Source: Betaproteobacteria bacterium | GTDB taxonomy: Bacteria > Pseudomonadota > Gammaproteobacteria > Burkholderiales > JAHFQX01 | DNA length: 63,301 nucleotides | Assembly (NCBI GenBank): GCA_023259135.1 | Contig: JAHFQX010000013.1 | Span: 1-63,301, forward strand | Direction of reading: 5' to 3' | Shown: positions 1 through 63,301 of the stretch, in pieces | How positions within the stretch are numbered: position 1 is the stretch's first letter | Layout: each line of letters starts with the position of its first letter | The notes under the pieces: model-generated | Told to the model about the DNA's origin: nothing | Seen by the model: only the letters and a program-made list of their open reading frames with translations | The model's database searches: none | Position numbers and translations under genes: made by a program

Positions 1-9
1 ACGAATAGC

Positions 10-69
10 GTTTATCCGCTGCCCCCCACAAGCTTGCACGAGCCCCGCGCTGATTGGCGGCGGATAAAC
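10..69. repeat. 10-bp inverted repeat at the left edge
   Basis: GTTTATCCGC at 10-19 is matched by its exact reverse complement at 60-69, with about 40 nt between. It could form a hairpin, and it lies outside the transposase gene. Whether it belongs to the end of the IS91-like element or to the flanking DNA cannot be decided, because the window starts here. Confidence 0.4.
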
Positions 70-163
70 CTTGTTGGACTGAACCGCAGGGCAGGCGGTA
101 CTTATGGGGATTGTAAGGTTGCCGGAAGCGAAGTCAAATGGATGCCATGAAGCGAACGCGTTC

Positions 164-224
164 GAGCGGGCGGAAGGCGACGATCCGGCGACGTTGGACA
201 CACCCATCCGGCGCGCCATGCCCC
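164..224. repeat. 61-bp direct repeat, copy A
   Basis: These 61 bases recur without a mismatch at 63028-63088 in the same orientation; identity stops abruptly at both ends. Copy A lies about 107 bp beyond the stop codon of the IS91-type transposase, on the side where IS91 elements carry their replication-origin end. It may be part of that end or an independent dispersed repeat. I did not see a third copy in the window. Confidence 0.85.
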
Positions 225-331
225 GCCCCATCGGTGCATTGAAGCGTCAATCGCCGGGCAGGCACGAGCGCATCCGCGGCGCGGGTCGAACCCCGGGCGC
301 CGGTGGTGCCCACGGCTTTGCTCCGCGTGCT

Positions 332-1492
332 TCACGGCGGCCCGCGCAAGGGTGGACAGCGGCGGGCCATCGGAATCGGCGCGATCACCTGGAAGCGTCC
401 GGCACCGCAGTGCGGACAGTCTGTCCACTCGATCTGCGCCACCCGCCGCATGAAATCCTCCACCGACTCCGTCACCACCGGATCGGGCGCGGGCGTGTCC
501 AGTGCGGCGCGCACGGCGGCCAGATTCGCTGCCTTGTGCGCCGGCCCCAGCAAGCCATAGTGGCGGATACGCTTGAAGCCCGGTGGCAACACATGCAGCA
601 GGAAGCGGCGGATGAACTCATCCGCCGCCAGGTGAACGACCTTCTTGCGGTTGCCGTGAGCGGAATCGCGCCCCCGGAAGCGGACGATGTTTCCGGCCAT
701 GCCAAGAATCCGCTCATTGGAAATCGCCACCCGGTGCGTGTAGCGGCCCAAATACTCCAGCACTTGCGCCGGACCGCCCAAGGGCTGCTTGGCATAGACC
801 ACCCAATCGTGGCGGCGCAGTGTCGCAAACAGATCGCGCCACGCCGCATCGTCCTGCGCTGCGTCGTAGCGTAGCCCGTTGCGCGCGGCATCGAGCGCGC
901 TCATGAACTTGCCGCGGAACACGCGGGACAGCGCCCGCACCGGAAACAGAAAGCCGCGCTTGGGACTCACCCAGTCGCCGTCGATGGTCAGCGCCCCGCC
1001 TGCCACCAAGGCGTGCACGTGGAGATGCCTGCCAAGGTCCTGCTTCCAGGTATGCAGCACCAGCGTGAAGCTCGGCCGACCGCCCAACCAGCGCGAATTG
1101 GCGGCGAATTCATTGAGCGTGTCCGCCACTGCGCCGAACAGCAGCGCATAGAGCGTGCGCGTATCCGAGCCCGCCAGCCCGTTGACGGCATGCGGCAAGG
1201 TGAACACCAGGTGGAAATACGGCACCGGCAACAGCTCCCGCCGCCGTGCCGCGAGCCAGGCCTCCTTGGCGCGCGTCTGGCATTGCGGGCAATGCCGGTT
1301 GCGGCAGGAGTGGTACACGTGGCGCAGCACGCCGCAGTGGTCGCAACATTCGACATGACCGCCAAGCACTGGCGTGCGACAGGCGACAATGGCGTGCCAC
1401 GCCTTCTCCTGGACGGCGGACAGGGGGTGCGTTTCGAGATAGGGCTGACCGTGGTTGCGCAGAATCTCGGCCAGGCCCAGGCCGCGGGCCAC
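332..1492 (-). CDS. IS91-family HUH transposase
   Basis: A 386-residue protein that would nick one strand at the element's origin and drive rolling-circle transposition. The N-terminal zinc-binding part has paired cysteines (CCDHC near residue 49, then CRNRHCPQC), followed by the core with the HUH motif HLHVHALVAGG and the Tyr-containing stretch YLGRYTHRVAISNERI that is diagnostic of the Y2/IS91 transposase family. Length is normal for the family. The start is a GTG just 6 nt after the stop of the upstream recombinase, so the two are probably translated from one message. No internal stop or frameshift is seen, so the element may still be active. Confidence 0.9.
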   Translation of the reverse strand: MARGLGLAEILRNHGQPYLETHPLSAVQEKAWHAIVACRTPVLGGHVECCDHCGVLRHVYHSCRNRHCPQCQTRAKEAWLAARRRELLPVPYFHLVFTLPHAVNGLAGSDTRTLYALLFGAVADTLNEFAANSRWLGGRPSFTLVLHTWKQDLGRHLHVHALVAGGALTIDGDWVSPKRGFLFPVRALSRVFRGKFMSALDAARNGLRYDAAQDDAAWRDLFATLRRHDWVVYAKQPLGGPAQVLEYLGRYTHRVAISNERILGMAGNIVRFRGRDSAHGNRKKVVHLAADEFIRRFLLHVLPPGFKRIRHYGLLGPAHKAANLAAVRAALDTPAPDPVVTESVEDFMRRVAQIEWTDCPHCGAGRFQVIAPIPMARRCPPLRGPP

Positions 1493-1498
1493 GCGGAG

Positions 1499-2350
1499 CT
1501 AGCGGGGTGGCGTGTCGAGCAAATCCAGTGGTGAGGGAGTGCCGGTGAGCTTGGCTTGTGCCAGGTGGAAGTAGCGCATGGTGGTCGACACGTGATTGTG
1601 GCCCAAGAGGCGCTGGATGGTGTGGATGTCGACGCCGGATTCCAGGAGGTGGGTGGCGAAGCAATGGCGCAGGGTGTGGATGCCGCCTGTCCTCCCCAAT
1701 CCGGCGCGATCGCGTGCCGCGCAATACATGCGCTGTGCGGTCTGCGGGTCGATCGGCTGCGTGCAGGCTCGATTGGGAAACAGCCAGATGCGCGGGCGGC
1801 ACAAGCGCCAATAGTCGCGCAGGGTTTGCAGCAAGGCGGACGAGAGCAGCGTATAGCGGTCACGGCCGCCCTTGCCCTGGCGTACCTTGATGCACATTCG
1901 GTCCGGGGCGCTCTCGATGTCCGTCAGTTGCAGCGCGCACACTTCGGAAACACGCAGCCCCGCGCCATAGGTGGTCATCAGCAGGGTGCGGGCACGCAAG
2001 TTTGCCGCGTGCTCGAACAGGCGGCAGACCTCCTCCCGCGACAGTACGCGCGGCAGGGTCTTGGGGACCTTGGCCATGGGAATATCAAACCGTTCCTGCG
2101 GTCGCCGCAGCACCGTGTCGTACAGGAAGCGGCAGCCGCAGGCCATCAAATTGACGCTGGCGTAGGCCAGTTTGCGCTCGACGATCAGGTGCAGCAGCCA
2201 CGCCTGCACTTCCTCGATGCTCAGTAGATCCGGCGCGCGGCGGTAGTACTTTGCCAGGGCGCTCACCGCCGCCAAGTAGCTCTCGCGCGTGCGTGGCGAA
2301 AACCCACGCAGCACCATCGCCTCATCCATCCGTTGACGCAGTGTCGTCAT
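1499..2350 (-). CDS. tyrosine recombinase (XerC/D-like integrase) of the IS91 element
   Basis: A 283-residue site-specific recombinase. It has an N-terminal SAM-like core-binding domain (GFSPRTRESYLAAVSALAKY) and a C-terminal catalytic domain with the conserved pattern: Arg in TYGAGLRVSEVCALQ, the HTLRHCFATHLLESG box, LLGHNHVSTTMRYFH with the second His and the nucleophilic Tyr. The ATG at 2350 was chosen over a longer upstream reading because it is preceded by AAGGAG at good spacing and begins MTTLRQRMDEAM. It lies immediately upstream of the IS91-type transposase and probably helps resolve or integrate the element; that role is inferred from position. Confidence 0.9.
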   Translation of the reverse strand: MTTLRQRMDEAMVLRGFSPRTRESYLAAVSALAKYYRRAPDLLSIEEVQAWLLHLIVERKLAYASVNLMACGCRFLYDTVLRRPQERFDIPMAKVPKTLPRVLSREEVCRLFEHAANLRARTLLMTTYGAGLRVSEVCALQLTDIESAPDRMCIKVRQGKGGRDRYTLLSSALLQTLRDYWRLCRPRIWLFPNRACTQPIDPQTAQRMYCAARDRAGLGRTGGIHTLRHCFATHLLESGVDIHTIQRLLGHNHVSTTMRYFHLAQAKLTGTPSPLDLLDTPPR

Positions 2351-2568
2351 CTCCGTCTCCTTGATCGAATCGGGGACATCCCCCGCGATCAAGGATCGAA
2401 GATTTCGACGTGAGTTGCAGCAGAGGGAGGAGTGGGATGACGGGTGGACGGCGCAGTGGGGAACCACCGCGGTAGCGGTTTAGTTCAACGTAAAGTAGAT
2501 ATCAAAAAAGCCCGATAAAGTGGAACATTACGCCGTATAATCCAGAAAAACAATGTTCTTCCCTTGAT

Positions 2569-2584
2569 TTAAAACAGGTTTTAA
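2569..2584. promoter_or_regulatory. 16-bp palindrome upstream of the recombinase gene
   Basis: TTAAAAC-AG-GTTTTAA is a perfect inverted repeat with a 2-nt centre, about 220 nt upstream of the recombinase start in AT-rich DNA. It could be an operator. There is no experimental or comparative support here. Confidence 0.3.
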
Positions 2585-2621
2585 CACGACACATGGCAAT
2601 GCCCACCGACAAACATGGCGC

Positions 2622-2638
2622 GGGGCCGGCGCGGCCCC
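2622..2638 (-). terminator. GC hairpin downstream of gabD
   Basis: GGGGCC-GGCGC-GGCCCC forms a 6-bp all-GC stem 8 nt past the gabD stop on the minus strand. It is not followed by a clear U-run, so a classical intrinsic terminator is only possible. Confidence 0.35.
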
Positions 2639-2645
2639 TCCCACA

Positions 2646-4106
2646 CTAACGGCTGACTCCGCCGACGCAGACGTACTTGATCTCCAGAAATTCCTCGATG
2701 CCGTAGCGGGAGCCTTCGCGGCCGATGCCCGATTGCTTCATGCCGCCGAAGGGGGCCACCTCGGTGGAAAAAATCCCGGTGTTCACTGCCACGATGCCAT
2801 ATTCCAGGGCCGTCGCCACGCGTAACACTCGGCTCAGGTCGCGGCTGTAAAAATAGCCGGCCAAGCCGTATTCGGTGGCATTGGCCAGGGCGATGGCTTC
2901 CTCCTCGGCGCGAAAACGGAACAGCGGGGCCACCGGGCCGAAGATTTCCTCTTGGGCGAGGCGCATGGCCGGAGCGACGTCAGCCAGCACGGTGGGTTCG
3001 AAAAAGCTGCCTCCCAGGGCGTGACGCTTGCCTCCCAGCAGGACACGGGCGCCTCGGGCGGTGGCGTCGGCCACCAGGGATTCGACTTTCTCGACCGCGG
3101 CTGGATTGATGAGGGGCCCCAGTTGGACGCCCGGCTCCAGGCCGTGGCCCACCTTGAGCTTGGCCACGGCCGCGGCGAATTTTTCGGCGAAGGCTGGATA
3201 GATTCCATCCTGGACCAGCAGGCGGTTGGCGCACACGCAGGTCTGGCCGGTGTTGCGGTATTTGGAAGCCAGCGCTCCTTCCACCGCCGCGTCCAGATCG
3301 GCATCGTCGAACACGATGAAGGGCGCGTTGCCGCCCAGTTCGAGGGAGAGCTTTTTGACGGTGGGGGCGCACTGGGCCATCAGCAGCCGGCCCACCTGGG
3401 TGGAGCCGGTGAAACTCAGTTTCCGCACCAGCGGATTGGCGGTGAGCTCCGCGCCGATCGGTTTCGGCCGGCCGGTGACCACGTTGAACACCCCGGGCGG
3501 CAACCCGGCTTGTTCCGCCAGCGCCGCCAGCGCCAGGGCCGAATAAGGCGTCTCGTCGGCGGGCTTGAGCACCAGGGTGCAGCCCGCGGCCAGGGCCGGG
3601 GCGGCCTTGCGGGTGACCATGGCGCAGGGGAAATTCCATGGCGTGATGGCGGCGCAGACCCCCACCGGCTGTTTCAGCACCATCAGGAATTTGTCGGCCT
3701 GATGGGGCGGCGGCACGTCGCCGTAGACCCGCTTGGCTTCCTCGGCGAACCATTCCACGAAGCTAGCCCCGTAGCTGATCTCGCCCCGCGCTTCGGCCAA
3801 GGGCTTGCCCTGCTCCAGGGTCATGAGCCGGGCCAGGTCTTCCTGATGGGCCAGCACCAGATCGAACCAGCGCCGCAGCACCGCCCCCCGTTGAGCGGCT
3901 GTGCGCCCGCGCCACTCCGGCCAGGCCCGCTGAGCGGCGTCGATGGCGCGGCGGGTCTCGGCGGCCCCCATGTCGGGAATGGTTCCCAGGGGCTCGCCGC
4001 TGGCGGGATTGCGGACCGCCAGCACGGCGCCGCTGTCGGCCTGGAGCCAGGCGCCACCGATGAAGCCTTGCTGCCTGAACAGCGTGGGATCTTGCAAGTC
4101 GATCAT
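2646..4106 (-). CDS. gabD: NAD(P)-dependent succinate-semialdehyde dehydrogenase family protein
   Basis: A 486-residue aldehyde dehydrogenase of the GabD type, oxidising succinate semialdehyde (or a related aldehyde) to the acid in the cytosol. Visible motifs are PWNFPCAMVTRKAAPALAAG (cofactor loop), FTGSTQVGR (Rossmann), the catalytic Glu in LELGGNAPFIVFDDAD, the catalytic Cys in NTGQTCVCANR, and EIFGPVAPLFRF; the C-terminus FGGMKQSGIGREGSRYGIEE is typical of GabD. The frame stays open far upstream, but homology starts at MIDLQDPTLF, so the ATG at 4106 is used; its ribosome site is weak. It follows a glutathione S-transferase gene by 23 nt and is probably co-transcribed with it. Confidence 0.9.
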   Translation of the reverse strand: MIDLQDPTLFRQQGFIGGAWLQADSGAVLAVRNPASGEPLGTIPDMGAAETRRAIDAAQRAWPEWRGRTAAQRGAVLRRWFDLVLAHQEDLARLMTLEQGKPLAEARGEISYGASFVEWFAEEAKRVYGDVPPPHQADKFLMVLKQPVGVCAAITPWNFPCAMVTRKAAPALAAGCTLVLKPADETPYSALALAALAEQAGLPPGVFNVVTGRPKPIGAELTANPLVRKLSFTGSTQVGRLLMAQCAPTVKKLSLELGGNAPFIVFDDADLDAAVEGALASKYRNTGQTCVCANRLLVQDGIYPAFAEKFAAAVAKLKVGHGLEPGVQLGPLINPAAVEKVESLVADATARGARVLLGGKRHALGGSFFEPTVLADVAPAMRLAQEEIFGPVAPLFRFRAEEEAIALANATEYGLAGYFYSRDLSRVLRVATALEYGIVAVNTGIFSTEVAPFGGMKQSGIGREGSRYGIEEFLEIKYVCVGGVSR

Positions 4107-4129
4107 GATGGATTCCCGAAACGGAAGGG

Positions 4130-4738
4130 TCAGGGCATGGCCTTCAGCTTGCCGTGAGACGGTCGGGCGCGGCATTCGGCGAGCCAGCGGGAGAGTTGGG
4201 GATACGCGGACAAATCCAATTTTATTACCGATCCCAAGCGGAACACCGACGCTACGTTGAGATCCGCCGCGCTGAAGGCGTCTCCCAGCAGGTAAGCGCT
4301 CTTCGCCAATCGCTCCTCCAATATCCGGCACGGCGTGTCCAGTTTGTTGCGGGCGTTTTCCGCGACCTTCGGATCCCGCCTGTCTTCCGGAAGAAAGACC
4401 AGTTGAGTGAGCAAGGTGATCAAAAGGGGCTCCACCTCGGTGATGGCCCAGAAGCTCCACTGGTAGACATGTCCCCGGGCTTCCGCGGTGGCCGGCCAGA
4501 AGCCCGGCTTGCCGTATTTTTCCGCAAGGTACAGGTTGATGGCCAGGGATTCCCAGTAGATCTCGTCGCCGTCCCGCAGCGCCGGGATGTGGCCGTTGGG
4601 ATTGATGGCCAGGAATTCGGGAGTGCGGCATTCGCCCTTGAAAGAAGTCGGAACATGGCGATAGGCGACGCCCAGTTCTTCCAGCATCCAGGCGCAGCGG
4701 GCAGCCCGCGATTGGGCGGTACCGTAGAGGGTGATCAT
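4130..4738 (-). CDS. glutathione S-transferase family protein
   Basis: A 202-residue cytosolic GST. The N-terminal thioredoxin-fold domain begins MITLYGTAQSRAARCAWMLEE, with the cis-Pro region NPNGHIPALRDGDEIYWES binding the glutathione gamma-glutamyl group; the all-helical C-terminal domain holds the conserved AFSAADLNVASV capping motif. Length is normal. The Ser/Cys near residues 10-16 could activate glutathione, but the class is not certain. It sits directly upstream of gabD on the same strand; together they may detoxify electrophilic aldehydes, which is an inference from neighbourhood. Confidence 0.88.
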   Translation of the reverse strand: MITLYGTAQSRAARCAWMLEELGVAYRHVPTSFKGECRTPEFLAINPNGHIPALRDGDEIYWESLAINLYLAEKYGKPGFWPATAEARGHVYQWSFWAITEVEPLLITLLTQLVFLPEDRRDPKVAENARNKLDTPCRILEERLAKSAYLLGDAFSAADLNVASVFRLGSVIKLDLSAYPQLSRWLAECRARPSHGKLKAMP

Positions 4739-4890
4739 GGTGGGGCTCCTTATTGGGGTTATGGGGAAAGCCGGACCAGCATAACTTTCCCGTTCCCGGT
4801 CCGCAAGGCGAGAGACCTTGGCCCGTTTCCGAGTGACGCACCGCCCCGGTCGCGGTGCTTCTCTCGGGTAAAGCGGCAGAACCCGGTTGA

Positions 4891-5499
4891 TCAGGCGGCC
4901 GGTTTGTCTGCTTGCAGGGCCTTGGCCAGCAGTGCCTGGATTTCCGGCGCCAGATTGAGCTGCAACGCGGCTTGGCGCCCGCGCTCAGACATCTTGCCCC
5001 AGGTCTTGCGTACGATATCGACGAGCTTTCCTTCGTCATGCCGTTTGGCGAAGTCGGAGAAATAGTTCTCCAGAAACACCAGGCACGCCACGTCTTCCAA
5101 CAACTGGGTTTCCGGGTCGAGTCTGAGCCGCTCCTTGCGAACCAGTGCCTGGACCCGGGCGATGGTGGTGTCGTCGTAGCCCACGTCCTTGAGGATTTTT
5201 CCCGCGGTCTCGGCGTGAAACTTGGCGAGGGTGGCGCGCCACCGATGATAGCCGGCCTTGTCCATGGGGTAGTCGCTGCGGGGAATAGTCCAGCGCCGGA
5301 TGTGCTGGCAGCGGGCCGCAAGTCTGAGCGGTTCGGAGGCATCGGGCGCCAGCCGGTCGAGCCAGGCGCTCATGCGCCGGGCATAGGCGAGTTCCTTGGG
5401 CCGCGCTTGCTCGTCGACCTGTTCATGATGAGGGTCCTCGCGGTTGGCGGCATCGAAGCGGTCGATGGCTGTATTGAAGCGGTCAGGATGGGATGTCAT
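4891..5499 (-). CDS. DUF4202 domain-containing protein
   Basis: A 202-residue protein of the DUF4202 family, function unknown. It is mostly helical and His/Asp-rich: ANREDPHHEQ near the N-terminus, then AARCQHIRRWTIPRSDYP, KFHAETAGKILKDVGY and LLEDVACLVFLENYF, which resemble an HD-like helical bundle; family members are cytosolic and usually about this length. No signal peptide or membrane segment. It is on the same strand as the GST/gabD pair, about 150 nt upstream, so co-transcription is possible. Confidence 0.85.
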   Translation of the reverse strand: MTSHPDRFNTAIDRFDAANREDPHHEQVDEQARPKELAYARRMSAWLDRLAPDASEPLRLAARCQHIRRWTIPRSDYPMDKAGYHRWRATLAKFHAETAGKILKDVGYDDTTIARVQALVRKERLRLDPETQLLEDVACLVFLENYFSDFAKRHDEGKLVDIVRKTWGKMSERGRQAALQLNLAPEIQALLAKALQADKPAA

Positions 5500-5655
5500 G
5501 GCGATCGGGGCCGGTTGCGCCTAAATGGGGGCGAAAAATTCTAGCAGCAAACCCGGCGATTTTCCCGGTGGGCAACCCCCAGTCCGGTCAGCGATAATTT
5601 GCGCCCCCAGCCGCCGCCAGGAAGGTTCTTTCCGTTCCGTGCTCATGACGCCCCC

Positions 5656-6558
5656 CTATCGAGCCTGCCCGCGGTCGGCGATCTGCCGCCAGCTCTTGCC
5701 CCGGTCCTTGCTGATAAACACGCTGCGCTCGAAGGTGGCGATGGCGTATTCGCCCCTGTCCACGGGGTTCTGGGCCACGTAGGCCACGGCGTCCCGCTCC
5801 AGCGGCGGCAGCGCCACGGCCGTTTGCTTGCCCGTTTTCCAGTCCATCCGGCTGAGCAACGGCTTTCCGGCATAGGCGCTCACCCATAGGTTCGTTCCAT
5901 CGTGATCGAAAAACATGGCAAGGGTCTGTCGTCCCTTGAGCAAGGACCGAAAGCTGCTGCCGCCGTCGGAGGAAATGAAGCCGCCGGTTTGGGTGGCGGC
6001 CGCCACCACTTGGTTGTCGGTGGGGTGCACGGCGAGGGCCATGGGCTCGCCGTCCAGGCCCTTCGCCTCCGCGCGGCGCCAGGAGAGGCCCTGGTTGACG
6101 GTGGCGTAGATGCCGCTCCCCTTCATCCGCGAGTTGGGATGGGGGTTGAACACGTAGACCGCGTTGCTGCCGTAGCCCGTCGCGAGCAAGTGGAAATCCG
6201 CCTCGCCCTCGAGCCCCAGCTTGTCCCAACTGCGGCCCATATCGCGGGAGCGTATGAGCCCGAGGGGATTCACCAGATTGGCGCCCTGGGCCGGATGTCC
6301 ACTGCTGTAGAAGTATTCCCGGGTCACCGAGAAGCCCATGTAATCGTGATCCGGCCCCGGCATCTTGTTCCAGCGCCCATTCGCATAGACGGCGATTCCG
6401 TAATGGGCCGGAATCAGCAACTGCTTGCCGTCGGCGCTGTAGGCGAGACCGTGGACGTGGTGCAGGGATTCGGCCGCCATGGCAGGCACTGTGAGCGCCG
6501 CGCTCAGAAACATCACACCCAGGGTTGCGGAAAGCGTCTTGCTAGTGAAACAAATCAT
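5656..6558 (-). CDS. periplasmic F510_1955-type beta-propeller (sialidase-like) protein
   Basis: A 300-residue exported protein. The first about 28 residues are a signal peptide ending AMA|AES. The body is a beta-propeller with repeated Asp-box motifs of the type S-x-D-x-G-x-S-(W/F): SRDMGRSWDKL, SSDGGSSFRSL, SKDRGKSWRQI. Proteins of this type are annotated as F510_1955-family glycosylhydrolases, but no sialidase activity is implied, and members often lie in metal-resistance clusters. The start at 6558 (MICFTSKTL) is preferred over an ATG four codons earlier because GGAG lies 6 nt ahead of it. It is the last gene of the copper island. Confidence 0.75.
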   Translation of the reverse strand: MICFTSKTLSATLGVMFLSAALTVPAMAAESLHHVHGLAYSADGKQLLIPAHYGIAVYANGRWNKMPGPDHDYMGFSVTREYFYSSGHPAQGANLVNPLGLIRSRDMGRSWDKLGLEGEADFHLLATGYGSNAVYVFNPHPNSRMKGSGIYATVNQGLSWRRAEAKGLDGEPMALAVHPTDNQVVAAATQTGGFISSDGGSSFRSLLKGRQTLAMFFDHDGTNLWVSAYAGKPLLSRMDWKTGKQTAVALPPLERDAVAYVAQNPVDRGEYAIATFERSVFISKDRGKSWRQIADRGQAR

Positions 6559-6740
6559 CGGAATCTCCATTTGGGGTTTGGCGGGTCGAAAAAATTGTCA
6601 GGCAGGATCACGCCGGATCATCAGCACTCGCGGCGGATGAATGAGTCCATCTCCTCGGGACGCGAGAACCCGGGAGCAGAGAAACGGGGGCTCGTGGCAG
6701 GCGTGGGCTCAGACGCATGATGGGTTGATATTGTTGCTGG

Positions 6741-6939
6741 TTAGAGCGGGGGCTGGGCAAGAGGTTCAGCCCGGCGCACGGTCGGCATCAGCCAGTCCCG
6801 CGAAAAAAAGTTGGTGTACGCGCCGTACCCCCTCGATCTTATGGCAGTGAGGCCCCGCACGCCTATTTACTGAAGTTTTTTTCTCGACCGGCTCCAACGC
6901 GCTGGGCCGGACGATGGCCACAACGAGTCTGAGTTCCAT
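6741..6939 (-). pseudogene. P-II-like signalling protein, frameshifted
   Basis: From the ATG at 6939 the frame reads MELRLVVAIVRPSALEPVEK, a clear P-II family N-terminus. At a run of seven A residues (6876-6882) the homology jumps frame. In the other frame it continues L-Q-stop-IGVRGLT, then RGYGAYTNFFSRDWLMPTVR up to a TAA at 6741, so a single-base change in the homopolymer and a nonsense codon have broken it. The ATG follows a GGGGG-type ribosome site. P-II-like proteins of the PII-NG group are known beside Cus-type efflux genes, which fits the neighbourhood. Confidence 0.75.
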
Positions 6940-7050
6940 GGTGGTCCCCCGTTTGATTTCCGCCTCAACTTTCCCTCTGCCTGGGCGTTCCGGCTCCGGC
7001 ACCGGCCCTGCGGATCGTGAATTCCTTCGCCAGCGCGTAAATCGCCGGAA

Positions 7051-7296
7051 TCACCCGGTCAGGTCGCGTTTCTTCTGCTCGAATTCCTCGCGGTCGATTT
7101 CCCCCTGGGCGTAGCGTTCCTTGAGGATGTCGAAGGCGGATTTCCCCGCCGGGGGAGAGCCGGCCGCACCCGGCGATCCCGCCAGCCACTTGACCAGCAC
7201 CACGATGCCGAGAATGACCAAAACCCAGAACAGCAACATCTGCAGCGCCCCCATGGCCATCCAGCCCCACCCCCAGTTTCCCATATCACCCCACAT
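7051..7296 (-). CDS. SHOCT domain membrane protein
   Basis: An 81-residue protein with an N-terminal Trp/Gly-rich stretch, one transmembrane helix (about residues 14-38, [18 protein letters not shown]) and a C-terminal SHOCT motif ([20 protein letters not shown]). SHOCT domains are short C-terminal modules thought to mediate oligomerisation. The ATG at 7296 is preceded by AAAGGAGA at good spacing, so the longer upstream reading is rejected. Such proteins are frequent in heavy-metal resistance clusters next to copA, as here; the exact role is unknown. Confidence 0.85.
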
Positions 7297-7313
7297 GATG
7301 AGTCTCCTTTCCG

Positions 7314-7375
7314 TCACTCCACGATCAACCGGCCCCGGAACATGCCCGTTTGACCGGAGATCCATATTCCCCCCG
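7314..7375 (-). pseudogene. 3'-end remnant of a duplicated cupredoxin gene
   Basis: The last 34 bases (7314-7347) are identical to the 3' end of the intact cupredoxin gene at 8396-8429 and then diverge gradually. Translated on the minus strand this gives [18 protein letters not shown], against [19 protein letters not shown] in the intact gene, with the copper-site Cys lost. Only about 20 codons remain. It shows that part of this copper cassette was once duplicated. Confidence 0.75.
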
Positions 7376-7384
7376 CCGTCTTGA

Positions 7385-8029
7385 CTATCGGCGGCCTGCC
7401 GCCCTCAGGCGGGGGAAGAACGCTGGCGTCCTGGCCGCATAGGCCGCGTACTCTTCCCCGAACTCCGCCGCAGCGTCTTTTTCCTCGGCCCGGGCCAGGC
7501 GCGCATACATCCACGCCAGCACCGGGAACATGGCGAGCGTCACCAAGGTCGGCCATTGCAGCAGGAAACCGAACATGATGATCACGAAAGCCGCGTACTG
7601 GGGGTGACGGATCCGGGCATAGGGCCCGCCGCTGGCCAGGGCGTGCCGGCGCTGGGCCTGGTAGAGCGCCTTCCAGGCGTTGGCGAGCAGGATGAAGCCG
7701 GCCACGATGAGGATATTGCTGAGGATGTGAAAGGGGCCGAAATGAGGATTGGATTTCCAGCCGAACAGGGTTTCCAGCAAGTGGCCCGCATCGTGGGCGA
7801 AGAAGTCGATGCCCGGAAAGCGCCGGCCCAGCCAGCCCGACAGCAGGTAAATGGTCAGGGGGAAACCGTACATTTCGGTGAACAGCGCCACCAGAAATGC
7901 CGAGAAAGCGCCGAAAGAGCGCCAATCGCGGGGGGTCTGGGGTTTGGCGAAGCTGAAGGCGAAGACGACGAAGATCAAGGAGTTGATGATCACCAAGCCC
8001 CATAGCCCATAGGCAGGCGCATCGTTCAT
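7385..8029 (-). CDS. isoprenylcysteine carboxyl methyltransferase (ICMT) family membrane protein
   Basis: A 214-residue integral membrane protein with about five hydrophobic segments and the C-terminal ICMT/PEMT signature [21 protein letters not shown] followed by an E-EYAAY-RT segment that binds S-adenosylmethionine in this superfamily. Bacterial members methylate unknown substrates; they are recurrent in copper and mercury resistance clusters. Its ATG overlaps the stop of the DUF2933 gene (ATGA), which points to translational coupling. No damage is seen. Confidence 0.8.
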
Positions 8030-8283
8030 TTCCGCTCTCCCTCGGAAGGTTTTCTGTCCCGAGCCTTGTCGTTGCGGGCGGTGTCATGGTTCCCGTGCCC
8101 CCCATGCATGAACAGATGCATGAGCGGGCAGGCGAGCAGCAGCAGGTAGGGCAGGATCCCCAGCACGTGGGCCCGGTGCTCGGTGAACAGGAAGAAGCCG
8201 GCTACGGCGAGGAAACCAATCAGCACCCAGTTGGCCTTGAGCCTGAACCGGCGGTTGTCGTTGGCATCGTGGTCATGGGTCAT
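8026..8283 (-). CDS. DUF2933 domain-containing small membrane protein
   Basis: An 85-residue protein: His/Asp-rich cytosolic N-terminus (MTHDHDANDN), two hydrophobic segments (about 18-34 and 43-60), then MHLFMHGGHGNHD, a His/Met-rich tail that could bind metal. It matches the DUF2933 family, which is common in copper and silver resistance islands. The stop overlaps the next gene's start by 4 nt. Function is unknown. Confidence 0.8.
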   Translation of the reverse strand: MTHDHDANDNRRFRLKANWVLIGFLAVAGFFLFTEHRAHVLGILPYLLLLACPLMHLFMHGGHGNHDTARNDKARDRKPSEGERK

Positions 8284-8395
8284 GATGTTACTTCCTCAAT
8301 AAACAGATACCGGGCAGGGAACGCCTTCAGGTGTGAACCATCGGAGGTTTCCGAGCAATACTTCATCCTTGTCGGTCACGGTCGGCTCGCCTCCA

Positions 8396-8773
8396 TCACT
8401 CCACGATCAACCGGCCCCGGAACATGCCCATCTGACAGGAGAATCCATACTCCCCCGGCTGCTCTGGCAGGAACTCGACGGCCACGGTCTCTCCGGTGGG
8501 GAGTTTCGCGCTCTTGTTGAAATCCGGAAACAACACCATCTCGGAGCAGGAGGCGGTTTCTTCACGCCGGAAATTGAGCCGCACCGGCCGGCCGCGCCGC
8601 ACCACGATGACGTCCGGGGTGTAGCCGCCTTTCACCAGGATCATGGCTTCCTGATAACCGCCGCTGGTCACGCCGGCGGTAAAGCCCTTCGACTTCTTGA
8701 GCCAGAAGAACCATGCGATGAAGGCGATCAGCCCGAGGCCGATGAAGGTCACGATCCAGCGATCCGGTGTCAT
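8396..8773 (-). CDS. membrane-anchored cupredoxin domain protein
   Basis: A 125-residue protein: one N-terminal transmembrane anchor (about residues 8-25), then a periplasmic cupredoxin fold. Copper ligands are suggested by CSEMVLFPDF near residue 78 and the C-terminal GEYGFSCQMGMFRGRL (Cys and Met), a pattern seen in the small cupredoxins coupled to CopA. It ends 112 nt before the DUF2933 gene and begins 3 nt after the copA stop on the same strand. It probably receives or buffers copper exported by CopA. A duplicated fragment of its 3' end remains at 7314. Confidence 0.85.
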   Translation of the reverse strand: MTPDRWIVTFIGLGLIAFIAWFFWLKKSKGFTAGVTSGGYQEAMILVKGGYTPDVIVVRRGRPVRLNFRREETASCSEMVLFPDFNKSAKLPTGETVAVEFLPEQPGEYGFSCQMGMFRGRLIVE

Positions 8774-8776
8774 CGA

Positions 8777-11434
8777 TTAACTCCTTGAGGGTTTGAAATA
8801 GCGCAGGCGGTTGGCGTTGCTGACCACTGTCACCGAGCTGAAGGCCATGGCCGCCGCGGCAATCAGCGGCGACAGCAGTAGCCCGAAAAACGGATACAGC
8901 AGGCCCATGGCGACCGGGATGCCCAGCACGTTATAGAAGAAAGCGCCGAACAGGTTCTGCTGGACGTTCCTCATGGTGGCTCGGCTGATCTCGATGGCGG
9001 TGGCTACGCCGGTGAGGCTGCCCTTGATGAGGGTGATGTCGCTGGCCTCGATGGCCACGTCGGTGCCGGTGCCGATGGCCAGGCCGACATTGGCCTGGGC
9101 CAGCGCCGGCGCGTCGTTGATGCCGTCGCCCACCATGGCCACGGTCTTGCCTTCCAGTTGGAGTTTCTGGATCTCGTGGGCCTTATCCTGGGGCAGCACT
9201 TCGGCCAGCACCCGGTCCACGCCGACCTGGCGGGCGATGGCATGGGCGGTCCGATGGTTGTCGCCGGTGAGCATGATGACTTCCAGGCCGATGGCCTTGA
9301 GCCGGGCAATGGCGGCCTGGGAATCGGGCTTGACGGTGTCCGCCACCGCCACCAGCCCGGCGGCCCGCCCGTCCACGGCGACAAACATGGGGGTCTTGCC
9401 CCCCTCGGCGAGGCGGTCCCAGTGGCCGGTGAGTTCCGTGAGAGCGATGCCGCGCTCGGCCATCAGCCTGGCGTTGCCCAGGATGACCGGCCGGCCATCG
9501 ATTTTTCCTTCGACGCCGTGGCCGGGAATCGCCGAGAAATCCCGAGTGTCCGACAGGCTCAGGCCACGGGCTTGGGCACCGCCGACGATGGCCTCGCCCA
9601 GGGGGTGTTCCGAGCCCCGTTCCAGGGAAGCGGCAAGGCGCAGCACGTCGGATTCATCGAACCCCGCCGCCGGAATCACGTCGGTGAGCTGGGGCTCGCC
9701 GCGGGTGATGGTGCCGGTCTTGTCGAGCACGATGGCATCGAGCCGCTTCGCGGTCTGCAGAGCGTCGCCGGAACGGATCAGGATGCCATTCTCGGCGCCC
9801 TTGCCGATGCCCACGGTGAGGGAAGTGGGGGTGGCGAGGCCGAGGGCGCAGGGGCAGGCGATAATTAGCGTGGTTACCAGCACGATGGTGGCGTAGATGA
9901 TGCGCGGCTCGGGGCCGAAGTCATACCATGCCACAAAGGCGAGCAGGGCGAGGATCATCACCGCCGGCACGAAGTAGCCCGACACTGCGTCCACCACCCG
10001 CTGGATCGGCGCCTTCGATCCCTGGGCGTCTTGCACCATGCGGATGATGTTGGCCAGCGCCGTGTCCTTGCCCACCTTGGTGGCCCGGAAGCGGAAGCTC
10101 CCGGTCTTGTTGAGCGTCGCGCCGATGACTTCGTCGCCGGGATGTTTTTCCACCGGCACCGACTCTCCGGTGATCATGGATTCGTCCACGGCGCTGCCGC
10201 CTTCGATCACTTCGCCGTCCACCGGGATCTTTTCTCCGGGGCGCACCACCACGGTGTCGCCCGCCAGCACTTCCTCCACCGGCAAATCCATTTCCTTGCC
10301 GTCGCGGATCACTCGGGCGGTCTTGGCTTGCAGGCCGACGAGCTTGCGAATCGCCTCCGAGGTCCTGCCCTTGGCCTTGACCTCCAGCGCCAGCCCCAGG
10401 ACGACGAGGGCGACCACCACCGTGGTGACATCCCAGAACACCTCCGCCAGGGCCGGATCGGGGAACAGCTCGGGAAACGCCACCGCCACCACCGAGTACA
10501 GGAATGCCGCGCTGATACCCAGGGCAATGAGGGTATGCATGTTGGCCGAACGATGCTTGAGCCCCTCCACCATGCCGGTGAAGAACTGCGATCCGGACCA
10601 GACCATCACCGGTACGGCGAGCAGCCCGAGCAGCGCCCACACCGTGCGGCGCTCGATGCTTCCCATGGGCATCCAATCGCGTAGCCCCGGAATTAAATCG
10701 GGATAACTGAATAGCATGACCGGCGCGGATATCAGTGCGGCAAACCAGAACTTGCGCATGAGCGTGCGGTATTCGCGAGCCTGCTCCGCGTCCTGGGAGC
10801 TAACGCCGGTTTCGGTCGAAGCGGGCGCGTCGGTTGCCTGGTAGCCGGCGGATTTAATGGCGCGGTGCAGGGCGGCGTGGTCGGTTGTCTTGGGCTGGTA
10901 AATGATATCCGCGGTGGCCGAAGCCGGATTGACCGTCGCCGATACCACGCCCGGGGCTTGTTGAAGGGCCTTTTCGACTTGGGTCACGCAGGAAGCGCAG
11001 CTCATGCCTTTGATGCCGAGCCGCAGCGTCGCCGTATCCGGCAGATAGCCGGTGCGCCGGATCGCCTCATGCAACCGGGCGAGGGAAGTGACCTCGGGAC
11101 GAAATTCCACGTGAGCGGTGGCGGCGCTCAAATTGACCGACGCCCGCAGGACGCCCTCATGCTGTTGCAGCGCTTGCTCGATCTTATGGGCGCAGTGGGG
11201 GCAGGTCATGCCGCCGATGGCGATGCTGGCGTGCTCGGTGTCGGAACTCTGCGGCAGGCTTTCGGCTGGAGCAACCGCGACGTATGCCCCAGGATCGGCG
11301 TCGAACTTGGCATGACAATCGTGGGAGCAGAAGTAATAGGTCGTTCCCCGGTACGCCGTGGTTGCCGCGGCTTTCTCGGATTCGACAGGCATCCCGCACA
11401 CGGGGTCGGTAACAGAAGCAGAAGTGTTGTTCAT
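8777..11434 (-). CDS. copA: copper-exporting P1B-type ATPase
   Basis: An 885-residue Cu(I)-translocating P-type ATPase of the inner membrane. In order: an N-terminal YHS-type metal-binding module (DPVCGMPV at 9-16, FCSHDC near 35-40), two heavy-metal-associated domains with GMTCPHC (75-81) and GMSCASC (143-149), a membrane region with the ion-channel CPC motif ([13 protein letters not shown]), the phosphorylation loop DKTGTIT, and the hinge [10 protein letters not shown]. The ATG at 11434 is supported by AAAGGGA upstream; the frame extends further but without homology. Fusion of a YHS/TRASH-like zinc/copper module to CopA is a known variant. It sits between an HD-GYP gene and the cupredoxin gene. 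Confidence 0.95.
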
Positions 11435-11466
11435 CGAATCGAATCCCTTTCTTTGTCCAAAGATCG

Positions 11467-12330
11467 TTAAAGCGATGTCTCGTGACACTTGAGATCGACC
11501 ATCTGCCGCAGCGTGGTCTCCTCGGCAAGGAATGCCTCCACCGCATGGGGATCGAATTGGGTGCCCGACAGGCGCAGAATTTCCGCCTTGGCTGCGTCGT
11601 AGCCGCGGGCCTTGCGGTAGGGCCGGTCGGAGGTCATGGCGTCCAGCGTGTCGATGATGGCGAACAGGCGGGCCCCCAGCGGAATGGCGCCCCCGGCAAG
11701 GCCGTGGGGATAGCCGGTACCGTCATGGCGTTCCTGGTGGCTGAGGATTATTTCAGCCGCCGCGCCCATTTCGGGAATCTCCGATACGACGCGGTAACCG
11801 GTTTCCGGGTGGGTTCGCATGACGGCCCATTCTTCGGGGGTCAGTGGGCCTGGCTTCAGCAGGATCGCGTCGGGTATGGCGATTTTGCCGATGTCGTGGA
11901 GCAGCGCGCCGAAATGGATCTGCCGCAGCACGGCCAGGTCTCGGCTGAAATGCCGCGCCAGCACCAGGGTATGGCAGGCCACCCGTTTCGAGTGCAGTCC
12001 GGTCTCCCGTTCCCTGGCGTCGAGCAGCTCCGCCAGCATCTCGGCGAAAGCCGAGTTGGTTTCGTCCCCGGTGGCCGATTCTGGTGGCCCTTCAGTGGCT
12101 ATTGTTTCTGGGCTACTGGTGGCCGATTCTGGTGGCCCTTCAGTGGCTATTGTTTCTGGGCTATCGGCGGCGGACGATGGGGCGAATCGAATGCGTGTCA
12201 GAAAACACGCCTCGCAGCAATCGTGTTCCCCGCTGCGCGCGAACACCGGAGAATCGATGGGACGGCAGCACAGTTGGCAGACCCGTGACGGGCCTTGTCC
12301 ATGGGCTTGGGTATGAAGGCGGCCGTTCAT
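11467..12330 (-). CDS. HD-GYP domain protein with zinc-ribbon N-terminus and 16-aa repeats
   Basis: A 287-residue putative cyclic-di-GMP phosphodiesterase. The N-terminus has Cys pairs (VCQLCCRP and CCEACF) that look like a zinc ribbon. Residues about 55-87 hold two copies of [15 protein letters not shown], encoded by a 48-bp tandem repeat. The C-terminal HD-GYP domain carries [35 protein letters not shown] and [12 protein letters not shown], so the metal-binding and GYP motifs are present. It begins 4 nt after the previous gene and ends 32 nt before copA. A c-di-GMP enzyme inside a copper operon suggests that metal status affects surface behaviour, which is inference. Confidence 0.88.
12071..12166. 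repeat. 48-bp tandem repeat (two units) inside the HD-GYP gene
   Basis: Unit one is 12071-12118 and unit two 12119-12166; the first 45 bases are identical. The length is a multiple of three, so the repeat adds 16 residues in frame. A related stretch (GTGGCCCTT-AGT-GCTATTG) occurs near 21991 in another gene of the island and also reads IAT-x-GP. Confidence 0.9.
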
Positions 12331-12333
12331 GGC

Positions 12334-12711
12334 TCAAAGCTTTCCGGAACGGAGCACCGCCACTGCCCACCACAAGCCCAGCACCGCGGCCACCGCATAG
12401 CCGATCAGCCCGAGCAGCGGCAGGCCCTCCAGATGGGGGCCGGAATGATTCGACATCAGAATTGAAGAGGCGATGACGATGGCGGCGATGATCAGGCTGA
12501 AGGAGAGCCGGTTGCTGGCCCGCTCGATGCGCTGTTCCAGGCCACCGAGTGGCTCGTGGCGGACGCGCAGAGAGACTTCCCCCTTTTGCAGTTGGCGCAG
12601 TGCGGCCGAGAGGGTCTGCGGCAGGGCAAGGGCGGCGGCGCAGGCGGCGAAAACGATCGCCATCGTGATCGCCAGCGCCGTGCCCAGCGCCCAAGGGTTG
12701 AGCTTGTCCAT
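12334..12711 (-). CDS. small membrane protein: DUF5676-like start joined to a UbiB/ABC1-kinase-like C-terminal tail
   Basis: A 125-residue protein. Residues 1-30 (MDKLNPWALGTALAITMAIV) look like the single helix of DUF5676 proteins found in copper clusters. From about residue 35 it matches the extreme C-terminus of UbiB/AarF proteins: an amphipathic stretch (LRQLQKGEVSLRVRHEPLGG), EQRIERASNRLSFSLIIAA and two closely spaced membrane helices ending GLWWAVAVLRSGKL. The kinase domain itself is absent. It may be a natural small membrane protein or the product of a deletion that joined two genes in frame. It lies between a Met-rich protein gene and the HD-GYP gene. Confidence 0.65.
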   Translation of the reverse strand: MDKLNPWALGTALAITMAIVFAACAAALALPQTLSAALRQLQKGEVSLRVRHEPLGGLEQRIERASNRLSFSLIIAAIVIASSILMSNHSGPHLEGLPLLGLIGYAVAAVLGLWWAVAVLRSGKL

Positions 12712-12733
12712 GGCATCCCCCGATGGCCGGAAG

Positions 12734-13165
12734 TTATTTGGCGGACATGGACGGATTTTGCTGTTCCAGCATGTGCTCCATCATCATCTGCATCATGTCC
12801 ATGCGCTGTTGCATGGCTTCGGGCGACATGCCCGGCCCGCCCCTGGGACCGCCCATCATGCCCCCGCCGCCGGGACCGCGACCCATCATCATCCCCATCG
12901 TGCCCATGCCTTCCCGCATGGTTTTCCAGTGTTCCTCCGAAAGCTTCTGGCGCTCCTTGGGGTCCTTGGCCTGGCGGATCTTCTCCATCTGCTCCCGCAT
13001 TTTTTTATACCGGGCCTGCATATCGCCGTAGAGCTTGTCCATGTCCATGGGCGCGGCGGCGCCGGGCGCCGGCTTCTTCTCCGCCCTGGGGGCGGTTTGG
13101 GACAGGGCGTAGGGCGCGCCCAGGGCAAGCGTGGCCAGGGTGGTGTAAAGCGCAAGCTTTTTCAT
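12734..13165 (-). CDS. Met-rich periplasmic protein (putative copper buffer)
   Basis: A 143-residue exported protein with a signal peptide (MKKLALYTTLATLALGAPYALS). The mature part is helical and charged (YKKMREQMEKIRQAKDPKERQKL), followed by a Gly/Met-rich segment (GTMGMMMGRGPGGGGMMGG) and a terminal Met-rich helix (QQRMDMMQMMMEHMLEQQ). Methionine clusters are typical Cu(I) ligands in the periplasm. The ATG at 13165 is preceded by AAAGGA at good spacing. It shares DPKERQKL and the Met-rich plan with the next gene, so the two are probably old paralogues. No named family was recognised. Confidence 0.75.
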   Translation of the reverse strand: MKKLALYTTLATLALGAPYALSQTAPRAEKKPAPGAAAPMDMDKLYGDMQARYKKMREQMEKIRQAKDPKERQKLSEEHWKTMREGMGTMGMMMGRGPGGGGMMGGPRGGPGMSPEAMQQRMDMMQMMMEHMLEQQNPSMSAK

Positions 13166-13393
13166 GATGGTTTTTCCTTTCGGGTTGATGAAACAAAGCG
13201 ACCGTCCGAATCGGCGGAGGTTTGGAAAGCTTGAGGATTCAGTTCGCCACCCGACTGCTGCGGAAAGGCTACTCCCCGCGACATGAAACGGTTTTTGATC
13301 TGGGCCAAACATGCCCGCCATCCGGAACCGGTCCCGTGTCGCATGCCCGGAAAGCAGGCGCCCGATCTCTCTCCGGTTGATTGAAAAACGCGG

Positions 13394-13894
13394 TTACTTG
13401 GCCGGCGTGGGCTGACCCTGGGACTTCATCAGTTGGTCCAGCGTCATCTGCATCATATCCATGCGCTTTTCCATCGTTGCATGGTGTTTCATCATGTCGC
13501 CCATCATTTCTCCCCCCATCATGCCGCCACCTGGGGCGCCGCCCATCATGGCCATGCAGTCCTGGGGTCCTTCCATCATCATCGCTTGATTGGCCGCCAT
13601 CATGCTTTCCCGCATGGTTTGCATGTGCTCCCGCAGCAGTTTCTGGCGCTCCTTGGGGTCCCTGGATTGGGCGATTTTCTCCGCCTGGGCTTGCAGTTTT
13701 CGGGTGTTGTCCTTCAGTTTCCGCGCCGCCTTGTCGGCCTTGGCCGAGGGGGCGGAGATGGCTTTCTGAGCGGCGGGAACGCCCTGGGTGGCGCCGGTTT
13801 GCTGTTCGGGATGGTGCTCCTCGACCGCCGATGCGGAAGCAGGCGCGCCAAGCGCCAGGGCGGTGAGGACCGCGATCCATGGAGTCTTATTCAT
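13394..13894 (-). CDS. Met-rich periplasmic protein, paralogue
   Basis: A 166-residue exported protein. Signal peptide MNKTPWIAVLTALALGAPASASA, then a coiled-coil-prone charged region (KADKAARKLKDNTRKLQAQ), DPKERQKLLREHMQTM, a Met-rich block (ANQAMMMEGPQDCMAMMGG, GGEMMGDMMKHH) and a last helix (EKRMDMMQMTLDQLMK). The ATG at 13894 is chosen over the in-frame ATG at 13903 because the AAAGGA ribosome site abuts the latter but sits 9 nt before the former. With its paralogue downstream it would form a periplasmic copper-binding pair; this is inferred from composition and context. Confidence 0.75.
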   Translation of the reverse strand: MNKTPWIAVLTALALGAPASASAVEEHHPEQQTGATQGVPAAQKAISAPSAKADKAARKLKDNTRKLQAQAEKIAQSRDPKERQKLLREHMQTMRESMMAANQAMMMEGPQDCMAMMGGAPGGGMMGGEMMGDMMKHHATMEKRMDMMQMTLDQLMKSQGQPTPAK

Positions 13895-14029
13895 GGCTTT
13901 CATTCCTTTCTGCTTGAGTTGAAAAATAGCCGTGGAGGGGATCTGGCACGGGACGGCATGGCTGGCCGTCGGCATAGTCCGAGCCATGGCGTTTGCTGGT
14001 GTCTGGCCCCGTGCGAAAACCCATCCGTT

Positions 14030-14290
14030 TCATTTTGTCCCGTTACTTGCGAAGCGATCGTTAGAGTCTATTCCTTCCGAGCCCTCCGGTGTTGCGGAAT
14101 CGGCCGGGGACGGGGTCTTCCGCCGCTGGGCGATCCCAATCACCGCGGCCAGCAGCAGGAAAATCAGTGAACCCCAGCCCCACACATGGGCGTATCCCGG
14201 CATGGCGAACAGGGGCACGGTGGCGTAGGCGAGCGCCAGCGCTGCCCATACCGCGAACACGATGACGAGCAATGCGATGTCTTCTTTCAT
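14030..14290 (-). CDS. small two-helix membrane protein
   Basis: An 86-residue protein with two hydrophobic segments (about 6-27 and 38-56) and a polar Ser/Asp-rich C-terminus. No family was recognised. It lies 13 nt downstream of the oxidase-like subunit I gene on the same strand, so it could be an accessory subunit of that complex; small one- or two-helix subunits are usual in ba3-type oxidases. That role is inferred only from position. Confidence 0.65.
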   Translation of the reverse strand: MKEDIALLVIVFAVWAALALAYATVPLFAMPGYAHVWGWGSLIFLLLAAVIGIAQRRKTPSPADSATPEGSEGIDSNDRFASNGTK

Positions 14291-14303
14291 GGCCTGGCTT
14301 CCG

Positions 14304-15962
14304 TTAGTGCCCGCCGGGTTCCCCGGCCGCTTCGAAGGGCAGGGCTTGGATCATCTCGAAGGCGAGCGCGGTGAACAGCGCCATGGCGCCCACCAGGACG
14401 AGAATGGACAGCGGGCCAATCCAGACACGCACGGCCGGGGCAGTTCCCTTCCAATGCACCGCGGGCAGCATGCTCTCGCCGGACGGGGAAACGGGAAGCA
14501 GGGTGCGAAACAGCGCAAACAGGTAAACGAGCAGCGCCAGCGTCATGAGGGCGCCTCCGATCCCCACCCCGTTCATGAGCGTTGACCAGAGCATCGGCGC
14601 CTCACCGGAATAAGCGATGTCCAGCAGGCGCCGGGGAACGCCGAGGTAGCCGGCGGCGATGCCGGCGCCGCCGAAAAACACCAATCCGGCAGTGACCAGA
14701 TAGGGCAGCCGGGCCAGAAGCGGCGGGTTCCACAACGGTCGCCCGGCGATGGCGGGGATGATGTAGCACAAGATACCCAGGAAAGTGAGGGTCACGGTGC
14801 CGAGCGTGAGGAAATGGAAATACCCCGGCACGAAGAATGTGTCTGAAAGCAGGGGAGCGATCTTTTCCTGGATCAGCACGAAAGAGAAGGTCCCGCCCAG
14901 GGCGAGATTGACGACCGCCATGCCCATGGCCGCCATCGCCGGATTGCCCCAGGGCAGCATTCGGATCCAGCCGAACAGCCCCCGCGCGCCATGGGCGCGG
15001 GCATGCGCTTCCAGGGAGGCCACGATCACCAGGAATACCATCACGGTCGGCACGCTGATGAACAGCGACAGCAGCGATCCGATCACTCGCACCGGCTCGG
15101 CCAGGTTGGGTTCCAGGAACATGTGGTAGAGAGACGTGGGCGGCACGAAGATGAGGTAGAGGGCGAACACGATCTTCGAGAACCGAGCGCCGAAGATGGA
15201 CTTCACGCCGGATACGGTCTCCATCAGCACGGTCCACACCAGCACGGTGGCCATGAGCGGCAGATAGTGCATGTTGTGGAACAGGATGTGCCATCCGGTC
15301 GAGTATTCGGCCGGCAGCGGCGCCAGGCCCAGGGCCCAGCGGGCCGCGGGGAAGAACGCATAGACGGCCGCCACGCTGCTGACCATCAGCAGCCCGGCCC
15401 AGGCCACGCTGGCGAAGCTCACCACGGGCCAAGTGGAAATCCTGCCGGCGAAGCGGGGCCTGAGCGCCGTGGCAACGCCCGCGACGGCGACGCAGAACAG
15501 CCCGGCGGCGAGCAGGAGGTAGCCCAGGTAGAAAGCCGCTACCGCGGGGGAGGGGGTTCCCGCCAGTTCCGGCGGCGCGTCGTAGAGCAGCGGAAGGCCG
15601 CTCCATACCGCGTATCCGCTCGACAAGAAGCCCGTGAACATCAGGGCCAGGCCGGCCCACGCCAGGGCGCGCCAAGCGATGCGCCCGCCCTTCACGGTGG
15701 ATACCGCGCCGAACACCAGCAGCAGTCCGACCTGGGCGAAGTAAAGCCAGTAGAAAAAGATGTTGACCCCGTGCAGCGTCATCGACCGGTAGCCGTTGAG
15801 CGGAATCATTTCGATGAAGCCGGCGCGGGCAAAGGCGGTGGCTGCGCCGAACACCACGCCCACCGCGAGCGCCAGCAGGGCCGCGCCGAAGCAAAGCTTG
15901 AGCAACAGCTTGTCGCCGGCCGGCAGGGCCTTAAGACCTTCAGTGAGGCGGGGCGGATTCAT
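14304..15962 (-). CDS. divergent ba3-type heme-copper oxidase subunit I homologue
   Basis: A 552-residue polytopic protein aligning along most of its length with ba3 cytochrome oxidase subunit I (family landmarks GLFGWIRMLPWGNPA and LGVPRRLLDIAY). Low-spin heme ligands are kept: MTLHGVN and the second His of VPGYFHF. In the active site, FHNMHY keeps the His and Tyr of the GHPIVY motif, but FHHQFADP has become YHMFLEP (first Cu(B) His to Tyr) and VPGHFH has become VPGYFH (high-spin heme His to Tyr). The ATG at 15962 begins MNPPRLTEGLK, overlapping the subunit II gene. Normal O2 reduction is doubtful; NO chemistry, electron storage or a copper-linked role are alternatives. Confidence 0.85.
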   Translation of the reverse strand: MNPPRLTEGLKALPAGDKLLLKLCFGAALLALAVGVVFGAATAFARAGFIEMIPLNGYRSMTLHGVNIFFYWLYFAQVGLLLVFGAVSTVKGGRIAWRALAWAGLALMFTGFLSSGYAVWSGLPLLYDAPPELAGTPSPAVAAFYLGYLLLAAGLFCVAVAGVATALRPRFAGRISTWPVVSFASVAWAGLLMVSSVAAVYAFFPAARWALGLAPLPAEYSTGWHILFHNMHYLPLMATVLVWTVLMETVSGVKSIFGARFSKIVFALYLIFVPPTSLYHMFLEPNLAEPVRVIGSLLSLFISVPTVMVFLVIVASLEAHARAHGARGLFGWIRMLPWGNPAMAAMGMAVVNLALGGTFSFVLIQEKIAPLLSDTFFVPGYFHFLTLGTVTLTFLGILCYIIPAIAGRPLWNPPLLARLPYLVTAGLVFFGGAGIAAGYLGVPRRLLDIAYSGEAPMLWSTLMNGVGIGGALMTLALLVYLFALFRTLLPVSPSGESMLPAVHWKGTAPAVRVWIGPLSILVLVGAMALFTALAFEMIQALPFEAAGEPGGH

Positions 15963-16704
15963 GGCTGGACTCTGGGTTCCGGGATTCGGTGACGATGATC
16001 TTGCCTTGCATGCGGTCATGGGCCAAGCCGCAGTACACGGTGCAATAGAGCAGGTATTCCCCCGGGCGCGTGAATTTCAGTTGCTGCTCGACCAAGGTCT
16101 TGGGCCGCAGCCGGGTGATGCGGCTGGCATCGCCGAGATGAAACGATGCGCCGTGGGTGGTGTCCACCGCCATCATGCGGAAGCGGTAGGGCACGTTGGC
16201 TTCCAGCCGCAGCACCGCGGGCTTGTAGCCCCACTGGTAGGCCATGAGATAGACCTCCACCGCTTTGCCTTCCGCATGGTCCGTCGCCGGCTGATCGGCG
16301 GCCGATGGGCTCTCGGCGCCGTGACCCGCCCCGTGCATTCCATTTTCAGCGGCTCCCCCGCCGGCGGTGGGTTCCGGCCCGCCATGGGTGCCATGTCCGG
16401 CCATTGCCGGGGATGCCATGGCCATGGGGCCCGGCCGCACGCTGCCGTCGGGGAGTTGGTTGGCTGCGATGAACTGCTCGACCCGGCGCTTGAATTCTTC
16501 GACGTCCGGCCCGCCGTCCCGGACCTCGTGTCCCCCGTGGCTGCCGCCGCTCGCTTCCGGCTCGACGCCGGCGGCCAGCAGGTTGAGCGGCACGGCCCCA
16601 TAGGCGGCCCACAAACCATAGAGCCCCACCACACCGAATCCCGCGGCGGCGATAAAGCCGCGCCGGGTGGTGAAATGGGGTTTTCCGTCGGGATGTTCGC
16701 TCAT
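15940..16704 (-). CDS. cytochrome c oxidase subunit II-like Cu(A) protein with Tat-like anchor
   Basis: A 254-residue protein. Residues about 10-35 carry a twin-arginine-like signal/anchor (HFTTRRGFIAAAGFGVVG). A long His/Gly/Met-rich linker follows (for example GHGTHGGPEPTAGG), then a cupredoxin Cu(A) domain with the upstream His (TTHGASFHL) and CTVYCGLAHDRM, giving Cys, Cys, His and Met ligands; the site looks complete. The ATG at 16704 follows GGAAAG. Its 3' end overlaps the start of the subunit I gene by 23 nt. It should pass electrons from a periplasmic donor to subunit I. The His-rich linker is unusual and may bind extra copper. Confidence 0.85.
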   Translation of the reverse strand: MSEHPDGKPHFTTRRGFIAAAGFGVVGLYGLWAAYGAVPLNLLAAGVEPEASGGSHGGHEVRDGGPDVEEFKRRVEQFIAANQLPDGSVRPGPMAMASPAMAGHGTHGGPEPTAGGGAAENGMHGAGHGAESPSAADQPATDHAEGKAVEVYLMAYQWGYKPAVLRLEANVPYRFRMMAVDTTHGASFHLGDASRITRLRPKTLVEQQLKFTRPGEYLLYCTVYCGLAHDRMQGKIIVTESRNPESSHESAPPH

Positions 16705-16759
16705 GGGTTTACTTTCCGGGGGGCTTGTCTGGGAATGCAGCGCCGACGTTTCTCGGCCG

Positions 16760-17203
16760 TCACTGATGTCCGCCCACGTGGCCGGCGCCGGGGGCGAACC
16801 GCGCCTGAACCGCGGATTGTCCCGGAAAAGTGACCGATACCGCCACCGTGGTGTCCGCGCCGATTTGAAATTTTCCGGTTCCCTTGAGCACGTTCTGCCC
16901 CGCCGAGGCGAGCCGCACGGTTTCCTTGGCCTTGCCGGAGAGCACCGTGGCGCTGCCCGAGACGCCTTGGGTTTCCACCCGCTTGCCGCCGGGGCCCAGC
17001 ACGTAGATCGTAAGCTCGTTGGACTGCGCCACCAACTCGAAATGGTAGGGACCGGCGTCCTGTACCTGCCCGCCGTGGTGGGCGGGGATGGAATCCGCCC
17101 AGGCTTCCGGCCCGGCCAGGAGGGATAAAGCGAATGGCCCGGAAGCAGAAGCGGCCACCAGGGCCAAGGCAAGGCCGAGTTTGCGCAGTGTTAAGTTGGG
17201 CAT
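16760..17203 (-). CDS. exported heavy-metal-cluster protein (adaptor-like beta domain)
   Basis: A 147-residue protein with a signal peptide (residues 1 to about 36, ending EAWADS). The mature part starts IPAHHGGQVQDAGPYHFELV, which resembles the periplasmic metal-binding domain found at the N-terminus of some CzcB/CusB adaptors, followed by beta-rich sequence and a His-containing tail (GHVGGHQ). It lies 31 nt downstream of the CusA-type pump gene and upstream of the Cu(A) protein gene. A periplasmic metal-binding accessory to the efflux pump is the best guess. Confidence 0.65.
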   Translation of the reverse strand: MPNLTLRKLGLALALVAASASGPFALSLLAGPEAWADSIPAHHGGQVQDAGPYHFELVAQSNELTIYVLGPGGKRVETQGVSGSATVLSGKAKETVRLASAGQNVLKGTGKFQIGADTTVAVSVTFPGQSAVQARFAPGAGHVGGHQ

Positions 17204-17234
17204 TTTGCGTTTTCCTTTCGTTTCAGCAGGGCTG

Positions 17235-20200
17235 TCAGAAGGTATGCCGTTCGTGCAGCGCCAGCAACCGTTTCAGCGGCGGCTCGCCCCACAGGGAGAA
17301 CATGAGCGGCGTGAGCAGGGTATCGAGGAGGGTGGAACTGACCAGTCCGCCGAAGATCACCACGGCTACCGGGTGCAAAATTTCCTTGCCCGGCTCGCCG
17401 GCCGCCACCATTAGCGGCACCAGGGCGAAGGCCGCCACCAACGCGGTCATCAGCACCGGCGTCAACCGTTCCAGGGAGCCGCGGATGATCATCTTTTTGC
17501 CGAAGCGCTCGCCCTCGAAGGTCACCAAGTTGATGTAATGGCTTATTTTGAGAATCCCGTTGCGGGTGGAAATGCCGGCCAGCGTGATGAAGCCGATGAG
17601 GGAGGCCACCGACAGGGGCTGTCCGGAGAGCCACAGGGCGATCACGCTGCCCACCAGGGCCAGCGGGATGTTGCCCATGATCATCAGCGACAGCACGGCG
17701 GAACGGTAGCGGCTGTAGAGCACCAGGAAGATCATCGCAAGCGACACCAGCGACAGCCAGGTGATGAGTTGGGTGGCTTCTTCCTGGGCTTGGAACTGGC
17801 CTTCCAGGCTGGTGAAATAGCCTTCCGGCAGAGGGTGCGCGGCAAGGTCGGCGCGGATTTTTTGAATGATCTCCGCCATATCCCGGCCATCGGTGTTGGC
17901 CAGCAGCACGATGCGGCGGCGCCCGTTGTCGCGGCTGATCTGGTTGGGGCCCACCGCGTCCTCGATGCTGGCGATGTGGGACACCGGGACGCGTCCGCCG
18001 GGCGTTTCGATGAGCAGGCTGGAAAGGCCGTGCTGGGAGCGGTCGTGCTCCGGGACGCGCAGCACCACGTCGAAGCGGCGGTTGCCGTCGATGATCTGGG
18101 AAATTTCCTCGCCGCGGATCAAGGTCTGCAGGGCGTCCAGCACCGCGCCCGGCGTGACCCCGTAGGCCGCGGCGCGGCTGTAGTCGAGGCGCACCTGCTG
18201 TTGGGGGATGAGCACCTGCTTCTCGATTTGCAGATCCACCAATCCCGGAATCCCGGCCAGGCGGGTTCTCATCCCTTCCGCCAGCCCCCGCAGGGTGTCC
18301 AGGTCGTCGCCGTAAATCTTCAGGGCGATTTGCGCGCGCACCCCGGAGAGCAGGTGGTCGAGCCGGTGGGAAATGGGCTGGCCGATGCCGATGACCGCGG
18401 GGAGCACGGCGAGCTGGTCGCGCAGCTCCCGCATGATGGCTTCGCGGCTGCGTTCGGAGCGCTTCAGGTCCACGTCGATCTCGCTGGAGTGGACCCCTTC
18501 CGCGTGCTCGTCCAGTTCGGCGCGGCCGGTGCGGCGGCCTACCTTGATGACCTCGGGCACCCCCATGATGAGCTGTTCCGCCATGCTGCCCACCCGGTTG
18601 GACTCGGACAGCGAGGTCCCCGGATTGAGCAGCAGGCTGATGGTGAAGGTGCCCTCGTTGAACGGCGGCAGGAAGGAGCGGGCAAAGAACGGCACGCTGG
18701 CGATGGCCAGCGCCACCGCCGCCAGCGCGCCGCCCAGCAATAGTCTGGGGTGCTCGAAGGACCACTCGAGGAGCCGGGTGTCCCACTGCTTGAGCTTTCG
18801 CACCAGGGGGCTGTATTCCTCCCCGTGGCCGCCGGCGCCGCGGCCGGGGAGGAATCTCCAGCGCCGCCGGGACGGGCCAGGGTCATGGGCCGCCGCGACC
18901 GAGGGCAGCAGGTAGTAGCACAGCACCGGTGTCACCGTCACCGAAATCAGCATGCTGGCCAGGATCGAAATGATGAAGGCGGTGCCCAGCGGCGCGAACA
19001 GCCGGCCCTCGATGCCAGAGAGGGTGAACAGCGGCACGAACACCAGCACGATGATGATGGTGGCGTAGACGATTCCCGACAGCACTTCCTTGGTGGCGGC
19101 GGCGATGACGGGAATGGCGGGCTTGGGGTGCTCCGCCGCGGCGTTCAGCCTGAGCCGCCGCAGGATGTTCTCCATGCCGACGATGGCATCGTCCACCAGG
19201 GCGCCGATGGCGATGGCGAGGCCGCCCAGGGTCATGGTGTTGATGGACAGGCCGAAGTAGCGGAACACCAGGGCCGCCACCAGAATGGAGAGCGGAATGG
19301 CAGTCAGCGAAATCAGGGTGGTGCGGACATTGAGCAGGAACAGGAACAGCACCACCGCCACCATGAGGGCCCCGTCGCGCAGCGCCTCCTCCACGTTGCT
19401 GATCGAGTGGTCGATGAAGTCCGCTTGCTTGAACAGAATTTCCGGCGCCGCCATGCCCGTTGGCAGGCTTTTGCCGAGGTCCGCCAGGGACTTCTCGATT
19501 TCCGCGGTGAGCTTCACCGTATCGGCTCCGGGCTGTTTCTGCACCGACATGATCACCGCGGGCCGGGCCTTGAAGCTGGCATCCCCGCGCTTCTGCCGGG
19601 CGGCGAAATCCACCTGGGCGATCTGCTTGAGCAGAATGGGCTGGCCTTTCGCGTAGCCGACCACCACTTCCCGCAAGTCTTCGAGGCGCGTGGTGCGGCC
19701 GATATGGCGGATCAGGTATTCCTTGGCGCCGGCATCGAGGAAGCCGCCGCTGGTGTTGGCGGCGAAGTTCTTCAGGGACTTCTCCAGATCGTCCAGCGCC
19801 ACGCCGACGTCTTCCATCTTGAGCACGTCGGGCGTCACCTGGTATTGCTTGACCTCGCCGCCGATGGTGATGACCTGGGACACGCCGGAGACGGTGAGCA
19901 GCCGCGGCCGCAGCACCCAGTCGGCGTACTCCCGCACTTGCATCGGGCTGATCCGGGACGGGTCGCCCTGCAGGGCCACCAGCATGATCTCGCCCATGAT
20001 GGAGGAGATTGGACCCATCTGGGGAGTCACGCCTTCGGGGAGCTGCTCCTTCACCAGCCCCATGCGCTCGGCGACCTGCTGGCGGTTGAGATAGATGTCG
20101 GTGCCCCAGTCGAACTCCACGAACACGATGGCGAGCCCCACGCCGGAGACGGAGCGCACCCGGGTTACGCCCGGCATGCCGTTCATGGCGGTCTCGATGG

Positions 20201-20402
20201 GAAAGGTGACGAGCTGCTCGACTTCCTCCGGAGCCATCCCTTCGGCCTCGGTCATCAAAGTGACGGTGGGCTTGTTGAGATCGGGGAACACGTCCACCGG
20301 CATCTGCTTCAGGGTGAGGGCGCCGTATACCACCAGCAGCAGCGACACGGCCATCACCAGCAGCCGCTGCCTCAGGCTGGAATCGATGATCGCATTGAAC
20401 AT
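17235..20402 (-). CDS. CusA/CzcA family heavy-metal RND efflux pump
   Basis: A 1055-residue inner-membrane proton-driven transporter of the heavy-metal-efflux RND family. It starts MFNAIIDSSLRQRLLVMAVS, with the first porter domain (QMPVDVFPDLNKPTVTLMTEA, EEVEQLVTFPIETAMNG), TM4 with AIGALVDDAIVGMENILRRL (the Asp/Glu proton-relay region), and a second half containing RSFLPPFNEGTFTISLLL and SHYINLVTFEGE. Length is normal. Whether it exports Cu(I)/Ag(I) or divalent ions cannot be settled from the motifs; the copper context favours Cu(I). It lies 9 nt downstream of the adaptor gene and shares an operon with it and the TolC-type gene. Confidence 0.93.
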   Translation of the reverse strand: MFNAIIDSSLRQRLLVMAVSLLLVVYGALTLKQMPVDVFPDLNKPTVTLMTEAEGMAPEEVEQLVTFPIETAMNGMPGVTRVRSVSGVGLAIVFVEFDWGTDIYLNRQQVAERMGLVKEQLPEGVTPQMGPISSIMGEIMLVALQGDPSRISPMQVREYADWVLRPRLLTVSGVSQVITIGGEVKQYQVTPDVLKMEDVGVALDDLEKSLKNFAANTSGGFLDAGAKEYLIRHIGRTTRLEDLREVVVGYAKGQPILLKQIAQVDFAARQKRGDASFKARPAVIMSVQKQPGADTVKLTAEIEKSLADLGKSLPTGMAAPEILFKQADFIDHSISNVEEALRDGALMVAVVLFLFLLNVRTTLISLTAIPLSILVAALVFRYFGLSINTMTLGGLAIAIGALVDDAIVGMENILRRLRLNAAAEHPKPAIPVIAAATKEVLSGIVYATIIIVLVFVPLFTLSGIEGRLFAPLGTAFIISILASMLISVTVTPVLCYYLLPSVAAAHDPGPSRRRWRFLPGRGAGGHGEEYSPLVRKLKQWDTRLLEWSFEHPRLLLGGALAAVALAIASVPFFARSFLPPFNEGTFTISLLLNPGTSLSESNRVGSMAEQLIMGVPEVIKVGRRTGRAELDEHAEGVHSSEIDVDLKRSERSREAIMRELRDQLAVLPAVIGIGQPISHRLDHLLSGVRAQIALKIYGDDLDTLRGLAEGMRTRLAGIPGLVDLQIEKQVLIPQQQVRLDYSRAAAYGVTPGAVLDALQTLIRGEEISQIIDGNRRFDVVLRVPEHDRSQHGLSSLLIETPGGRVPVSHIASIEDAVGPNQISRDNGRRRIVLLANTDGRDMAEIIQKIRADLAAHPLPEGYFTSLEGQFQAQEEATQLITWLSLVSLAMIFLVLYSRYRSAVLSLMIMGNIPLALVGSVIALWLSGQPLSVASLIGFITLAGISTRNGILKISHYINLVTFEGERFGKKMIIRGSLERLTPVLMTALVAAFALVPLMVAAGEPGKEILHPVAVVIFGGLVSSTLLDTLLTPLMFSLWGEPPLKRLLALHERHTF

Positions 20403-20411
20403 GGCGCGCTC

Positions 20412-21554
20412 TTATCTCACCTGGCTCAACAGGGCCGCGCCGATGGTCACCACCCGCTCGCCTCCGGCGAGTCCGGATACAACCGCGACCTCCGCGCCGC
20501 TGACCGGCTGGATGCCGACCCGGCGCGGAGCGAAGCGCTCGGCCGAGGCGTGGATCCAGACGAGGGTTTCGCCGCTGCCGGATTTCGCGACGGCGCCGGC
20601 AGGAAGGAGGACGCCCCGCGTGGTTTGCTTGCCCTGCACGAAAAGCTTCAAGGGCTGCCCGACGGACAGGGGCGGCAGCGGGGGCTCCAGCCGGAATTGC
20701 AGCGGCACGGTCTGTTCCTTGAGCGCATACCCGGAGCCGAGGAAGGTCAGTTTTATCGGCTTGCCGTTCGCGTCCTCAGCGCTGGCCGCGGAAATTTTGC
20801 CGGTGAGGCTCATGTCGTAGGCCACCGCATCCAGCCACAGCCGCTGGGGATTCACGATTTCGAACAGGACTTCCTTCATTTCCACGACCTGCCCCGCCGC
20901 GGCGCTGGCGACGCTCACTACCCCGGAGACCGGCGCCACCAGGGCCTGGCGCCGGTACAAGCTGGCTCCCACCGCTTCCTTGCGGGCCTTGAGGCTTTCC
21001 AGCTCGGAGCGGGCGGCGTCGATTTCTTTCTGGGGAATGCTGCCCGTCAATTGCTCATAGCGGGCGAGTTTCTTTTCCGCGAGCCCAAGCTGGCCGGTGA
21101 GCTCGGCGAGGTTCGCCTGCTGGTTGCCGCGCTCGATGCTTCCCGCCACCGGCGCCAGGTAGGCGAGGATCTGGCCCTTCGCCACTTTTTGTCCGAGATA
21201 AGGCAGGCCCTTCGGGCCGGGCTCGATGCGCCCCGTCTGAGCCGCCTGCACTTTGCCGCTGGCGTTGGGATCCGGCACCACGTGGCCCTTGAGCTCGGCG
21301 CCCAGGGCAATGTCCTTGATCTCGGCCTGCAGGGTGCGGATGCCGAACAGCCGCTGGGCGGCTTTAGGCACGAACACGCTGCCATCGGGCAGGCGCGCGG
21401 GAGAGGCCGCGGCGCCGGTCGTTCCCGGCACTCCGCCCGCCACGGCGGGGACGGGTCGGGTGGCGTCTTGGCCGTGATCCTCGTCGCCATGGGCGCGGGC
21501 GGCGGTGGCCGCAACCAGGCAGAGAAGCAACGGGACGAATCGGATAAAAGTCAT
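20412..21554 (-). CDS. CusB/CzcB family RND periplasmic adaptor
   Basis: A 380-residue membrane-fusion protein. A signal peptide (residues 1 to about 20) is followed by the His/Asp-rich HGDEDHGQDA. Then come a beta-barrel and lipoyl half (GHVVPDPNASGKVQAAQTG, YLGQKVAKGQILAYLAP), an alpha-helical hairpin (about 135-205, ANLAELTGQLGLAEKKLARY), the second lipoyl half (ALVAPVSGVVSVASAAAGQ) and a C-terminal barrel. It would bridge the CusA-type pump and the TolC-type channel and deliver metal to the pump. Its ATG overlaps the stop of the upstream 192-aa gene (ATGA), which indicates coupling. Confidence 0.92.
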   Translation of the reverse strand: MTFIRFVPLLLCLVAATAARAHGDEDHGQDATRPVPAVAGGVPGTTGAAASPARLPDGSVFVPKAAQRLFGIRTLQAEIKDIALGAELKGHVVPDPNASGKVQAAQTGRIEPGPKGLPYLGQKVAKGQILAYLAPVAGSIERGNQQANLAELTGQLGLAEKKLARYEQLTGSIPQKEIDAARSELESLKARKEAVGASLYRRQALVAPVSGVVSVASAAAGQVVEMKEVLFEIVNPQRLWLDAVAYDMSLTGKISAASAEDANGKPIKLTFLGSGYALKEQTVPLQFRLEPPLPPLSVGQPLKLFVQGKQTTRGVLLPAGAVAKSGSGETLVWIHASAERFAPRRVGIQPVSGAEVAVVSGLAGGERVVTIGAALLSQVR

Positions 21555-22129
21555 GGCGCCTCCTCAATTTTCCTGCGGCCGCGGCGCAGGAGGATAACCG
21601 CACCGACAATGACCACCGCCCCCGCGATTCCGCCCCAGGTCCAGGCCGAGGCTGCAACGCCGAGCCCGGAGGCCTTGGGCGCGGTGGCCGGCGCGGGGAT
21701 TTCCAGGGTTCCGATCAAAATATCGTTGACTTGCCCTGCCTCGACGGTGAAAACCAATTCGTGTTTTCCCGGCATGGCGAGCCAGTTCCCCGTGGCTTCA
21801 TAGGCGCCGTCGGCGGTGGCTTTCGCTTGCAGCTTGCGCCCGGCGCTTTCGATTTCGATCTTGGCATCGAGAATCGGCTCGTTGCTGGCGGTGCGGTCCA
21901 GGTAAAGGACGAGCTTGCCGCTGTCGGCAACCGCGAGCAGCGCGAATTCGGGTGTGGCCAATTCGAGCCGGCCGCCGCCCGCGGAGGCTAGTGGCCCTTG
22001 AGTCGCTATTGGAGCGTCGCCGTGATCCTCGTCGCCGTGAGGGAATGCCGGGACGGCGATGCAGAGCAGCGACAGGGCCAGCCCAGGGGCCAGCCGCCGC
22101 CGCAGGCCGGCTTTCGAAAAAACGGTCAT
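21551..22129 (-). CDS. exported protein of the efflux operon, signal peptide plus C-terminal membrane anchor
   Basis: A 192-residue protein: signal peptide (to about FPHGDEDHGD), a beta-rich periplasmic domain (ELATPEFALLAVADSGKLVL, NEPILDAKIEIESAGRKL, GAYEATGNWLAMPGKHELVF) resembling a carboxypeptidase-regulatory or FixH-like fold, then one C-terminal transmembrane helix and a basic tail (LLRRGRRK). The HGDEDHG motif recurs in the adjacent adaptor. The ATG at 22129 overlaps the TolC-type stop. It is a regular companion of Cus/Czc operons; function unknown. An IATQGP stretch near residue 38 resembles the repeat in the HD-GYP gene. Confidence 0.75.
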   Translation of the reverse strand: MTVFSKAGLRRRLAPGLALSLLCIAVPAFPHGDEDHGDAPIATQGPLASAGGGRLELATPEFALLAVADSGKLVLYLDRTASNEPILDAKIEIESAGRKLQAKATADGAYEATGNWLAMPGKHELVFTVEAGQVNDILIGTLEIPAPATAPKASGLGVAASAWTWGGIAGAVVIVGAVILLRRGRRKIEEAP

Positions 22130-23310
22130 GGCAAGACTCCAAGAGCTTGATTCAGAGTGCCGCGGGCCGCTCCCGCCAGCATCGTTTGCTGGGCCCAAGC
22201 CGCTTCGGCTTCCCAGAGGAGGGTGCGGACCCGCATCAGGCTGGAGAGATCCAGTTCCCCCAAATCGAAGGCTTTTTGCTTCAGGCGCAAATGCTCCGCG
22301 GCGAGGTTGCGCTGTTGTTCGGCCAGCCGCGATTGCTCCAAGGCCGCTTGCAGGGCCTGGCGGGCTTGCCGGATTTCGGCCTCGACGGCCACCTGAGTCT
22401 GCCGGTAAGCGGCCTGGGCGCGGGTCAAGGCGGTCTCGGCTTCGGTGAGCAGGGGCCGGTTGCGGGCTTCGGTGGCGAAAGGCAGGCGCAGGCGAATACC
22501 GATCCGCTGCCGGTACGATTCCCCGAAGGCGTCCCGTTCGCTGCCCGTCACCAGTTGCAGTTCCGGGGGGGCCCGCGGGCTTTCCCGCACCACCCGGGCC
22601 TTGGCCTGGGCGGCGGCGATGGCGGTGCGGGCGGCTTCAAGGCGGGGATGGGTGTCCGGCGCCGTCGCCGCCGGGGCGGGTTCGTCGCGGTCCGGGGGCG
22701 GGGCGCTATCGCCGGTGAAAGCCCGGTAGCGCTCCAGGGCTTGGGCCAGGGCGGCTGCGTGGCCCAGCACGGCGCTTTGGGCGGTCAAGGTTTCGTTCCG
22801 CGCCAGCAGCAGGTCGGCGTGGGCCAGATCGCCGGCTTGCACCCGCCGGCCCACGTCCCGCTCCAAGGCTTGGGCGGTGACTAGCCTTTGCCGGGCCAGC
22901 CGCGCTTGGCTGTCCGCCAGCGCCACTGCCCAGACCAGCCGGCGCAGCTCGCCGGCCAGCGCCAGGCGTCTTTCCGCCAGGGCGGCCTGCCATTCGCCGC
23001 GCTCCGCGCCGGCTTGCCCGAGCCGCGCCCGTTGTTGCCCCGGCAGCCACAGGGGCAGGTCGATGTCGGCTTCCCATTCCCGGCGGCCCAGGTCGTTGTT
23101 CCATTGGTCGGTGCGGTGGGTCACCGCCACCGCCGGCGGGGCGGGCAACAGACTCCACGCCGCGCTGTCGCGGGCCTGCAATTCCGCCTCTCGGGCTTCC
23201 AGGGCGCGGGCTTCCGTATCCCGCTCCCAGGCTCGCTCCAGAGCGTCCCGCAGCCCGCCCGCGGCGGCTACGGCCGGCAGCAAACCGATCAGAATCCAGA
23301 GTATCCGCAT
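22126..23310 (-). CDS. TolC/CusC family outer membrane efflux protein
   Basis: A 394-residue outer-membrane channel component. Signal peptide MRILWILIGLLPAVAAAG, then two repeats of long alpha-helical hairpins (for example LRDALERAWERDTEARALEA, LTEAETALTRAQAAYRQTQV) separated by short beta segments, and the conserved FDLGELDLSSLMRVRTLLW near the end. Somewhat shorter than E. coli CusC. The ATG at 23310 is preceded by an AGG-type site. It is the first gene of the minus-strand efflux operon, starting about 120 nt from a palindromic box in the gap shared with the response regulator gene. Confidence 0.88.
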   Translation of the reverse strand: MRILWILIGLLPAVAAAGGLRDALERAWERDTEARALEAREAELQARDSAAWSLLPAPPAVAVTHRTDQWNNDLGRREWEADIDLPLWLPGQQRARLGQAGAERGEWQAALAERRLALAGELRRLVWAVALADSQARLARQRLVTAQALERDVGRRVQAGDLAHADLLLARNETLTAQSAVLGHAAALAQALERYRAFTGDSAPPPDRDEPAPAATAPDTHPRLEAARTAIAAAQAKARVVRESPRAPPELQLVTGSERDAFGESYRQRIGIRLRLPFATEARNRPLLTEAETALTRAQAAYRQTQVAVEAEIRQARQALQAALEQSRLAEQQRNLAAEHLRLKQKAFDLGELDLSSLMRVRTLLWEAEAAWAQQTMLAGAARGTLNQALGVLP

Positions 23311-23428
23311 AGCCTGTCCGTCACAAAGCGAATCCATGAAAAAACGGCGGGGTAATTCGGAGTTGACCTACCCTCCTCGAAACGGGATACAGCATGCCCT
23401 TTGCTCCCCCACGGGAACCTGACAGGTT

Positions 23429-23446
23429 GATTACAAACTTGTAATC
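23429..23446. promoter_or_regulatory. CusR/CopR-type operator palindrome
   Basis: GATTACAAACTTGTAATC is a perfect 8-bp inverted repeat around a 2-nt centre. It lies in the 200-nt gap between the divergent TolC-type gene and the response regulator gene. Its size and TTACAA/TTGTAA character resemble known CusR/CopR heavy-metal response regulator boxes, so it is probably the site from which the regulator controls both directions. Confidence 0.7.
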
Positions 23447-23510
23447 TTCCGCAACTTGGCTTGCCGCTGCTGCACAATCCGAACTGAGCTGTTTTACGAG
23501 GGATTCGGTT

Positions 23511-24197
23511 ATGAAGATTCTCATCGTCGAAGACGAGCCGAAGACGGGGGATTACCTGCGCCAGGGTTTGTCCGAGGCGGGCTTCGTCACCGACCTGGTG
23601 CGGGATGGCGTCGATGGGCTGCACCAGGCTCTGCATGAAAGCTACGACCTGATCGTCCTCGACGTCATGCTGCCCAGCCTGGATGGCTGGCGGGTGCTGC
23701 AATCCATTCGCGGCGCCGGAAAAGAGATGCCGATCCTGTTCCTGACCGCCCGGGATGGCGTGAACGACCGGGTCAAGGGACTGGAGTCCGGAGCCGACGA
23801 CTACCTGGTAAAGCCCTTCGCTTTTTCCGAACTGCTGGCGCGGGTGCGGACCCTGTTGCGCCGCGGCGCCCGAACCCATGAGCCCGATACCTTGCGGGTC
23901 GCGGACCTGGAAGTGGATTTGCGGCGCCGGCGGGTGATGCGGGGCGGGCGGCGCATCGATCTGACCGCCAAGGAATTCGCGTTGCTGGAGCTGCTGACGC
24001 GGCGCCGGGGGGAGGTGCTGCCCCGCTCCCTGATCGCTTCCCAGGTATGGGACATGAATTTCGACAGCGACAGCAACGTGGTGGAAGTGGCGATTCGCAG
24101 ATTGCGGGCCAAGGTGGACGACGACTTCGAGCCCAGGCTGATCCGCACCGTGCGGGGCATGGGCTACGTTCTGGAAGCGGAAGACGCCCCGCGGTGA
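23511..24197 (+). CDS. cusR: heavy-metal response regulator, OmpR family (CusR/CopR/CzcR type)
   Basis: A 228-residue two-domain transcription factor. Receiver domain residues 1-115 with the acidic pocket (EDEP at 7-10), phospho-acceptor Asp51 in LIVLDVMLP, and Lys in [13 protein letters not shown]; then a winged-helix DNA-binding domain ([20 protein letters not shown] to [13 protein letters not shown]). The [20 protein letters not shown] segment is typical of heavy-metal regulators. The stop overlaps the start of the kinase gene (GTGA). It is divergent from the efflux operon, with the palindrome at 23429 between them. The exact metal is inferred as copper from context. Confidence 0.92.
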
Positions 24198-25642
24198 AAA
24201 GGCCCTCCATCACGCTCTGGCTGAGCTTGGTGTTCGCCGTCGCTGCCGCTACGGTACTGCTGGGAGTGGGCCATTTCCTGCGCCAGTCGGTGGAAGATCA
24301 CTTCGCCCATGGGGATGCCGAGGAATTGAGCGGCAAGCTGGAATTGATCCGCCATCTGCTGGTCAAGGTCCGGAGCACGGCGGAGCTGGACGCTGTTCCC
24401 CAACAATTGGAGGATGCCTTGGTGGGCCATGCGGATCTATCGGTGCTGTTGAGAGATTCACGGCGCCGCATCTGGTTTGCCGCCGGCGGCGCGGATTTTC
24501 CCGTGGCGTTGCTGCAAGCCGCCGCGGCCCAGCCCCGGGCTTGGCAGCAAGGCCCGCGGCTGTTCCGAGGCCTCGCCGCCGCCGTGCCCACCGGCATCGC
24601 CGGCGAGCCCCCGTTTACCTTGGCCATCGCTCTGGACACCACCTATCACGGGGAATTCCTCGACAAGTTCCACGACGCCCTGTGGGTGGCGCTGGCGGTG
24701 GGGGCCTTGCTGATGGCCGTGGCCGGCTGGGGCGCGGCCTACCGGGGCTTGGCGCCGTTGCGCCGCATGGCCGTGGTGGCCCGCAATGTTTCGGCGAACC
24801 GGCTCACGGATCGGTTGCCCCTGGATCGGGCGCCGGCGGAATTGACCGAGTTAGGGGCCGCCTTCAACGACATGCTGGGCCGGCTGGAGGATTCGTTCCG
24901 CCGCCTGTCGGATTTTTCCTCGGACCTGGCCCACGAGCTGCGCACCCCCATCAGCAATCTGATGACCCAAACCCAAGTGGCTCTTTCCCGTACCCGCTCC
25001 GCCGAAGAATACCGGGAAGTGCTCTATTCCAACCTGGAGGAATACGAGCGTCTCGCCCGGATGATTGCCGACATGCTGTTTCTCGCCCAGGCTGACCACG
25101 GCTTGGCGGTTCCCCATAAAGAGCCCGTCGATCTGGCTGCCGAAGTCCGGCAGCTCATCGAGTTCTACGAGCCGCTGGCGGAGGAGGGCGGCGTGAAGCT
25201 GATCTGCTTGGGCGGCGGCGTGGCGCCGGGCGATCGCATCATGATCCGGCGGGCCATCGGCAATTTGTTGTCCAACGCGATTCGCTTCACGCCTCGCGGA
25301 TGCGCAGTCTCGGTGACCCTGGAACAGGGCGCGGAGGCCGTGGTGACAACGGTGGAGAATCCCGGACCGGAGATCCCCCCTGAGCATTTGCCGAGAATCT
25401 TCGACCGGTTTCACCGGGTGGATCCCTCCCGCCACAAGTCCAGCGACGGCGCGGGGCTGGGGCTGGCCATCACCCGCTCCATCATCGAGGCCCATGGAGG
25501 AGTTATCCAGGTATCCTCGGGCCACGGAAAAACCCGCTTCGAGTTTTCCCTGCCCCGGAAAACCGGCGGCGGTGGCCATGACGAAGCCAAGGGGGACGGA
25601 GCGGCAAGCGCATCTCGTCACCGCTTTCTGGAAACAGGCTGA
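24194..25642 (+). CDS. cusS: heavy-metal sensor histidine kinase (CusS type)
   Basis: A 482-residue membrane sensor kinase: TM1 (about 8-27), a periplasmic sensor (about 30-160), TM2 (about 162-182), HAMP, HisKA with the phosphorylated His247 in [15 protein letters not shown], and an ATPase domain with N box (NLLSNAIRF), F box ([12 protein letters not shown]) and [12 protein letters not shown]. The start is a GTG overlapping the response-regulator stop by 3 nt; the frame is open upstream but only inside cusR. It would sense periplasmic metal and phosphorylate CusR. The C-terminal about 25 residues beyond the ATPase fold look like a non-conserved extension. Confidence 0.9.
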
Positions 25643-25646
25643 ACGG

Positions 25647-25982
25647 ATGTTCCCTAAGCCTTGGTATCTCTACCTCATCGAATGCGCCGATGGCAGCATC
25701 TATACCGGCATCACGGTGGATGTGGCTGCGCGATACCGTGCCCACGCCTCCGGGAATGGATCGCGCTATATGCGAGCCCACCCGCCCCAACGCTTGCTTG
25801 CGGTGATCGAGTACCCGGACCGCTCCGCCGCGTCGCAAGCCGAGTGCCGGATCAAGAAGCTGCCGGCCGGGGAGAAACGCGCTTACGCACGGGCTGTGCC
25901 GGCAAAAAGGGACTCCGCCGGAAACTGGGTTGGCGATGCCGATGGGCCGATGCCGCCGGATCGCCTTGTGCCGGTTCCATGA
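25647..25982 (+). CDS. GIY-YIG nuclease superfamily protein
   Basis: A 111-residue protein with the small GIY-YIG fold of the YhbQ/UPF0213 type: YLYLIECADGSIYTGITVDVAARYRAH, with the two Tyr/Gly elements and catalytic Arg, then a helix with SQAECRIKKLPAGEKRAY. The ATG at 25647 is 4 nt after the kinase stop. Stand-alone members act on DNA in vitro but their role is poorly known. The stop overlaps the next start (ATGA), so it is translated in series with the acpH-like gene. The last about 25 residues are low complexity. Confidence 0.88.
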   Translation: MFPKPWYLYLIECADGSIYTGITVDVAARYRAHASGNGSRYMRAHPPQRLLAVIEYPDRSAASQAECRIKKLPAGEKRAYARAVPAKRDSAGNWVGDADGPMPPDRLVPVP

Positions 25983-26581
25983 ACTTCCTCGCCCATGCCC
26001 TGCTGGCGGGACCGGACCCCGTGGATCGCTTGGGTGGGATGTTGGGCGATTTCGTGAAGGGATCGCTGCCTGCGGGATTGCCGCTGCCCGTGGCGGCAGG
26101 CGTGGAACTGCATCGCCGGATCGACTCTTTTGCCGACACCCATCCGGCGTTCCGGCGCAGCCGGGGCCGGGTGAGCCCGGAGCGGCGCCGTTACGCCGGC
26201 ATTATGATCGACCTGTTCTACGATCATTTCTTGGCGGTGCATTGGGAGCGCTACAGCGCCGAGCCGCTGGGGGATTTCGCCGCCGGCATCTACGCCTTGC
26301 TGTCCGATCATGGGGCGTTGCTGCCGCCGCGCCTGAAGCAGATCCTGCCCTATATGCGGGACCAGGATTGGCTGAGCGGCTATCGGTTGCCGGAGGCCAT
26401 CGGCATGGCTTTGGACCGCATGGCTCGGCATCGCCTGACCCGCCCCAATCCTCTGGCGGGATCGGGGGATGAGCTGCGATCCCGGTACCGGGAGTTCGAG
26501 GCGGATTTTTTCAGTTTTTTTCCCGATGCATGGGAATTCGCGGCGGCGTTTCGCCAGCGCGAGGGGGCCGGCCAGTCTTGA
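25979..26581 (+). CDS. acpH: acyl carrier protein phosphodiesterase
   Basis: A 200-residue cytosolic hydrolase that removes the 4'-phosphopantetheine group from ACP. It begins MNFLAHALLAGPDPVDRLGG and has GDFVKG, the His/Asp-rich HRRIDSFADTHPAFRRS and IDLFYDHFLAVHW, which carry the HD-like metal ligands of the AcpH family. Length matches the family. The start overlaps the stop of the GIY-YIG gene by 4 nt. The 3' end overlaps the convergent DUF2784 gene by about 70 bp. Confidence 0.88.
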   Translation: MNFLAHALLAGPDPVDRLGGMLGDFVKGSLPAGLPLPVAAGVELHRRIDSFADTHPAFRRSRGRVSPERRRYAGIMIDLFYDHFLAVHWERYSAEPLGDFAAGIYALLSDHGALLPPRLKQILPYMRDQDWLSGYRLPEAIGMALDRMARHRLTRPNPLAGSGDELRSRYREFEADFFSFFPDAWEFAAAFRQREGAGQS

Positions 26582-26957
26582 ATTTAAAGGGTTCCGGCCG
26601 GACCCTCGCCAAGGTGGCCATGACCAGCAAGGCGAATGCGACATAGAGCGACGTAAACGCCCATTCCGGAAAATCGTAGTAAAGCAGCTGGTGTACCCAG
26701 CGCCGGATGAAGCCGTGTCCGCTGGCCTCCCCTTGGCGCAGGACCTCCTCCCACACCGTGAGGGGGCAAGCGATACCGGCCAGGGATTCCGCCGCCACCA
26801 GCAGGATGGCGAGCAGATGAGTCAGGCGAAACCAAGGATTGCGTGCCCAGCGCCAGCCCAGCGCGGCCCCGACCCAGATCGCCGCCAGGCCGCCGGTCAC
26901 GAATAGCACGAACAGCAAATGGCCGATCAAGATCAAATCGGCGAAGAGAGCGTTCAT
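26511..26957 (-). CDS. DUF2784 domain-containing membrane protein
   Basis: A 148-residue inner-membrane protein with about four hydrophobic helices; it begins MNALFADLILIGHLLFVLFVTGG and contains WFRLTHLLAILLVAAESLAG and CPLTVWEEVLRQ, as in the DUF2784 family. The ATG at 26957 is preceded by a GGAG site. The basic Pro-rich tail (KFKTGRPPRAGETPP) is encoded in DNA that overlaps the end of acpH on the other strand. Function unknown. Confidence 0.85.
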   Translation of the reverse strand: MNALFADLILIGHLLFVLFVTGGLAAIWVGAALGWRWARNPWFRLTHLLAILLVAAESLAGIACPLTVWEEVLRQGEASGHGFIRRWVHQLLYYDFPEWAFTSLYVAFALLVMATLARVRPEPFKFKTGRPPRAGETPPRIPMHREKN

Positions 26958-27046
26958 TCGATGAGGGGAGCTCCGCCGCTGAAGCAAATTCCAGACCGGG
27001 CAGTCCCACGCATGGTGGTGGCCGGGCCGCCGGCCCGGCCGGCGGG

Positions 27047-27445
27047 TCAGGTCGGGGCGAACATCGGCACCGGCGGACCATCGGTGGTGGGCTTGAAAAC
27101 CACTTTCACTTTCTGCCCGATGCGGATGGCATCCAGGTCGCAATCCACGATGTTGGTCATCATGGTCACGCCTTCATCCAGGGTGACATAGGCGAAAGCG
27201 TAGGGGATTTCCACCCGGCGGGTGACGCTGAAAGTATAGATGACCCCGGTGCCCTTGGCTTCCACCCATTCGGTCTGGTCGTGGAAGCAGAAAGGGCAAT
27301 GGGGCCGCGGATAGTAGTGCAGCTCTTTGCACTTCGGGCATTTCTTCAGCAGCAGCGTGCCTTGTTCCGCCGCATCCCAGAATGCCTGGGTGTCGGGGGT
27401 GATGGCGGGCGCCGCGATTTTCCGGTCTTGGGCTGGTGTGGCCAT
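27047..27445 (-). CDS. Zn-ribbon/OB-fold protein (DUF35 family), thiolase partner
   Basis: A 132-residue protein. An N-terminal helix (DTQAFWDAAEQGTLLLKKC) leads into a zinc ribbon (CPKCKELHYYPRPHCPFC) and an OB-fold (GVIYTFSVTRRVEIPYAFAY, TNIVDCDLDAIRIGQKVKVV). DUF35 proteins bind and activate thiolase-fold enzymes in CoA-ester metabolism. It lies 4 nt downstream of the thiolase gene and surely forms a complex with it. It differs in sequence from the second OB-fold gene of the window at 59230, so these are two separate pairs. Confidence 0.9.
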   Translation of the reverse strand: MATPAQDRKIAAPAITPDTQAFWDAAEQGTLLLKKCPKCKELHYYPRPHCPFCFHDQTEWVEAKGTGVIYTFSVTRRVEIPYAFAYVTLDEGVTMMTNIVDCDLDAIRIGQKVKVVFKPTTDGPPVPMFAPT

Positions 27446-27449
27446 GGGC

Positions 27450-28613
27450 TTATTCCCTTTCCATAATCAAAGTGGCGCTGCCGTGACGGGTTCCCAGGGA
27501 GCCGCCGGTGCCGTGGGCTAGCGCCAAGTCGCAATTTTTCACCTGTACCTTGGGGTGCGCTTCGCCGCGCAGTTGTCGCACCGCCTCGATGATCTTGGTC
27601 ATGCCGCCGCGATCCGCCGGGTGATTGTTGCAGAGCCCGCCGCCGTCGGTGTTGAAGGGCAGCTTGCCGATCCCCGAGATCAGGTTGCCGTCGGCGACGA
27701 ACTTGCCGCCCTCGCCTTTCTTGCAGAAGCCCAGGTCTTCCAGGGTGATGACCACGGTGATGGTGAAGCTGTCGTAGATCGACGCGTATTTGATATCGGA
27801 GGGCTTCACTCCGGCTTCGGCGAAGGCGGTGGGACCCGACCAGGCGGCGCCGGATACCGTCAAATCCATCTTGCCGCCGTTGAGGTGCTTGGGAAATTCA
27901 CCGGCGCCGATGATCTTGACGCGGGGCTTCTTCAAGCTCTTCATGACCTCGGGGCTGACCACGATGACCGCCCCGCCGCCGTCGCTGACCACGCAGCAGT
28001 CGAGGCGGCGCAGGGGGTCGGAGATCATGGGGGAATTGACTACGTCTTCCACCGTTACGACATCCTGGAGCACCGCATTGGGGTTGTATTGGGCGTGATG
28101 GGAAGCGGCCACCTTCACCCAGGCGAGTTGCTCGCTGGTGGTTCCGTACTGGTACATGTGGCGCATGGCGGATACGCCGTAGCGGTTGGCGGTCACGGGA
28201 GCGAAGGGCAGTTCGAAGGGGGCGTCCGGCGCGGGGCCGAAATTGATGGACAGCAGTCCCCCGGCTCGCTCCGAGCGGGGCCGTCCGGCCAGGGTCACTA
28301 GCGCCACGCTGCACTTGCCCGCGGCGATGGCCTGGGCGGCGTGGGAGACGTGAACCAGATAGGCCGATCCGCCGGTTTCGGTGGTATCGATGTGGCGCAG
28401 CTTGAGCCCCATGTATTCGGCCATGGAGAAGCCACCCAGGCCGGGCGCGTCGCCGGCGCAGAAGTAGCCGTCCACGTCGTCCTTGGTGAGCCCGGCGTCT
28501 TGCAGGGCGCCTCTGGCCACTTCGGCGTGCAACTGGGGCACGGTCTTGTCCGGCGCCTTGCGCGTGGGGTGCTCGTAGATCCCCGCGATGTAAGCCTTGC
28601 CTTTGATGCTCAT
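27450..28613 (-). CDS. thiolase-fold protein of the SCP-x/Ltp2 type, no nucleophilic Cys
   Basis: A 387-residue thiolase superfamily protein annotated in relatives as acetyl-CoA acetyltransferase. Where classical thiolases have the nucleophilic Cys this one reads TTETGGSAYLVHVSHA, with Gly. Other landmarks remain: SDGGGAVIVVS, KYASIYDSFTITVV, FNTDGGGLCNNHPADRGG and ALAHGTGGSLGTRH. Loss of the Cys is the rule in SCP-x-like and Ltp2-like members, which may catalyse retro-aldol cleavage instead of thiolysis. It is paired with the DUF35 gene just downstream. The start ATG at 28613 is preceded by AGGAGGTTGATCC. Confidence 0.88.
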   Translation of the reverse strand: MSIKGKAYIAGIYEHPTRKAPDKTVPQLHAEVARGALQDAGLTKDDVDGYFCAGDAPGLGGFSMAEYMGLKLRHIDTTETGGSAYLVHVSHAAQAIAAGKCSVALVTLAGRPRSERAGGLLSINFGPAPDAPFELPFAPVTANRYGVSAMRHMYQYGTTSEQLAWVKVAASHHAQYNPNAVLQDVVTVEDVVNSPMISDPLRRLDCCVVSDGGGAVIVVSPEVMKSLKKPRVKIIGAGEFPKHLNGGKMDLTVSGAAWSGPTAFAEAGVKPSDIKYASIYDSFTITVVITLEDLGFCKKGEGGKFVADGNLISGIGKLPFNTDGGGLCNNHPADRGGMTKIIEAVRQLRGEAHPKVQVKNCDLALAHGTGGSLGTRHGSATLIMERE

Positions 28614-28670
28614 GATGGATCAACCTCCTCTTGGGTTGGATGGAATTATTTTCGGAAATGGGATCGTGCC

Positions 28671-28707
28671 TGCCGGCTAGTGTAGTGGGGCGCTGCGCCA
28701 GCCGGCA
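28671..28707 (-). terminator. hairpin downstream of the fpr remnant
   Basis: TGCCGGCT (28671-28678) pairs with AGCCGGCA (28700-28707), and an inner GGCGC-T-GCGCC can pair as well. It lies 13 nt past the stop of the broken fpr gene, ahead of the thiolase gene on the same strand. No U-run follows, so termination is uncertain. Confidence 0.4.
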
Positions 28708-28719
28708 ACAGGGATCGTG

Positions 28720-28996
28720 CTATTTTTCCACAAAGGCGCGCTCGATGACGTAGTCGCCGCGCCGCCCGATGCTCGGAGAGGCGGTGAATCCGAGGCCCTC
28801 CAGCACGGAACGCAAATCCTTGAGCATCGGCGGACTGCCGCAGATCATGGCCCGGTCGTGTTCCGGATCGAGGGGCGGCAAGCCGATGTCGGCGGATAGC
28901 TTGTCGGTTTCGATCAGAGCGGTGATGCGTCCTTGATTGCGGAACGGCTCCCGAGCGATGCACGCTTAATACGCGCTCTTTGACGTAAATTGCCAT
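28720..28996 (-). pseudogene. fpr: ferredoxin-NADP reductase, internally deleted
   Basis: The ATG at 28996 opens MAIYVKERVLSVHR, a typical Fpr N-terminus. After about 14 codons the DNA jumps, in another frame, to the family's C-terminus: REPFRNQGRITALIETDKL, then DRAMICGSPPMLKDLRSVLE and GDYVIERAFVEK ending at 28720. The FAD-binding barrel and most of the NADP domain, roughly 500 bp, are missing. Both ends are well conserved, so the deletion is recent or is an assembly error. The remnant is co-directional with the thiolase pair. Confidence 0.85.
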
Positions 28997-29044
28997 GGCG
29001 ATTCTTGAAATAAAGCTGATCTAAAAAACTCGGACCCGCTTGCC

Positions 29045-30712
29045 TCAACGGCCGATGGGCTTGTAGCGCAGCCGTTTGGGCTTGGCGCCCTCCGCGCCGA
29101 GGCGCTTGATCTTGTCCGCCTCGTATTCCTGATAATTGCCGTTGAAAAAGACCACCTGGGAATCCCCCTCGAAAGCCAGGATGTGGGTGGCGACGCGGTC
29201 CAGGAACCAGCGGTCGTGGGAGATCACCAGCACGCAGCCGGCGAATTCCAGCAGGGCGTCTTCCAGGGCCCGCAGGGTTTCCACGTCCAGGTCGTTGGAA
29301 GGCTCGTCCAGCAACAGCACGTTGCCGCCGGCGATCAAGGTCTTGGCCAGGTGTAGCCGGCCGCGCTCGCCGCCGGAGAGCTTGCCGACGATCTTCTGCT
29401 GGTCGGCGCCCTTGAAATTGAAGCGGCCGATATAGGCGCGGGAAGGCGTTTCGTATTTTCCGACCGTGAGGACGTCCTGCCCGTTGGAGATTTCCTCCCA
29501 CACCGTCTTGCCGCCGGCCAACTGATCGCGGCTCTGATCGACGTGGGCTATTTTCACCGTCGGGCCGATTTTGACCTCGCCGGAATCCGGCTGCTCCTTG
29601 CCGGTGATCATGCGGAACAGGGTGGACTTGCCGGCTCCGTTGGGACCGATAATGCCGACGATGGCGCCGGGCGGAACGCTGAAGCTCAGGTTCTCGATGA
29701 GCAGACGATCGCCGTAGCCCTTGGCAACGCCGTTGAATTCGATGACCGAATCTCCCAGGCGCTCGGCCACCGGGATAAAAATTTCCTGGGTTTCGTTGCG
29801 TTTTTGGTATTCCTGGGTACTGAGCTCGTCGAAGCGGGCCAGGCGTGCCTTGCTCTTCGCTTGGCGGCCCTTGGGGTTCTGCCGCACCCACTCCAATTCC
29901 TTCTGGAGAGCTTTTTGGCGGGCCGACTCGGCGGATTCTTCCTGCCGCAGGCGGGCTTCCTTTTGCTCCAGCCACGAGCTGTAATTGCCTTTCCAGGGAA
30001 TGCCTTGGCCGCGGTCCAGCTCCAAAATCCACTCGGCGGCGTTGTCCAGGAAGTAGCGGTCGTGGGTCACCGCCACCACGGTGCCGGGGAAGCGGGTGAG
30101 GAACTGCTCGAGCCATTCCACCGATTCGGCATCCAGGTGGTTGGTGGGCTCGTCCAGCAGCAGCATGTCCGGTTTGGAGAGCAGCAGGCGGCACAGCGCC
30201 ACGCGGCGCTTCTCGCCGCCGGAAAGCTGGGCGATTGGGGCATCCCAAGGCGGCAGGCGCAGGGCGTCGGCGGCCACTTCCATCTGTTGGCCGACGTTGT
30301 GGCCGTCGGCCGAGGCCAGAATGGCTTCGTACTTGGCCTGCTCGTTGGCGAGCCGGTCAAAATCCGCATCCGGCTCGGCGTAGGCGGCGTAGATGGCGTC
30401 GAGCTGCTTCCTTGCCTCGAATATTGCGCCCAGCCCCTCTTCCACCGCTTCCCGGACCGTCCGCTCGGGGTTCAGGTGGGGCTCCTGAGGCAGATAGCCG
30501 ATATTGAGGTTGGGCATGGGGATGGCTTCTCCCTCGATGTCCGAGTCCACCCCCGCCATGATTTTGAGCAGGGTGGATTTCCCGGAGCCGTTCAGTCCCA
30601 GCACGCCGATCTTGGCGCCCGGAAAAAAACTCAAGGAAATATCCTTAAGAATCTGCCGCTTGGGCGGGACGATCTTGCCCACGCGGTTCATCGTGAAAAC
30701 GTATTGAGCCAT
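29045..30712 (-). CDS. ettA: energy-dependent translational throttle protein EttA (ABC-F)
   Basis: A 555-residue ABC-F protein that binds the ribosomal E site and gates the first peptide bond according to ATP/ADP ratio. It has two ATP-binding cassettes: Walker A GLNGSGKST and GPNGAGKST, signatures LSGGEKRRVAL and LSGGERGRLHL, Walker B MLLLDEPTNHLD and VLLLDEPSNDLD, with the P-site tRNA interaction motif region between them. The start MAQYVFTMNRVGKIVPPKR is characteristic. Length and order are canonical; a cytosolic housekeeping gene. Confidence 0.96.
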   Translation of the reverse strand: MAQYVFTMNRVGKIVPPKRQILKDISLSFFPGAKIGVLGLNGSGKSTLLKIMAGVDSDIEGEAIPMPNLNIGYLPQEPHLNPERTVREAVEEGLGAIFEARKQLDAIYAAYAEPDADFDRLANEQAKYEAILASADGHNVGQQMEVAADALRLPPWDAPIAQLSGGEKRRVALCRLLLSKPDMLLLDEPTNHLDAESVEWLEQFLTRFPGTVVAVTHDRYFLDNAAEWILELDRGQGIPWKGNYSSWLEQKEARLRQEESAESARQKALQKELEWVRQNPKGRQAKSKARLARFDELSTQEYQKRNETQEIFIPVAERLGDSVIEFNGVAKGYGDRLLIENLSFSVPPGAIVGIIGPNGAGKSTLFRMITGKEQPDSGEVKIGPTVKIAHVDQSRDQLAGGKTVWEEISNGQDVLTVGKYETPSRAYIGRFNFKGADQQKIVGKLSGGERGRLHLAKTLIAGGNVLLLDEPSNDLDVETLRALEDALLEFAGCVLVISHDRWFLDRVATHILAFEGDSQVVFFNGNYQEYEADKIKRLGAEGAKPKRLRYKPIGR

Positions 30713-30773
30713 GGGGTGTGTATGTTAGAAGCAGAAAAAACGCGGTAGCTTAACCGATTGCAAGGAGGGAGTC

Positions 30774-30989
30774 ATGTCCGTAAGTCGCGCAAGCAACAGC
30801 AGAGTCGCTATCGGCGGGCGGCTGGATCCGGCCATGCAGCGGACTGTCGAAGCGATCCCCGCGTCCGCCACTGATCCCTCCCACAGAAAGTCAATGGCGG
30901 AATTTCAGGGCACTGGGGCATGGATTTTCCGAAGGTTTTGTTATAGCCTCGCTCCCTCCGTGCCTGGCCGATTACCCCCATCATGCTGA
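30774..30989 (+). CDS. putative small protein with strong ribosome site
   Basis: A 71-codon reading frame whose ATG follows AAGGAGGGAGTC, the strongest ribosome site in the neighbourhood. It begins MSVSRASNSRVAIGGRLDPA; no family, signal peptide or clear membrane segment is recognised, and the end overlaps the start of the large flavoprotein gene by 7 nt. It could be a leader peptide for that gene, the remnant of a lost gene, or chance. Apart from it I see no gene in 30713-30982. Confidence 0.25.
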   Translation: MSVSRASNSRVAIGGRLDPAMQRTVEAIPASATDPSHRKSMAEFQGTGAWIFRRFCYSLAPSVPGRLPPSC

Positions 30990-33900
30990 ATTTGCGTTAC
31001 GGATTCTCCTTCCGGGACCTTTATAACCGCGACGGATTGCTGCGTCTTGACGCGGCATTTCTTCAATTTCTCGGCGAAGTCGACGCAGCATTGCGGGCCC
31101 GCCTGGAGGCCGCCCGTGGCGCGCCGGACGCGCTGGCAAAAAAAGACGAGTCCGATCTATTGCTTGCGGTCGCCCCGCACCTCGATGACTTTCTCGCGGA
31201 TTTCTTTGGCATCCAGACCCAAGTACAGGCCCTGGCCGCGCGTCACCATGAGTTGGCGCCGCTCTACCGTTGTAAGCGGCTATTCGTGCAGCGCCGGGCG
31301 CTGGCGCGCGTCGGCGCCGCCGAGGCCGTCGCCGCAGACGGGCCGGCGCTGGAGCGAGAGCTCTCGATGCTGATGGGTGTACCGTTCGGTGAGCTGGCTT
31401 ACGCTAATCAAATAGCGGCTTGGCAGACGGACGAGGCGACTCATGAGGTCGAACTGCAGCTTGCCGCCCGCTACGCCGCCTGGGCAGTGTTGACCCCCGC
31501 TGGGCGTGAGCGGCACCGCCATGGCGTTCTTTTCAAGGTGGCAAAGAAGCTCGACTATCGCCGCTTGGTCCCCGTGGAGGCGCATGACGGTAGCGGCTTC
31601 ACCGTCTACCGCTTGGGCGCGGATCATCTCCGCCGCCGGCAGGGGTTCGCGCTTACCGACCCGGGCGCCGACTTGGTCGGGGCATTGGACCAAGCCAACT
31701 ATTGCATCTGGTGCCACCACCAGGGCAAGGACTCCTGTTCCAAAGGCCTCAAGGAGAAGGGCGCGGTTGAAGCCGGAGCGGCCTCGTTCAAAAAAAGCCC
31801 CTTCGGCGTGACGCTGGCCGGCTGCCCCCTGGAGGAAAAGATCTCCGAATTCCACGAACTGAAGGCCCAGGGACTTGCCTTGGCAACCCTGGCTGTCATC
31901 GCGGTCGACAACCCCTTGGTGGCCGGCACCGGCCACCGCATCTGCAACGACTGCATGATGTCCTGCATCTATCAGAAGCAGGAACCGGTTAACACCCCCG
32001 CGGCCGAGACTCGCAGCCTCAAGGATGTCCTCGAACTGCCGTGGGGCTTCGAGATCTATAGCCTACTGACGCGCTGGAACCCTCTTAACCTGCGCCGCCC
32101 CTATCCGCAACCCCTCACCGGCCGCCGCGTGCTCATCGCGGGCATGGGGCCGGCCGGCTATACCCTCGCCCACCATCTCATGAACGATGGCCATCTGGTG
32201 GTCGGCATCGACGGGTTGAAAATCGAGCCCCTGCCGGCGGACATTTCCGGCGTGGATGCCTCCGGCAACCGGGCGCCTTTCAGACCGATTCGCGATGTCA
32301 GCGAATTGCACGAATCGCTGGATGAGCGGGTGATGGCCGGTTTTGGCGGTGTCGCCGAATATGGCATCACCGTGCGCTGGGACAAAAACTTCCTCAAGTC
32401 GATCCGTCTGCTTCTGGAGCGTCGGGCCCAGTTCGCCCTGTTTGGCGGTGTGCGCTTCGGCGGCACGCTAACCGCGGATGACGCCTTCGCCATGGGCTTT
32501 GATCATGTCGCGCTGGCGGCTGGCGCCGGCCGACCGACCGTCCTCGACATACCGAACGGACTGGCCCGAGGCGTGCGTACCGCGTCGGATTTTTTGATGG
32601 CGCTGCAACTCACCGGTGCCGCGAAGCGCGATTCAGTCACTAACCTGCAAGTCCGGCTCCCGGTGGTGGTGATCGGCGGTGGGCTGACGGCCATCGACAC
32701 GGCGTGCGAAGCCCTCGCTTACTATCCGGCGCAAGTGGAAAAATTTCTGGGTCGTTACGAGACCCTTGCCGCCGAAAAGGGCGAGGCCGTCGTGCGTTCG
32801 GCATGGACTTCCGAAGAACAAACGATTGCCGACGAGTTTCTCGGCCATGCCCGCACTATTCGCGCCGAGCGGGCCCTGGCGGCTCAAGAAGGCCGCGATC
32901 CGCGGATTCTGGAATTACTCCAGGCTTGGGGTGGGGTGACCGTCGCCTACCGCAAGCGCCTGATTGACAGCCCGTCTTATACGTTAAACCACGAGGAAGT
33001 GGACAAGGGGCTGCAAGAAGGCATCGTTTTCGCCGAGGGGCTGAGTCCGGCGCGGGTCGAGGTGGACGAGTTCGGCCACGCCCAGGCGATCCGCATGGCC
33101 GCGCAACGATGGGACGATGCCGGCAGGCGGTGCGAATCCGGCGAGGTCGAGCTTCCCGCGCGGACCATCCTGATCGCCGCTGGAACGCAACCCAACACCG
33201 TGCTGGCGCGCGAGGATTCCGGCAACTTCGCGCTCGACGGTCGCTACTTCGAAGCCTGCGACGAAGCAGGCAATCCGGTCCAGCCGGAGCCTGCCATCTC
33301 GAAGCCGCAAAAAGCGAATATCCTGCTGTCGAAACGCCCGGACGGCCGATTCGTGAGTTTCTTCGGCGACCTGCACCCGACCTACTTCGGCAATGTCGTG
33401 AAAGCCATGAGCAGCGCAAAGCAGGGTTATCCCACGATTAGCGCTGTGCTCAATCGCGTGTCCGCGGCATCCTCGGCGAGCGATGCCGATTTCATCGCCG
33501 GCTTAAACCAGGACCTGCGCGCTACCGTGCATGAAGTGACCCGTCTGACACCGTCCATCGTCGAGGTCGTGGTGAAAGCTCCGCTGGCTGCCCGGCGCTT
33601 CCGCCCGGGGCAGTTCTACCGGCTGCAGAATTACGAGACCAGGGCGCTGCGGGCCGACGGCACGCGGCTCGCCATGGAAGGCTTGGCGCTGACAGGCGCC
33701 TGGGTCGATCCCGAGCAGGGTCTCGTTTCCACCATCGTGCTGGAGATGGGCGGCTCGTCGAATTTCTGCGCGCTCCTTACACCCGGGGAGCCGATGGTGC
33801 TGATGGGACCGACGGGCTTGCCAACCGAGATTCCCGCCGACGAGACGGTGCTGCTCGTCGGCGGCGGTCTTGGCAACGCGGTGCTGTTTTCCATCGGTCA

Positions 33901-34480
33901 GGCGATGCGCCAAGCCGGAAACCAAGTTCTATATTTCGCCGGCTACAAGAAGCTGATCGACCGCTACAAGGTCGCCGAGATAGAAGCGGCCGCCGACGCG
34001 GTCATCTGGTGCTGCGACGAAGCGCCAGGCTTCATCCCGGCCCGGCCGCAGGACCATACCTTTGTCGGCAACATCGTCGAGGCCATGGCGGCCTACGCGG
34101 CCGGCGCGCTTGGGCATCAGTCGATCCTGATGGGCGATGCCGACCGCATCATTGTCATCGGTTCCGACCGGATGATGGCGGCGGTGGCCGCCGCGCGCCA
34201 CACGATTCTGAAACCCCATCTCAAGCCGCATCACTTCGCCATCGGCTCCATCAATTCGCCGATGCAGTGCATGATGAAGGAGATCTGCGGCCAGTGCCTG
34301 CAACCCCAGATCGACACCGCCACGGGTAAGACGCGTTATGTCTTCTCCTGTTTCAACCAAGACCAACCCTTGGATTGGGTGGACTTCCGCGGCCTCAATG
34401 CCCGTCTCCAGCAAAACTCGACGCAGGAAAAGCTCACCGCCCAGTGGATTAACCGCTGCCTGACGCGGGGACGCGGGTAG
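30983..34480 (+). CDS. fused FAD/Fe-S NAD(P) oxidoreductase (GltD/NfnB-like half plus PyrK/NfnA-like half)
   Basis: A 1165-residue cytosolic flavoprotein. Residues 1-230 are a helical domain not recognised. Cys clusters follow: YCIWCHHQGKDSC (about 240-252) and ICNDCMMSC (about 322-330), probable [4Fe-4S] ligands. Then a GltD-type reductase with FAD motif VLIAGMGPAGYTLAHHL (about 379) and NAD(P) motif LPVVVIGGGLTAIDTA (about 556). From about 850 the fold is that of PyrK/ferredoxin reductase: FRPGQFYRLQNYE, LLVGGGLGNAVLFSIG and MKEICGQCLQPQ with a later Cys, a [2Fe-2S] site. The two halves match the two subunits of NfnAB in one chain, so electron bifurcation between NADH, NADPH and ferredoxin is possible but unproven. 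The ATG at 30983 has no strong ribosome site. Confidence 0.8.
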   Translation: MLNLRYGFSFRDLYNRDGLLRLDAAFLQFLGEVDAALRARLEAARGAPDALAKKDESDLLLAVAPHLDDFLADFFGIQTQVQALAARHHELAPLYRCKRLFVQRRALARVGAAEAVAADGPALERELSMLMGVPFGELAYANQIAAWQTDEATHEVELQLAARYAAWAVLTPAGRERHRHGVLFKVAKKLDYRRLVPVEAHDGSGFTVYRLGADHLRRRQGFALTDPGADLVGALDQANYCIWCHHQGKDSCSKGLKEKGAVEAGAASFKKSPFGVTLAGCPLEEKISEFHELKAQGLALATLAVIAVDNPLVAGTGHRICNDCMMSCIYQKQEPVNTPAAETRSLKDVLELPWGFEIYSLLTRWNPLNLRRPYPQPLTGRRVLIAGMGPAGYTLAHHLMNDGHLVVGIDGLKIEPLPADISGVDASGNRAPFRPIRDVSELHESLDERVMAGFGGVAEYGITVRWDKNFLKSIRLLLERRAQFALFGGVRFGGTLTADDAFAMGFDHVALAAGAGRPTVLDIPNGLARGVRTASDFLMALQLTGAAKRDSVTNLQVRLPVVVIGGGLTAIDTACEALAYYPAQVEKFLGRYETLAAEKGEAVVRSAWTSEEQTIADEFLGHARTIRAERALAAQEGRDPRILELLQAWGGVTVAYRKRLIDSPSYTLNHEEVDKGLQEGIVFAEGLSPARVEVDEFGHAQAIRMAAQRWDDAGRRCESGEVELPARTILIAAGTQPNTVLAREDSGNFALDGRYFEACDEAGNPVQPEPAISKPQKANILLSKRPDGRFVSFFGDLHPTYFGNVVKAMSSAKQGYPTISAVLNRVSAASSASDADFIAGLNQDLRATVHEVTRLTPSIVEVVVKAPLAARRFRPGQFYRLQNYETRALRADGTRLAMEGLALTGAWVDPEQGLVSTIVLEMGGSSNFCALLTPGEPMVLMGPTGLPTEIPADETVLLVGGGLGNAVLFSIGQAMRQAGNQVLYFAGYKKLIDRYKVAEIEAAADAVIWCCDEAPGFIPARPQDHTFVGNIVEAMAAYAAGALGHQSILMGDADRIIVIGSDRMMAAVAAARHTILKPHLKPHHFAIGSINSPMQCMMKEICGQCLQPQIDTATGKTRYVFSCFNQDQPLDWVDFRGLNARLQQNSTQEKLTAQWINRCLTRGRG

Positions 34481-34649
34481 ATAGAACTGTCTAGCCGAAC
34501 TTAGCGGATTCGCGTTCCTTTTCGGCTTATCGCGAAGTGTAAGCTGTTGGTTTGTCTAAGCGCGAGGGCGGCGAATCGCGCAGAAGTTGCTGTAGTGAAG
34601 ACCTTGCCTATGGCGGTCGGCGAATTTCTGCGGATAATTGAACGTCGAG

Positions 34650-35168
34650 ATGTTTCTGCGCGCCACGACTCGCAAGAAAGACGGCAAAGAGCACCGCTAC
34701 TGGAGCGTGGTGGAGAACAAACGCGTGAGCGGTGGGCGCGTGCTGCAGCGGCACGTGCTGTATCTGGGGGAGATCAACTCCTCGCAGGAGCTGGCGTGGC
34801 GCCGCTCGATCGAGGTGTTGGACGAAGCCACGCAAGGGGCGCGGACGCTTGCGCTGTTTCCCGAGGATCGTTGCGAAGGGGTGGTGGCGAACGACGCGAT
34901 CGTACGGCTGAAGCTCACGCAACTGCGGCTTGAACGGCCGCGGCAGTGGGGCGCCTGCTGGCTCGCGTTGAGGTTGTGGCAGCAACTCGGGCTCGATGAG
35001 TTCTGGGGCGAGCGACAGGCGCCCTCGCGTAAAGGCACGCGCTTTGATCAGGTGCTGTTTGTGCTGGTGGCCTATCGGCTGTTGTCGCCGGGCAGCGAGG
35101 TCAAACTGGCGGGGGAATCCCTGCGCAAGAAACGAGCAAAATTGACAAGCCAGGAGGCATCAGAGTAA
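34650..35168 (+). pseudogene. IS1634-family transposase, N-terminal fragment
   Basis: The reading frame starts MFLRATTRKKDGKEHRYWSV, followed by GGRVLQRHVLYLGEINSSQE and LGLDEFWGERQAPSRKGTRF, the conserved N-terminus of IS1634 transposases. Homology stops at about residue 152 (LLSPGSE); the remaining about 20 codons are unrelated sequence to a chance stop. The family is normally over 500 residues, so the DDE catalytic part is gone. In-frame TTG codons upstream are ignored. Nothing else is seen in 34481-34649. Confidence 0.85.
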
Positions 35169-35199
35169 AAACCCAAAACCCCGCGTCGCTTCGCTCCGA

Positions 35200-35275
35200 G
35201 GGCGTCCACTTTGCCGTGGAATACCTGTCCACTTTGCCGTGGATTCAGTGTCCAAATTCAGCGGAATACGCAGGC
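35200..35275. mobile_element. IS21-family terminal remnant
   Basis: Two near-copies of TGTCCACTTTGCCGTGGA (about 35203-35219 and 35226-35243) are followed by TGTCCAAATTCAGCGGAATA (35250-35269) and CGCA. Short direct repeats of this kind, ending in CGGAATACGCA, are typical of IS21-family ends. No istA or istB gene is present, so only the end remains. It abuts the truncated IS1634 transposase. Confidence 0.5.
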
Positions 35276-35322
35276 GCTTAGGGTGGAAGCGGGAGACGCT
35301 CAGCTTGCGCCAACGCGCGTTT

Positions 35323-35347
35323 CAATGCCTCGAATTCGAGGGCATTG
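35323..35347. repeat. 25-bp near-perfect palindrome centred on CGAATTCG
   Basis: CAATGCC-TCGAATTCGA-G-GGCATTG pairs throughout with one unpaired G. It lies between the IS21 remnant and the DUF6155 gene. On the minus strand it reads FNALEFEAL in an open frame of no recognised function (35278 to about 35396). Two further palindromes with the same CGAATTCG core lie at 36907 and 37181. Confidence 0.75.
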
Positions 35348-35396
35348 AAGTCGGCGTTGGCATTTGAGCGAAGTAAAGAATCCCTCGTCGTGGCTG

Positions 35397-35969
35397 TCAC
35401 TGGCGACCCAGATCCTCCTCGAGCCGCCCGACGACGTCGGCGACGAAATCGTGAAACCCCCATCCGATCCCGTCGCTCATCCGCTCCACTTCCGCGAGCC
35501 GGCCGCAGAACCGTGGATAAATCTCCCGCGCTTCGCCGCGCAACAGGGCGGCCAGCTCATCCAGCGCCGTCTCCACACTGTTGTAGAAACGCTCGTCGAT
35601 GTCCCCGTACTCGTGGGTAAATCTCGTGCCGTTCTCCACATAAGTCATCAGCAGTTCCGCCGTTCCGGGAACGTCGCGCGTCGCCCTGCGGTAATCGCGT
35701 ATCGCTTTGCGCGCTTCCCCCAGCTTCAGTTTGCCTTCGCCCCGCGCGGGAAAGAACTGCTCCACGATCTTGCGCCGATATTTTTCCAGAACCGCGCCGC
35801 CGTCCTCCAACTGACAGCGGGCCTCGATCAAATCACGGTTCCCGGCGGCCGCGTCGTAAAGTTCCTTCACCAGGGCGAGCAGCGCGGATTTCTCCCAGGT
35901 GAGGAGGCGTGGGCGGACCGCGCTCCAGCCGCCGGACTTCCTGCCTGGCTTCTTGGCCTTGTCTGGCAT
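35397..35969 (-). CDS. DUF6155-like protein
   Basis: A 190-residue helical protein of unknown function. It has a basic N-terminus (MPDKAKKPGRKSGGWSAVRP), then LEKYRRKIVEQFFPARGEGK followed by LKLGEARKAIRDYRR, TAELLMTYVENGTRFTHEYG, FYNSVETALDEL and GWGFHDFVADVV, which fits DUF6155. The ATG at 35969 is 12 nt after the stop of the hsdM fragment, on the same strand. Such genes often travel with restriction or defence loci; no role is established. Confidence 0.65.
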   Translation of the reverse strand: MPDKAKKPGRKSGGWSAVRPRLLTWEKSALLALVKELYDAAAGNRDLIEARCQLEDGGAVLEKYRRKIVEQFFPARGEGKLKLGEARKAIRDYRRATRDVPGTAELLMTYVENGTRFTHEYGDIDERFYNSVETALDELAALLRGEAREIYPRFCGRLAEVERMSDGIGWGFHDFVADVVGRLEEDLGRQ

Positions 35970-35981
35970 GAATCAATGAAG

Positions 35982-36305
35982 TTAGGCGTTCTTGAAGATG
36001 TCGCGAAAGAGCGGGGGGATGCCGGGGTTCTCCGGCATCTTGGCGATGGCCTCGGCGTAGAGGTTCAGGGTTTCATGCCCACCGAGCCCCGAACGCATCA
36101 GCTTAGCCCAGCCGTAGCGGGCATAGTCGCCGGCGAAGAACTTGCGCTTGCCGCCCAGTTCCTCTGCTTCGGCGTCCATGTCGTCCATGAACTTGTAGAT
36201 CAGCGCGATGGTGATCTGCTCGACCTGGCTCTTGGGGTCGGGCACCTTGCCCACGAGAATGTCGCGGGCGGTGTCGATGCGGCGCTTGGTGTCGGTATCG
36301 AGCAT
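35982..36305 (-). pseudogene. hsdM: type I restriction methylase HsdM, N-terminal fragment
   Basis: Only 107 residues remain: MLDTDTKRRIDTARDILVGK, VEQITIALIYKFMDDMDAEA, and ENPGIPPLFRDIFKNA followed by a stop. This is the helical N-terminal domain of HsdM; the SAM-binding and NPPF motifs expected after it are absent, so the methylase cannot work. The ATG overlaps the stop of the KilA-N gene by one base (TAATG), which shows the original operon. No hsdS was found. A small residual regulatory function is conceivable but not supported. Confidence 0.85.
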
Positions 36306-37129
36306 TACTTGAGGCGTTTCATGGTGTTGTCGGCCAGCAAGGTGCGCATCTGGGAGATGGCGATTTCGTTCAGCTTGCGAAGGCGTTCCGGCTGGGGCAG
36401 GCCCTGGCGGATGAGGACGGAGTTGAGACTTTCCAGATTGGTCAAGACGACCAGTTGCTCCAGCGGCGCATGATCGCGGATATTGCCCTCGGCATCGGGA
36501 TGGGATTCGCGCCATTGCTTGGCGGTCTGGCCGAAGAGGGCGACGTTGAGCAGGTCGGCTTCGTTGGCGTAAACCAGCATAGCCTGTTGTTTGGTGACGA
36601 CCGGGGGAATGAGCGTGTCCCTGATTGCGTCGGTGTGTATGCGGTAGTTGATCTTGGCCAGCGTGCGCTGGAGGTTCCACCCGAGCTTGAGCCGGTCGTT
36701 CTCCTCGTCCTTGAGGCGCTGGAATTCCTTGATGAGGTAGAGCTTGAATTCCGGGCTCAGCCAGGAGCCGAACTCGAAGGCAATGTCCTTGTGGGCGTAG
36801 GTCCCTCCGCCGTAACGTCCGGCCCGCGATTGAAATCCAATGGCGCCCGTGGCTTCGATCCACTTCCTGGGGGTCAGCGAGAAACTGTTGAGGCCGGCCT
36901 GTTTTCTAAAGGTCTCGAATTCGAGACCTTTAAAATCCGGGTTGTGGATTTGCTCCCAGATGCCGATCAATTCAAGGGTATTGCGATTGCGCATCCAGTT
37001 GTAGATCAGCGAATCATCGCCAAACTTTTTCGCCATGTCGGTAAGGGATATGAAGTCGTGATCGCTGCTCGAAACGATGGCGATGGCGGTACCCTGAACC
37101 TCGATAGTGCTTTTTCTTGATTTGCTCAT
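36305..37129 (-). CDS. KilA-N domain DNA-binding protein of the type I restriction locus
   Basis: A 274-residue protein that looks intact. The KilA-N domain spans about residues 20-115: DFISLTDMAKKFGDDSLIYN, WMRNRNTLELIGIWEQIHNP, GLNSFSLTPRKWIEATGAIG, YGGGTYAHKDIAFEFGSWLS, followed by a helical C-terminal part (EFKLYLIKEFQRLKDEENDR). Such proteins are often encoded between hsdR and hsdM, with unknown role, perhaps regulation. A 26-bp palindrome lies inside the gene and two more lie just upstream. It is the only gene of the locus without visible damage. Confidence 0.85.
   Translation of the reverse strand: MSKSRKSTIEVQGTAIAIVSSSDHDFISLTDMAKKFGDDSLIYNWMRNRNTLELIGIWEQIHNPDFKGLEFETFRKQAGLNSFSLTPRKWIEATGAIGFQSRAGRYGGGTYAHKDIAFEFGSWLSPEFKLYLIKEFQRLKDEENDRLKLGWNLQRTLAKINYRIHTDAIRDTLIPPVVTKQQAMLVYANEADLLNVALFGQTAKQWRESHPDAEGNIRDHAPLEQLVVLTNLESLNSVLIRQGLPQPERLRKLNEIAISQMRTLLADNTMKRLK
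36907..36932. repeat. 26-bp perfect palindrome inside the KilA-N gene
   Basis: TAAAGGTCTCGAA is followed directly by its reverse complement. The centre is CTCGAATTCGAG, as in the palindrome at 35323. In the gene it encodes FKGLEFETF. It would form a 13-bp hairpin in the mRNA or a dyad in DNA. Confidence 0.9.
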
Positions 37130-37161
37130 GGAGTCTGTCCTCGGGGATGGATAGCCCCAAA

Positions 37162-37208
37162 CCCATCGATTTCGATGGGATTAATTGTGGCGAATTCGCC
37201 ACAATTAA
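37162..37208. promoter_or_regulatory. two adjacent palindromes between hsdR and the KilA-N gene
   Basis: CCCATCGA-TT-TCGATGGG (37162-37179) is followed after one base by a 28-bp perfect palindrome (37181-37208), TTAATTGTGGCGAA plus its reverse complement. They fill the 104-nt gap after the hsdR stop and before the KilA-N start. They could be operators for an autoregulator, perhaps the KilA-N protein, or a hairpin that ends the hsdR message. Confidence 0.7.
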
Positions 37209-37233
37209 AACGATGTCTGGGTGGATTCATGGC

Positions 37234-38511
37234 TCAAGCTGCGAACTGATTCAAGGAGACGTAATCCTTGATGTATTCCGGGACCAGCGCGCGGTACTTG
37301 GCCGGCACCGCCTTGAAATCCCGCGTGGAAAACATCGGATGGGTCGCGAGCACGGTGAAATCCTTGCTATCGATAATGTGGCGCACTTGGCCGCTGGTGA
37401 CATAGGCCTTGAAAAAGGTCTTGATGGCGGGGATGGCCCCGGCCTCCTCGGGCTTGAAGTCGGCGACAAACTTGGCGAACTCCTCCTCCAGCAGTTCATC
37501 TTTCGATTTGAAGCGGGGGATCAGGCCGAAAACTTTTTCCAGGATCTCGCGCAGGGTCAGGCGCCGGTCCACGGCGGCGGCTTTGCGCAGCTTGTCGAGG
37601 GTGTAGTATTCCTCGGGCTTGTCGAAGATCTCGCGGTTCACGTAGTCGATGACGCGATCCCACTGCCCGGCATCGATCGCCTTGGCGATAGTCTCGTTCT
37701 CGCGCACCGTGTCCTCGAAGCGCTCGAAAAACATGCGATCGATCTTCATGCCCTCGGCGGTGATCTGCTCGACCAGGAACAGCACGCGGCTGGCGTTGCC
37801 TGAACGAAGGAAGAGCTTGACGACGGCCGCGGCTGTAAGCGTCTTGCCGGTGCCCGTGGCCATTTCAAACAGGAAACGGTCCTTGCCCACATCGACAGCA
37901 GCCTGAAGACTGTGAATGGCTTTCAGCTGATAGGGCCGGAGAAAACGGAGTTTGTTAGCCTGGATGTAGCTCGGGCGCTCCCCTTCGTTCTTCCATCCGG
38001 CCTCGGCCTGGTAACTCGGCCGCTGGGTGAGAACGATGTAATCGTCGCCGACCTGCTCGGCGATCAGGCGTTCCGGCTTCGGCGTGACCTTCTGGTAGCC
38101 GATGACCGAATCCGGGGTGGGAAAAGTGGTGATGACGTACGGGTTGCCGCGCTCAAGATCCCAGAAGTAATGCAGGTTGCCGCTGGAGAGAATGACGAAG
38201 CGACAATTCTGGGAGCGCGCGTACTTGCGGGCCTGTTCCTTGCCGACGAGCGGGTTCTTGTCCTCGGCTTTTGCTTCCAGGACGATAAGCGGGAAGCCTT
38301 TGGCGTCGAGCAGAAGGAAGTCGACGAATCCTTTTTCGGCCTTCTCGAAGTTCTCGCCGAGTGCGTCCAGATCCGCCGACTTGATCGTGACGCTCGGCTC
38401 CAGCCGAATGTTTGCAGGCGCGTTGCCTTCCTGAAAGAAACGCCAGCCAGCCGCTTCGAGCAGCTTGTTGATCTTGATGCGGGCTGTCGCTTCCTTCATT
38501 TTTTTCTGCAT
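37234..38511 (-). pseudogene. hsdR: type I restriction endonuclease HsdR with helicase core deleted in frame
   Basis: The open frame encodes 425 residues where the family has about 800. The nuclease domain is intact: a GFVDFLLLD...LIVLEAKAEDKNP core of the PD-(D/E)xK type. The helicase starts with LRPYQLKAIHSLQ and the Walker A motif FEMATGTGKTLTAAA, then after SRVLFLVE the sequence jumps to QITAEGMKIDRMFFERFEDT, which belongs after the helicase. Motifs II to VI are missing. The C-terminal domain follows normally to SLNQFAA. The junction is in frame, so a protein may be made, but it cannot translocate DNA. It is the first gene of the decayed locus. Confidence 0.85.
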
Positions 38512-38546
38512 TCAGTCGCGGTTAGCGTTGCTCGGCGGCCATTCGA

Positions 38547-38873
38547 TTAGGCCGTCCCGGCCTGATTACTGCGCGGCTTGGACTTCTCGCCTTCTCGCAG
38601 TCGCGGCAGCCGCCGGATCGCGGCGCCCGCTTTCGCTTCCGCCAGCCGCAGCTCGTACAGTTTCTGCAGGTTCAGCCAGAACTCAGGACTCGTGCCAAAA
38701 AAATGCGCCAGCCGCAGGGCGCTGTCACCCGTTACTGCGCGCTGGCCGTTCAGGATTCCGGTGATTCGGTTGGTCGGCACCTTGAGCTGCCGGCCGAGCT
38801 CGGCAGCGCTCATACCAAGTTGCTTGAGCTGCTCCGCAAGGTGTTGGCCTGGATGGATAGCAGTGCGTGCCAT
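38547..38873 (-). CDS. higA: HigA-family antitoxin / XRE-type regulator
   Basis: A 108-residue helix-turn-helix protein: IHPGQHLAEQLKQLGMSAAE, ELGRQLKVPTNRITGILNGQ, SALRLAHFFGTSPEFWLNLQ and KLYELRLAEAKAG, which is the HigA/VapI pattern. The ATG at 38873 fits the domain start; the ribosome site is weak. The region directly upstream holds only the C-terminal end of a HigB-like toxin, so the antitoxin is now an orphan. The C-terminal extension (LPRLREGEKSKPRSNQ) is variable in the family. It lies between the hsdR remnant and the amidase gene. Confidence 0.88.
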   Translation of the reverse strand: MARTAIHPGQHLAEQLKQLGMSAAELGRQLKVPTNRITGILNGQRAVTGDSALRLAHFFGTSPEFWLNLQKLYELRLAEAKAGAAIRRLPRLREGEKSKPRSNQAGTA

Positions 38874-38881
38874 GCTTTGTT

Positions 38882-38961
38882 CTCTTGGTGATCGTCCACG
38901 TTCTCGACGCCGGCCGGGCCGGGCAAGCAGTCCGGCCATTCGAAGCAGATGGTGATTGGGG
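38882..38961 (-). pseudogene. higB: HigB-like toxin, C-terminal remnant
   Basis: Upstream of higA on the minus strand one frame reads PITICFEWPDCLPGPAGVEN followed by VDDHQ. This resembles the end of HigB toxins (ITFRFEDGDAYDVEIVDYH). Only about 25 codons are recognisable; the catalytic core is gone. The assignment rests on this short match and the HigA neighbour. Confidence 0.5.
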
Positions 38962-39075
38962 CAGCATAGCGCCCGCTTAGCCGTTACGTCAATCGTAATG
39001 ACCGGAACGGCCAGGTTTTCCAGTGCGTCTGCGTTTCGACGCTGGCGTTAGCTGCTAGGTTGTGCGGGGCGTCTC

Positions 39076-39095
39076 CCATGCCCTCCTGGGCATGG
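39076..39095 (-). terminator. hairpin downstream of the amidase gene
   Basis: CCATGCCC-TCCT-GGGCATGG is a perfect 8-bp stem with a 4-nt loop, 23 nt past the amidase stop on the minus strand. A U-run is not evident, but the position suits transcription termination. Confidence 0.45.
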
Positions 39096-39117
39096 CTTGG
39101 CGCAGGGGATTTTCCTC

Positions 39118-40452
39118 TCACGGAGAGAAGTTGCTGGCCAGCTTGGCGCGGGCCAAGGGAGGATTGCCGGCGAAATAACGCTTGATCCCCGCCAGGATGG
39201 CGTCGGCCATCTTGTTTTGATAGGCGTCGTCCTTGAGCCGGCGTTCCTCTTCGGGGTTGCTGATAAAAGCGGTTTCGACCAGGATCGACGGGATGTCGGG
39301 GGCTTTCAGCACCGCGAAGCCGGCTTGCTCCACCTCGTTCTTGTGCAGGGTATTGATGCCGCCCAGTTCCGAAAGTACCGCCTTGCCCAGCTTGAGGCTG
39401 TCGGCGATGGTGGCGGTTTGGGACAGGTCCAACAAGGTTTGCTTGAGGAAGGGATCCCGCACGTCCAGATTGACGCCGCCGATCAAGTCCGCTTCATTTT
39501 CCCGCTTGGCCAGCCAGCGGGCCGCGGCCGAGGTGGCGCCCCGTTCCGACAGGGCGAACACCGAAGAGCCCCGGGCGTCGGGCCGGACGAAGGCGTCGGC
39601 GTGAACGGAAACGAACAAGTCGGCGTTGACTTGGCGGGCCTTTGTCACCCGGACGTGTAGCGGGATGAAATAGTCTCCGTCCCGGGTGAGCACCGCCCGC
39701 ATATTGGGCTGTCCGTCGATTCTGGCCTTGAGCTTGCGGGCGATGGCCAAGGTGACGTCTTTCTCGAAAGCGCCGCGGGCGCCCTTGGCTCCCGGGTCTT
39801 CGCCGCCGTGGCCGGCATCGATGGCGACGGTGACCAGACGGGCGATGGACAGTTTATTCTTGGCGGGATGTTCCGCCGGAGTTTTTTTCGTGGCGGGCTG
39901 TTGAGGCTCGTCGGGCGCGGTTTCCGGAGCCGGCGCCTGAACCTCGGCATCGTTCGCCGGAGGCGCAGCCTTGTCGGGCATGGGTTTGTGCTGGGTGCCT
40001 GTGCTTTCTCCGGGCTGGGCATGGGAGCGTTCCAGCAGGGCCATCAAAGGGTCTATCGGTTTGGCGGGATAGACGTCCAGGATCAAGCGATGTCCATAAT
40101 TTCCCGCCGGTTTCAGCGTGAACGATTGGGGGGCCGCTTCGGCTTTCAAATCCAGCACCAGCCGGGTGATGCCGGGTTTGAAGCGACCGACTCGAACGGT
40201 TTTGATGTAAGGGTCGGTGGGGCTGATCTTGGCGGAGAGCTGCTCCAGGACGGGAGTGACGTCCACGCCTTGCAAATCCAGCACCAGCCGTTCGGGGTTT
40301 TTCACGGACAGCAAGCTGTGCTCGATGGGAGCACGGGATTCGAGGGTGATGCGGGTGTATTCCTCGGCCGGCCAAACCCGCACCGCATCCACCGTGGTTC
40401 CGGCCCATCCATAGCACGGCAGCAGCAGGGCGGAGAGTCCCAAGAGCGCCAT
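39118..40452 (-). CDS. amiC: N-acetylmuramoyl-L-alanine amidase with AMIN domain (AmiC type)
   Basis: A 444-residue exported cell-wall hydrolase acting in daughter-cell separation. After a signal peptide (MALLGLSALLLPCYGWAG) comes an AMIN domain (about 20-130, DAVRVWPAEEYTRITLESRA) that targets the division site, a Pro-rich linker (about 145-195) and the Amidase_3 zinc domain: VTVAIDAGHGGEDPGAKG, ADLFVSVHADAF, NEVEQAGFAVLKA and PSILVETAFISNPEEE, with His/Glu ligands present. The ATG at 40452 is used; longer readings run into tsaE. The usual neighbour mutL does not follow; a decayed restriction island does. Confidence 0.9.
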   Translation of the reverse strand: MALLGLSALLLPCYGWAGTTVDAVRVWPAEEYTRITLESRAPIEHSLLSVKNPERLVLDLQGVDVTPVLEQLSAKISPTDPYIKTVRVGRFKPGITRLVLDLKAEAAPQSFTLKPAGNYGHRLILDVYPAKPIDPLMALLERSHAQPGESTGTQHKPMPDKAAPPANDAEVQAPAPETAPDEPQQPATKKTPAEHPAKNKLSIARLVTVAIDAGHGGEDPGAKGARGAFEKDVTLAIARKLKARIDGQPNMRAVLTRDGDYFIPLHVRVTKARQVNADLFVSVHADAFVRPDARGSSVFALSERGATSAAARWLAKRENEADLIGGVNLDVRDPFLKQTLLDLSQTATIADSLKLGKAVLSELGGINTLHKNEVEQAGFAVLKAPDIPSILVETAFISNPEEERRLKDDAYQNKMADAILAGIKRYFAGNPPLARAKLASNFSP

Positions 40453-40484
40453 GGCGCGCCACCGACTCCGGGCTGAAGGAAAAT

Positions 40485-40982
40485 TTATCGAGGAGGCTGA
40501 GGTTCGTCCGGACAGTTGCGGAGAGCGGCCAACACCCGCCGTCCTGCCGGAGTATGGGCGGTCACGGTGGCGATGCGGCCGGGTTCCGCCCATTGCAAGG
40601 CGACAGAAATGTCCGGAGGGGGAAGTGTCCCCTCGGCTTTCTCCGGCCATTCCACCACCCAGGTGGCATGTTCGGAGAGGTATTCCCGGAAGCCAGCGTC
40701 CTGCCATTCCTGGGGTTCCTTGAGCCGATAAAAATCAAAGTGATACAAGTCTAACTTAGAAAGAGGATAAAGTTCAAGCAGGTTGTAGCTGGGGCTTTTG
40801 ACTTTTTCCCGATAACCCAGTGCCCGCAACAGGCCTCGCACCAGGGTGGTTTTCCCCGCGCCCAGGTTGCCGTGGAGGTAAACCGTCATTCCGGGTTCCA
40901 GCCCTTCGGCAAGGCATCTTCCCAGGTGTAAAGTGGCGCTTTCGTCGGGGAGCGGGATGGTGCGGGAAGCGAAGCTGGACAT
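40485..40982 (-). CDS. tsaE: tRNA threonylcarbamoyladenosine biosynthesis ATPase TsaE
   Basis: A 165-residue cytosolic P-loop ATPase needed with TsaB and TsaD for t6A modification of ANN-decoding tRNAs. Walker A is HGNLGAGKTTLVRGLLRALG (residues about 38-57), then KSPSYNLLELYPL, LYHFDFYRLKEPQEW and WVVEWPEKAEGTLP, all typical. Length is normal. Its ATG shares the CATG tetranucleotide with the divergent queG start, so the two genes have no intergenic space. amiC follows 32 nt downstream. Confidence 0.93.
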   Translation of the reverse strand: MSSFASRTIPLPDESATLHLGRCLAEGLEPGMTVYLHGNLGAGKTTLVRGLLRALGYREKVKSPSYNLLELYPLSKLDLYHFDFYRLKEPQEWQDAGFREYLSEHATWVVEWPEKAEGTLPPPDISVALQWAEPGRIATVTAHTPAGRRVLAALRNCPDEPQPPR

Positions 40983-42114
40983 GGCAAGCGGCCGGCATGG
41001 CGAGGAGGCGCCAGTGTATCAGACGGCCGATTGGGCAGCCTTGGTCGCGCAAATCAAGGTCTGGGGCCGGGATCTGGGGTTCCGGCAGGTCGGGATTGCC
41101 GCCACGGATTTGGGGGAAACGGAGTCCCGGCTGCTGGATTGGCTGGCGGCGGGCTGCCATGGCGATATGGATTACCTGGCGCGTCACGGCACCCGACGCA
41201 CCCGGCCGGCGGAATTGGTGCCGGGGACGCTGCGCATCCTTTCCGCCCGGATGGATTATCGGTCTTCCGAAGGACGGGACGCGGAGACGGTGCTGGCCGA
41301 TCCCGAGCTGGGATACGTGGCCCGTTACGCCCTGGGGCGGGATTACCACAAGGTGCTGCGGCGGCGCTTGCAGGTATTGGCAAGGCGGATTGCCGAGGCG
41401 GTGGGGCCATTTCGGCATCGGTTGTTCGTGGACAGCGCTCCGGTGATGGAGGTGGAACTGGCGGCGCGGGCCGGCCTGGGGTGGCGGGGCAAGAATACCC
41501 TGCTGCTCAACCGGGACGGGGGCTCGCTGTTTTTCCTGGGGGAAATCTACACCGATCTGCCCTTGCCGGTGGAGCCGCCGGAGCAGGATCACTGCGGCAC
41601 TTGCCGCAAGTGCCTGGATATCTGCCCGACGGCGGCCTTTCTCGGCCCCTATCGCCTGGATGCGCGGCGTTGCGTGTCCTATCTGACCATCGAACATCGG
41701 GGCAGCATTCCACTGGAATTGCGTCCCTTGCTGGGCAACCGGATCTATGGGTGCGACGATTGCCAGTGGGTCTGTCCGTGGAATCGTTTCGCCCGGTTGC
41801 CGGGCATCGCCGATTTCGCCCCGCGCAACGGCTTGGATGGGGCGAAGCTGGTGGATTTGTTCGCTTGGAGCGAGGCGGAATTCCTGGCCCGGTTGCAAGG
41901 CAGCCCGATCCGGCGCATCGGCCATGAACGCTGGTTGCGCAATCTGGCCGTGGCCTTGGGCAACGCTCCCACCTCCCTGGCCATCATCGCGGCGTTGCGT
42001 GCTCGCCGTGAGCATCCTTCCCCGCTGGTCCGGGAGCATGTGCTGTGGGCATTGCAGCGCCACGGCGCCGAACCGGAAGGGGCGGATTCTTCGGGTGTTA
42101 AAATAACGCCATGA
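40981..42114 (+). CDS. queG: epoxyqueuosine reductase QueG
   Basis: A 377-residue cobalamin- and Fe-S-dependent reductase for the last step of queuosine synthesis in tRNA. Seen: the N-terminal IKVWGRDLGFRQVGIAATDL, VDSAPVMEVELAARAGLGWR with the catalytic Asp, CGTCRKCLDICPTAAF and GCDDCQWVCPWNRF, which hold two [4Fe-4S] clusters, and a HEAT-like C-terminus (VREHVLWALQRHG). The ATG at 40981 overlaps the divergent tsaE ATG; an in-frame ATG at 40933 would lie inside tsaE and is not favoured. The stop overlaps the dnaE start (ATGA), so dnaE is probably coupled. Confidence 0.94.
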   Translation: MASGRHGEEAPVYQTADWAALVAQIKVWGRDLGFRQVGIAATDLGETESRLLDWLAAGCHGDMDYLARHGTRRTRPAELVPGTLRILSARMDYRSSEGRDAETVLADPELGYVARYALGRDYHKVLRRRLQVLARRIAEAVGPFRHRLFVDSAPVMEVELAARAGLGWRGKNTLLLNRDGGSLFFLGEIYTDLPLPVEPPEQDHCGTCRKCLDICPTAAFLGPYRLDARRCVSYLTIEHRGSIPLELRPLLGNRIYGCDDCQWVCPWNRFARLPGIADFAPRNGLDGAKLVDLFAWSEAEFLARLQGSPIRRIGHERWLRNLAVALGNAPTSLAIIAALRARREHPSPLVREHVLWALQRHGAEPEGADSSGVKITP

Positions 42115-45100
42115 GCGATCCTGACTTCGTCCATCTGCGGCTCCACAGCGAGTATTCGATCGTGGATGGCATTGTCCGGCTGGACGATGGGGTGGCGCGG
42201 GCGGCGGCGGACCGCATGCCGGCCTTGGCGCTGACCGACTTGTCCAATTTGTTCGGGCTGGTGAAGTTCTATCAAGCGGCCCGGAACAAAGGCGTGAAGC
42301 CCATCATCGGCTGCGATGCGTGGCTCGCCAACGAAAGCGACCGAGAGCGGCCGTTCCGGATACTGCTGTTGTGCCAATCCCGGCAGGGATACCTGAAATT
42401 GTGCGACTGGCTGAGCCGGGCTTATCGCCACCACCAGCATCGGGGGCGGGCGGAGTGGCAGCGCGGCTGGTTCGCCGAGGGCACCGAAGGCTTGATTGCC
42501 TTGTCCGGAGCCCAGGGCGGCGACATCGGGCAGGCCTTGCTGGCGGGCAACGCCGATCAAGCCCGACGCCTGGCCGGGGAATGGGCGGCTTGGTTTCCCG
42601 GGCGCTATTACCTGGAGTTGCAGCGCACCGGCGCGGCGGAGGCCGAGCGTTGCACCCGGGCTTCCGCGGATCTGGCCGCGGCCCTGGGGCTGCCGGTGGT
42701 GGCGACCCATCCGGTGCAGTTTTTGGAGCCGGACGACTTCAAGGCTCACGAGGCCCGAGTGTGCATCGCCGAGGGTTATATGCTGGCCGACCAGCGCCGC
42801 CCCCGGCCCTTCACCGAGCAGCAGTATTTCAAGACCCAGCAGGAAATGGCGATGCTTTTCGCCGACATTCCCGTCGCGCTGACCAACGCGGTGGAAATCG
42901 CCAAGCGCTGCAACCTGGCCATCGAACTGGGCAAGAGCCAGTTGCCGATCTTCCCCACTCCGCCCAGCGTGGGGCTGGAGGAATATCTGGCGCAACAGGC
43001 CGAGGCCGGCTTGGCGCAGCGGCTGGCCGCCCTCTATCCCGACCCCGCCGAATGCGATCGCCGCCGCCCCGAGTACCGGCAGCGGCTGAGCTATGAATTG
43101 GGCACCATCGGCGCGATGGGTTTCGCTGGCTATTTCCTGATCGTCGCTGACTTCATCAACTGGGCCAAACAGAACGGCATTCCGGTAGGGCCGGGACGAG
43201 GCTCTGGGGCGGGCTCCCTGGTGGCGTATGTCCTGGGGATCACCGATCTGGATCCGCTGCGCTACGATTTGCTATTCGAGCGGTTCCTCAATCCCGAACG
43301 GGTCTCGATGCCCGATTTCGATATCGATTTCTGCCAAGACGGCCGCGAGCGGGTGATCGAATACGTCAAGCAGAAGTACGGAACCGACAGCGTTTCCCAG
43401 ATCGTCACCTTCGGCACCATGGCGGCCCGGGCGGTGGTGCGGGACGTGGGTCGGGTGCTGGATTTGCCCTATACCTTCGTCGATCAATTAGCCAAGCTGA
43501 TTCCCTTCGAATTGGGCATGACGCTGAGCAAAGCCCGTCAGCAGGAGCCCCTCATCGACCAGCGGGCCGCCCAGGAAGAAGAAGTCCGGGAGCTGCTGGA
43601 GCTGGCCCAGCGGCTGGAAGGCATCACCCGAAACGTCGGCATGCACGCCGGCGGGGTGCTCATCGCGCCGGGCAAGCTGACCGATTTTTGCCCGCTGTAC
43701 TGCGCCCAGGGCACCGACAGCGTGGTGAGCCAACTGGACAAGGACGATGTGGAGCAGATCGGACTGGTGAAGTTCGATTTTTTGGGCCTGCGGACGCTCA
43801 CCGCGCTGGATTGGGCGGTGCGGCATATCCGCGGCATGAAGCTCCGGCCCGGCGACGCGGCGTTTTCCCTGGAACGGATTCCGCTGGACGATCCCGCGAC
43901 TTACGCGCTGCTGGCGAGCGGCAACACCACCGCGATATTCCAGTTGGAATCCCGCGGCATGAAGGATCTCATCAAGCGGGCGCGGCCGGACCGCTTCGAG
44001 GACATTATCGCCCTGGTGGCCCTCTACCGTCCGGGGCCGATGGACCTGATTCCGGATTTCGTCGAACGCAAGCACGGCAAGCAGCGAGTGGAATATCTCG
44101 ATCCGCGGCTGGAGCCCATCCTGGGGCCCACCTATGGGGTGATGGTGTACCAGGAGCAGGTGATGCAAATCGCCCAGGTAATCGGCGGCTATACCCTGGG
44201 CGGGGCCGACTTGCTGCGGCGGGCGATGGGCAAGAAAAAGGCCGAGGAAATGGCCCAGCACCGGGATAGCTTCGTTGCCGGCGCGCAGCAAAATGGCTTG
44301 TCCAAGACCCGGGCCACCCAGCTTTTCGATTTGATGGAAAAGTTCGCGGGCTACGGCTTCAACAAGTCCCACGCCGCGGCCTACGCCCTGGTGGCTTACC
44401 AGACGGCTTATTTAAAGGCGAATTATCCCGCGGCCTTCATGGCCGCCACGCTGTCCGTGGAAATGGGCGATACCGACAAGGTGCAGCAACTCTATGAAGA
44501 CTGCGTCGCCAACGGCCTGAAGATATTGCCCCCCGATGCCCAAGCGAGCGACTACACCTTCCAGCCGGTGGACGAGGCCGCCATCCGCTATGGCCTGGGT
44601 GCCATCAAGGGAACCGGATCCGCGGCGATTGCCGATATCCTCCGGGCCCGCCGGCAGGACGGTTTGTTCCGGGATTTATTCGATTTTTGCCGCCGGGTGG
44701 ATCGCCGGCTGGTGAATCGGCGGACCATCGAGGCGTTGGTTCGCGGCGGGGCATTCGACAGCGTGCTGGATCATCGGGCGTCCTTGCTGGCTTCGGTGGG
44801 GATTGCCTTGGAGGCCGCGGAGCGTTCCGGGCAGGCTGCCGGCCAGAACAGTCTGTTCAGCGGCTCGGAACAAGCGGCCGAGGCCATGGTGCCAGCGCCT
44901 CGCTGGACCCCCGGCGAGCGCCTGCAGAACGAAAAATTGGCCCTGGGTTTTTACTTGAGCGGGCATCCCTTCACGCCTTTTGTCGCCGAGTTGCGTTCCG
45001 TCGTCACCGCGCCGCTGGACAAGCTGACTTCCCAGGCGCAGCAGGTGGTGGTGGCAGGGATCGTCCACGCCTTGCGGACCCAGAATTCCCGTCGCGGCCG

Positions 45101-45533
45101 GATGGCGGTGGTCACCCTGGACGACGGCTCCTCCCGGTTGGAGGTGACGGTGTTCGGCGAATTATTCGAGCAGCACAGAGCAATCCTCAAGGAGGACCAA
45201 CTGCTGATCATCGAAGGCAAGGCGAGCCATGACGAATACGCTGATCGCCCGCGGCTGGTGGCCGAACAAATCCACGATCTGCCCGGCATCCGCCGCAACC
45301 GCGCCAGGGCGTTGCGCCTGACCTGCAACGGCGGTTCCGATGCCCGGCGGCTCAAGGAAATCTTGGCGCCTTATCGGGAAGGTTCCTGTCCGGTGACCGT
45401 CTGTTACCATAACGGCAGAGCGGCCTGCGAATTGGAGCTGGGTTCGCGGTGGCGAGTCCGCTTGGAGAACGGCTTGCTCGATACGTTGGCCGCATGGCTG
45501 ACGGCAGAGCATGTCGCGGTTCTCTATCATTGA
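42111..45533 (+). CDS. dnaE: DNA polymerase III alpha subunit
   Basis: A 1140-residue replicative polymerase, close to the usual about 1160. In order: PHP domain (FVHLRLHSEYSIVDGIVRLD, TDLSNLFGLVKFYQ), the C-family polymerase palm with catalytic Asp residues in MPDFDIDFCQDGR and GPGRGSGAGSLVAYVLGITD, fingers (LYRPGPMDLIPDFVERKHG), the helix-hairpin-helix region (YGLGAIKGTGSAAI) and the C-terminal OB-fold (VAGIVHALRTQNSRRGRMAV). The ATG overlaps the queG stop. An essential single-copy gene with no visible damage. Confidence 0.97.
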   Translation: MSDPDFVHLRLHSEYSIVDGIVRLDDGVARAAADRMPALALTDLSNLFGLVKFYQAARNKGVKPIIGCDAWLANESDRERPFRILLLCQSRQGYLKLCDWLSRAYRHHQHRGRAEWQRGWFAEGTEGLIALSGAQGGDIGQALLAGNADQARRLAGEWAAWFPGRYYLELQRTGAAEAERCTRASADLAAALGLPVVATHPVQFLEPDDFKAHEARVCIAEGYMLADQRRPRPFTEQQYFKTQQEMAMLFADIPVALTNAVEIAKRCNLAIELGKSQLPIFPTPPSVGLEEYLAQQAEAGLAQRLAALYPDPAECDRRRPEYRQRLSYELGTIGAMGFAGYFLIVADFINWAKQNGIPVGPGRGSGAGSLVAYVLGITDLDPLRYDLLFERFLNPERVSMPDFDIDFCQDGRERVIEYVKQKYGTDSVSQIVTFGTMAARAVVRDVGRVLDLPYTFVDQLAKLIPFELGMTLSKARQQEPLIDQRAAQEEEVRELLELAQRLEGITRNVGMHAGGVLIAPGKLTDFCPLYCAQGTDSVVSQLDKDDVEQIGLVKFDFLGLRTLTALDWAVRHIRGMKLRPGDAAFSLERIPLDDPATYALLASGNTTAIFQLESRGMKDLIKRARPDRFEDIIALVALYRPGPMDLIPDFVERKHGKQRVEYLDPRLEPILGPTYGVMVYQEQVMQIAQVIGGYTLGGADLLRRAMGKKKAEEMAQHRDSFVAGAQQNGLSKTRATQLFDLMEKFAGYGFNKSHAAAYALVAYQTAYLKANYPAAFMAATLSVEMGDTDKVQQLYEDCVANGLKILPPDAQASDYTFQPVDEAAIRYGLGAIKGTGSAAIADILRARRQDGLFRDLFDFCRRVDRRLVNRRTIEALVRGGAFDSVLDHRASLLASVGIALEAAERSGQAAGQNSLFSGSEQAAEAMVPAPRWTPGERLQNEKLALGFYLSGHPFTPFVAELRSVVTAPLDKLTSQAQQVVVAGIVHALRTQNSRRGRMAVVTLDDGSSRLEVTVFGELFEQHRAILKEDQLLIIEGKASHDEYADRPRLVAEQIHDLPGIRRNRARALRLTCNGGSDARRLKEILAPYREGSCPVTVCYHNGRAACELELGSRWRVRLENGLLDTLAAWLTAEHVAVLYH

Positions 45534-45555
45534 ACCCGGCTGAGCGAAGGCCGAT

Positions 45556-45996
45556 ATGAACTGCGAGGCGGTGGATATTTTGCTGGCGGAGGACAGCCCG
45601 GCGGACGCGGAGTTGATTCTCCGGGAATTGCGGAAACTGAACGTCGCCAACCGGGCTTCATGGGTCAAGGATGGCGCCGAGGCCCTGGATTTCGTGTTCG
45701 GGGAGGGAGCCTACGGCGATCAGGGCGCCTGCCGGCTCCCGAAGCTGCTGCTGCTGGACATCAAGATGCCCAAACTCTCCGGATTGGAGGTGCTCGAACG
45801 CATCAAGGCCGATCCGCGGACCCGGACCATTCCGGTGGTGATGCTGACTTCCTCGGCGGAGGATCCCGATATCCAGCGCAGCTATCGGTTGGGCGCCAAC
45901 AGCTATATCGTCAAGCCGGTGGGATTCGACGGCTTTGTCCAAGTTGTATCCAAGCTGGGGTTTTACTGGATGATGATCAACAAGCCTCCGGTTTAG
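45556..45996 (+). CDS. stand-alone response regulator (Rcp1-like receiver)
   Basis: A 146-residue single-domain receiver of the Rcp1 type used with phytochrome-like kinases. Acidic pocket [10 protein letters not shown], phospho-acceptor Asp68 in [26 protein letters not shown] and the Lys in [13 protein letters not shown] are present; the insert [15 protein letters not shown] is typical of this subtype. It lies 22 nt after dnaE and 27 nt before the REC-PAS-GGDEF-EAL gene; its probable partner kinase is encoded at 48900. Confidence 0.92.
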
Positions 45997-46023
45997 CGGG
46001 CGAGTTCGCAAGAGACGGACGCA

Positions 46024-48111
46024 ATGGGACAGCCGCTCAGAATCCTGTTGGTCGAAGATTCCGAGGCGGATGCCGACTTGATTCGCTGGCATCTCGATCG
46101 GGGAGGAATTCACTACGACTTTCGCAGGGTCGAAACCGAACTGGATTTCGGGGTGGCGCTGGAAGGCTTTTTTCCGGATATCGTGTTGGCCGACTATCGG
46201 CTCCCCGCATTTTCCGGATTGGCGGCCCTGGAAATGGTCCGCAAGCGCGATCCCGATATGCCTTTCATTCTGGTTTCCGGCACCATCGGAGAAGAGATGG
46301 CGGTGGAATCCCTCAAGCGGGGCGCGACCGACTATATTCTCAAGGACAACTTGGCACGCCTGGCGCCCGCCGTGCAGCGAGCCGTGGCGGCTCACGAGGA
46401 GCGCCAGGCTTTGCGGGGGGCGGAGGCGGCGCTGCATGAAGCCCGGCAGCAGTTTGACGCCTTTATGAATTTCAGCCCGGTGCCGTCGCTCATTCGGGAT
46501 GCCGGGGGCCGGCTGGTATTCGCCAATCGATCGGCCCTGGATCTGTTTTTCCGGCCGGGAATGGATTGGCAAGGGAAGACGGGATTCGAGCTGTTTCCCG
46601 AGGCCGTGGCCCGGATCATCCGCGATGCCGACCGGGAAGCCCTGGCCCACGGGCGCTTGACGGTGCTGGAAGAGACCTTGCCGACGACGATGGGCAATAG
46701 GGATTTCCTGACCTACCGGTTTCCCATAGCCGACGCCGCGGGACGGAAGTTTCTGGGAGTGGTGGGGATAGACCTGACGGAGCGGAAGCGGGGCGAGGAG
46801 CGGGTTCGCTATCTGGCGCACCATGATGGCCTGACGGGGCTGCCCAATCGCATCTTATTGCTGGACCGCCTTTCCCAGTCCTTGGCCCAGGCCCAGCGCT
46901 CGCTTCGGCAAGTGGCGGTGCTGTTCTTGGATTTGGATAATTTCAAAGCCATCAACGACTTCATGGGTCATCATGTGGGAGACGAATTATTGCGGCTGAC
47001 GGCCCACCGCATCAAAAGCTGTCTGCGGGAGGAAGACACCGTCGCCCGCCAGGGCGGAGATGAATTCATCATTCTGCTGGGCAACTTGGAGAGCAAAGAG
47101 GGGGCGGCCCAGGTGGCGGGAAAAATCCTCGATGCGCTAAGAACCCCGTTTTTGTTGAACGGTGGGCGGGAGTGTCATATCGGGGGCAGCGTGGGAGTGA
47201 GCGTTTATCCCGACGACGGCAGCGAAGCGGAAGATTTGCTGCAAAACGCCGATACCGCCATGTATTACGCCAAGACCGGAGGAAAAAATCGAACCCGTTT
47301 CTTCGCCCCCGAGATGGCGCTGGAGGTCCGGGAGCGAATCTCGCTGGAGCGGGATCTGCGTTTGGCGCTGGAGCGGGAAGAACTGGAGCTTCATTATCAA
47401 CCCCGGGTGCGGTTGGCCGATGGGAAGGCCACCTGTATCGAGGCGTTGATCCGCTGGCGGCGGAATCGCCAAGAATGGATCGCTCCGGAGCAATTTCTGC
47501 CGATGGTCGAAGAGATCGGTCTCATCCTGCCCTTGGGGGAGCGGATGCTGCGGCAGGTCTGCCGGCAATGGCGCGCCTGGGCGGATGAGGGCTTGGAGAT
47601 TTCCTTGGTGAGCTTGAAGCTTTCTCCCTTCCAATTCCAGGAACCCGGACTCCCCGAGCAAGTGACCGCTATTTGCCGGCAGGTGGGTATGCCGATCGGG
47701 AGTTTGGAACTGGAAATCTCCGAAGCCGGGGTGATTCGCTACGGCGAGGAGGGTACCGTGACACTGGAGCGGCTTAAGGCCGTGGGGGTGAAACTCGGTC
47801 TGGACGATTTCGGGGCCGATTTGTCTAGCTTGGCTCGCCTGAAGCGCCTGCCGGTGGACCGCGTCAAGATTCACCGATCCCTCGTCGAGGGCATTCCCGA
47901 AGACGAGGCCGACGCGGTCATCGTGGCGGCGGTGGCGGCCATGGCTCGGGGGCTGGGTTGGGAGGTGGTGGCCGAAGGGGTCGAGCGGCAAGCCCAAGTC
48001 GATTTTTTGCGCCGGCAAGCTTGCGAGGAAGGGCAGGGCGGATTTTTCTGCTCCCCTTTGCCCCCGACCGAAGTGGCGCGGTGGTTGCGCAAGCAAGTCC
48101 GGCGCCCTTGA
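46024..48111 (+). CDS. REC-PAS-GGDEF-EAL cyclic-di-GMP protein
   Basis: A 695-residue cytosolic protein. Receiver (1-125, Asp57 in IVLADYRLPAFSG), PAS (about 145-265), GGDEF (about 275-430; RQGGDEFIIL is intact, so diguanylate cyclase activity is likely) and EAL (about 440-695). The EAL domain keeps CIEALIRW, LELEISE, LDDFG, VVAEGVE and the GQG element, but the Asn of the VNLS motif is Lys (SLKLSPFQF) and KID is KIH, so phosphodiesterase activity is doubtful. It follows the Rcp1-like receiver on the same strand and may take signals from the kinase at 48900. Confidence 0.92.
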   Translation: MGQPLRILLVEDSEADADLIRWHLDRGGIHYDFRRVETELDFGVALEGFFPDIVLADYRLPAFSGLAALEMVRKRDPDMPFILVSGTIGEEMAVESLKRGATDYILKDNLARLAPAVQRAVAAHEERQALRGAEAALHEARQQFDAFMNFSPVPSLIRDAGGRLVFANRSALDLFFRPGMDWQGKTGFELFPEAVARIIRDADREALAHGRLTVLEETLPTTMGNRDFLTYRFPIADAAGRKFLGVVGIDLTERKRGEERVRYLAHHDGLTGLPNRILLLDRLSQSLAQAQRSLRQVAVLFLDLDNFKAINDFMGHHVGDELLRLTAHRIKSCLREEDTVARQGGDEFIILLGNLESKEGAAQVAGKILDALRTPFLLNGGRECHIGGSVGVSVYPDDGSEAEDLLQNADTAMYYAKTGGKNRTRFFAPEMALEVRERISLERDLRLALEREELELHYQPRVRLADGKATCIEALIRWRRNRQEWIAPEQFLPMVEEIGLILPLGERMLRQVCRQWRAWADEGLEISLVSLKLSPFQFQEPGLPEQVTAICRQVGMPIGSLELEISEAGVIRYGEEGTVTLERLKAVGVKLGLDDFGADLSSLARLKRLPVDRVKIHRSLVEGIPEDEADAVIVAAVAAMARGLGWEVVAEGVERQAQVDFLRRQACEEGQGGFFCSPLPPTEVARWLRKQVRRP

Positions 48112-48144
48112 GGCGGGATTTTTTACCTTTACCCACTACCCTTG

Positions 48145-48816
48145 ATGCCTATGTCCACCCAAACGTTCACTCTTTCCGAGCCGCTTTACAGCTACTACCG
48201 TTCGGTCTCCATCCGAGATGCCGCTATTCTTCGCAGATTGCGCGAAGAGACCGCCCGCCATCCCCTGGCCCGGATGCAGATTTCTCCCGAGCAAGGCCAA
48301 TTCATGGCCTTGCTGGTGCAGCTCATGGGGGCGCGGAAATGTCTGGAGATCGGCGTATTCACCGGGTATAGCGCTCTGTGCACGGCTTTGGCGCTGCCCG
48401 CCGACGGGCGCATCGTGGCCTGCGACGTCAGCCAGGAGTGGACTGCCGTGGCCCGCCGTTATTGGCGCGAGGCCGGAGTGGCCGACAAGATCGATCTCAG
48501 GCTCGCCCCGGCGCTGGACACCCTGGATGGACTGCTGGCTCAAGGATACGGTGGGAGTTTCGATTTCGCCTTTATCGACGCGGACAAGGAAAATTACCGC
48601 GGCTATTATGAAAAAACCTTGCGCTTGCTGCGCCCCGGCGGGCTGGTCGCCGTGGACAATACTCTATGGTCGGGCCGGGTGGCGGATCCCGCGGTTGGCG
48701 ACGCGGATACCGAGGCGATCCGGGACTTCAATGCCTGGGTGCACCGCGATTCCCGAGTCAACATGAGCTTGCTGCCCATCGGCGACGGCCTCACCCTGGC
48801 CTTGAGAATCGCCTAG
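48145..48816 (+). CDS. SAM-dependent O-methyltransferase (caffeoyl-CoA OMT-like)
   Basis: A 223-residue class I methyltransferase. Motif I is [20 protein letters not shown], then [40 protein letters not shown] with the metal-binding Asp, and [16 protein letters not shown] followed by FNAWVHRD, as in metal-dependent catechol-type O-methyltransferases. The ATG at 48145 is used; another ATG two codons on (48151) and a TTG at 48142 are alternatives, none with a clear ribosome site. Substrate unknown. It sits between two signalling genes. Confidence 0.9.
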
Positions 48817-48899
48817 TCTTGATTCCGAGAAACCGCGCCTTACCCTGTGTCGATAGTTGACATTGTCAAGTAATCCCGCCGCCGGGCTGGAAGACCGGA

Positions 48900-51329
48900 G
48901 TGAATAGCTTGAAACCGTCTTTCGCGTTGCTGGCTTCTCTGCGGGGACGTTTGCTGGGCCTCGTGCTGTTTGCGTGCGTGCCCCCCGTCATCTTGATGCT
49001 GTACGCCGCGGTGGAGTCCCGGCGGCTCGCGGTGTCTGCCGCCGAGGAGCGGGTGCTGGGGCTGGCGCAGTTGGCGGCGTCGGATCTCGAGAAGAAAGTT
49101 CTCAAGGGCGCCGAGCACCTGCTGATCGCCTTGGCCCGCATTCCGGAGATCGCCCGCATGGAGCGGCCAGCGTGCTCCGATCTGCTGGCCGGGATGATGG
49201 CCCGTTATCACAGGTACGGCAACTTGTTCGTCGCCGATGCCGCCGGGCGGATGGTGTGCAGCGGCGGGCCGCAGCCCGGCCCGGTGAACGTGGCGGATCG
49301 GGATTATTTCCGCCGGGCCGTCAATTCGTCCGAGCCGGTGGTGGGCCGGCCCATCATCGGCCGGGTGGCGGGTCGGCCGGTCCTGCCCAGCGCGTATCGC
49401 TTGGCGGACCGCTCCGGGAAAGTGATCGGAGTGGTGGCAGCCAGCCTCGATTTGGCGTGGTTCAGCGAATTGATCGTGGCGAGCCAGCCTGACCCTGGGG
49501 TGGTTTTTTCCATGCGGGATGCGGAAGGGCGCTTGCTGGCCCACCATCCCGATCCGCAAGCCCAGACCGGCCGGTCTTTTCCCGATGCCCCCCTTACCCG
49601 TGCGCTGGCTTCCGGAGGGAAGGCAGGTACCGTCGAAACGATCGACATGGACGGCATATCCCGAATCTATGGGTTCGTGTCGATCAGCCCCGGCGGGGCG
49701 GGCCCGATTCGGCTGGTGGTGGGCGTCCCCAAAGAGCGCCTGCTGGCCCGCAGCGACCGCATATTCGCCCGTCACCTGCAGATTCTGGCCGCGGTCGCCC
49801 TGGCTACTCTCATGGCGGCATGGGCCTTCGGAGAGTTCGCGATTCGGCGGCGGGTTGCGGTCCTGGGGCGGACGGTGGAAGCCATCGGCGCCGGAGACCA
49901 CGCTGCCCGAGTGGGGGCTCCCGCGGGCGGCGGGGAGTTGGGCGAACTGGGCCGGGGAATCGACCGGATGGCGGAAGCGCTGGAGGCCCAACACGGGGAA
50001 TTGCAGCGCTTCGCCCAGCATCTGGAATCCATCAATCGCGCCCTGCGCCTGCTGTCCGACGGCAACCAGGCGCTGATTCGCGCCACTGAAGAGCCGGCCT
50101 TGCTCAGCGAGGTATGCCGGATCATCGTCGAGGTCGGGGGCTATCGCCTGGCCTGGGTGGGGTTCGCCGAGCAGGACGAAGCCCGCGCCATCCGGCCGGC
50201 GGCCTATGCCGGCTTCGAAACCGGTTATCTGGATTCCCTGCGGGTGACGTGGAAGGACGATCAATTCGGCCGGGGCCCCACCGGAACCGCCATCCGCACC
50301 GGCCAGCCGGTGGTCGCCCGCCATATCCTCACCGATCCCGATTACGCGCCCTGGCGGGCGGCGGCTCTGGAGCGCGGATTCGCCTCGGCCATTGCGCTGC
50401 CGCTGCGCTTCGAGGGCCGAGTCGGCGGGGCCTTGAGCATCTATTCCGGACAGCCCGATGCTTTCGGCCGGGAGGAGACCGAACTGCTGACGGAGATGGC
50501 GGGCGATCTGGCCTATGGCATCGAAACCCTGCGCCTGCGGGCCAGGCACGCCGAGTCCGAGGAGGAGGTCCTGCGGCTCAACGCCGACCTGGAACGGCGG
50601 GTGGCGGAGCGCACGGCGGAACTGGAGGCGGCCAACAAGGAGCTGGAAAGCTTCAGCTATTCGGTATCCCACGATCTACGGGCGCCGCTGCGGGCCATCG
50701 ACGGCTTTTCCTCGATGCTGGAAGAAGATTACGGGAGCCGGTTGGATGCGGAAGGCCGGCGGCTCATCGGGGTGATCCGCGACAACAGCCGCAAGATGGG
50801 GCGGCTGATCGACGACTTGCTGGCTTTTTCCCGGCTGGCCCGCCGCCCCATGGCCGCGGCTCCGGTGGACATGGCGGCCTTGGTTCGGGAGGTCTACGAA
50901 GAGTTGGAGGCCGAGGCCGGCGGCCGGACCGTGGCCTTCTCGGTGGGGGCCTTGCCGGAGGTCCGGGGGGATGCGGCGATGCTCCGGCAGGTGTGGGTCA
51001 ACCTGCTGGCCAATGCCGTCAAGTTTACTGCTCGGCGGCAACAGGCGGCCATCGAAGTGGGCGGCCGGATCGAGGGAGCGGAGCGGATTTTCTATGTCAG
51101 GGACAATGGCGCCGGTTTCGACATGCGTTATGCCGGAAAGCTGTTCGGAGTCTTTCAGCGCTTGCACGGCGATGCCGAATATCCGGGAACCGGCGTCGGC
51201 CTGGCCATCGTGCAGCGGGTGGTGGCCCGTCATGGCGGGCGGGCATGGGCGGAGGGCAAGGTGGAGCAGGGCGCCACCTTTTATTTCTCCCTGCCGGGAA
51301 ACCTCCCTCCGGCACCCAGCGCTCAATGA
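48900..51329 (+). CDS. membrane sensor histidine kinase: Cache-HAMP-GAF-HisKA
   Basis: An 809-residue sensor kinase with a GTG start. TM1 about 15-35; a periplasmic dCache sensor (about 40-285, with GRMVCSGGPQPG and VADRDYFRRAVNSSEPVVGR); TM2 about 290-312; HAMP; GAF (about 385-540, GYRLAWVGFAEQDEARAI); a coiled coil (LNADLERRVAERTAELEAAN); HisKA with His590 in SYSVSHDLRAPLRAIDGFSS; and an ATPase domain (NLLANAVKFT, DNGAGFDMRY, GTGVGLAIVQRVV). The HisKA-ATPase pair is of the phytochrome-like group that signals to Rcp1-type receivers, such as the one at 45556. The stop is 13 nt before the broken REC/EAL gene. Confidence 0.9.
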   Translation: MNSLKPSFALLASLRGRLLGLVLFACVPPVILMLYAAVESRRLAVSAAEERVLGLAQLAASDLEKKVLKGAEHLLIALARIPEIARMERPACSDLLAGMMARYHRYGNLFVADAAGRMVCSGGPQPGPVNVADRDYFRRAVNSSEPVVGRPIIGRVAGRPVLPSAYRLADRSGKVIGVVAASLDLAWFSELIVASQPDPGVVFSMRDAEGRLLAHHPDPQAQTGRSFPDAPLTRALASGGKAGTVETIDMDGISRIYGFVSISPGGAGPIRLVVGVPKERLLARSDRIFARHLQILAAVALATLMAAWAFGEFAIRRRVAVLGRTVEAIGAGDHAARVGAPAGGGELGELGRGIDRMAEALEAQHGELQRFAQHLESINRALRLLSDGNQALIRATEEPALLSEVCRIIVEVGGYRLAWVGFAEQDEARAIRPAAYAGFETGYLDSLRVTWKDDQFGRGPTGTAIRTGQPVVARHILTDPDYAPWRAAALERGFASAIALPLRFEGRVGGALSIYSGQPDAFGREETELLTEMAGDLAYGIETLRLRARHAESEEEVLRLNADLERRVAERTAELEAANKELESFSYSVSHDLRAPLRAIDGFSSMLEEDYGSRLDAEGRRLIGVIRDNSRKMGRLIDDLLAFSRLARRPMAAAPVDMAALVREVYEELEAEAGGRTVAFSVGALPEVRGDAAMLRQVWVNLLANAVKFTARRQQAAIEVGGRIEGAERIFYVRDNGAGFDMRYAGKLFGVFQRLHGDAEYPGTGVGLAIVQRVVARHGGRAWAEGKVEQGATFYFSLPGNLPPAPSAQ

Positions 51330-51342
51330 CACAGCCCAACGA

Positions 51343-52025
51343 ATGAAGGCACACCGGATTCTCATTCTGGAAGACGTCGCCGCCGATGCCGAACTTGCCG
51401 AGCGGCAGTTGCGGCGGGCCGCTGGGTATTGGTCCAGGCCATGGCGGATTACCGGACGTGGCGCGCCAAGGGCTTGCGGCCGCCGCGGGTGGCGGTCAAC
51501 GTATCGGCCTTGCAATTGCGGCGGCAGGATTTCGTCGCCATGGTGGAGCAAGCGCTGGCGGGGGATGAGGCCTTGGCGGCGGGGCTGGAGCTGGAGATCA
51601 CCGAGAGCCTGATCATGCAGAATATCGAGAAGCATATTTCCAAGCTGCAAGGCATCCGGGAGTTGGGGGTGAACGTCGCCATCGATGATTTCGGCACCGG
51701 CTATTCCTCGTTGAGCTATCTGGCCAAACTGCCGGTCACCACCCTCAAGATCGACCGCGGATTCATCATCGACATGCCCCGCAACCGGGACAGCCTGAAC
51801 ATCGTTTCCACCATCATCTCCCTGGCGCATTCCCTCGGATTGAGGGTGGTGGCCGAGGGGGTAGACGCGATGGATCAGTTGGAGTTGCTCAGGCAACTAG
51901 GCTGCGATGAAATCCAAGGCTATCTGTTCAGTCGGCCGGTGCCGGCGGAACAGGTGGAACGGATCATTGACGGTTCCGTCGGGGGATGGTCTTCCGCTCC
52001 GCCTGATCAGCGGCCTGGGGCTTGA
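51343..52025 (+). pseudogene. REC...EAL regulator with large internal deletion
   Basis: The ATG at 51343 opens [20 protein letters not shown], the start of a receiver domain, but after about 27 codons (near 51420) the sequence jumps to another frame and to the second half of an EAL domain: [96 protein letters not shown]. The missing part would hold the rest of the receiver, any PAS or GGDEF domains and the EAL motif itself. What remains of the EAL is well conserved, so the loss looks recent or is an assembly collapse. Confidence 0.85.
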
Positions 52026-52163
52026 ACTGCCGGGGAATGCGTCCATCCGTCTTCCCAGCTTTGCGGGGAGGGGGTACCATATAGGCCTAAGCAGGCGTTT
52101 CGGAGCACATCCGAGCGGAGCTCCGGCGCCGGTATATGACGAGGCTCCCGAGGAGGAGATCTA

Positions 52164-53951
52164 TTGCGGCCCACCGATATCCGTGTCCCCGACTATTTCC
52201 ACAAAGTCGTCGATTGCCAATGGGCGTGTCCTGCCCATACCCCGGTTCCTGAATATATCCGCCTGATCGCCGCCGGGCGTTACAGCGACGCCTATATGGT
52301 GAACTGGGAGTCCAATGTGTTTCCCGGCATTCTGGGCCGCACCTGCGACCGGCCCTGCGAGCCGGCCTGCCGGCGGGGCAGGGTGGAGCAGGAGCCGGTG
52401 GCCATTTGCCGCCTGAAGCGGGTGGCGGCGGATTACAAGGACGATATCCGCGGCCGCTTGCCGAAGGTGCCCGCCGCCAAGAACGGCAAGCGGGTGGCCC
52501 TGGTGGGAGCGGGACCGGCGGCCTTGACCGTGGCCAGGGACTTGCTGCCCCTGGGCTACGGGGTGGTGGCCTACGACCAGGAAAGCCGGGCCGGTGGCAT
52601 GATTCGCACCCAAATCCCGGCATTCCGCCTGCCCGAAGCGGTGATCGACGAGGAGACCGGCTATGTTCTGGGTATGGGCCTGGAAGCCCGCTTCGGACAA
52701 CGGGTAGAGAGCATGAAGGCGCTGCTGGCCGAGGGCTACGACGCCGTTTTCGTCGGCACGGGGGCGCCTCGCGGCCGCGATCTGGAGATTCCGGGGCGCC
52801 GGGAGGCGGCGGCCCATATCCATATTGGCATCGACTGGCTGGCCAGCGTGTCCTTCGGCCATATCGACAAAATCGGCAAGCGGGTGGTGGTGCTGGGCGG
52901 CGGCAACACCGCCATGGATTGCTGCCGCACCGCCCGGCGTCTCGGTGGCGAGGACGTGAAGGTAACGGTGCGCAGCGGCTTCGAGGAAATGAAGGCATCC
53001 CCTTGGGAGAAAGAGGATGCCATGCACGAGGGGATTCCCATCCTCAATTACCTGGTCCCCAAGGTTTTTACCCACGACAACGGCAAACTCACCGGCGTCA
53101 CCTTCGAGAAAGTGGCGGCCCGCTACGATGATCAGGGGCGGCGCAGCCTGCTGCCCACCGGCGAGCCCGACGTGCATCTGCCCTGCGACGACGTGCTGGT
53201 GGCGGTGGGCCAGGAAAACAGCTTTCCGTGGATCGAGCGGGATATCGGCATCGACTTCGACCGCCATGGCATGCCGGTGGTGGATGCGGCGACTTTTCAA
53301 GCCACCCTGCCGGGGGTGTTCTTCGGCGGCGATGCCGCTTTCGGACCGAAGAACATCATCTGGGCGGTGGCCCACGGCCACCAGGCCGCCATTTCCATCG
53401 ACCAGTTCTGCCACGGCGACGATATCCGCCGGCGGCCCCCGGCGGCGGTGCGGCTGACCAGCCAGAAGATGGGCATTCACCAATGGAGCTATGACAACGA
53501 TATCATCCTGGACCGGCGCTATCCGGTACCCCTCCGGGATAAGATCATCGCCCTCAAGAGCATCAAGGTGGAAGTGGAGCTGGGTTTCGACCGCAAGCTG
53601 GGCTACGCCGAGGCGGAGCGCTGCCTGAATTGCGATGTGCAGACGGTGTTCACCGACAAGCAGTGCATCGAGTGCGACGCCTGCGTGGACATTTGCCCCA
53701 TGGATTGCATCACTTTCACCGAAAACGGCGAGGAACAAGAATTGCGGAGCCGCCTCAAGGCTCCCGCGGAGAACGGCTCTCAGGATTTGTACGTCTCGGA
53801 TGCCCTCAAGACAGGCCGCGTCATGGTCAAGGACGAGGATCTGTGCCTGCACTGCGGCTTGTGCGCCGAGCGTTGCCCTACGGGGGCGTGGGATATGCAG
53901 AAATCCATCATCCAACTTTTGCGGGCAGGACCGTCATGTCGCTCAAGCTAG
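52164..53951 (+). CDS. NAD(P)H:ferredoxin-type FAD/Fe-S oxidoreductase (GltD/BzdV-like, KOR-associated)
   Basis: A 595-residue cytosolic flavoprotein with a TTG start behind GAGGAGGAG. The N-terminal Cys-rich helical part (CQWACPAHTPVPEYIRL, CDRPCEPACRRG) holds [4Fe-4S] ligands as in GltD; then FAD motif VALVGAGPAALTVARDL, NADPH motif VVVLGGGNTAMDCCR and the C-terminal FAD contact TLPGVFFGGDAAFGPKNI; finally a ferredoxin-like module with CIECDACVDICPMDC and CLHCGLCAERCP. It overlaps the alpha-subunit gene that follows. Related proteins accompany 2-oxoglutarate:ferredoxin oxidoreductase in benzoyl-CoA-reducing bacteria and move electrons between NADP and ferredoxin; this is the likely role here. 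Confidence 0.88.
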   Translation: MRPTDIRVPDYFHKVVDCQWACPAHTPVPEYIRLIAAGRYSDAYMVNWESNVFPGILGRTCDRPCEPACRRGRVEQEPVAICRLKRVAADYKDDIRGRLPKVPAAKNGKRVALVGAGPAALTVARDLLPLGYGVVAYDQESRAGGMIRTQIPAFRLPEAVIDEETGYVLGMGLEARFGQRVESMKALLAEGYDAVFVGTGAPRGRDLEIPGRREAAAHIHIGIDWLASVSFGHIDKIGKRVVVLGGGNTAMDCCRTARRLGGEDVKVTVRSGFEEMKASPWEKEDAMHEGIPILNYLVPKVFTHDNGKLTGVTFEKVAARYDDQGRRSLLPTGEPDVHLPCDDVLVAVGQENSFPWIERDIGIDFDRHGMPVVDAATFQATLPGVFFGGDAAFGPKNIIWAVAHGHQAAISIDQFCHGDDIRRRPPAAVRLTSQKMGIHQWSYDNDIILDRRYPVPLRDKIIALKSIKVEVELGFDRKLGYAEAERCLNCDVQTVFTDKQCIECDACVDICPMDCITFTENGEEQELRSRLKAPAENGSQDLYVSDALKTGRVMVKDEDLCLHCGLCAERCPTGAWDMQKSIIQLLRAGPSCRSS

Positions 53952-55777
53952 AACGGGTCAACGATTTCGTCGTCAAATTCGCCAACGTCAACGGCTCGGG
54001 ATCGGCCAGCGCCAACGAGTTGTTCGCCAGGTCCATCTTGCGCATGGGCGTGCCGGTGAGCCCCCGTAATATCTTTCCCTCCAATATCCAGGGGCTCCCC
54101 ACTTGGTACGAGGTGCGGATTTCGGAGGCGGGACGCCTGGGGTGCCGGGGCGGGGTGGATTTGATGGTGGCCATGAATCCGCAGACCTGGACCGAAGACG
54201 TCGCGGGCATCGAGCCCGGCGGCTACCTGCTGTACGACTCCACCAAGCCTTTGCCGCCTTCCCAGTTTCGGGAGGATGTTCACGTCATCGGTGTTCCCCT
54301 CACCGAACTATGCAATAGCGTCTATACCGATCCACGCCAGCGCCAGTTGTTCAAGAACATCCTCTATGTGGGGGTCTTGTCCGCCCTGCTGGACATCGAC
54401 GTGAAAGAAATCGAACGCCTCGTCGGCGAGCAATACCGGGGCAAGGATGCCCTGATCGGTCCCAACCTGGAAGCCCTGAAGCTAGGCCGGGATTACGCGT
54501 TGTCCCATTTCGATTGCCCCATCGGACTTAAGGTGCGGCGCTCCAAGGCCCTGGGAGACCGCATCTTCATCGATGGCAACAGCGCAGCGGCCTTGGGGTG
54601 CGTCTACGGCGGGGCGACGGTGGCGGCCTGGTATCCGATTACGCCTTCCTCTTCCTTGGCCGAGGCTTTCGGCCGCTATTGCGGACAATACCGGGTGGAT
54701 CCGGAAACCGGCAAGAATCGCTATGCCATCGTCCAAGCGGAGGACGAGCTGGCTTCCATCGGCATGGTGATTGGCGCCGCCTGGAACGGCGCCCGGGCTT
54801 TTACCGCCACTTCCGGCCCCGGCATCTCCCTCATGACCGAATTTCTCGGACTGGCGTATTTTGCCGAGATCCCCGCGGTGATTTTCGACGTGCAGCGCGG
54901 CGGCCCCTCCACCGGCATGCCTACCCGCACCCAGCAGGCCGACGTGCTGGCCTGCGCCTACGCATCCCACGGCGACACCAAGCATGTGCTGTTGTTTCCG
55001 GAAGACCCCAGAGAGTGTTTCGAATTCGCCGCACGGGCCTTGGATCTGGCCGACCGCTTGCAAACGCCGGTATTCGTGCTGAGCGACCTGGATATCGGCA
55101 TGAACGAGCGGGTGTGCGAACCCCTGGGCTGGGACGACTCCCACAGAATGGACCGGGGCAAGGTGCTGGGCTTCGAGGAACTGGAGTCGGGCAAGGAATT
55201 CGGCCGTTACCTGGATGTGGACGGCGATGGGATTCCCTACCGCACCTATCCGGGCTCCCATCCCGCTCGGGGGGCATTTTTCACCCGGGGCACCACCAAG
55301 GACCGCTATGCTCGCTACAGCGAGGAAGGGCCGGTCTATGTGGACAACATGGAGCGGCTCATCAAGAAATTCGAGACCGCCAAATCCCTGCTGCCTCAGC
55401 CCGAGGAACGGCGCGCCGAACGCCCCGCCCGGCTGGGGGCGATCTACTACGGGTCCACCAGTCCAGCCATGTTGGAAGCCCTGGGGGCACTGCAATCCCA
55501 AGGGATAGCCCTCGATTTGCTGCGGGTCCGAGGATTCCCGTTCCACGAGCGGGTGGCTAAATTTGTCGCCGAGCACGATGAAGTCTTCGTGGTGGAGCAA
55601 AACCGAGACGGACAGTTGCGGGTATTGCTGATGAACGAGTGCGGCATCGACCCCGCCAAGCTGGTGCCGGTGCTGCACTATGACGGCGCCCCCATCACCG
55701 CCCGGTTCATTGTTCGGGAAATCGCCGAGCGTGCCAGCCTGGCCCGTGTTACTCCCTTGCGGAAATCGACCCCATGA
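53936..55777 (+). CDS. korA: 2-oxoacid:ferredoxin oxidoreductase, fused gamma-alpha subunit (KorA type)
   Basis: A 613-residue subunit. Residues 1-190 are the gamma domain (VNDFVVKFANVNGSGSASAN, FPSNIQGLPTWYEVRISEAG); residues 200-613 are the alpha (pyrimidine-binding and transketolase-like) domain with YPITPSSSLAEAFG, QAEDELASIGMVIGAAWNGA, TATSGPGISLMTEFLGLAYF and PSTGMPTRTQQADVL. The ATG at 53936 lies inside the end of the upstream reductase gene, and the stop overlaps the beta-subunit start (ATGA). It would oxidise a 2-oxoacid, probably 2-oxoglutarate, to its CoA ester and reduce ferredoxin. Substrate is inferred from the family. Confidence 0.88.
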   Translation: MSLKLERVNDFVVKFANVNGSGSASANELFARSILRMGVPVSPRNIFPSNIQGLPTWYEVRISEAGRLGCRGGVDLMVAMNPQTWTEDVAGIEPGGYLLYDSTKPLPPSQFREDVHVIGVPLTELCNSVYTDPRQRQLFKNILYVGVLSALLDIDVKEIERLVGEQYRGKDALIGPNLEALKLGRDYALSHFDCPIGLKVRRSKALGDRIFIDGNSAAALGCVYGGATVAAWYPITPSSSLAEAFGRYCGQYRVDPETGKNRYAIVQAEDELASIGMVIGAAWNGARAFTATSGPGISLMTEFLGLAYFAEIPAVIFDVQRGGPSTGMPTRTQQADVLACAYASHGDTKHVLLFPEDPRECFEFAARALDLADRLQTPVFVLSDLDIGMNERVCEPLGWDDSHRMDRGKVLGFEELESGKEFGRYLDVDGDGIPYRTYPGSHPARGAFFTRGTTKDRYARYSEEGPVYVDNMERLIKKFETAKSLLPQPEERRAERPARLGAIYYGSTSPAMLEALGALQSQGIALDLLRVRGFPFHERVAKFVAEHDEVFVVEQNRDGQLRVLLMNECGIDPAKLVPVLHYDGAPITARFIVREIAERASLARVTPLRKSTP

Positions 55778-56829
55778 CTTATCTCGCCAAGCCCAAGCTG
55801 CATCACCCCAAACTACCCGTCAATCGACTGGGCTATACGCGGCGGGATTACGAGGGGGCGGTCTCCACCCTATGCGCCGGCTGCGGCCACGATTCCATCA
55901 GCGCCGCCATCGTGCAAGCCTGTTTCGAACTGGACTTGCCGCCCCACCGCATCGCCAAGCTGTCCGGCATCGGCTGTTCCTCCAAAACGCCGACTTATTT
56001 TTTGGGCAATTCCCACGGTTTCAACAGCGTCCATGGCCGTATGCCGTCGGTGCTGACGGGCGCCAACCTGGCCAACCGGGAACTGATTTACCTGGGGGTG
56101 TCGGGGGACGGGGATTCGGCGTCCATCGGTCTGGGCCAGTTCGCCCATAGCATGCGGCGCGGCGTGAACATGACTTATATCGTGGAAAACAACGGCGTCT
56201 ACGGGTTGACCAAGGGGCAGTTTTCCGCCACCGCCGACAAGGGCTCCAAGAGCAAGCGGGGCGCGGTGAACAACGACTCGGCCATCGATCTGGTGACCCT
56301 GGCCATCCAACTGGGGGCCGGCTTCGTGGGCAGGGGTTTCTCCGGCGATAAAGCCCAGTTGGTCCCTCTCATCAAGGCGGCCATCGAATATCCGGGAGCG
56401 GCTTTTATCGACTGTATTTCGCCTTGCATTGCCTTCAATAATCACGCCGGCTCCACCAAGAGCTTCGATTACGTGCGAGCCCATAACGAGGCGGTGAATC
56501 GGCTCGATTTCATTCCCGCCGGAGGGGAGATCACCATGCAAGCGGCCCCGGGCAGCCTAAGCGAAGTCCCCATGCCCGACGGCTCGGTGCTGAGATTGCG
56601 CAGACTCAGCGAAGACCACGACCCTACCGACCGGACCGCGGCATTGAATTATTTGCGGCAGCGGGAGGCCCAAGGAGAAATCGTTACCGGGCTGCTCTAC
56701 TTGGACCCCGAACCCGACGATTTGCATGCTCATCTCCACACCGTGCCGGCACCCCTTAACCGATTGGGGGACGCTGAGCTTTGTCCGGGCTCCGCGGCGC
56801 TGGAACGCATCAATGCCGCGCTGCGCTGA
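55774..56829 (+). CDS. korB: 2-oxoacid:ferredoxin oxidoreductase beta subunit (KorB type)
   Basis: A 351-residue TPP-binding subunit. It has LCAGCGHDSISAAIVQA, GIGCSSKTPTYFLGNSHGFN with the cluster Cys, and the TPP/Mg motif GDGDSASIGLGQF ending in YIVENNGVYGLTKGQFS; later ISPCIAFNNH. The Cys pattern CxxC...C supplies a [4Fe-4S] cluster. The start overlaps the alpha stop by 4 nt, so the two are translated together. The C-terminal extension (about 260-351) is acidic and of the kind seen in KorB. It is followed after 29 nt by a nitronate monooxygenase family gene. Confidence 0.9.
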   Translation: MTYLAKPKLHHPKLPVNRLGYTRRDYEGAVSTLCAGCGHDSISAAIVQACFELDLPPHRIAKLSGIGCSSKTPTYFLGNSHGFNSVHGRMPSVLTGANLANRELIYLGVSGDGDSASIGLGQFAHSMRRGVNMTYIVENNGVYGLTKGQFSATADKGSKSKRGAVNNDSAIDLVTLAIQLGAGFVGRGFSGDKAQLVPLIKAAIEYPGAAFIDCISPCIAFNNHAGSTKSFDYVRAHNEAVNRLDFIPAGGEITMQAAPGSLSEVPMPDGSVLRLRRLSEDHDPTDRTAALNYLRQREAQGEIVTGLLYLDPEPDDLHAHLHTVPAPLNRLGDAELCPGSAALERINAALR

Positions 56830-56858
56830 GCCGAGCCTTCATTTTAGGAGAAGTGATC

Positions 56859-57986
56859 GTGAAGAAACCCGTGCTGCATAATGCTTTCTGCGATCTTTTG
56901 GGCATTGAGTATCCCATCATGTTGGCCGGCATGGGAGTGTTCGGGCGGGCTACCCCGCCTAAGCTGGTGGCGGCGGTGTCCAAAGCCGGCGGGCTGGGGG
57001 TGATGGGCTGCTCCGGGTTGTCTCCGGAAGAGACCCGGCGCCGCATCCGGGAAGTCCGCTCCCTGACCGACAAGCCTTTTGGAGTGGATATGCTGTTGCC
57101 CGCCAAGATTTCCGAGTCGGCTCCCACTCGCTCCGGCGTACAGGAACAGTTGCGCCAGCGCTATCCGGAGCACGTGGCTTTCGTCAAGGGGTTGATCAAA
57201 AAATTCGGTTTGACCGAAGTGGAATTCGGCAACGAGATCGTCATCAACAACGAGTACGCCCGCTCCGTGCTGGATGTGGTGGTGGAAGAGAAGGTGCCGG
57301 TTTTCGCCGCGGGCCTTGGGGATCCCGGGATGATCATTCCCGAGGGGCATGCCCAGGGGATGAAAATTTTCGGGCTGTCGGGGTCGGTGCGCAACGCCGT
57401 GCGGCAGAAAAAATCCGGGGTGGACGGGGTCATCGCCCAGGGCACCGAAGCCGGCGGGCACACCGGAAAAATCGCCGCGTTTCCATTGATTCCCCAAGTG
57501 GTGGATGCGGTCAGCCCCACCCCGGTGATCGCCGCGGGCGGCATCGCCGATGGGCGCGGGGTGGCGGCCGCGTTGTCGCTGGGGGCCCAGGCGGCCTGGA
57601 TCGGCACCGCTTTCCTGGTGGCGGAAGAATCGGCGATTTTCGACGCCAACCAGGCGCAAATCCTGGAAGGGGATTCGGAAAGTTTTCAGGTAAGCCGAAT
57701 TTGGACCGGCAAGACGGTGCGAACTTTCTACGGTGATGTGTCCAAGGCCTGGGACGAATCCGGCTTGGTGCCGCTGGATGCCCCCTATCAGCGGATTCTC
57801 ATGGAAGATTTCATCGCCGCCGCCGAGAAAGCCGGCCGCTATGATCTGACTCTGAATGCCGCCGGCCAGATCGGCGGAATGCTGAAAAAGCGCAGGCCCG
57901 CGGCCCAGATCATGGAAGAACTGGTGGAAGGGGCGGTGGAAAATATTCGCCGGCTCCAGTCGAATATCACGGTTAGCTTGTCTTAG
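56859..57986 (+). CDS. nitronate monooxygenase family FMN enzyme
   Basis: A 375-residue TIM-barrel flavoprotein: MLAGMGVFGRATPPKLVAAV, GGLGVMGCSGLSPEETRRRI, VIAQGTEAGGHTGKIAAFPL, VIAAGGIADGRGVAAALSLG and GAQAAWIGTAFLVAEES mark the FMN phosphate site and the class. The GTG at 56859 is chosen because AGGAG stands 8 nt before it. In steroid degraders a member of this family (IpdC) acts on a CoA ester rather than on nitroalkanes; given the CoA-ester neighbours, a similar reductive role is plausible but not proven. Confidence 0.85.
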   Translation: MKKPVLHNAFCDLLGIEYPIMLAGMGVFGRATPPKLVAAVSKAGGLGVMGCSGLSPEETRRRIREVRSLTDKPFGVDMLLPAKISESAPTRSGVQEQLRQRYPEHVAFVKGLIKKFGLTEVEFGNEIVINNEYARSVLDVVVEEKVPVFAAGLGDPGMIIPEGHAQGMKIFGLSGSVRNAVRQKKSGVDGVIAQGTEAGGHTGKIAAFPLIPQVVDAVSPTPVIAAGGIADGRGVAAALSLGAQAAWIGTAFLVAEESAIFDANQAQILEGDSESFQVSRIWTGKTVRTFYGDVSKAWDESGLVPLDAPYQRILMEDFIAAAEKAGRYDLTLNAAGQIGGMLKKRRPAAQIMEELVEGAVENIRRLQSNITVSLS

Positions 57987-58072
57987 CCGCGTGCTGTCAT
58001 ATTGTTTTCGAGTTGATAGTCCGCCCACTGTGGCGAAAGAGGATTCTGTATGTTGACCATCGAAGGAGGATC

Positions 58073-59227
58073 ATGAGTTCTAAGAAAGCCGTTATCAGCG
58101 GCGTCTACGACACCAAGGTCGGCGCGCTGCCGGAAAGCACCTGCATGTCGCTGCATACCGAGGCCGGCTTGGGGGCTATCCAGGACGCCGGCCTCAAGGT
58201 ATCGGACGTCGACGGACTGCTCACCGCCTATTCGTTCACTTCGCCGCAGTTGATGCTGGGGGCGGTGTTCGCCGAGTACGTGGGCATGTACCCCAAGGTC
58301 AGCGCCTCGATTTCCATGGGGGGCGCCACCGCCGGCCTGCTGGTGGCCCACGCCGTGGCGCTGGTGGAATCGGGCATGTGCCGCCACGTGTTGTGCCTGA
58401 CCGCCGACAATCGGATGACCGGCCTGGGGGACAAAGTCCAAGCGGCCTTGGCTAGTGTGGGCCATCCCCAGTATGAGCAGCCCTATGGCATGAGCGTGCC
58501 GTCGGCCTTTGCCCAGGCGGCCCAGGTCTACATGCACGAATTCGGCCTGACCCACGAGCACATGGCGGCGGTGGCGGTGAACCAGCGGGCCAATGCCGCC
58601 AAGCATCCCAATGCCCATATGAAGAAGCCCATCACCATGGAAGATGTGGCCAAATCGAAAATGGTCGCCTCGCCGCTACGGGTGCTGGATTGCTGCTTGG
58701 TATCCGATGGCGGCGCCGCGGTTCTGGTGAGCGCGCGGGAGGCGGCGCGGGATCTGCCGAAAACCGCCGTGGAGATCATGGGGGTCGGCGAAGGCCACAC
58801 CCATGAGCATATTTTCATGGCCCCGTCGTTGGTGGATTTCGGCTGCAAGGATTCGACGGCCACCGCCCTGGGCAAGGCCGGGCTCAAGCACAGCGACGTC
58901 GATTGCGCTCATATCTATGACTGCTTCACCAGCACCTTGCTGATCTGCCTGGAGTCCATGGGATTTTATGGAAGAGGCGATGCGGGGAAAGCCGCGCTGG
59001 CCGGAGAATTCGCCATCGACGGCCGTTTTCCGGTCAACACCAACGGCGGCTTGCTGTCCTACGGCTCTTCCGGAGCCGCCGGCGGCATGTTTCACGTGGT
59101 CGAGGCGGTTCGCCAGTTGCGCCGGGAGTGCGGCGAGCGTCAGGTGAAGGATGCCGAAGTGGCCTTCGCCCACACCTTGGGCGGAATTTTTTCGGGGCAT
59201 TGCTCCATGGTTTTAGGGAGGTTGTAA
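58073..59227 (+). CDS. thiolase-fold protein of the SCP-x/Ltp2 type, no nucleophilic Cys
   Basis: A 384-residue thiolase superfamily protein. At the place of the nucleophilic Cys it reads ASISMGGATAGLLVAHAV, so thiolysis of the classical kind is unlikely. Other landmarks: LVSDGGAAVLVSAREA, CAHIYDCFTSTLLICLES, VNTNGGLLSYGSSGAAGGMF and FAHTLGGIFSGH; the Tyr residues in HIYDCF and LLSYGS fall where Ltp2-type aldolases have functional Tyr. The ATG at 58073 has an excellent AAGGAGGA site. It is followed directly by an OB-fold gene and two MaoC-fold genes, as in steroid side-chain clusters. Retro-aldol cleavage of a beta-hydroxyacyl-CoA is the favoured role. Confidence 0.88.
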   Translation: MSSKKAVISGVYDTKVGALPESTCMSLHTEAGLGAIQDAGLKVSDVDGLLTAYSFTSPQLMLGAVFAEYVGMYPKVSASISMGGATAGLLVAHAVALVESGMCRHVLCLTADNRMTGLGDKVQAALASVGHPQYEQPYGMSVPSAFAQAAQVYMHEFGLTHEHMAAVAVNQRANAAKHPNAHMKKPITMEDVAKSKMVASPLRVLDCCLVSDGGAAVLVSAREAARDLPKTAVEIMGVGEGHTHEHIFMAPSLVDFGCKDSTATALGKAGLKHSDVDCAHIYDCFTSTLLICLESMGFYGRGDAGKAALAGEFAIDGRFPVNTNGGLLSYGSSGAAGGMFHVVEAVRQLRRECGERQVKDAEVAFAHTLGGIFSGHCSMVLGRL

Positions 59228-59229
59228 CC

Positions 59230-59649
59230 GTGTCCGATACTCCAGCGCTGATTAAGCCGATTCCCGTTCCCGACGCCGACAGCCGGCTGTACTGGGAAGG
59301 CGCCAACCAAGGCAAATTCATGTTCCAACGCTGCTTAAGCTGCGGCAAGGCGCAATTTTATTCCCGCTCCTTGTGCAGCCATTGCCAGGGCAAAAACCTG
59401 GAGTGGCAAGCCGCCAAGGGGCTGGGCAAGGTGGCGAGCTTCTCGGTGGTCCACCGGGCGCCCATCGCCCCCTTTGCCGATGACGCGCCCTACGTGGTGG
59501 CGTTGATCGATATGGACGAAGGTTTCCGTTTCATGTGCAACGTGATCCACTGCGATCCGGCCACGGTGCGTATCGGCATGCCGGTGCGGACGGTGTTCGA
59601 GGAACGCCCCGGATCGACCCAGAAAATTCCTCAAGCGGAGCCGATGTGA
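59230..59649 (+). CDS. Zn-ribbon/OB-fold protein (DUF35 family), partner of the adjacent thiolase
   Basis: A 139-residue protein with GTG start behind AGGGAGG, 2 nt after the thiolase stop. N-terminal helix DSRLYWEGANQGKFMFQRC, zinc ribbon CLSCGKAQFYSRSLCSHC, then an OB-fold (GKVASFSVVHRAPIAPFADD, FMCNVIHCDPATVRIGMPVR). DUF35 proteins are required for activity of Ltp2-type aldolases; in ChsH2 the same domain is fused to a MaoC domain. Here it is a separate gene lying between the thiolase and the MaoC genes. Confidence 0.9.
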   Translation: MSDTPALIKPIPVPDADSRLYWEGANQGKFMFQRCLSCGKAQFYSRSLCSHCQGKNLEWQAAKGLGKVASFSVVHRAPIAPFADDAPYVVALIDMDEGFRFMCNVIHCDPATVRIGMPVRTVFEERPGSTQKIPQAEPM

Positions 59650-59650
59650 C

Positions 59651-60052
59651 ATGAGCGACCAGCCCCTGTTTACCTACGATTATTACGAGCCGGGCAAGAT
59701 TTACGGCGTCAAGGAATTCACCGTGGACGAGGCGGTGGTGGCCAAGTGGCGCACCGTCTATCCCACCGACAACGATCCCGGCGTGATGCCCGGCGGCATG
59801 CTGGCCATGATTGTCGTGGACGCGGTGCTCACCTACAATGCGCCGCGGCCGCCCGGCGGCGTGCATGGCGGCCAGACCTTCGACGTGCGTCGCATGCCCC
59901 GCATCGGCGAAACCCTGCTGACCGAGGTGAAATGCCTGGACAAGGAGATCAAGAAGGACCGCAAGTGGGTGCGGGCTCTGACCACCACTCGCAGCAAGGA
60001 TACCGGGGAGATCGTGCTCACCGGCATCATGACCACTCTGGTTGCCCAGTAG
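59651..60052 (+). CDS. MaoC-like (FAS1-type dehydratase) domain protein
   Basis: A 133-residue hot-dog-fold protein: FTYDYYEPGKIYGVKEFTVD, VYPTDNDPGVMPGGMLAMIV, GGVHGGQTFDVRRMPRIGET, KKDRKWVRALTTTRSKDTGE. It lacks the full hydratase-2 motif and resembles the non-catalytic MaoC half, as in the N-terminal domain of ChsH2. It probably pairs with the catalytic MaoC protein encoded 9 nt downstream. The ATG is 1 nt after the OB-fold stop region, so translation is tightly linked. Confidence 0.8.
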   Translation: MSDQPLFTYDYYEPGKIYGVKEFTVDEAVVAKWRTVYPTDNDPGVMPGGMLAMIVVDAVLTYNAPRPPGGVHGGQTFDVRRMPRIGETLLTEVKCLDKEIKKDRKWVRALTTTRSKDTGEIVLTGIMTTLVAQ

Positions 60053-60061
60053 GATACCGCC

Positions 60062-60436
60062 ATGGAAAAAACCCTCAAACCCTCATCCCGCCACGTGGAT
60101 TTCGAATCCATCCTCAACTACGCGGACGTCACCAACGACTACAACCCGGTCCATGTGGATAAGGAGTTCGCCGCCAAGAGCCCCATGGGCGGCATCATTG
60201 CCCACGGCACCATGTCGGTGGCCTTGATCTGGCAAGCGCTGAAAAACACTCTGGGGGTGGAGGCCCTGAACCGGATCAACCTGGAGATCCGCTTCGTGCG
60301 GCCGGTGCGGATCGACGACACCGTCACCGGCGGCGGAGAGCTCCAAGCCGGTTCCAGCAATGTCTACGACGTCTGGGTCAAGAACCAGAAAGGGGAAGAC
60401 GTGATCCGGGGTGTTGCCACCCTCAGGGCGGCATAG
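60062..60436 (+). CDS. MaoC-family enoyl-CoA hydratase
   Basis: A 124-residue hot-dog hydratase with the hydratase-2 motif: YADVTNDYNPVHVDKEFAAK followed by MGGIIAHGTMSVALIW, giving the catalytic Asp and His. The rest (NLEIRFVRPVRIDDTVTGGG, YDVWVKNQKGEDVIRG) is typical. It would hydrate an enoyl-CoA, forming the beta-hydroxyacyl-CoA that the thiolase-fold enzyme could cleave. A heterodimer with the preceding protein, as in ChsH1-ChsH2, is likely. It is the last gene of this plus-strand run. Confidence 0.88.
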   Translation: MEKTLKPSSRHVDFESILNYADVTNDYNPVHVDKEFAAKSPMGGIIAHGTMSVALIWQALKNTLGVEALNRINLEIRFVRPVRIDDTVTGGGELQAGSSNVYDVWVKNQKGEDVIRGVATLRAA

Positions 60437-60455
60437 CCAGGCAGCCGAAGGTTTT

Positions 60456-61097
60456 TCAGACGGGGGGCAGCGGGCCCCCCGGGCGCGCCACCCAATCCCC
60501 GTGGGCGAGCCAGTGGTCCAGCATCCATAAGCGATCGCAGCCCCAGAAAGGTTCTCCGTCCACGATAAAGAACGGAGAGCCGAACACGCCCCGCCCCACG
60601 GCCTCGTCCACCGCCTCTTTCACCCGCTGCTTGACGGCGGGGTCTTGCAGCCCGTCCAGCAGGGCATTTCCGGAAAATCCCAGGGCCTGGGCTTCCACTG
60701 CCAGGCGCTCCGGGTCGGCGATGTCCGCTATTTCTTGAAAGCGCAGCATGTAGAGCCGTTTGGCGAAGGTTTTGGCCTTGTCCGGGCGCTGGTCGTGCAT
60801 CCAGTAAAACGCCCGGGCGGCGGGCAGGCTGTCGAACATCACGTCGCCTTCCGGCAGCTTGAGCGGCACGTTCAACAGCTTGGCGAGCCGGGGCATGTCC
60901 CGCAGCAGATAGGGGCCTTTCAAAGGCGTATCCAGCAGCGGCTTGAGTCCCATGATCTTCACCACCGTGATCCCCAGCAGAAACGGATGCCAGTTCGCCG
61001 TGCGGTTATGGCGGGCCGCCAGATCGTCGATTTTCATCGCGGCGAGATAACCGAAGGGAGAGAGGAAGTCGAAGTAGAAATCGATGGGGGCGGGCAC
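60456..61097 (-). CDS. DsbA-family 2-hydroxychromene-2-carboxylate isomerase-like protein
   Basis: A 213-residue protein of the kappa-GST/DsbA superfamily with GTG start at 61097. The active-site region is IDFYFDFLSPFGYLAAMKID with Ser in place of the DsbA CxxC; further marks are WHPFLLGITVVKIMG, YMLRFQEIADIADPERL and GVFGSPFFIVDGEPFWGCDR. Members isomerise chromene carboxylates with glutathione or act in CoA-ester pathways with unclear chemistry. It lies 32 nt downstream of the SDR gene on the minus strand and converges on the MaoC gene. Confidence 0.85.
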   Translation of the reverse strand: MPAPIDFYFDFLSPFGYLAAMKIDDLAARHNRTANWHPFLLGITVVKIMGLKPLLDTPLKGPYLLRDMPRLAKLLNVPLKLPEGDVMFDSLPAARAFYWMHDQRPDKAKTFAKRLYMLRFQEIADIADPERLAVEAQALGFSGNALLDGLQDPAVKQRVKEAVDEAVGRGVFGSPFFIVDGEPFWGCDRLWMLDHWLAHGDWVARPGGPLPPV

Positions 61098-61129
61098 CGG
61101 AGGTCCTCTTGAGATAATGGGCGATGGGG

Positions 61130-61891
61130 TTAAGACGAGATGGTGACGCCGCCGTCCACCACGAGGGTTTGGCCGGTGATGAAGCGGGCCGCGGCGGAAG
61201 CGAGGAATACCGCCACTCCGGCGACGTCGGCGGGTTCGCCGAGGCGCCGCAAGGGAGTCTGAGATTCCCGCTGCTGGCGGATCTTTGGGTTTTCCCAGAG
61301 GGCCCGGGCGAAATCGGTCTTGATGAGTCCCGGAGCGATGGCGTTGACGCGCACGTTGCGGGGGCCCCATTCCACGGCAAGATTGCGGGCCAACTGCGCC
61401 TCGGCGGCCTTGGAGAGGGCGTAGCCGCCGGTGACCGGGGTGCCCCGCAGCGCGGCGATGCTGGAGATGAGAATCACCGACCCTTCGCCTCGCTCCGCCA
61501 TCCCGGGGATGAGCTTGTTGCACAGCCACAGGTTGCTCAAGACGTTGGCGGTCATCAGCTTGGCGAAGGCTTCGTCGGTCAAGCCTTCGAGCGGGCCGAA
61601 ATGAGGGTTCACCGCGGCATTGCAGACCAGAATGCCGATTTGTCCCCAATGGGCCAAGGCTGCGTCCGCCAGCGCCTCCACTTGCTCCCGGACCGAAACG
61701 TTGCAGGGGACGGCGATGGCTTCCCGGCCCCGCGTCCGCAATTCATCCGCGACCTTTTGGCAGGCGTCGGCCTTGCGGCTGGAAATGATCACTCGGGCTC
61801 CGGCCTCGGCCATGGCCTCGGCGATGGCCTTGCCGATACCCCGGGTGGAACCGGTGATGAGGGCAACTTTTCCGTTGAGATCGAACAACAT
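61130..61891 (-). CDS. short-chain dehydrogenase/reductase
   Basis: A 253-residue classical SDR. Cofactor motif VALITGSTRGIGKAIAEAMA (TGxxxGIG), NAAVNPHFGPLEG, catalytic Ser in VILISSIAALRG and Tyr/Lys in GGYALSKAAEAQLARNLAVE, and C-terminal GEPADVAGVAVFLASAAARF, all intact. The ATG at 61891 (MLFDLNGKV) is preferred to an upstream ATG at 61942. An Arg after the first Gly motif (SSRKAD) suggests NADP(H). Probably an alcohol or hydroxyacyl-CoA dehydrogenase of the adjacent pathway; first gene of a two-gene minus-strand unit. Confidence 0.92.
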   Translation of the reverse strand: MLFDLNGKVALITGSTRGIGKAIAEAMAEAGARVIISSRKADACQKVADELRTRGREAIAVPCNVSVREQVEALADAALAHWGQIGILVCNAAVNPHFGPLEGLTDEAFAKLMTANVLSNLWLCNKLIPGMAERGEGSVILISSIAALRGTPVTGGYALSKAAEAQLARNLAVEWGPRNVRVNAIAPGLIKTDFARALWENPKIRQQRESQTPLRRLGEPADVAGVAVFLASAAARFITGQTLVVDGGVTISS

Positions 61892-62021
61892 CGTCGCTTC
61901 CCCCTCAAGAGTGACTTCCGAATTTCCGCGAGTGTACCCCAAGCCCGGGGAATAGGGCTCAGGTCAGTCTGCTTTTATGGAAAAACTCGAACCCGGACAC
62001 CCCTATTACTACTGGTAGCCT

Positions 62022-62324
62022 TCATGGCAATCGCGCTACCGCATTTCGCAATATGCATAAGTTCGACTCGATCTTCGCGGCAAACGAAGGATCAAGCGGC
62101 TGAAACGTTTCGTGGCTCCTATCGGATAGGCGTTGACAAAGATCAGCGAGAGTAACCAATGGCCCTACTACATCTTTGGTTGCTTCGGTACCGACTTTAC
62201 GGCGCCACAACTCTATAGCGGCGGAGGATAGTCCAGTCAGTTGCTGTTTCCCAGACGTTCGCGCATTTACTATAGAAAGCACACTCCGCTCAGCAGCGAC
62301 TTTATTCATAAATGTGTTCGTCAT
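62022..62324 (-). CDS. uncharacterised 100-aa protein coupled to a nucleotidyltransferase
   Basis: A 100-residue protein with no family recognised. It begins MTNTFMNKVAAERSVLSIVN and contains LSSAAIELWRRKVGTEATKD and VGPLVTLADLCQRLSDRSHE; it looks all-helical and soluble. The ATG at 62324 overlaps the stop of the nucleotidyltransferase gene (ATGA), which fixes the start. Base composition is visibly lower in GC than the rest of the window. A toxin-antitoxin or defence-type pair with the nucleotidyltransferase is possible; there is no direct evidence for it. Confidence 0.65.
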   Translation of the reverse strand: MTNTFMNKVAAERSVLSIVNARTSGKQQLTGLSSAAIELWRRKVGTEATKDVVGPLVTLADLCQRLSDRSHETFQPLDPSFAAKIESNLCILRNAVARLP

Positions 62325-62938
62325 GTCTTGCTCCGAATATTGTCTACCCAAGAACGCAGAGGCGCAGCCAGTAATTCCTCAGCGATCCGTTCAGCGTCAA
62401 TCTCGTGTTCGTTTCCGCGCGTTGAGCAATGTCTAGCTAGCATAGCCCCTTGGTACGTTTCGGCAGATATAGGACAAGGGATTGGAAGCATGTATGGCGC
62501 ACTCCTAGAAAAGCACGGTCTATCCATCAAGGGCCACGATGCTGCCATCGCAATGTCACGTATTGCTGTGTAGGCGATTCCAAGTTCATAAATGAGATTG
62601 TTTGTCTTGCCTCGTATCTCCAGCACAGATTGCCAAAGCATTTCGGCGAGATCATCAATATCTTCTCTGGCGGAGGAATACGGTGCTGGTGCCCCAAGGC
62701 TAGAAAGATATGGAATCGGAGTCGCGGAGAATATGCATTTCGCTTCAAGGTGAAGGTGCCACGCAAAGAGACGGCCTGCGCGAAAATATGACTCGATTGT
62801 TTCTGGGGAGTAAACGCTCCAATTGTTTGGGTAGTCGCGCTGATCGCTGGCGAGGGGGATGGCAAGCACGTCGATATCGGAACTCGACGATACCTCGCCT
62901 CTCACGGCCGAGCCAAATATGTATAGGTCGTGAGTCAC
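62321..62938 (-). CDS. nucleotidyltransferase domain protein (MNT-like, Pol-beta superfamily)
   Basis: A 205-residue protein. The nucleotidyltransferase motif is at the very start: YIFGSAVRGEVSSSSDIDVL, with GS and two Asp metal ligands, followed by AIPLASDQRDYPNN and a helical C-terminal half (EDIDDLAEMLWQSVLEIRGK, LIYELGIAYTAIRDIAMAAS). There is no ATG in frame near the domain; the GTG at 62938 (giving MTHDLYIFGS) is proposed and overlaps the stop of a 26-codon frame upstream (GTGA). Small proteins of this kind act as MNT antitoxins or defence enzymes. The DNA is lower in GC than its surroundings, a sign of transfer. Confidence 0.75.
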   Translation of the reverse strand: MTHDLYIFGSAVRGEVSSSSDIDVLAIPLASDQRDYPNNWSVYSPETIESYFRAGRLFAWHLHLEAKCIFSATPIPYLSSLGAPAPYSSAREDIDDLAEMLWQSVLEIRGKTNNLIYELGIAYTAIRDIAMAASWPLMDRPCFSRSAPYMLPIPCPISAETYQGAMLARHCSTRGNEHEIDAERIAEELLAAPLRSWVDNIRSKT

Positions 62939-63015
62939 CGTCGGGAAAGCCTCTTTACCAAGATCGCCATGAATAGGCCGAATAGGATGAACCTGATTAC
63001 GGTCAACACGACCAT
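62935..63015 (-). CDS. 26-aa hydrophobic peptide overlapping the nucleotidyltransferase start
   Basis: Starting at the ATG at 63015 the minus strand encodes MVVLTVIRFILFGLFMAILV followed by KRLSRR and a stop. This is one transmembrane helix with a basic end, the usual plan of tiny membrane peptides and of type I toxins. Its TGA overlaps the GTG start of the nucleotidyltransferase (GTGA), as expected for translational coupling. No strong ribosome site is visible. It may instead be a chance frame or the end of a lost gene. Confidence 0.35.
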   Translation of the reverse strand: MVVLTVIRFILFGLFMAILVKRLSRR

Positions 63016-63027
63016 ATAGATGTCCGG

Positions 63028-63088
63028 GAGCGGGCGGAAGGCGACGATCCGGCGACGTTGGACACACCCATCCGGCGCGCCATGCCCC
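63028..63088. repeat. 61-bp direct repeat, copy B
   Basis: Identical to 164-224, same orientation. Here there is no transposase next to it; it lies 12 bp upstream of the 26-aa peptide frame and about 90 bp upstream of the nucleotidyltransferase start on the minus strand. It may be the trace of an IS91-type one-ended event or a dispersed repeat with promoter activity. Confidence 0.85.
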
Positions 63089-63301
63089 ATAGATAGTGCC
63101 CCATAGATAGGGGACAGACCACGGTTTCTTGTTACTCATAACCCTGGATCGCAGGCTCCGATTCGACCGTCTTGCTGGGTCGTCCCGATTTTCCCGGTGT
63201 CGCTCGCCTGCCCAGCGCTTCCGATACTTGGGCAGTAAAACGCTCATTACCCAGCGCATAATTGCCGTTCGTTGCCCTTCGTATTTCATCCACCAGTCCG
63301 G
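63089..63301. other. right edge, no recognised gene
   Basis: A short duplication (two copies of GCCCCATAGATA, separated by 3 nt or less, near 63084-63111) follows the 61-bp repeat. An open frame on the minus strand reads MKYEGQRTAIMRWVMSVLLP and MSNKKPWSVPYLWG but runs through the repeat, and nothing in it is recognised. The window ends here. Confidence 0.4.

Follow-up and report, generated by a model that had tools for sequence, protein, structure and literature searches.

Proteobacterial relatives of ba3-type oxidases with tyrosine at two metal-ligand positions of the heme-copper site

The proximal histidine of the high-spin heme and the pair of CuB histidines are treated as defining for the heme-copper superfamily. 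Other proteins, e.g., catalases, are well known to use tyrosine as a heme ligand, and a heme ligated by phenolate has a low potential. In the ba3 oxidase of Thermus thermophilus, the K-path includes Tyr244, Tyr248, Thr302, Ser309 and Thr312. The described eNOR is marked by an active-site glutamine and has a cupredoxin-type subunit II (PMC8756737).

We found a heme-copper oxidase relative in which two metal ligands are replaced by tyrosine. The gene (Table 1) is in a stretch of 63,301 nucleotides from a Betaproteobacteria bacterium, referred to here as the window. An ORF check showed that it is read from 15962 down to 14304; the plus strand of the same interval (14304-15962) had no open frame. 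The first-pass annotation of this gene was right about both His-to-Tyr changes, as judged from the ba3 alignment and the codons, and had to be corrected as to the strand. The encoded protein has a full-length COX1 fold (Pfam COX1, 1.5e-32). Its best PDB matches were all T. thermophilus ba3 subunit I (phmmer, E ~6e-29), and its only close solved relatives were B-type oxidases, foremost T. thermophilus ba3, in agreement with the likeness to ba3 subunit I noticed at first. No NCBIfam model scored above its own cut-off, so the protein has no curated name. A search of the open-access literature found no description of such a double-tyrosine variant. As far as we found there, this protein and its relatives (here called YY) are a previously unnamed group of respiratory-oxidase relatives.

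Table 1. Features of the window, with ba3 residues numbered as in T. thermophilus
Feature	Positions	Strand	Remarks
YY subunit I-like gene	14304..15962	minus	552 aa; heme-copper oxidase relative with Tyr279 and Tyr381
Tyr279 codon TAC	15126..15128	minus	replaces first CuB His (ba3 His282)
Tyr381 codon TAT	14820..14822	minus	replaces proximal high-spin heme His (ba3 His384)
HNMHY	15264..15278	minus	His229 = ba3 His233; His232 = ba3 Val236; Tyr233 = ba3 Tyr237
His280 codon CAC	15123..15125	minus	remaining His of CuB pair (ba3 His283)
His64 codon CAC	15771..15773	minus	low-spin heme ligand (ba3 His72)
His383 codon CAT	14814..14816	minus	low-spin heme ligand (ba3 His386)
Subunit II	15940..16704	minus	CuA cupredoxin domain; 23-bp overlap with start of subunit I
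p86	14030..14290	minus	third gene of conserved module; small protein, two apparent transmembrane helices
147-aa putative exported protein	16760..17203	minus	no family; common only to nearest relatives L008, L055
RND efflux pump (CusA-like)	17235..20402	minus	ACR_tran 3.5e-254; lineage-specific neighbor
Two adjacent Met-rich putative exported proteins	12734-13321, 13394-13987	minus	without Pfam family
Copper P-type ATPase	8777..11488	minus	HMA and YHS domains; lineage-specific neighbor
DUF2933 protein beside ICMT-like methyltransferase	7385-8283	minus	

The two substitutions were found throughout the family. In the phmmer alignment with ba3, YHMFLEP paired with HHQFADP, VPGYFH with VPGHFH, and FHNMHY with GHPIVY, all without gaps. 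Tyrosine had been proposed at the first His of the CuB pair and at the high-spin heme ligand, with the low-spin heme ligands and the His and Tyr of the GHPIVY motif retained. Each of these assignments held in all full-length family members: Tyr279 and Tyr381 were present in 39/39, as were His64 and His383, and His229 and Tyr233. Further codons read directly were those of His229 (CAC), His232 (CAC) and Tyr233 (TAT). Because both tyrosines occur in 39/39 proteins, they reflect neither chance nor sequencing error. B-type oxidases are recognized by three CuB histidines, the proximal histidine of the high-spin heme and an active-site tyrosine on helix VI; the YY proteins have Tyr279 and Tyr381 in place of histidines and retain the tyrosine (Tyr233), each in 39/39.

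We also found a histidine specific to the clade. His232 was invariant, present in every YY member and in none of the other heme-copper oxidases in the alignment (0/81), and could possibly substitute for one lost CuB ligand. We considered whether other histidines stand in at both tyrosine positions and rejected this, as the motifs are gap-free and only His232 is both nearby and invariant. His232, the small third gene (p86) and the residues lost near the high-spin heme (see below) go beyond the first-pass annotation.

The family is spread over three classes. Among 300 genomes of the same order there was only one further close relative (75% identity). We then scanned ~85,000 species genomes for the peptides IFFYWLY and LFHNMHY, taken from a two-sequence alignment. 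This gave 41 YY loci in Alpha-, Beta- and Gammaproteobacteria, a lower bound because divergent members without these peptides would escape the scan. Tyr279 and Tyr381 lie outside both peptides, and their conservation is therefore not a product of the scan. Three more copies (54-55% identical) were found in plasmid records of Azospirillum. The lowest pairwise identity among the 39 full-length proteins aligned was 40%. All 39 have a histidine as the last or near-last residue (14307-14309 in the window), expected on the periplasmic side.

The old active site is the best-kept region of the protein, unlike a relic; for this reason above all we think that the old site still has a role. Among the 39 proteins 96 positions were invariant, including His64, His229, His232, Tyr233, Tyr279, His280, Tyr381, His383, Arg444 and Arg445. 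Invariant positions made up 47 of 113 around the old site versus 49 of 439 elsewhere (p ~2e-12). Values of dN/dS were 0.11-0.23 in 12 of 13 YY pairs; the outlier (0.48) came from a pair of very low divergence. These ratios, well below 1, indicate that the family is under strong purifying selection and, together with the tyrosines in 39/39, bear out the earlier suggestion of altered chemistry instead of decay.

It had been proposed that a monophyletic group sharing both tyrosines would support a distinct family. When the ligand columns were left out of the tree, the YY proteins fell into one such clade (support 100/100), whose stem is very long, at 2.3-2.7 changes per site. This clade grouped with proteins that have a glutamine at the active-site tyrosine position (99/95), and ba3-type proteins joined next. 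Since that glutamine is the eNOR mark in PMC8756737, we call the latter group eNOR-like; the tree was made without a named reference eNOR. The glutamine was present in 58 eNOR-like rows, where YY proteins have Tyr233, and the two groups were separate clades (100/100 each). The eNOR-like proteins are probably the sister group, as judged from this tree. An AU test did not reject a clade of YY and ba3 (p 0.149), and with the long stem this makes the sister group likely rather than settled. Among the other heme-copper oxidase sequences fetched that cover both sites, none had tyrosine at both, and among the sequences fetched we saw no B-type-like intermediates with tyrosine at one of the two. Assignment to cNOR or qNOR did not fit either: the active-site position is Tyr, not Glu, and the nearest relatives are B-type. 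Separately, we noted an eNOR-like, Q-type protein encoded on a T. thermophilus plasmid (L098, NZ_AP025614, 967-2652) with VVGHFK at the expected low-spin heme His; its gene adjoins those for an Rrf2 regulator and a DUF542 protein.

We found that the low-spin heme site is kept and the high-spin heme pocket is altered. Of the positions common to eNOR-like, ba3 and A-type proteins, YY proteins retain those of the low-spin heme and the propionate arginines (the RR pair, invariant in 39/39). In the pocket, Gly360 is replaced by Ser or Ala, Asn/Asp369 by Ala, and T128, Y130 and P132 of the TxYxP loop are altered; His373 is replaced by Ser, which is also present in many A-type rows. Polar residues specific to YY, besides the two tyrosines, are Gln77, Tyr148, Trp188, Asn230, His232, Lys263, Asn352, Gln365 and Met473. 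Tyr381, the changes at Gly360 and Asn/Asp369, and the loss of T128 and Y130 argue against a classical high-spin heme, and from these residues we judge such a heme more likely absent from its classical position than present. Part of the K-path is retained: ba3 Tyr248 corresponds to YY Tyr244 (39/40), Thr302 to Ser299 and Ser309 to Thr306. The counterparts of ba3 Tyr244 and Thr312 are not retained. In the protein from the window, position 244 is Thr, in contrast to the Tyr of 39/40.

An AlphaFold2 model had a COX1 fold (pLDDT 83.7, pTM 0.88), and Foldseek placed ba3 structures on top (E 1.5e-17, TM-score 0.78). With an rmsd near 7.7 and a pLDDT of ~67-82 over helices VI-VIII, the model does not allow the site's geometry to be read.

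Subunit I is encoded within a three-gene module (CuA subunit II, subunit I, p86) that is conserved across proteobacterial classes. The genes overlap or nearly touch in the window, suggesting a single transcript. The gene for subunit II was directly upstream of that for subunit I in 42/42 loci examined. Subunit II contains an N-terminal helix with RR, a linker enriched in His and Met, a conserved helix with an LPDGSV motif, and the CuA domain; most members share this His/Met enrichment of the linker. All five CuA ligands (His184, Cys221, Cys225, His229 and Met232 in the window) were present in 43/43 sequences, in keeping with the complete CuA subunit II first described for this locus. In profile searches ba3 CuA structures came first (9e-15) and N2O reductase matched more weakly. 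A p86-type gene was downstream of subunit I in most loci, and Asp4, Trp15, Tyr22, Trp37, Gly38, Gly40 and Phe44 were conserved in 34/34 aligned copies. The p86-type gene is tandemly duplicated in Gammaproteobacteria (L069-L075). In five loci (L058, L062, L066, L068, L095) a gene for a monoheme c-type cytochrome was within ~2 kb.

Copper genes adjoin the module in some lineages. In the window the module is flanked by a copper-type RND efflux system on one side and a CopA-type ATPase on the other, and the copper-efflux neighbors reported at first are real (RND pump, CusB-like protein, OEP, CopA ATPase, DUF2933). They are not a general rule. Of the 37 loci with flanks of 6 kb or more, 7 had copper genes, to which the window and Azospirillum are added; the copper-flanked modules are those of several Betaproteobacteria, Gemmobacter/Pseudotabrizicola and Azospirillum. 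With copper-efflux neighbors at about a fifth of loci, the copper link is lineage-specific, and we rejected a copper function as typical of the whole family. We likewise rejected a link to denitrification or NO through neighbors, finding no neighbor genes consistent across loci. Non-copper neighbors vary by lineage: one Gammaproteobacterial locus has genes for NrfD, ferredoxin and a multiheme cytochrome, one locus has NapC, and a few have U32-type genes, some of them read as putative UbiU. Relatives of the two Met-rich exported proteins were also near the module in L008, L055, L057 and L060, and the DUF2933/ICMT-like pair was beside it in L057, L060 and Azospirillum L104.

FNR-type boxes (TTGATNNNNATCAA), perfect or with one mismatch, were upstream of subunit II in L068, L077, L079 and L095, i.e., in one Alphaproteobacterial subclade only. 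These four sites with at most one mismatch compare with 0.1 expected in all loci. In YY loci an NnrR-type pattern occurred at chance level only and a RegA-type pattern little above chance.

Other heme-copper oxidase genes were present in the window's own genome and in 9 of the 10 YY genomes checked; the tenth, a MAG of 2.3 Mb, may be incomplete. The YY complex is therefore unlikely to be the main oxidase. The window's genome also encodes a second COX1-like protein (L005, G000:C61:6844-8046) that lacks the CuB HH pair (VPVIYLAYP) and retains the heme His (PAHYH). Its gene is ~5 kb from an eNOR-like gene, and weak COX1 matches with similar spacing were found in three more YY genomes (G1026:C93, G1027:C6, G1028:C13). 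This second protein had no NCBIfam or PDB match.

Our preferred reading, which we hold to be evenly poised between right and wrong, is that YY proteins are a distinct functional family of heme-copper oxidase relatives, with electron input through CuA and heme b and non-O2 redox chemistry at a rebuilt Tyr/His site. CuA would be reduced from the periplasm, by a copper protein or a c-type cytochrome, and electrons would pass through low-spin heme b to the old binuclear site. Rebuilt from His229, His232 and His280 with Tyr233, Tyr279 and Tyr381, that site would still bind metal, with one copper as the likeliest case, and act on a compound other than O2; candidates are NO, peroxide and copper itself. 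Protons could arrive by a K-path-like route (Tyr244, Ser299, Thr306). A functional, rebuilt site is likely, going by the sequence comparisons above. With a little less than even confidence, we suggest that non-heme copper-tyrosine, or copper with a Tyr-ligated heme, replaces the heme-copper centre and supports a CuA-driven reaction new to the superfamily.

It is possible, though we doubt it, that the complex only transfers electrons. Its catalytic site would have been lost and filled in, leaving CuA and low-spin heme b to link periplasmic donors (cytochrome c or, where copper genes adjoin, Cu(I)) with a partner such as quinone; during copper stress without oxygen, the complex could serve as a cuprous oxidase that needs no O2. 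In favor of this, the ligands of CuA and of the low-spin heme are all kept, the two catalytic ligands and a number of pocket residues are gone, and the lost heme-pocket residues fit a metal-free site equally well. The His/Met-enriched linker in many members, the copper neighbors in Betaproteobacteria, Rhodobacterales and Azospirillum, and the FNR-type boxes of one Alphaproteobacterial subclade are also consistent with electron transfer. However, an abandoned site should drift, and this one is the most conserved region, with a new invariant histidine and K-path residues. In addition, no quinone site was identified in YY, and copper genes are absent from most loci.

We consider it unlikely that Tyr381 is a phenolate ligand of a high-spin heme, as in catalases, opposite a copper held by two or three histidines (with Tyr279), in an enzyme that would handle peroxide or NO driven by CuA. 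Tyr381 is exactly at the proximal position, tyrosine serves as a heme ligand elsewhere, His229, His280 and His232 could still bind copper, and the clade groups with eNOR-like proteins. In contrast, Gly360, Asn/Asp369, T128 and Y130, conserved in groups with a high-spin heme, are altered, and the low potential of a phenolate-ligated heme poorly suits a CuA/heme-b donor.

It is highly improbable that YY is an ordinary oxygen reductase of the B type whose unusual ligands do the work of the usual ones. Tyr233, several K-path positions and the overall ba3 fold are retained, and His232 could replace one lost ligand, but nothing replaces the high-spin heme histidine, and nearly all of the hosts checked have other heme-copper oxidases; two metal-binding histidines that are always tyrosine in effect exclude O2 reduction of the ordinary kind. 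A single genome lacking two essential ligands could be taken for a non-functional relic or a sequencing artefact. For the family this is refuted by the two tyrosines in 39/39 proteins of many independent genomes, dN/dS well below 1 and an intact three-gene module, and we give it next to no weight.

The YY clade is a natural experiment in re-purposing the heme-copper oxidase fold, with electron input retained and tyrosine fixed at two ligands. Proteins matching COX1 may be annotated as terminal oxidases without having the active site of such an enzyme. Cultured strains carry YY proteins (Azospirillum brasilense, Gemmobacter megaterium DSM 26375), which opens the question to direct experiment.

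Compared with known systems, YY is most like T. thermophilus ba3 in its COX1 fold, low-spin heme ligands, counterparts of His233 and His283, active-site tyrosine, RR pair, CuA subunit II and part of the K-path. It differs in having tyrosine for the first CuB His and the proximal high-spin heme His, an extra invariant histidine (His232), altered Gly360, Asn/Asp369 and His373 positions, a long subunit II linker, and a small third gene without known family. Catalase-type proteins with a Tyr-ligated heme resemble YY by analogy only, in tyrosine as a possible heme ligand; their fold is unrelated, and Tyr381 as a heme ligand is hypothetical. The eNOR-like proteins are the likely sister clade, and described eNOR shares a cupredoxin-type subunit II (PMC8756737). 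They retain the heme and CuB histidines and have Gln in place of the tyrosine, whereas YY proteins have the tyrosine and have lost two of the histidines.
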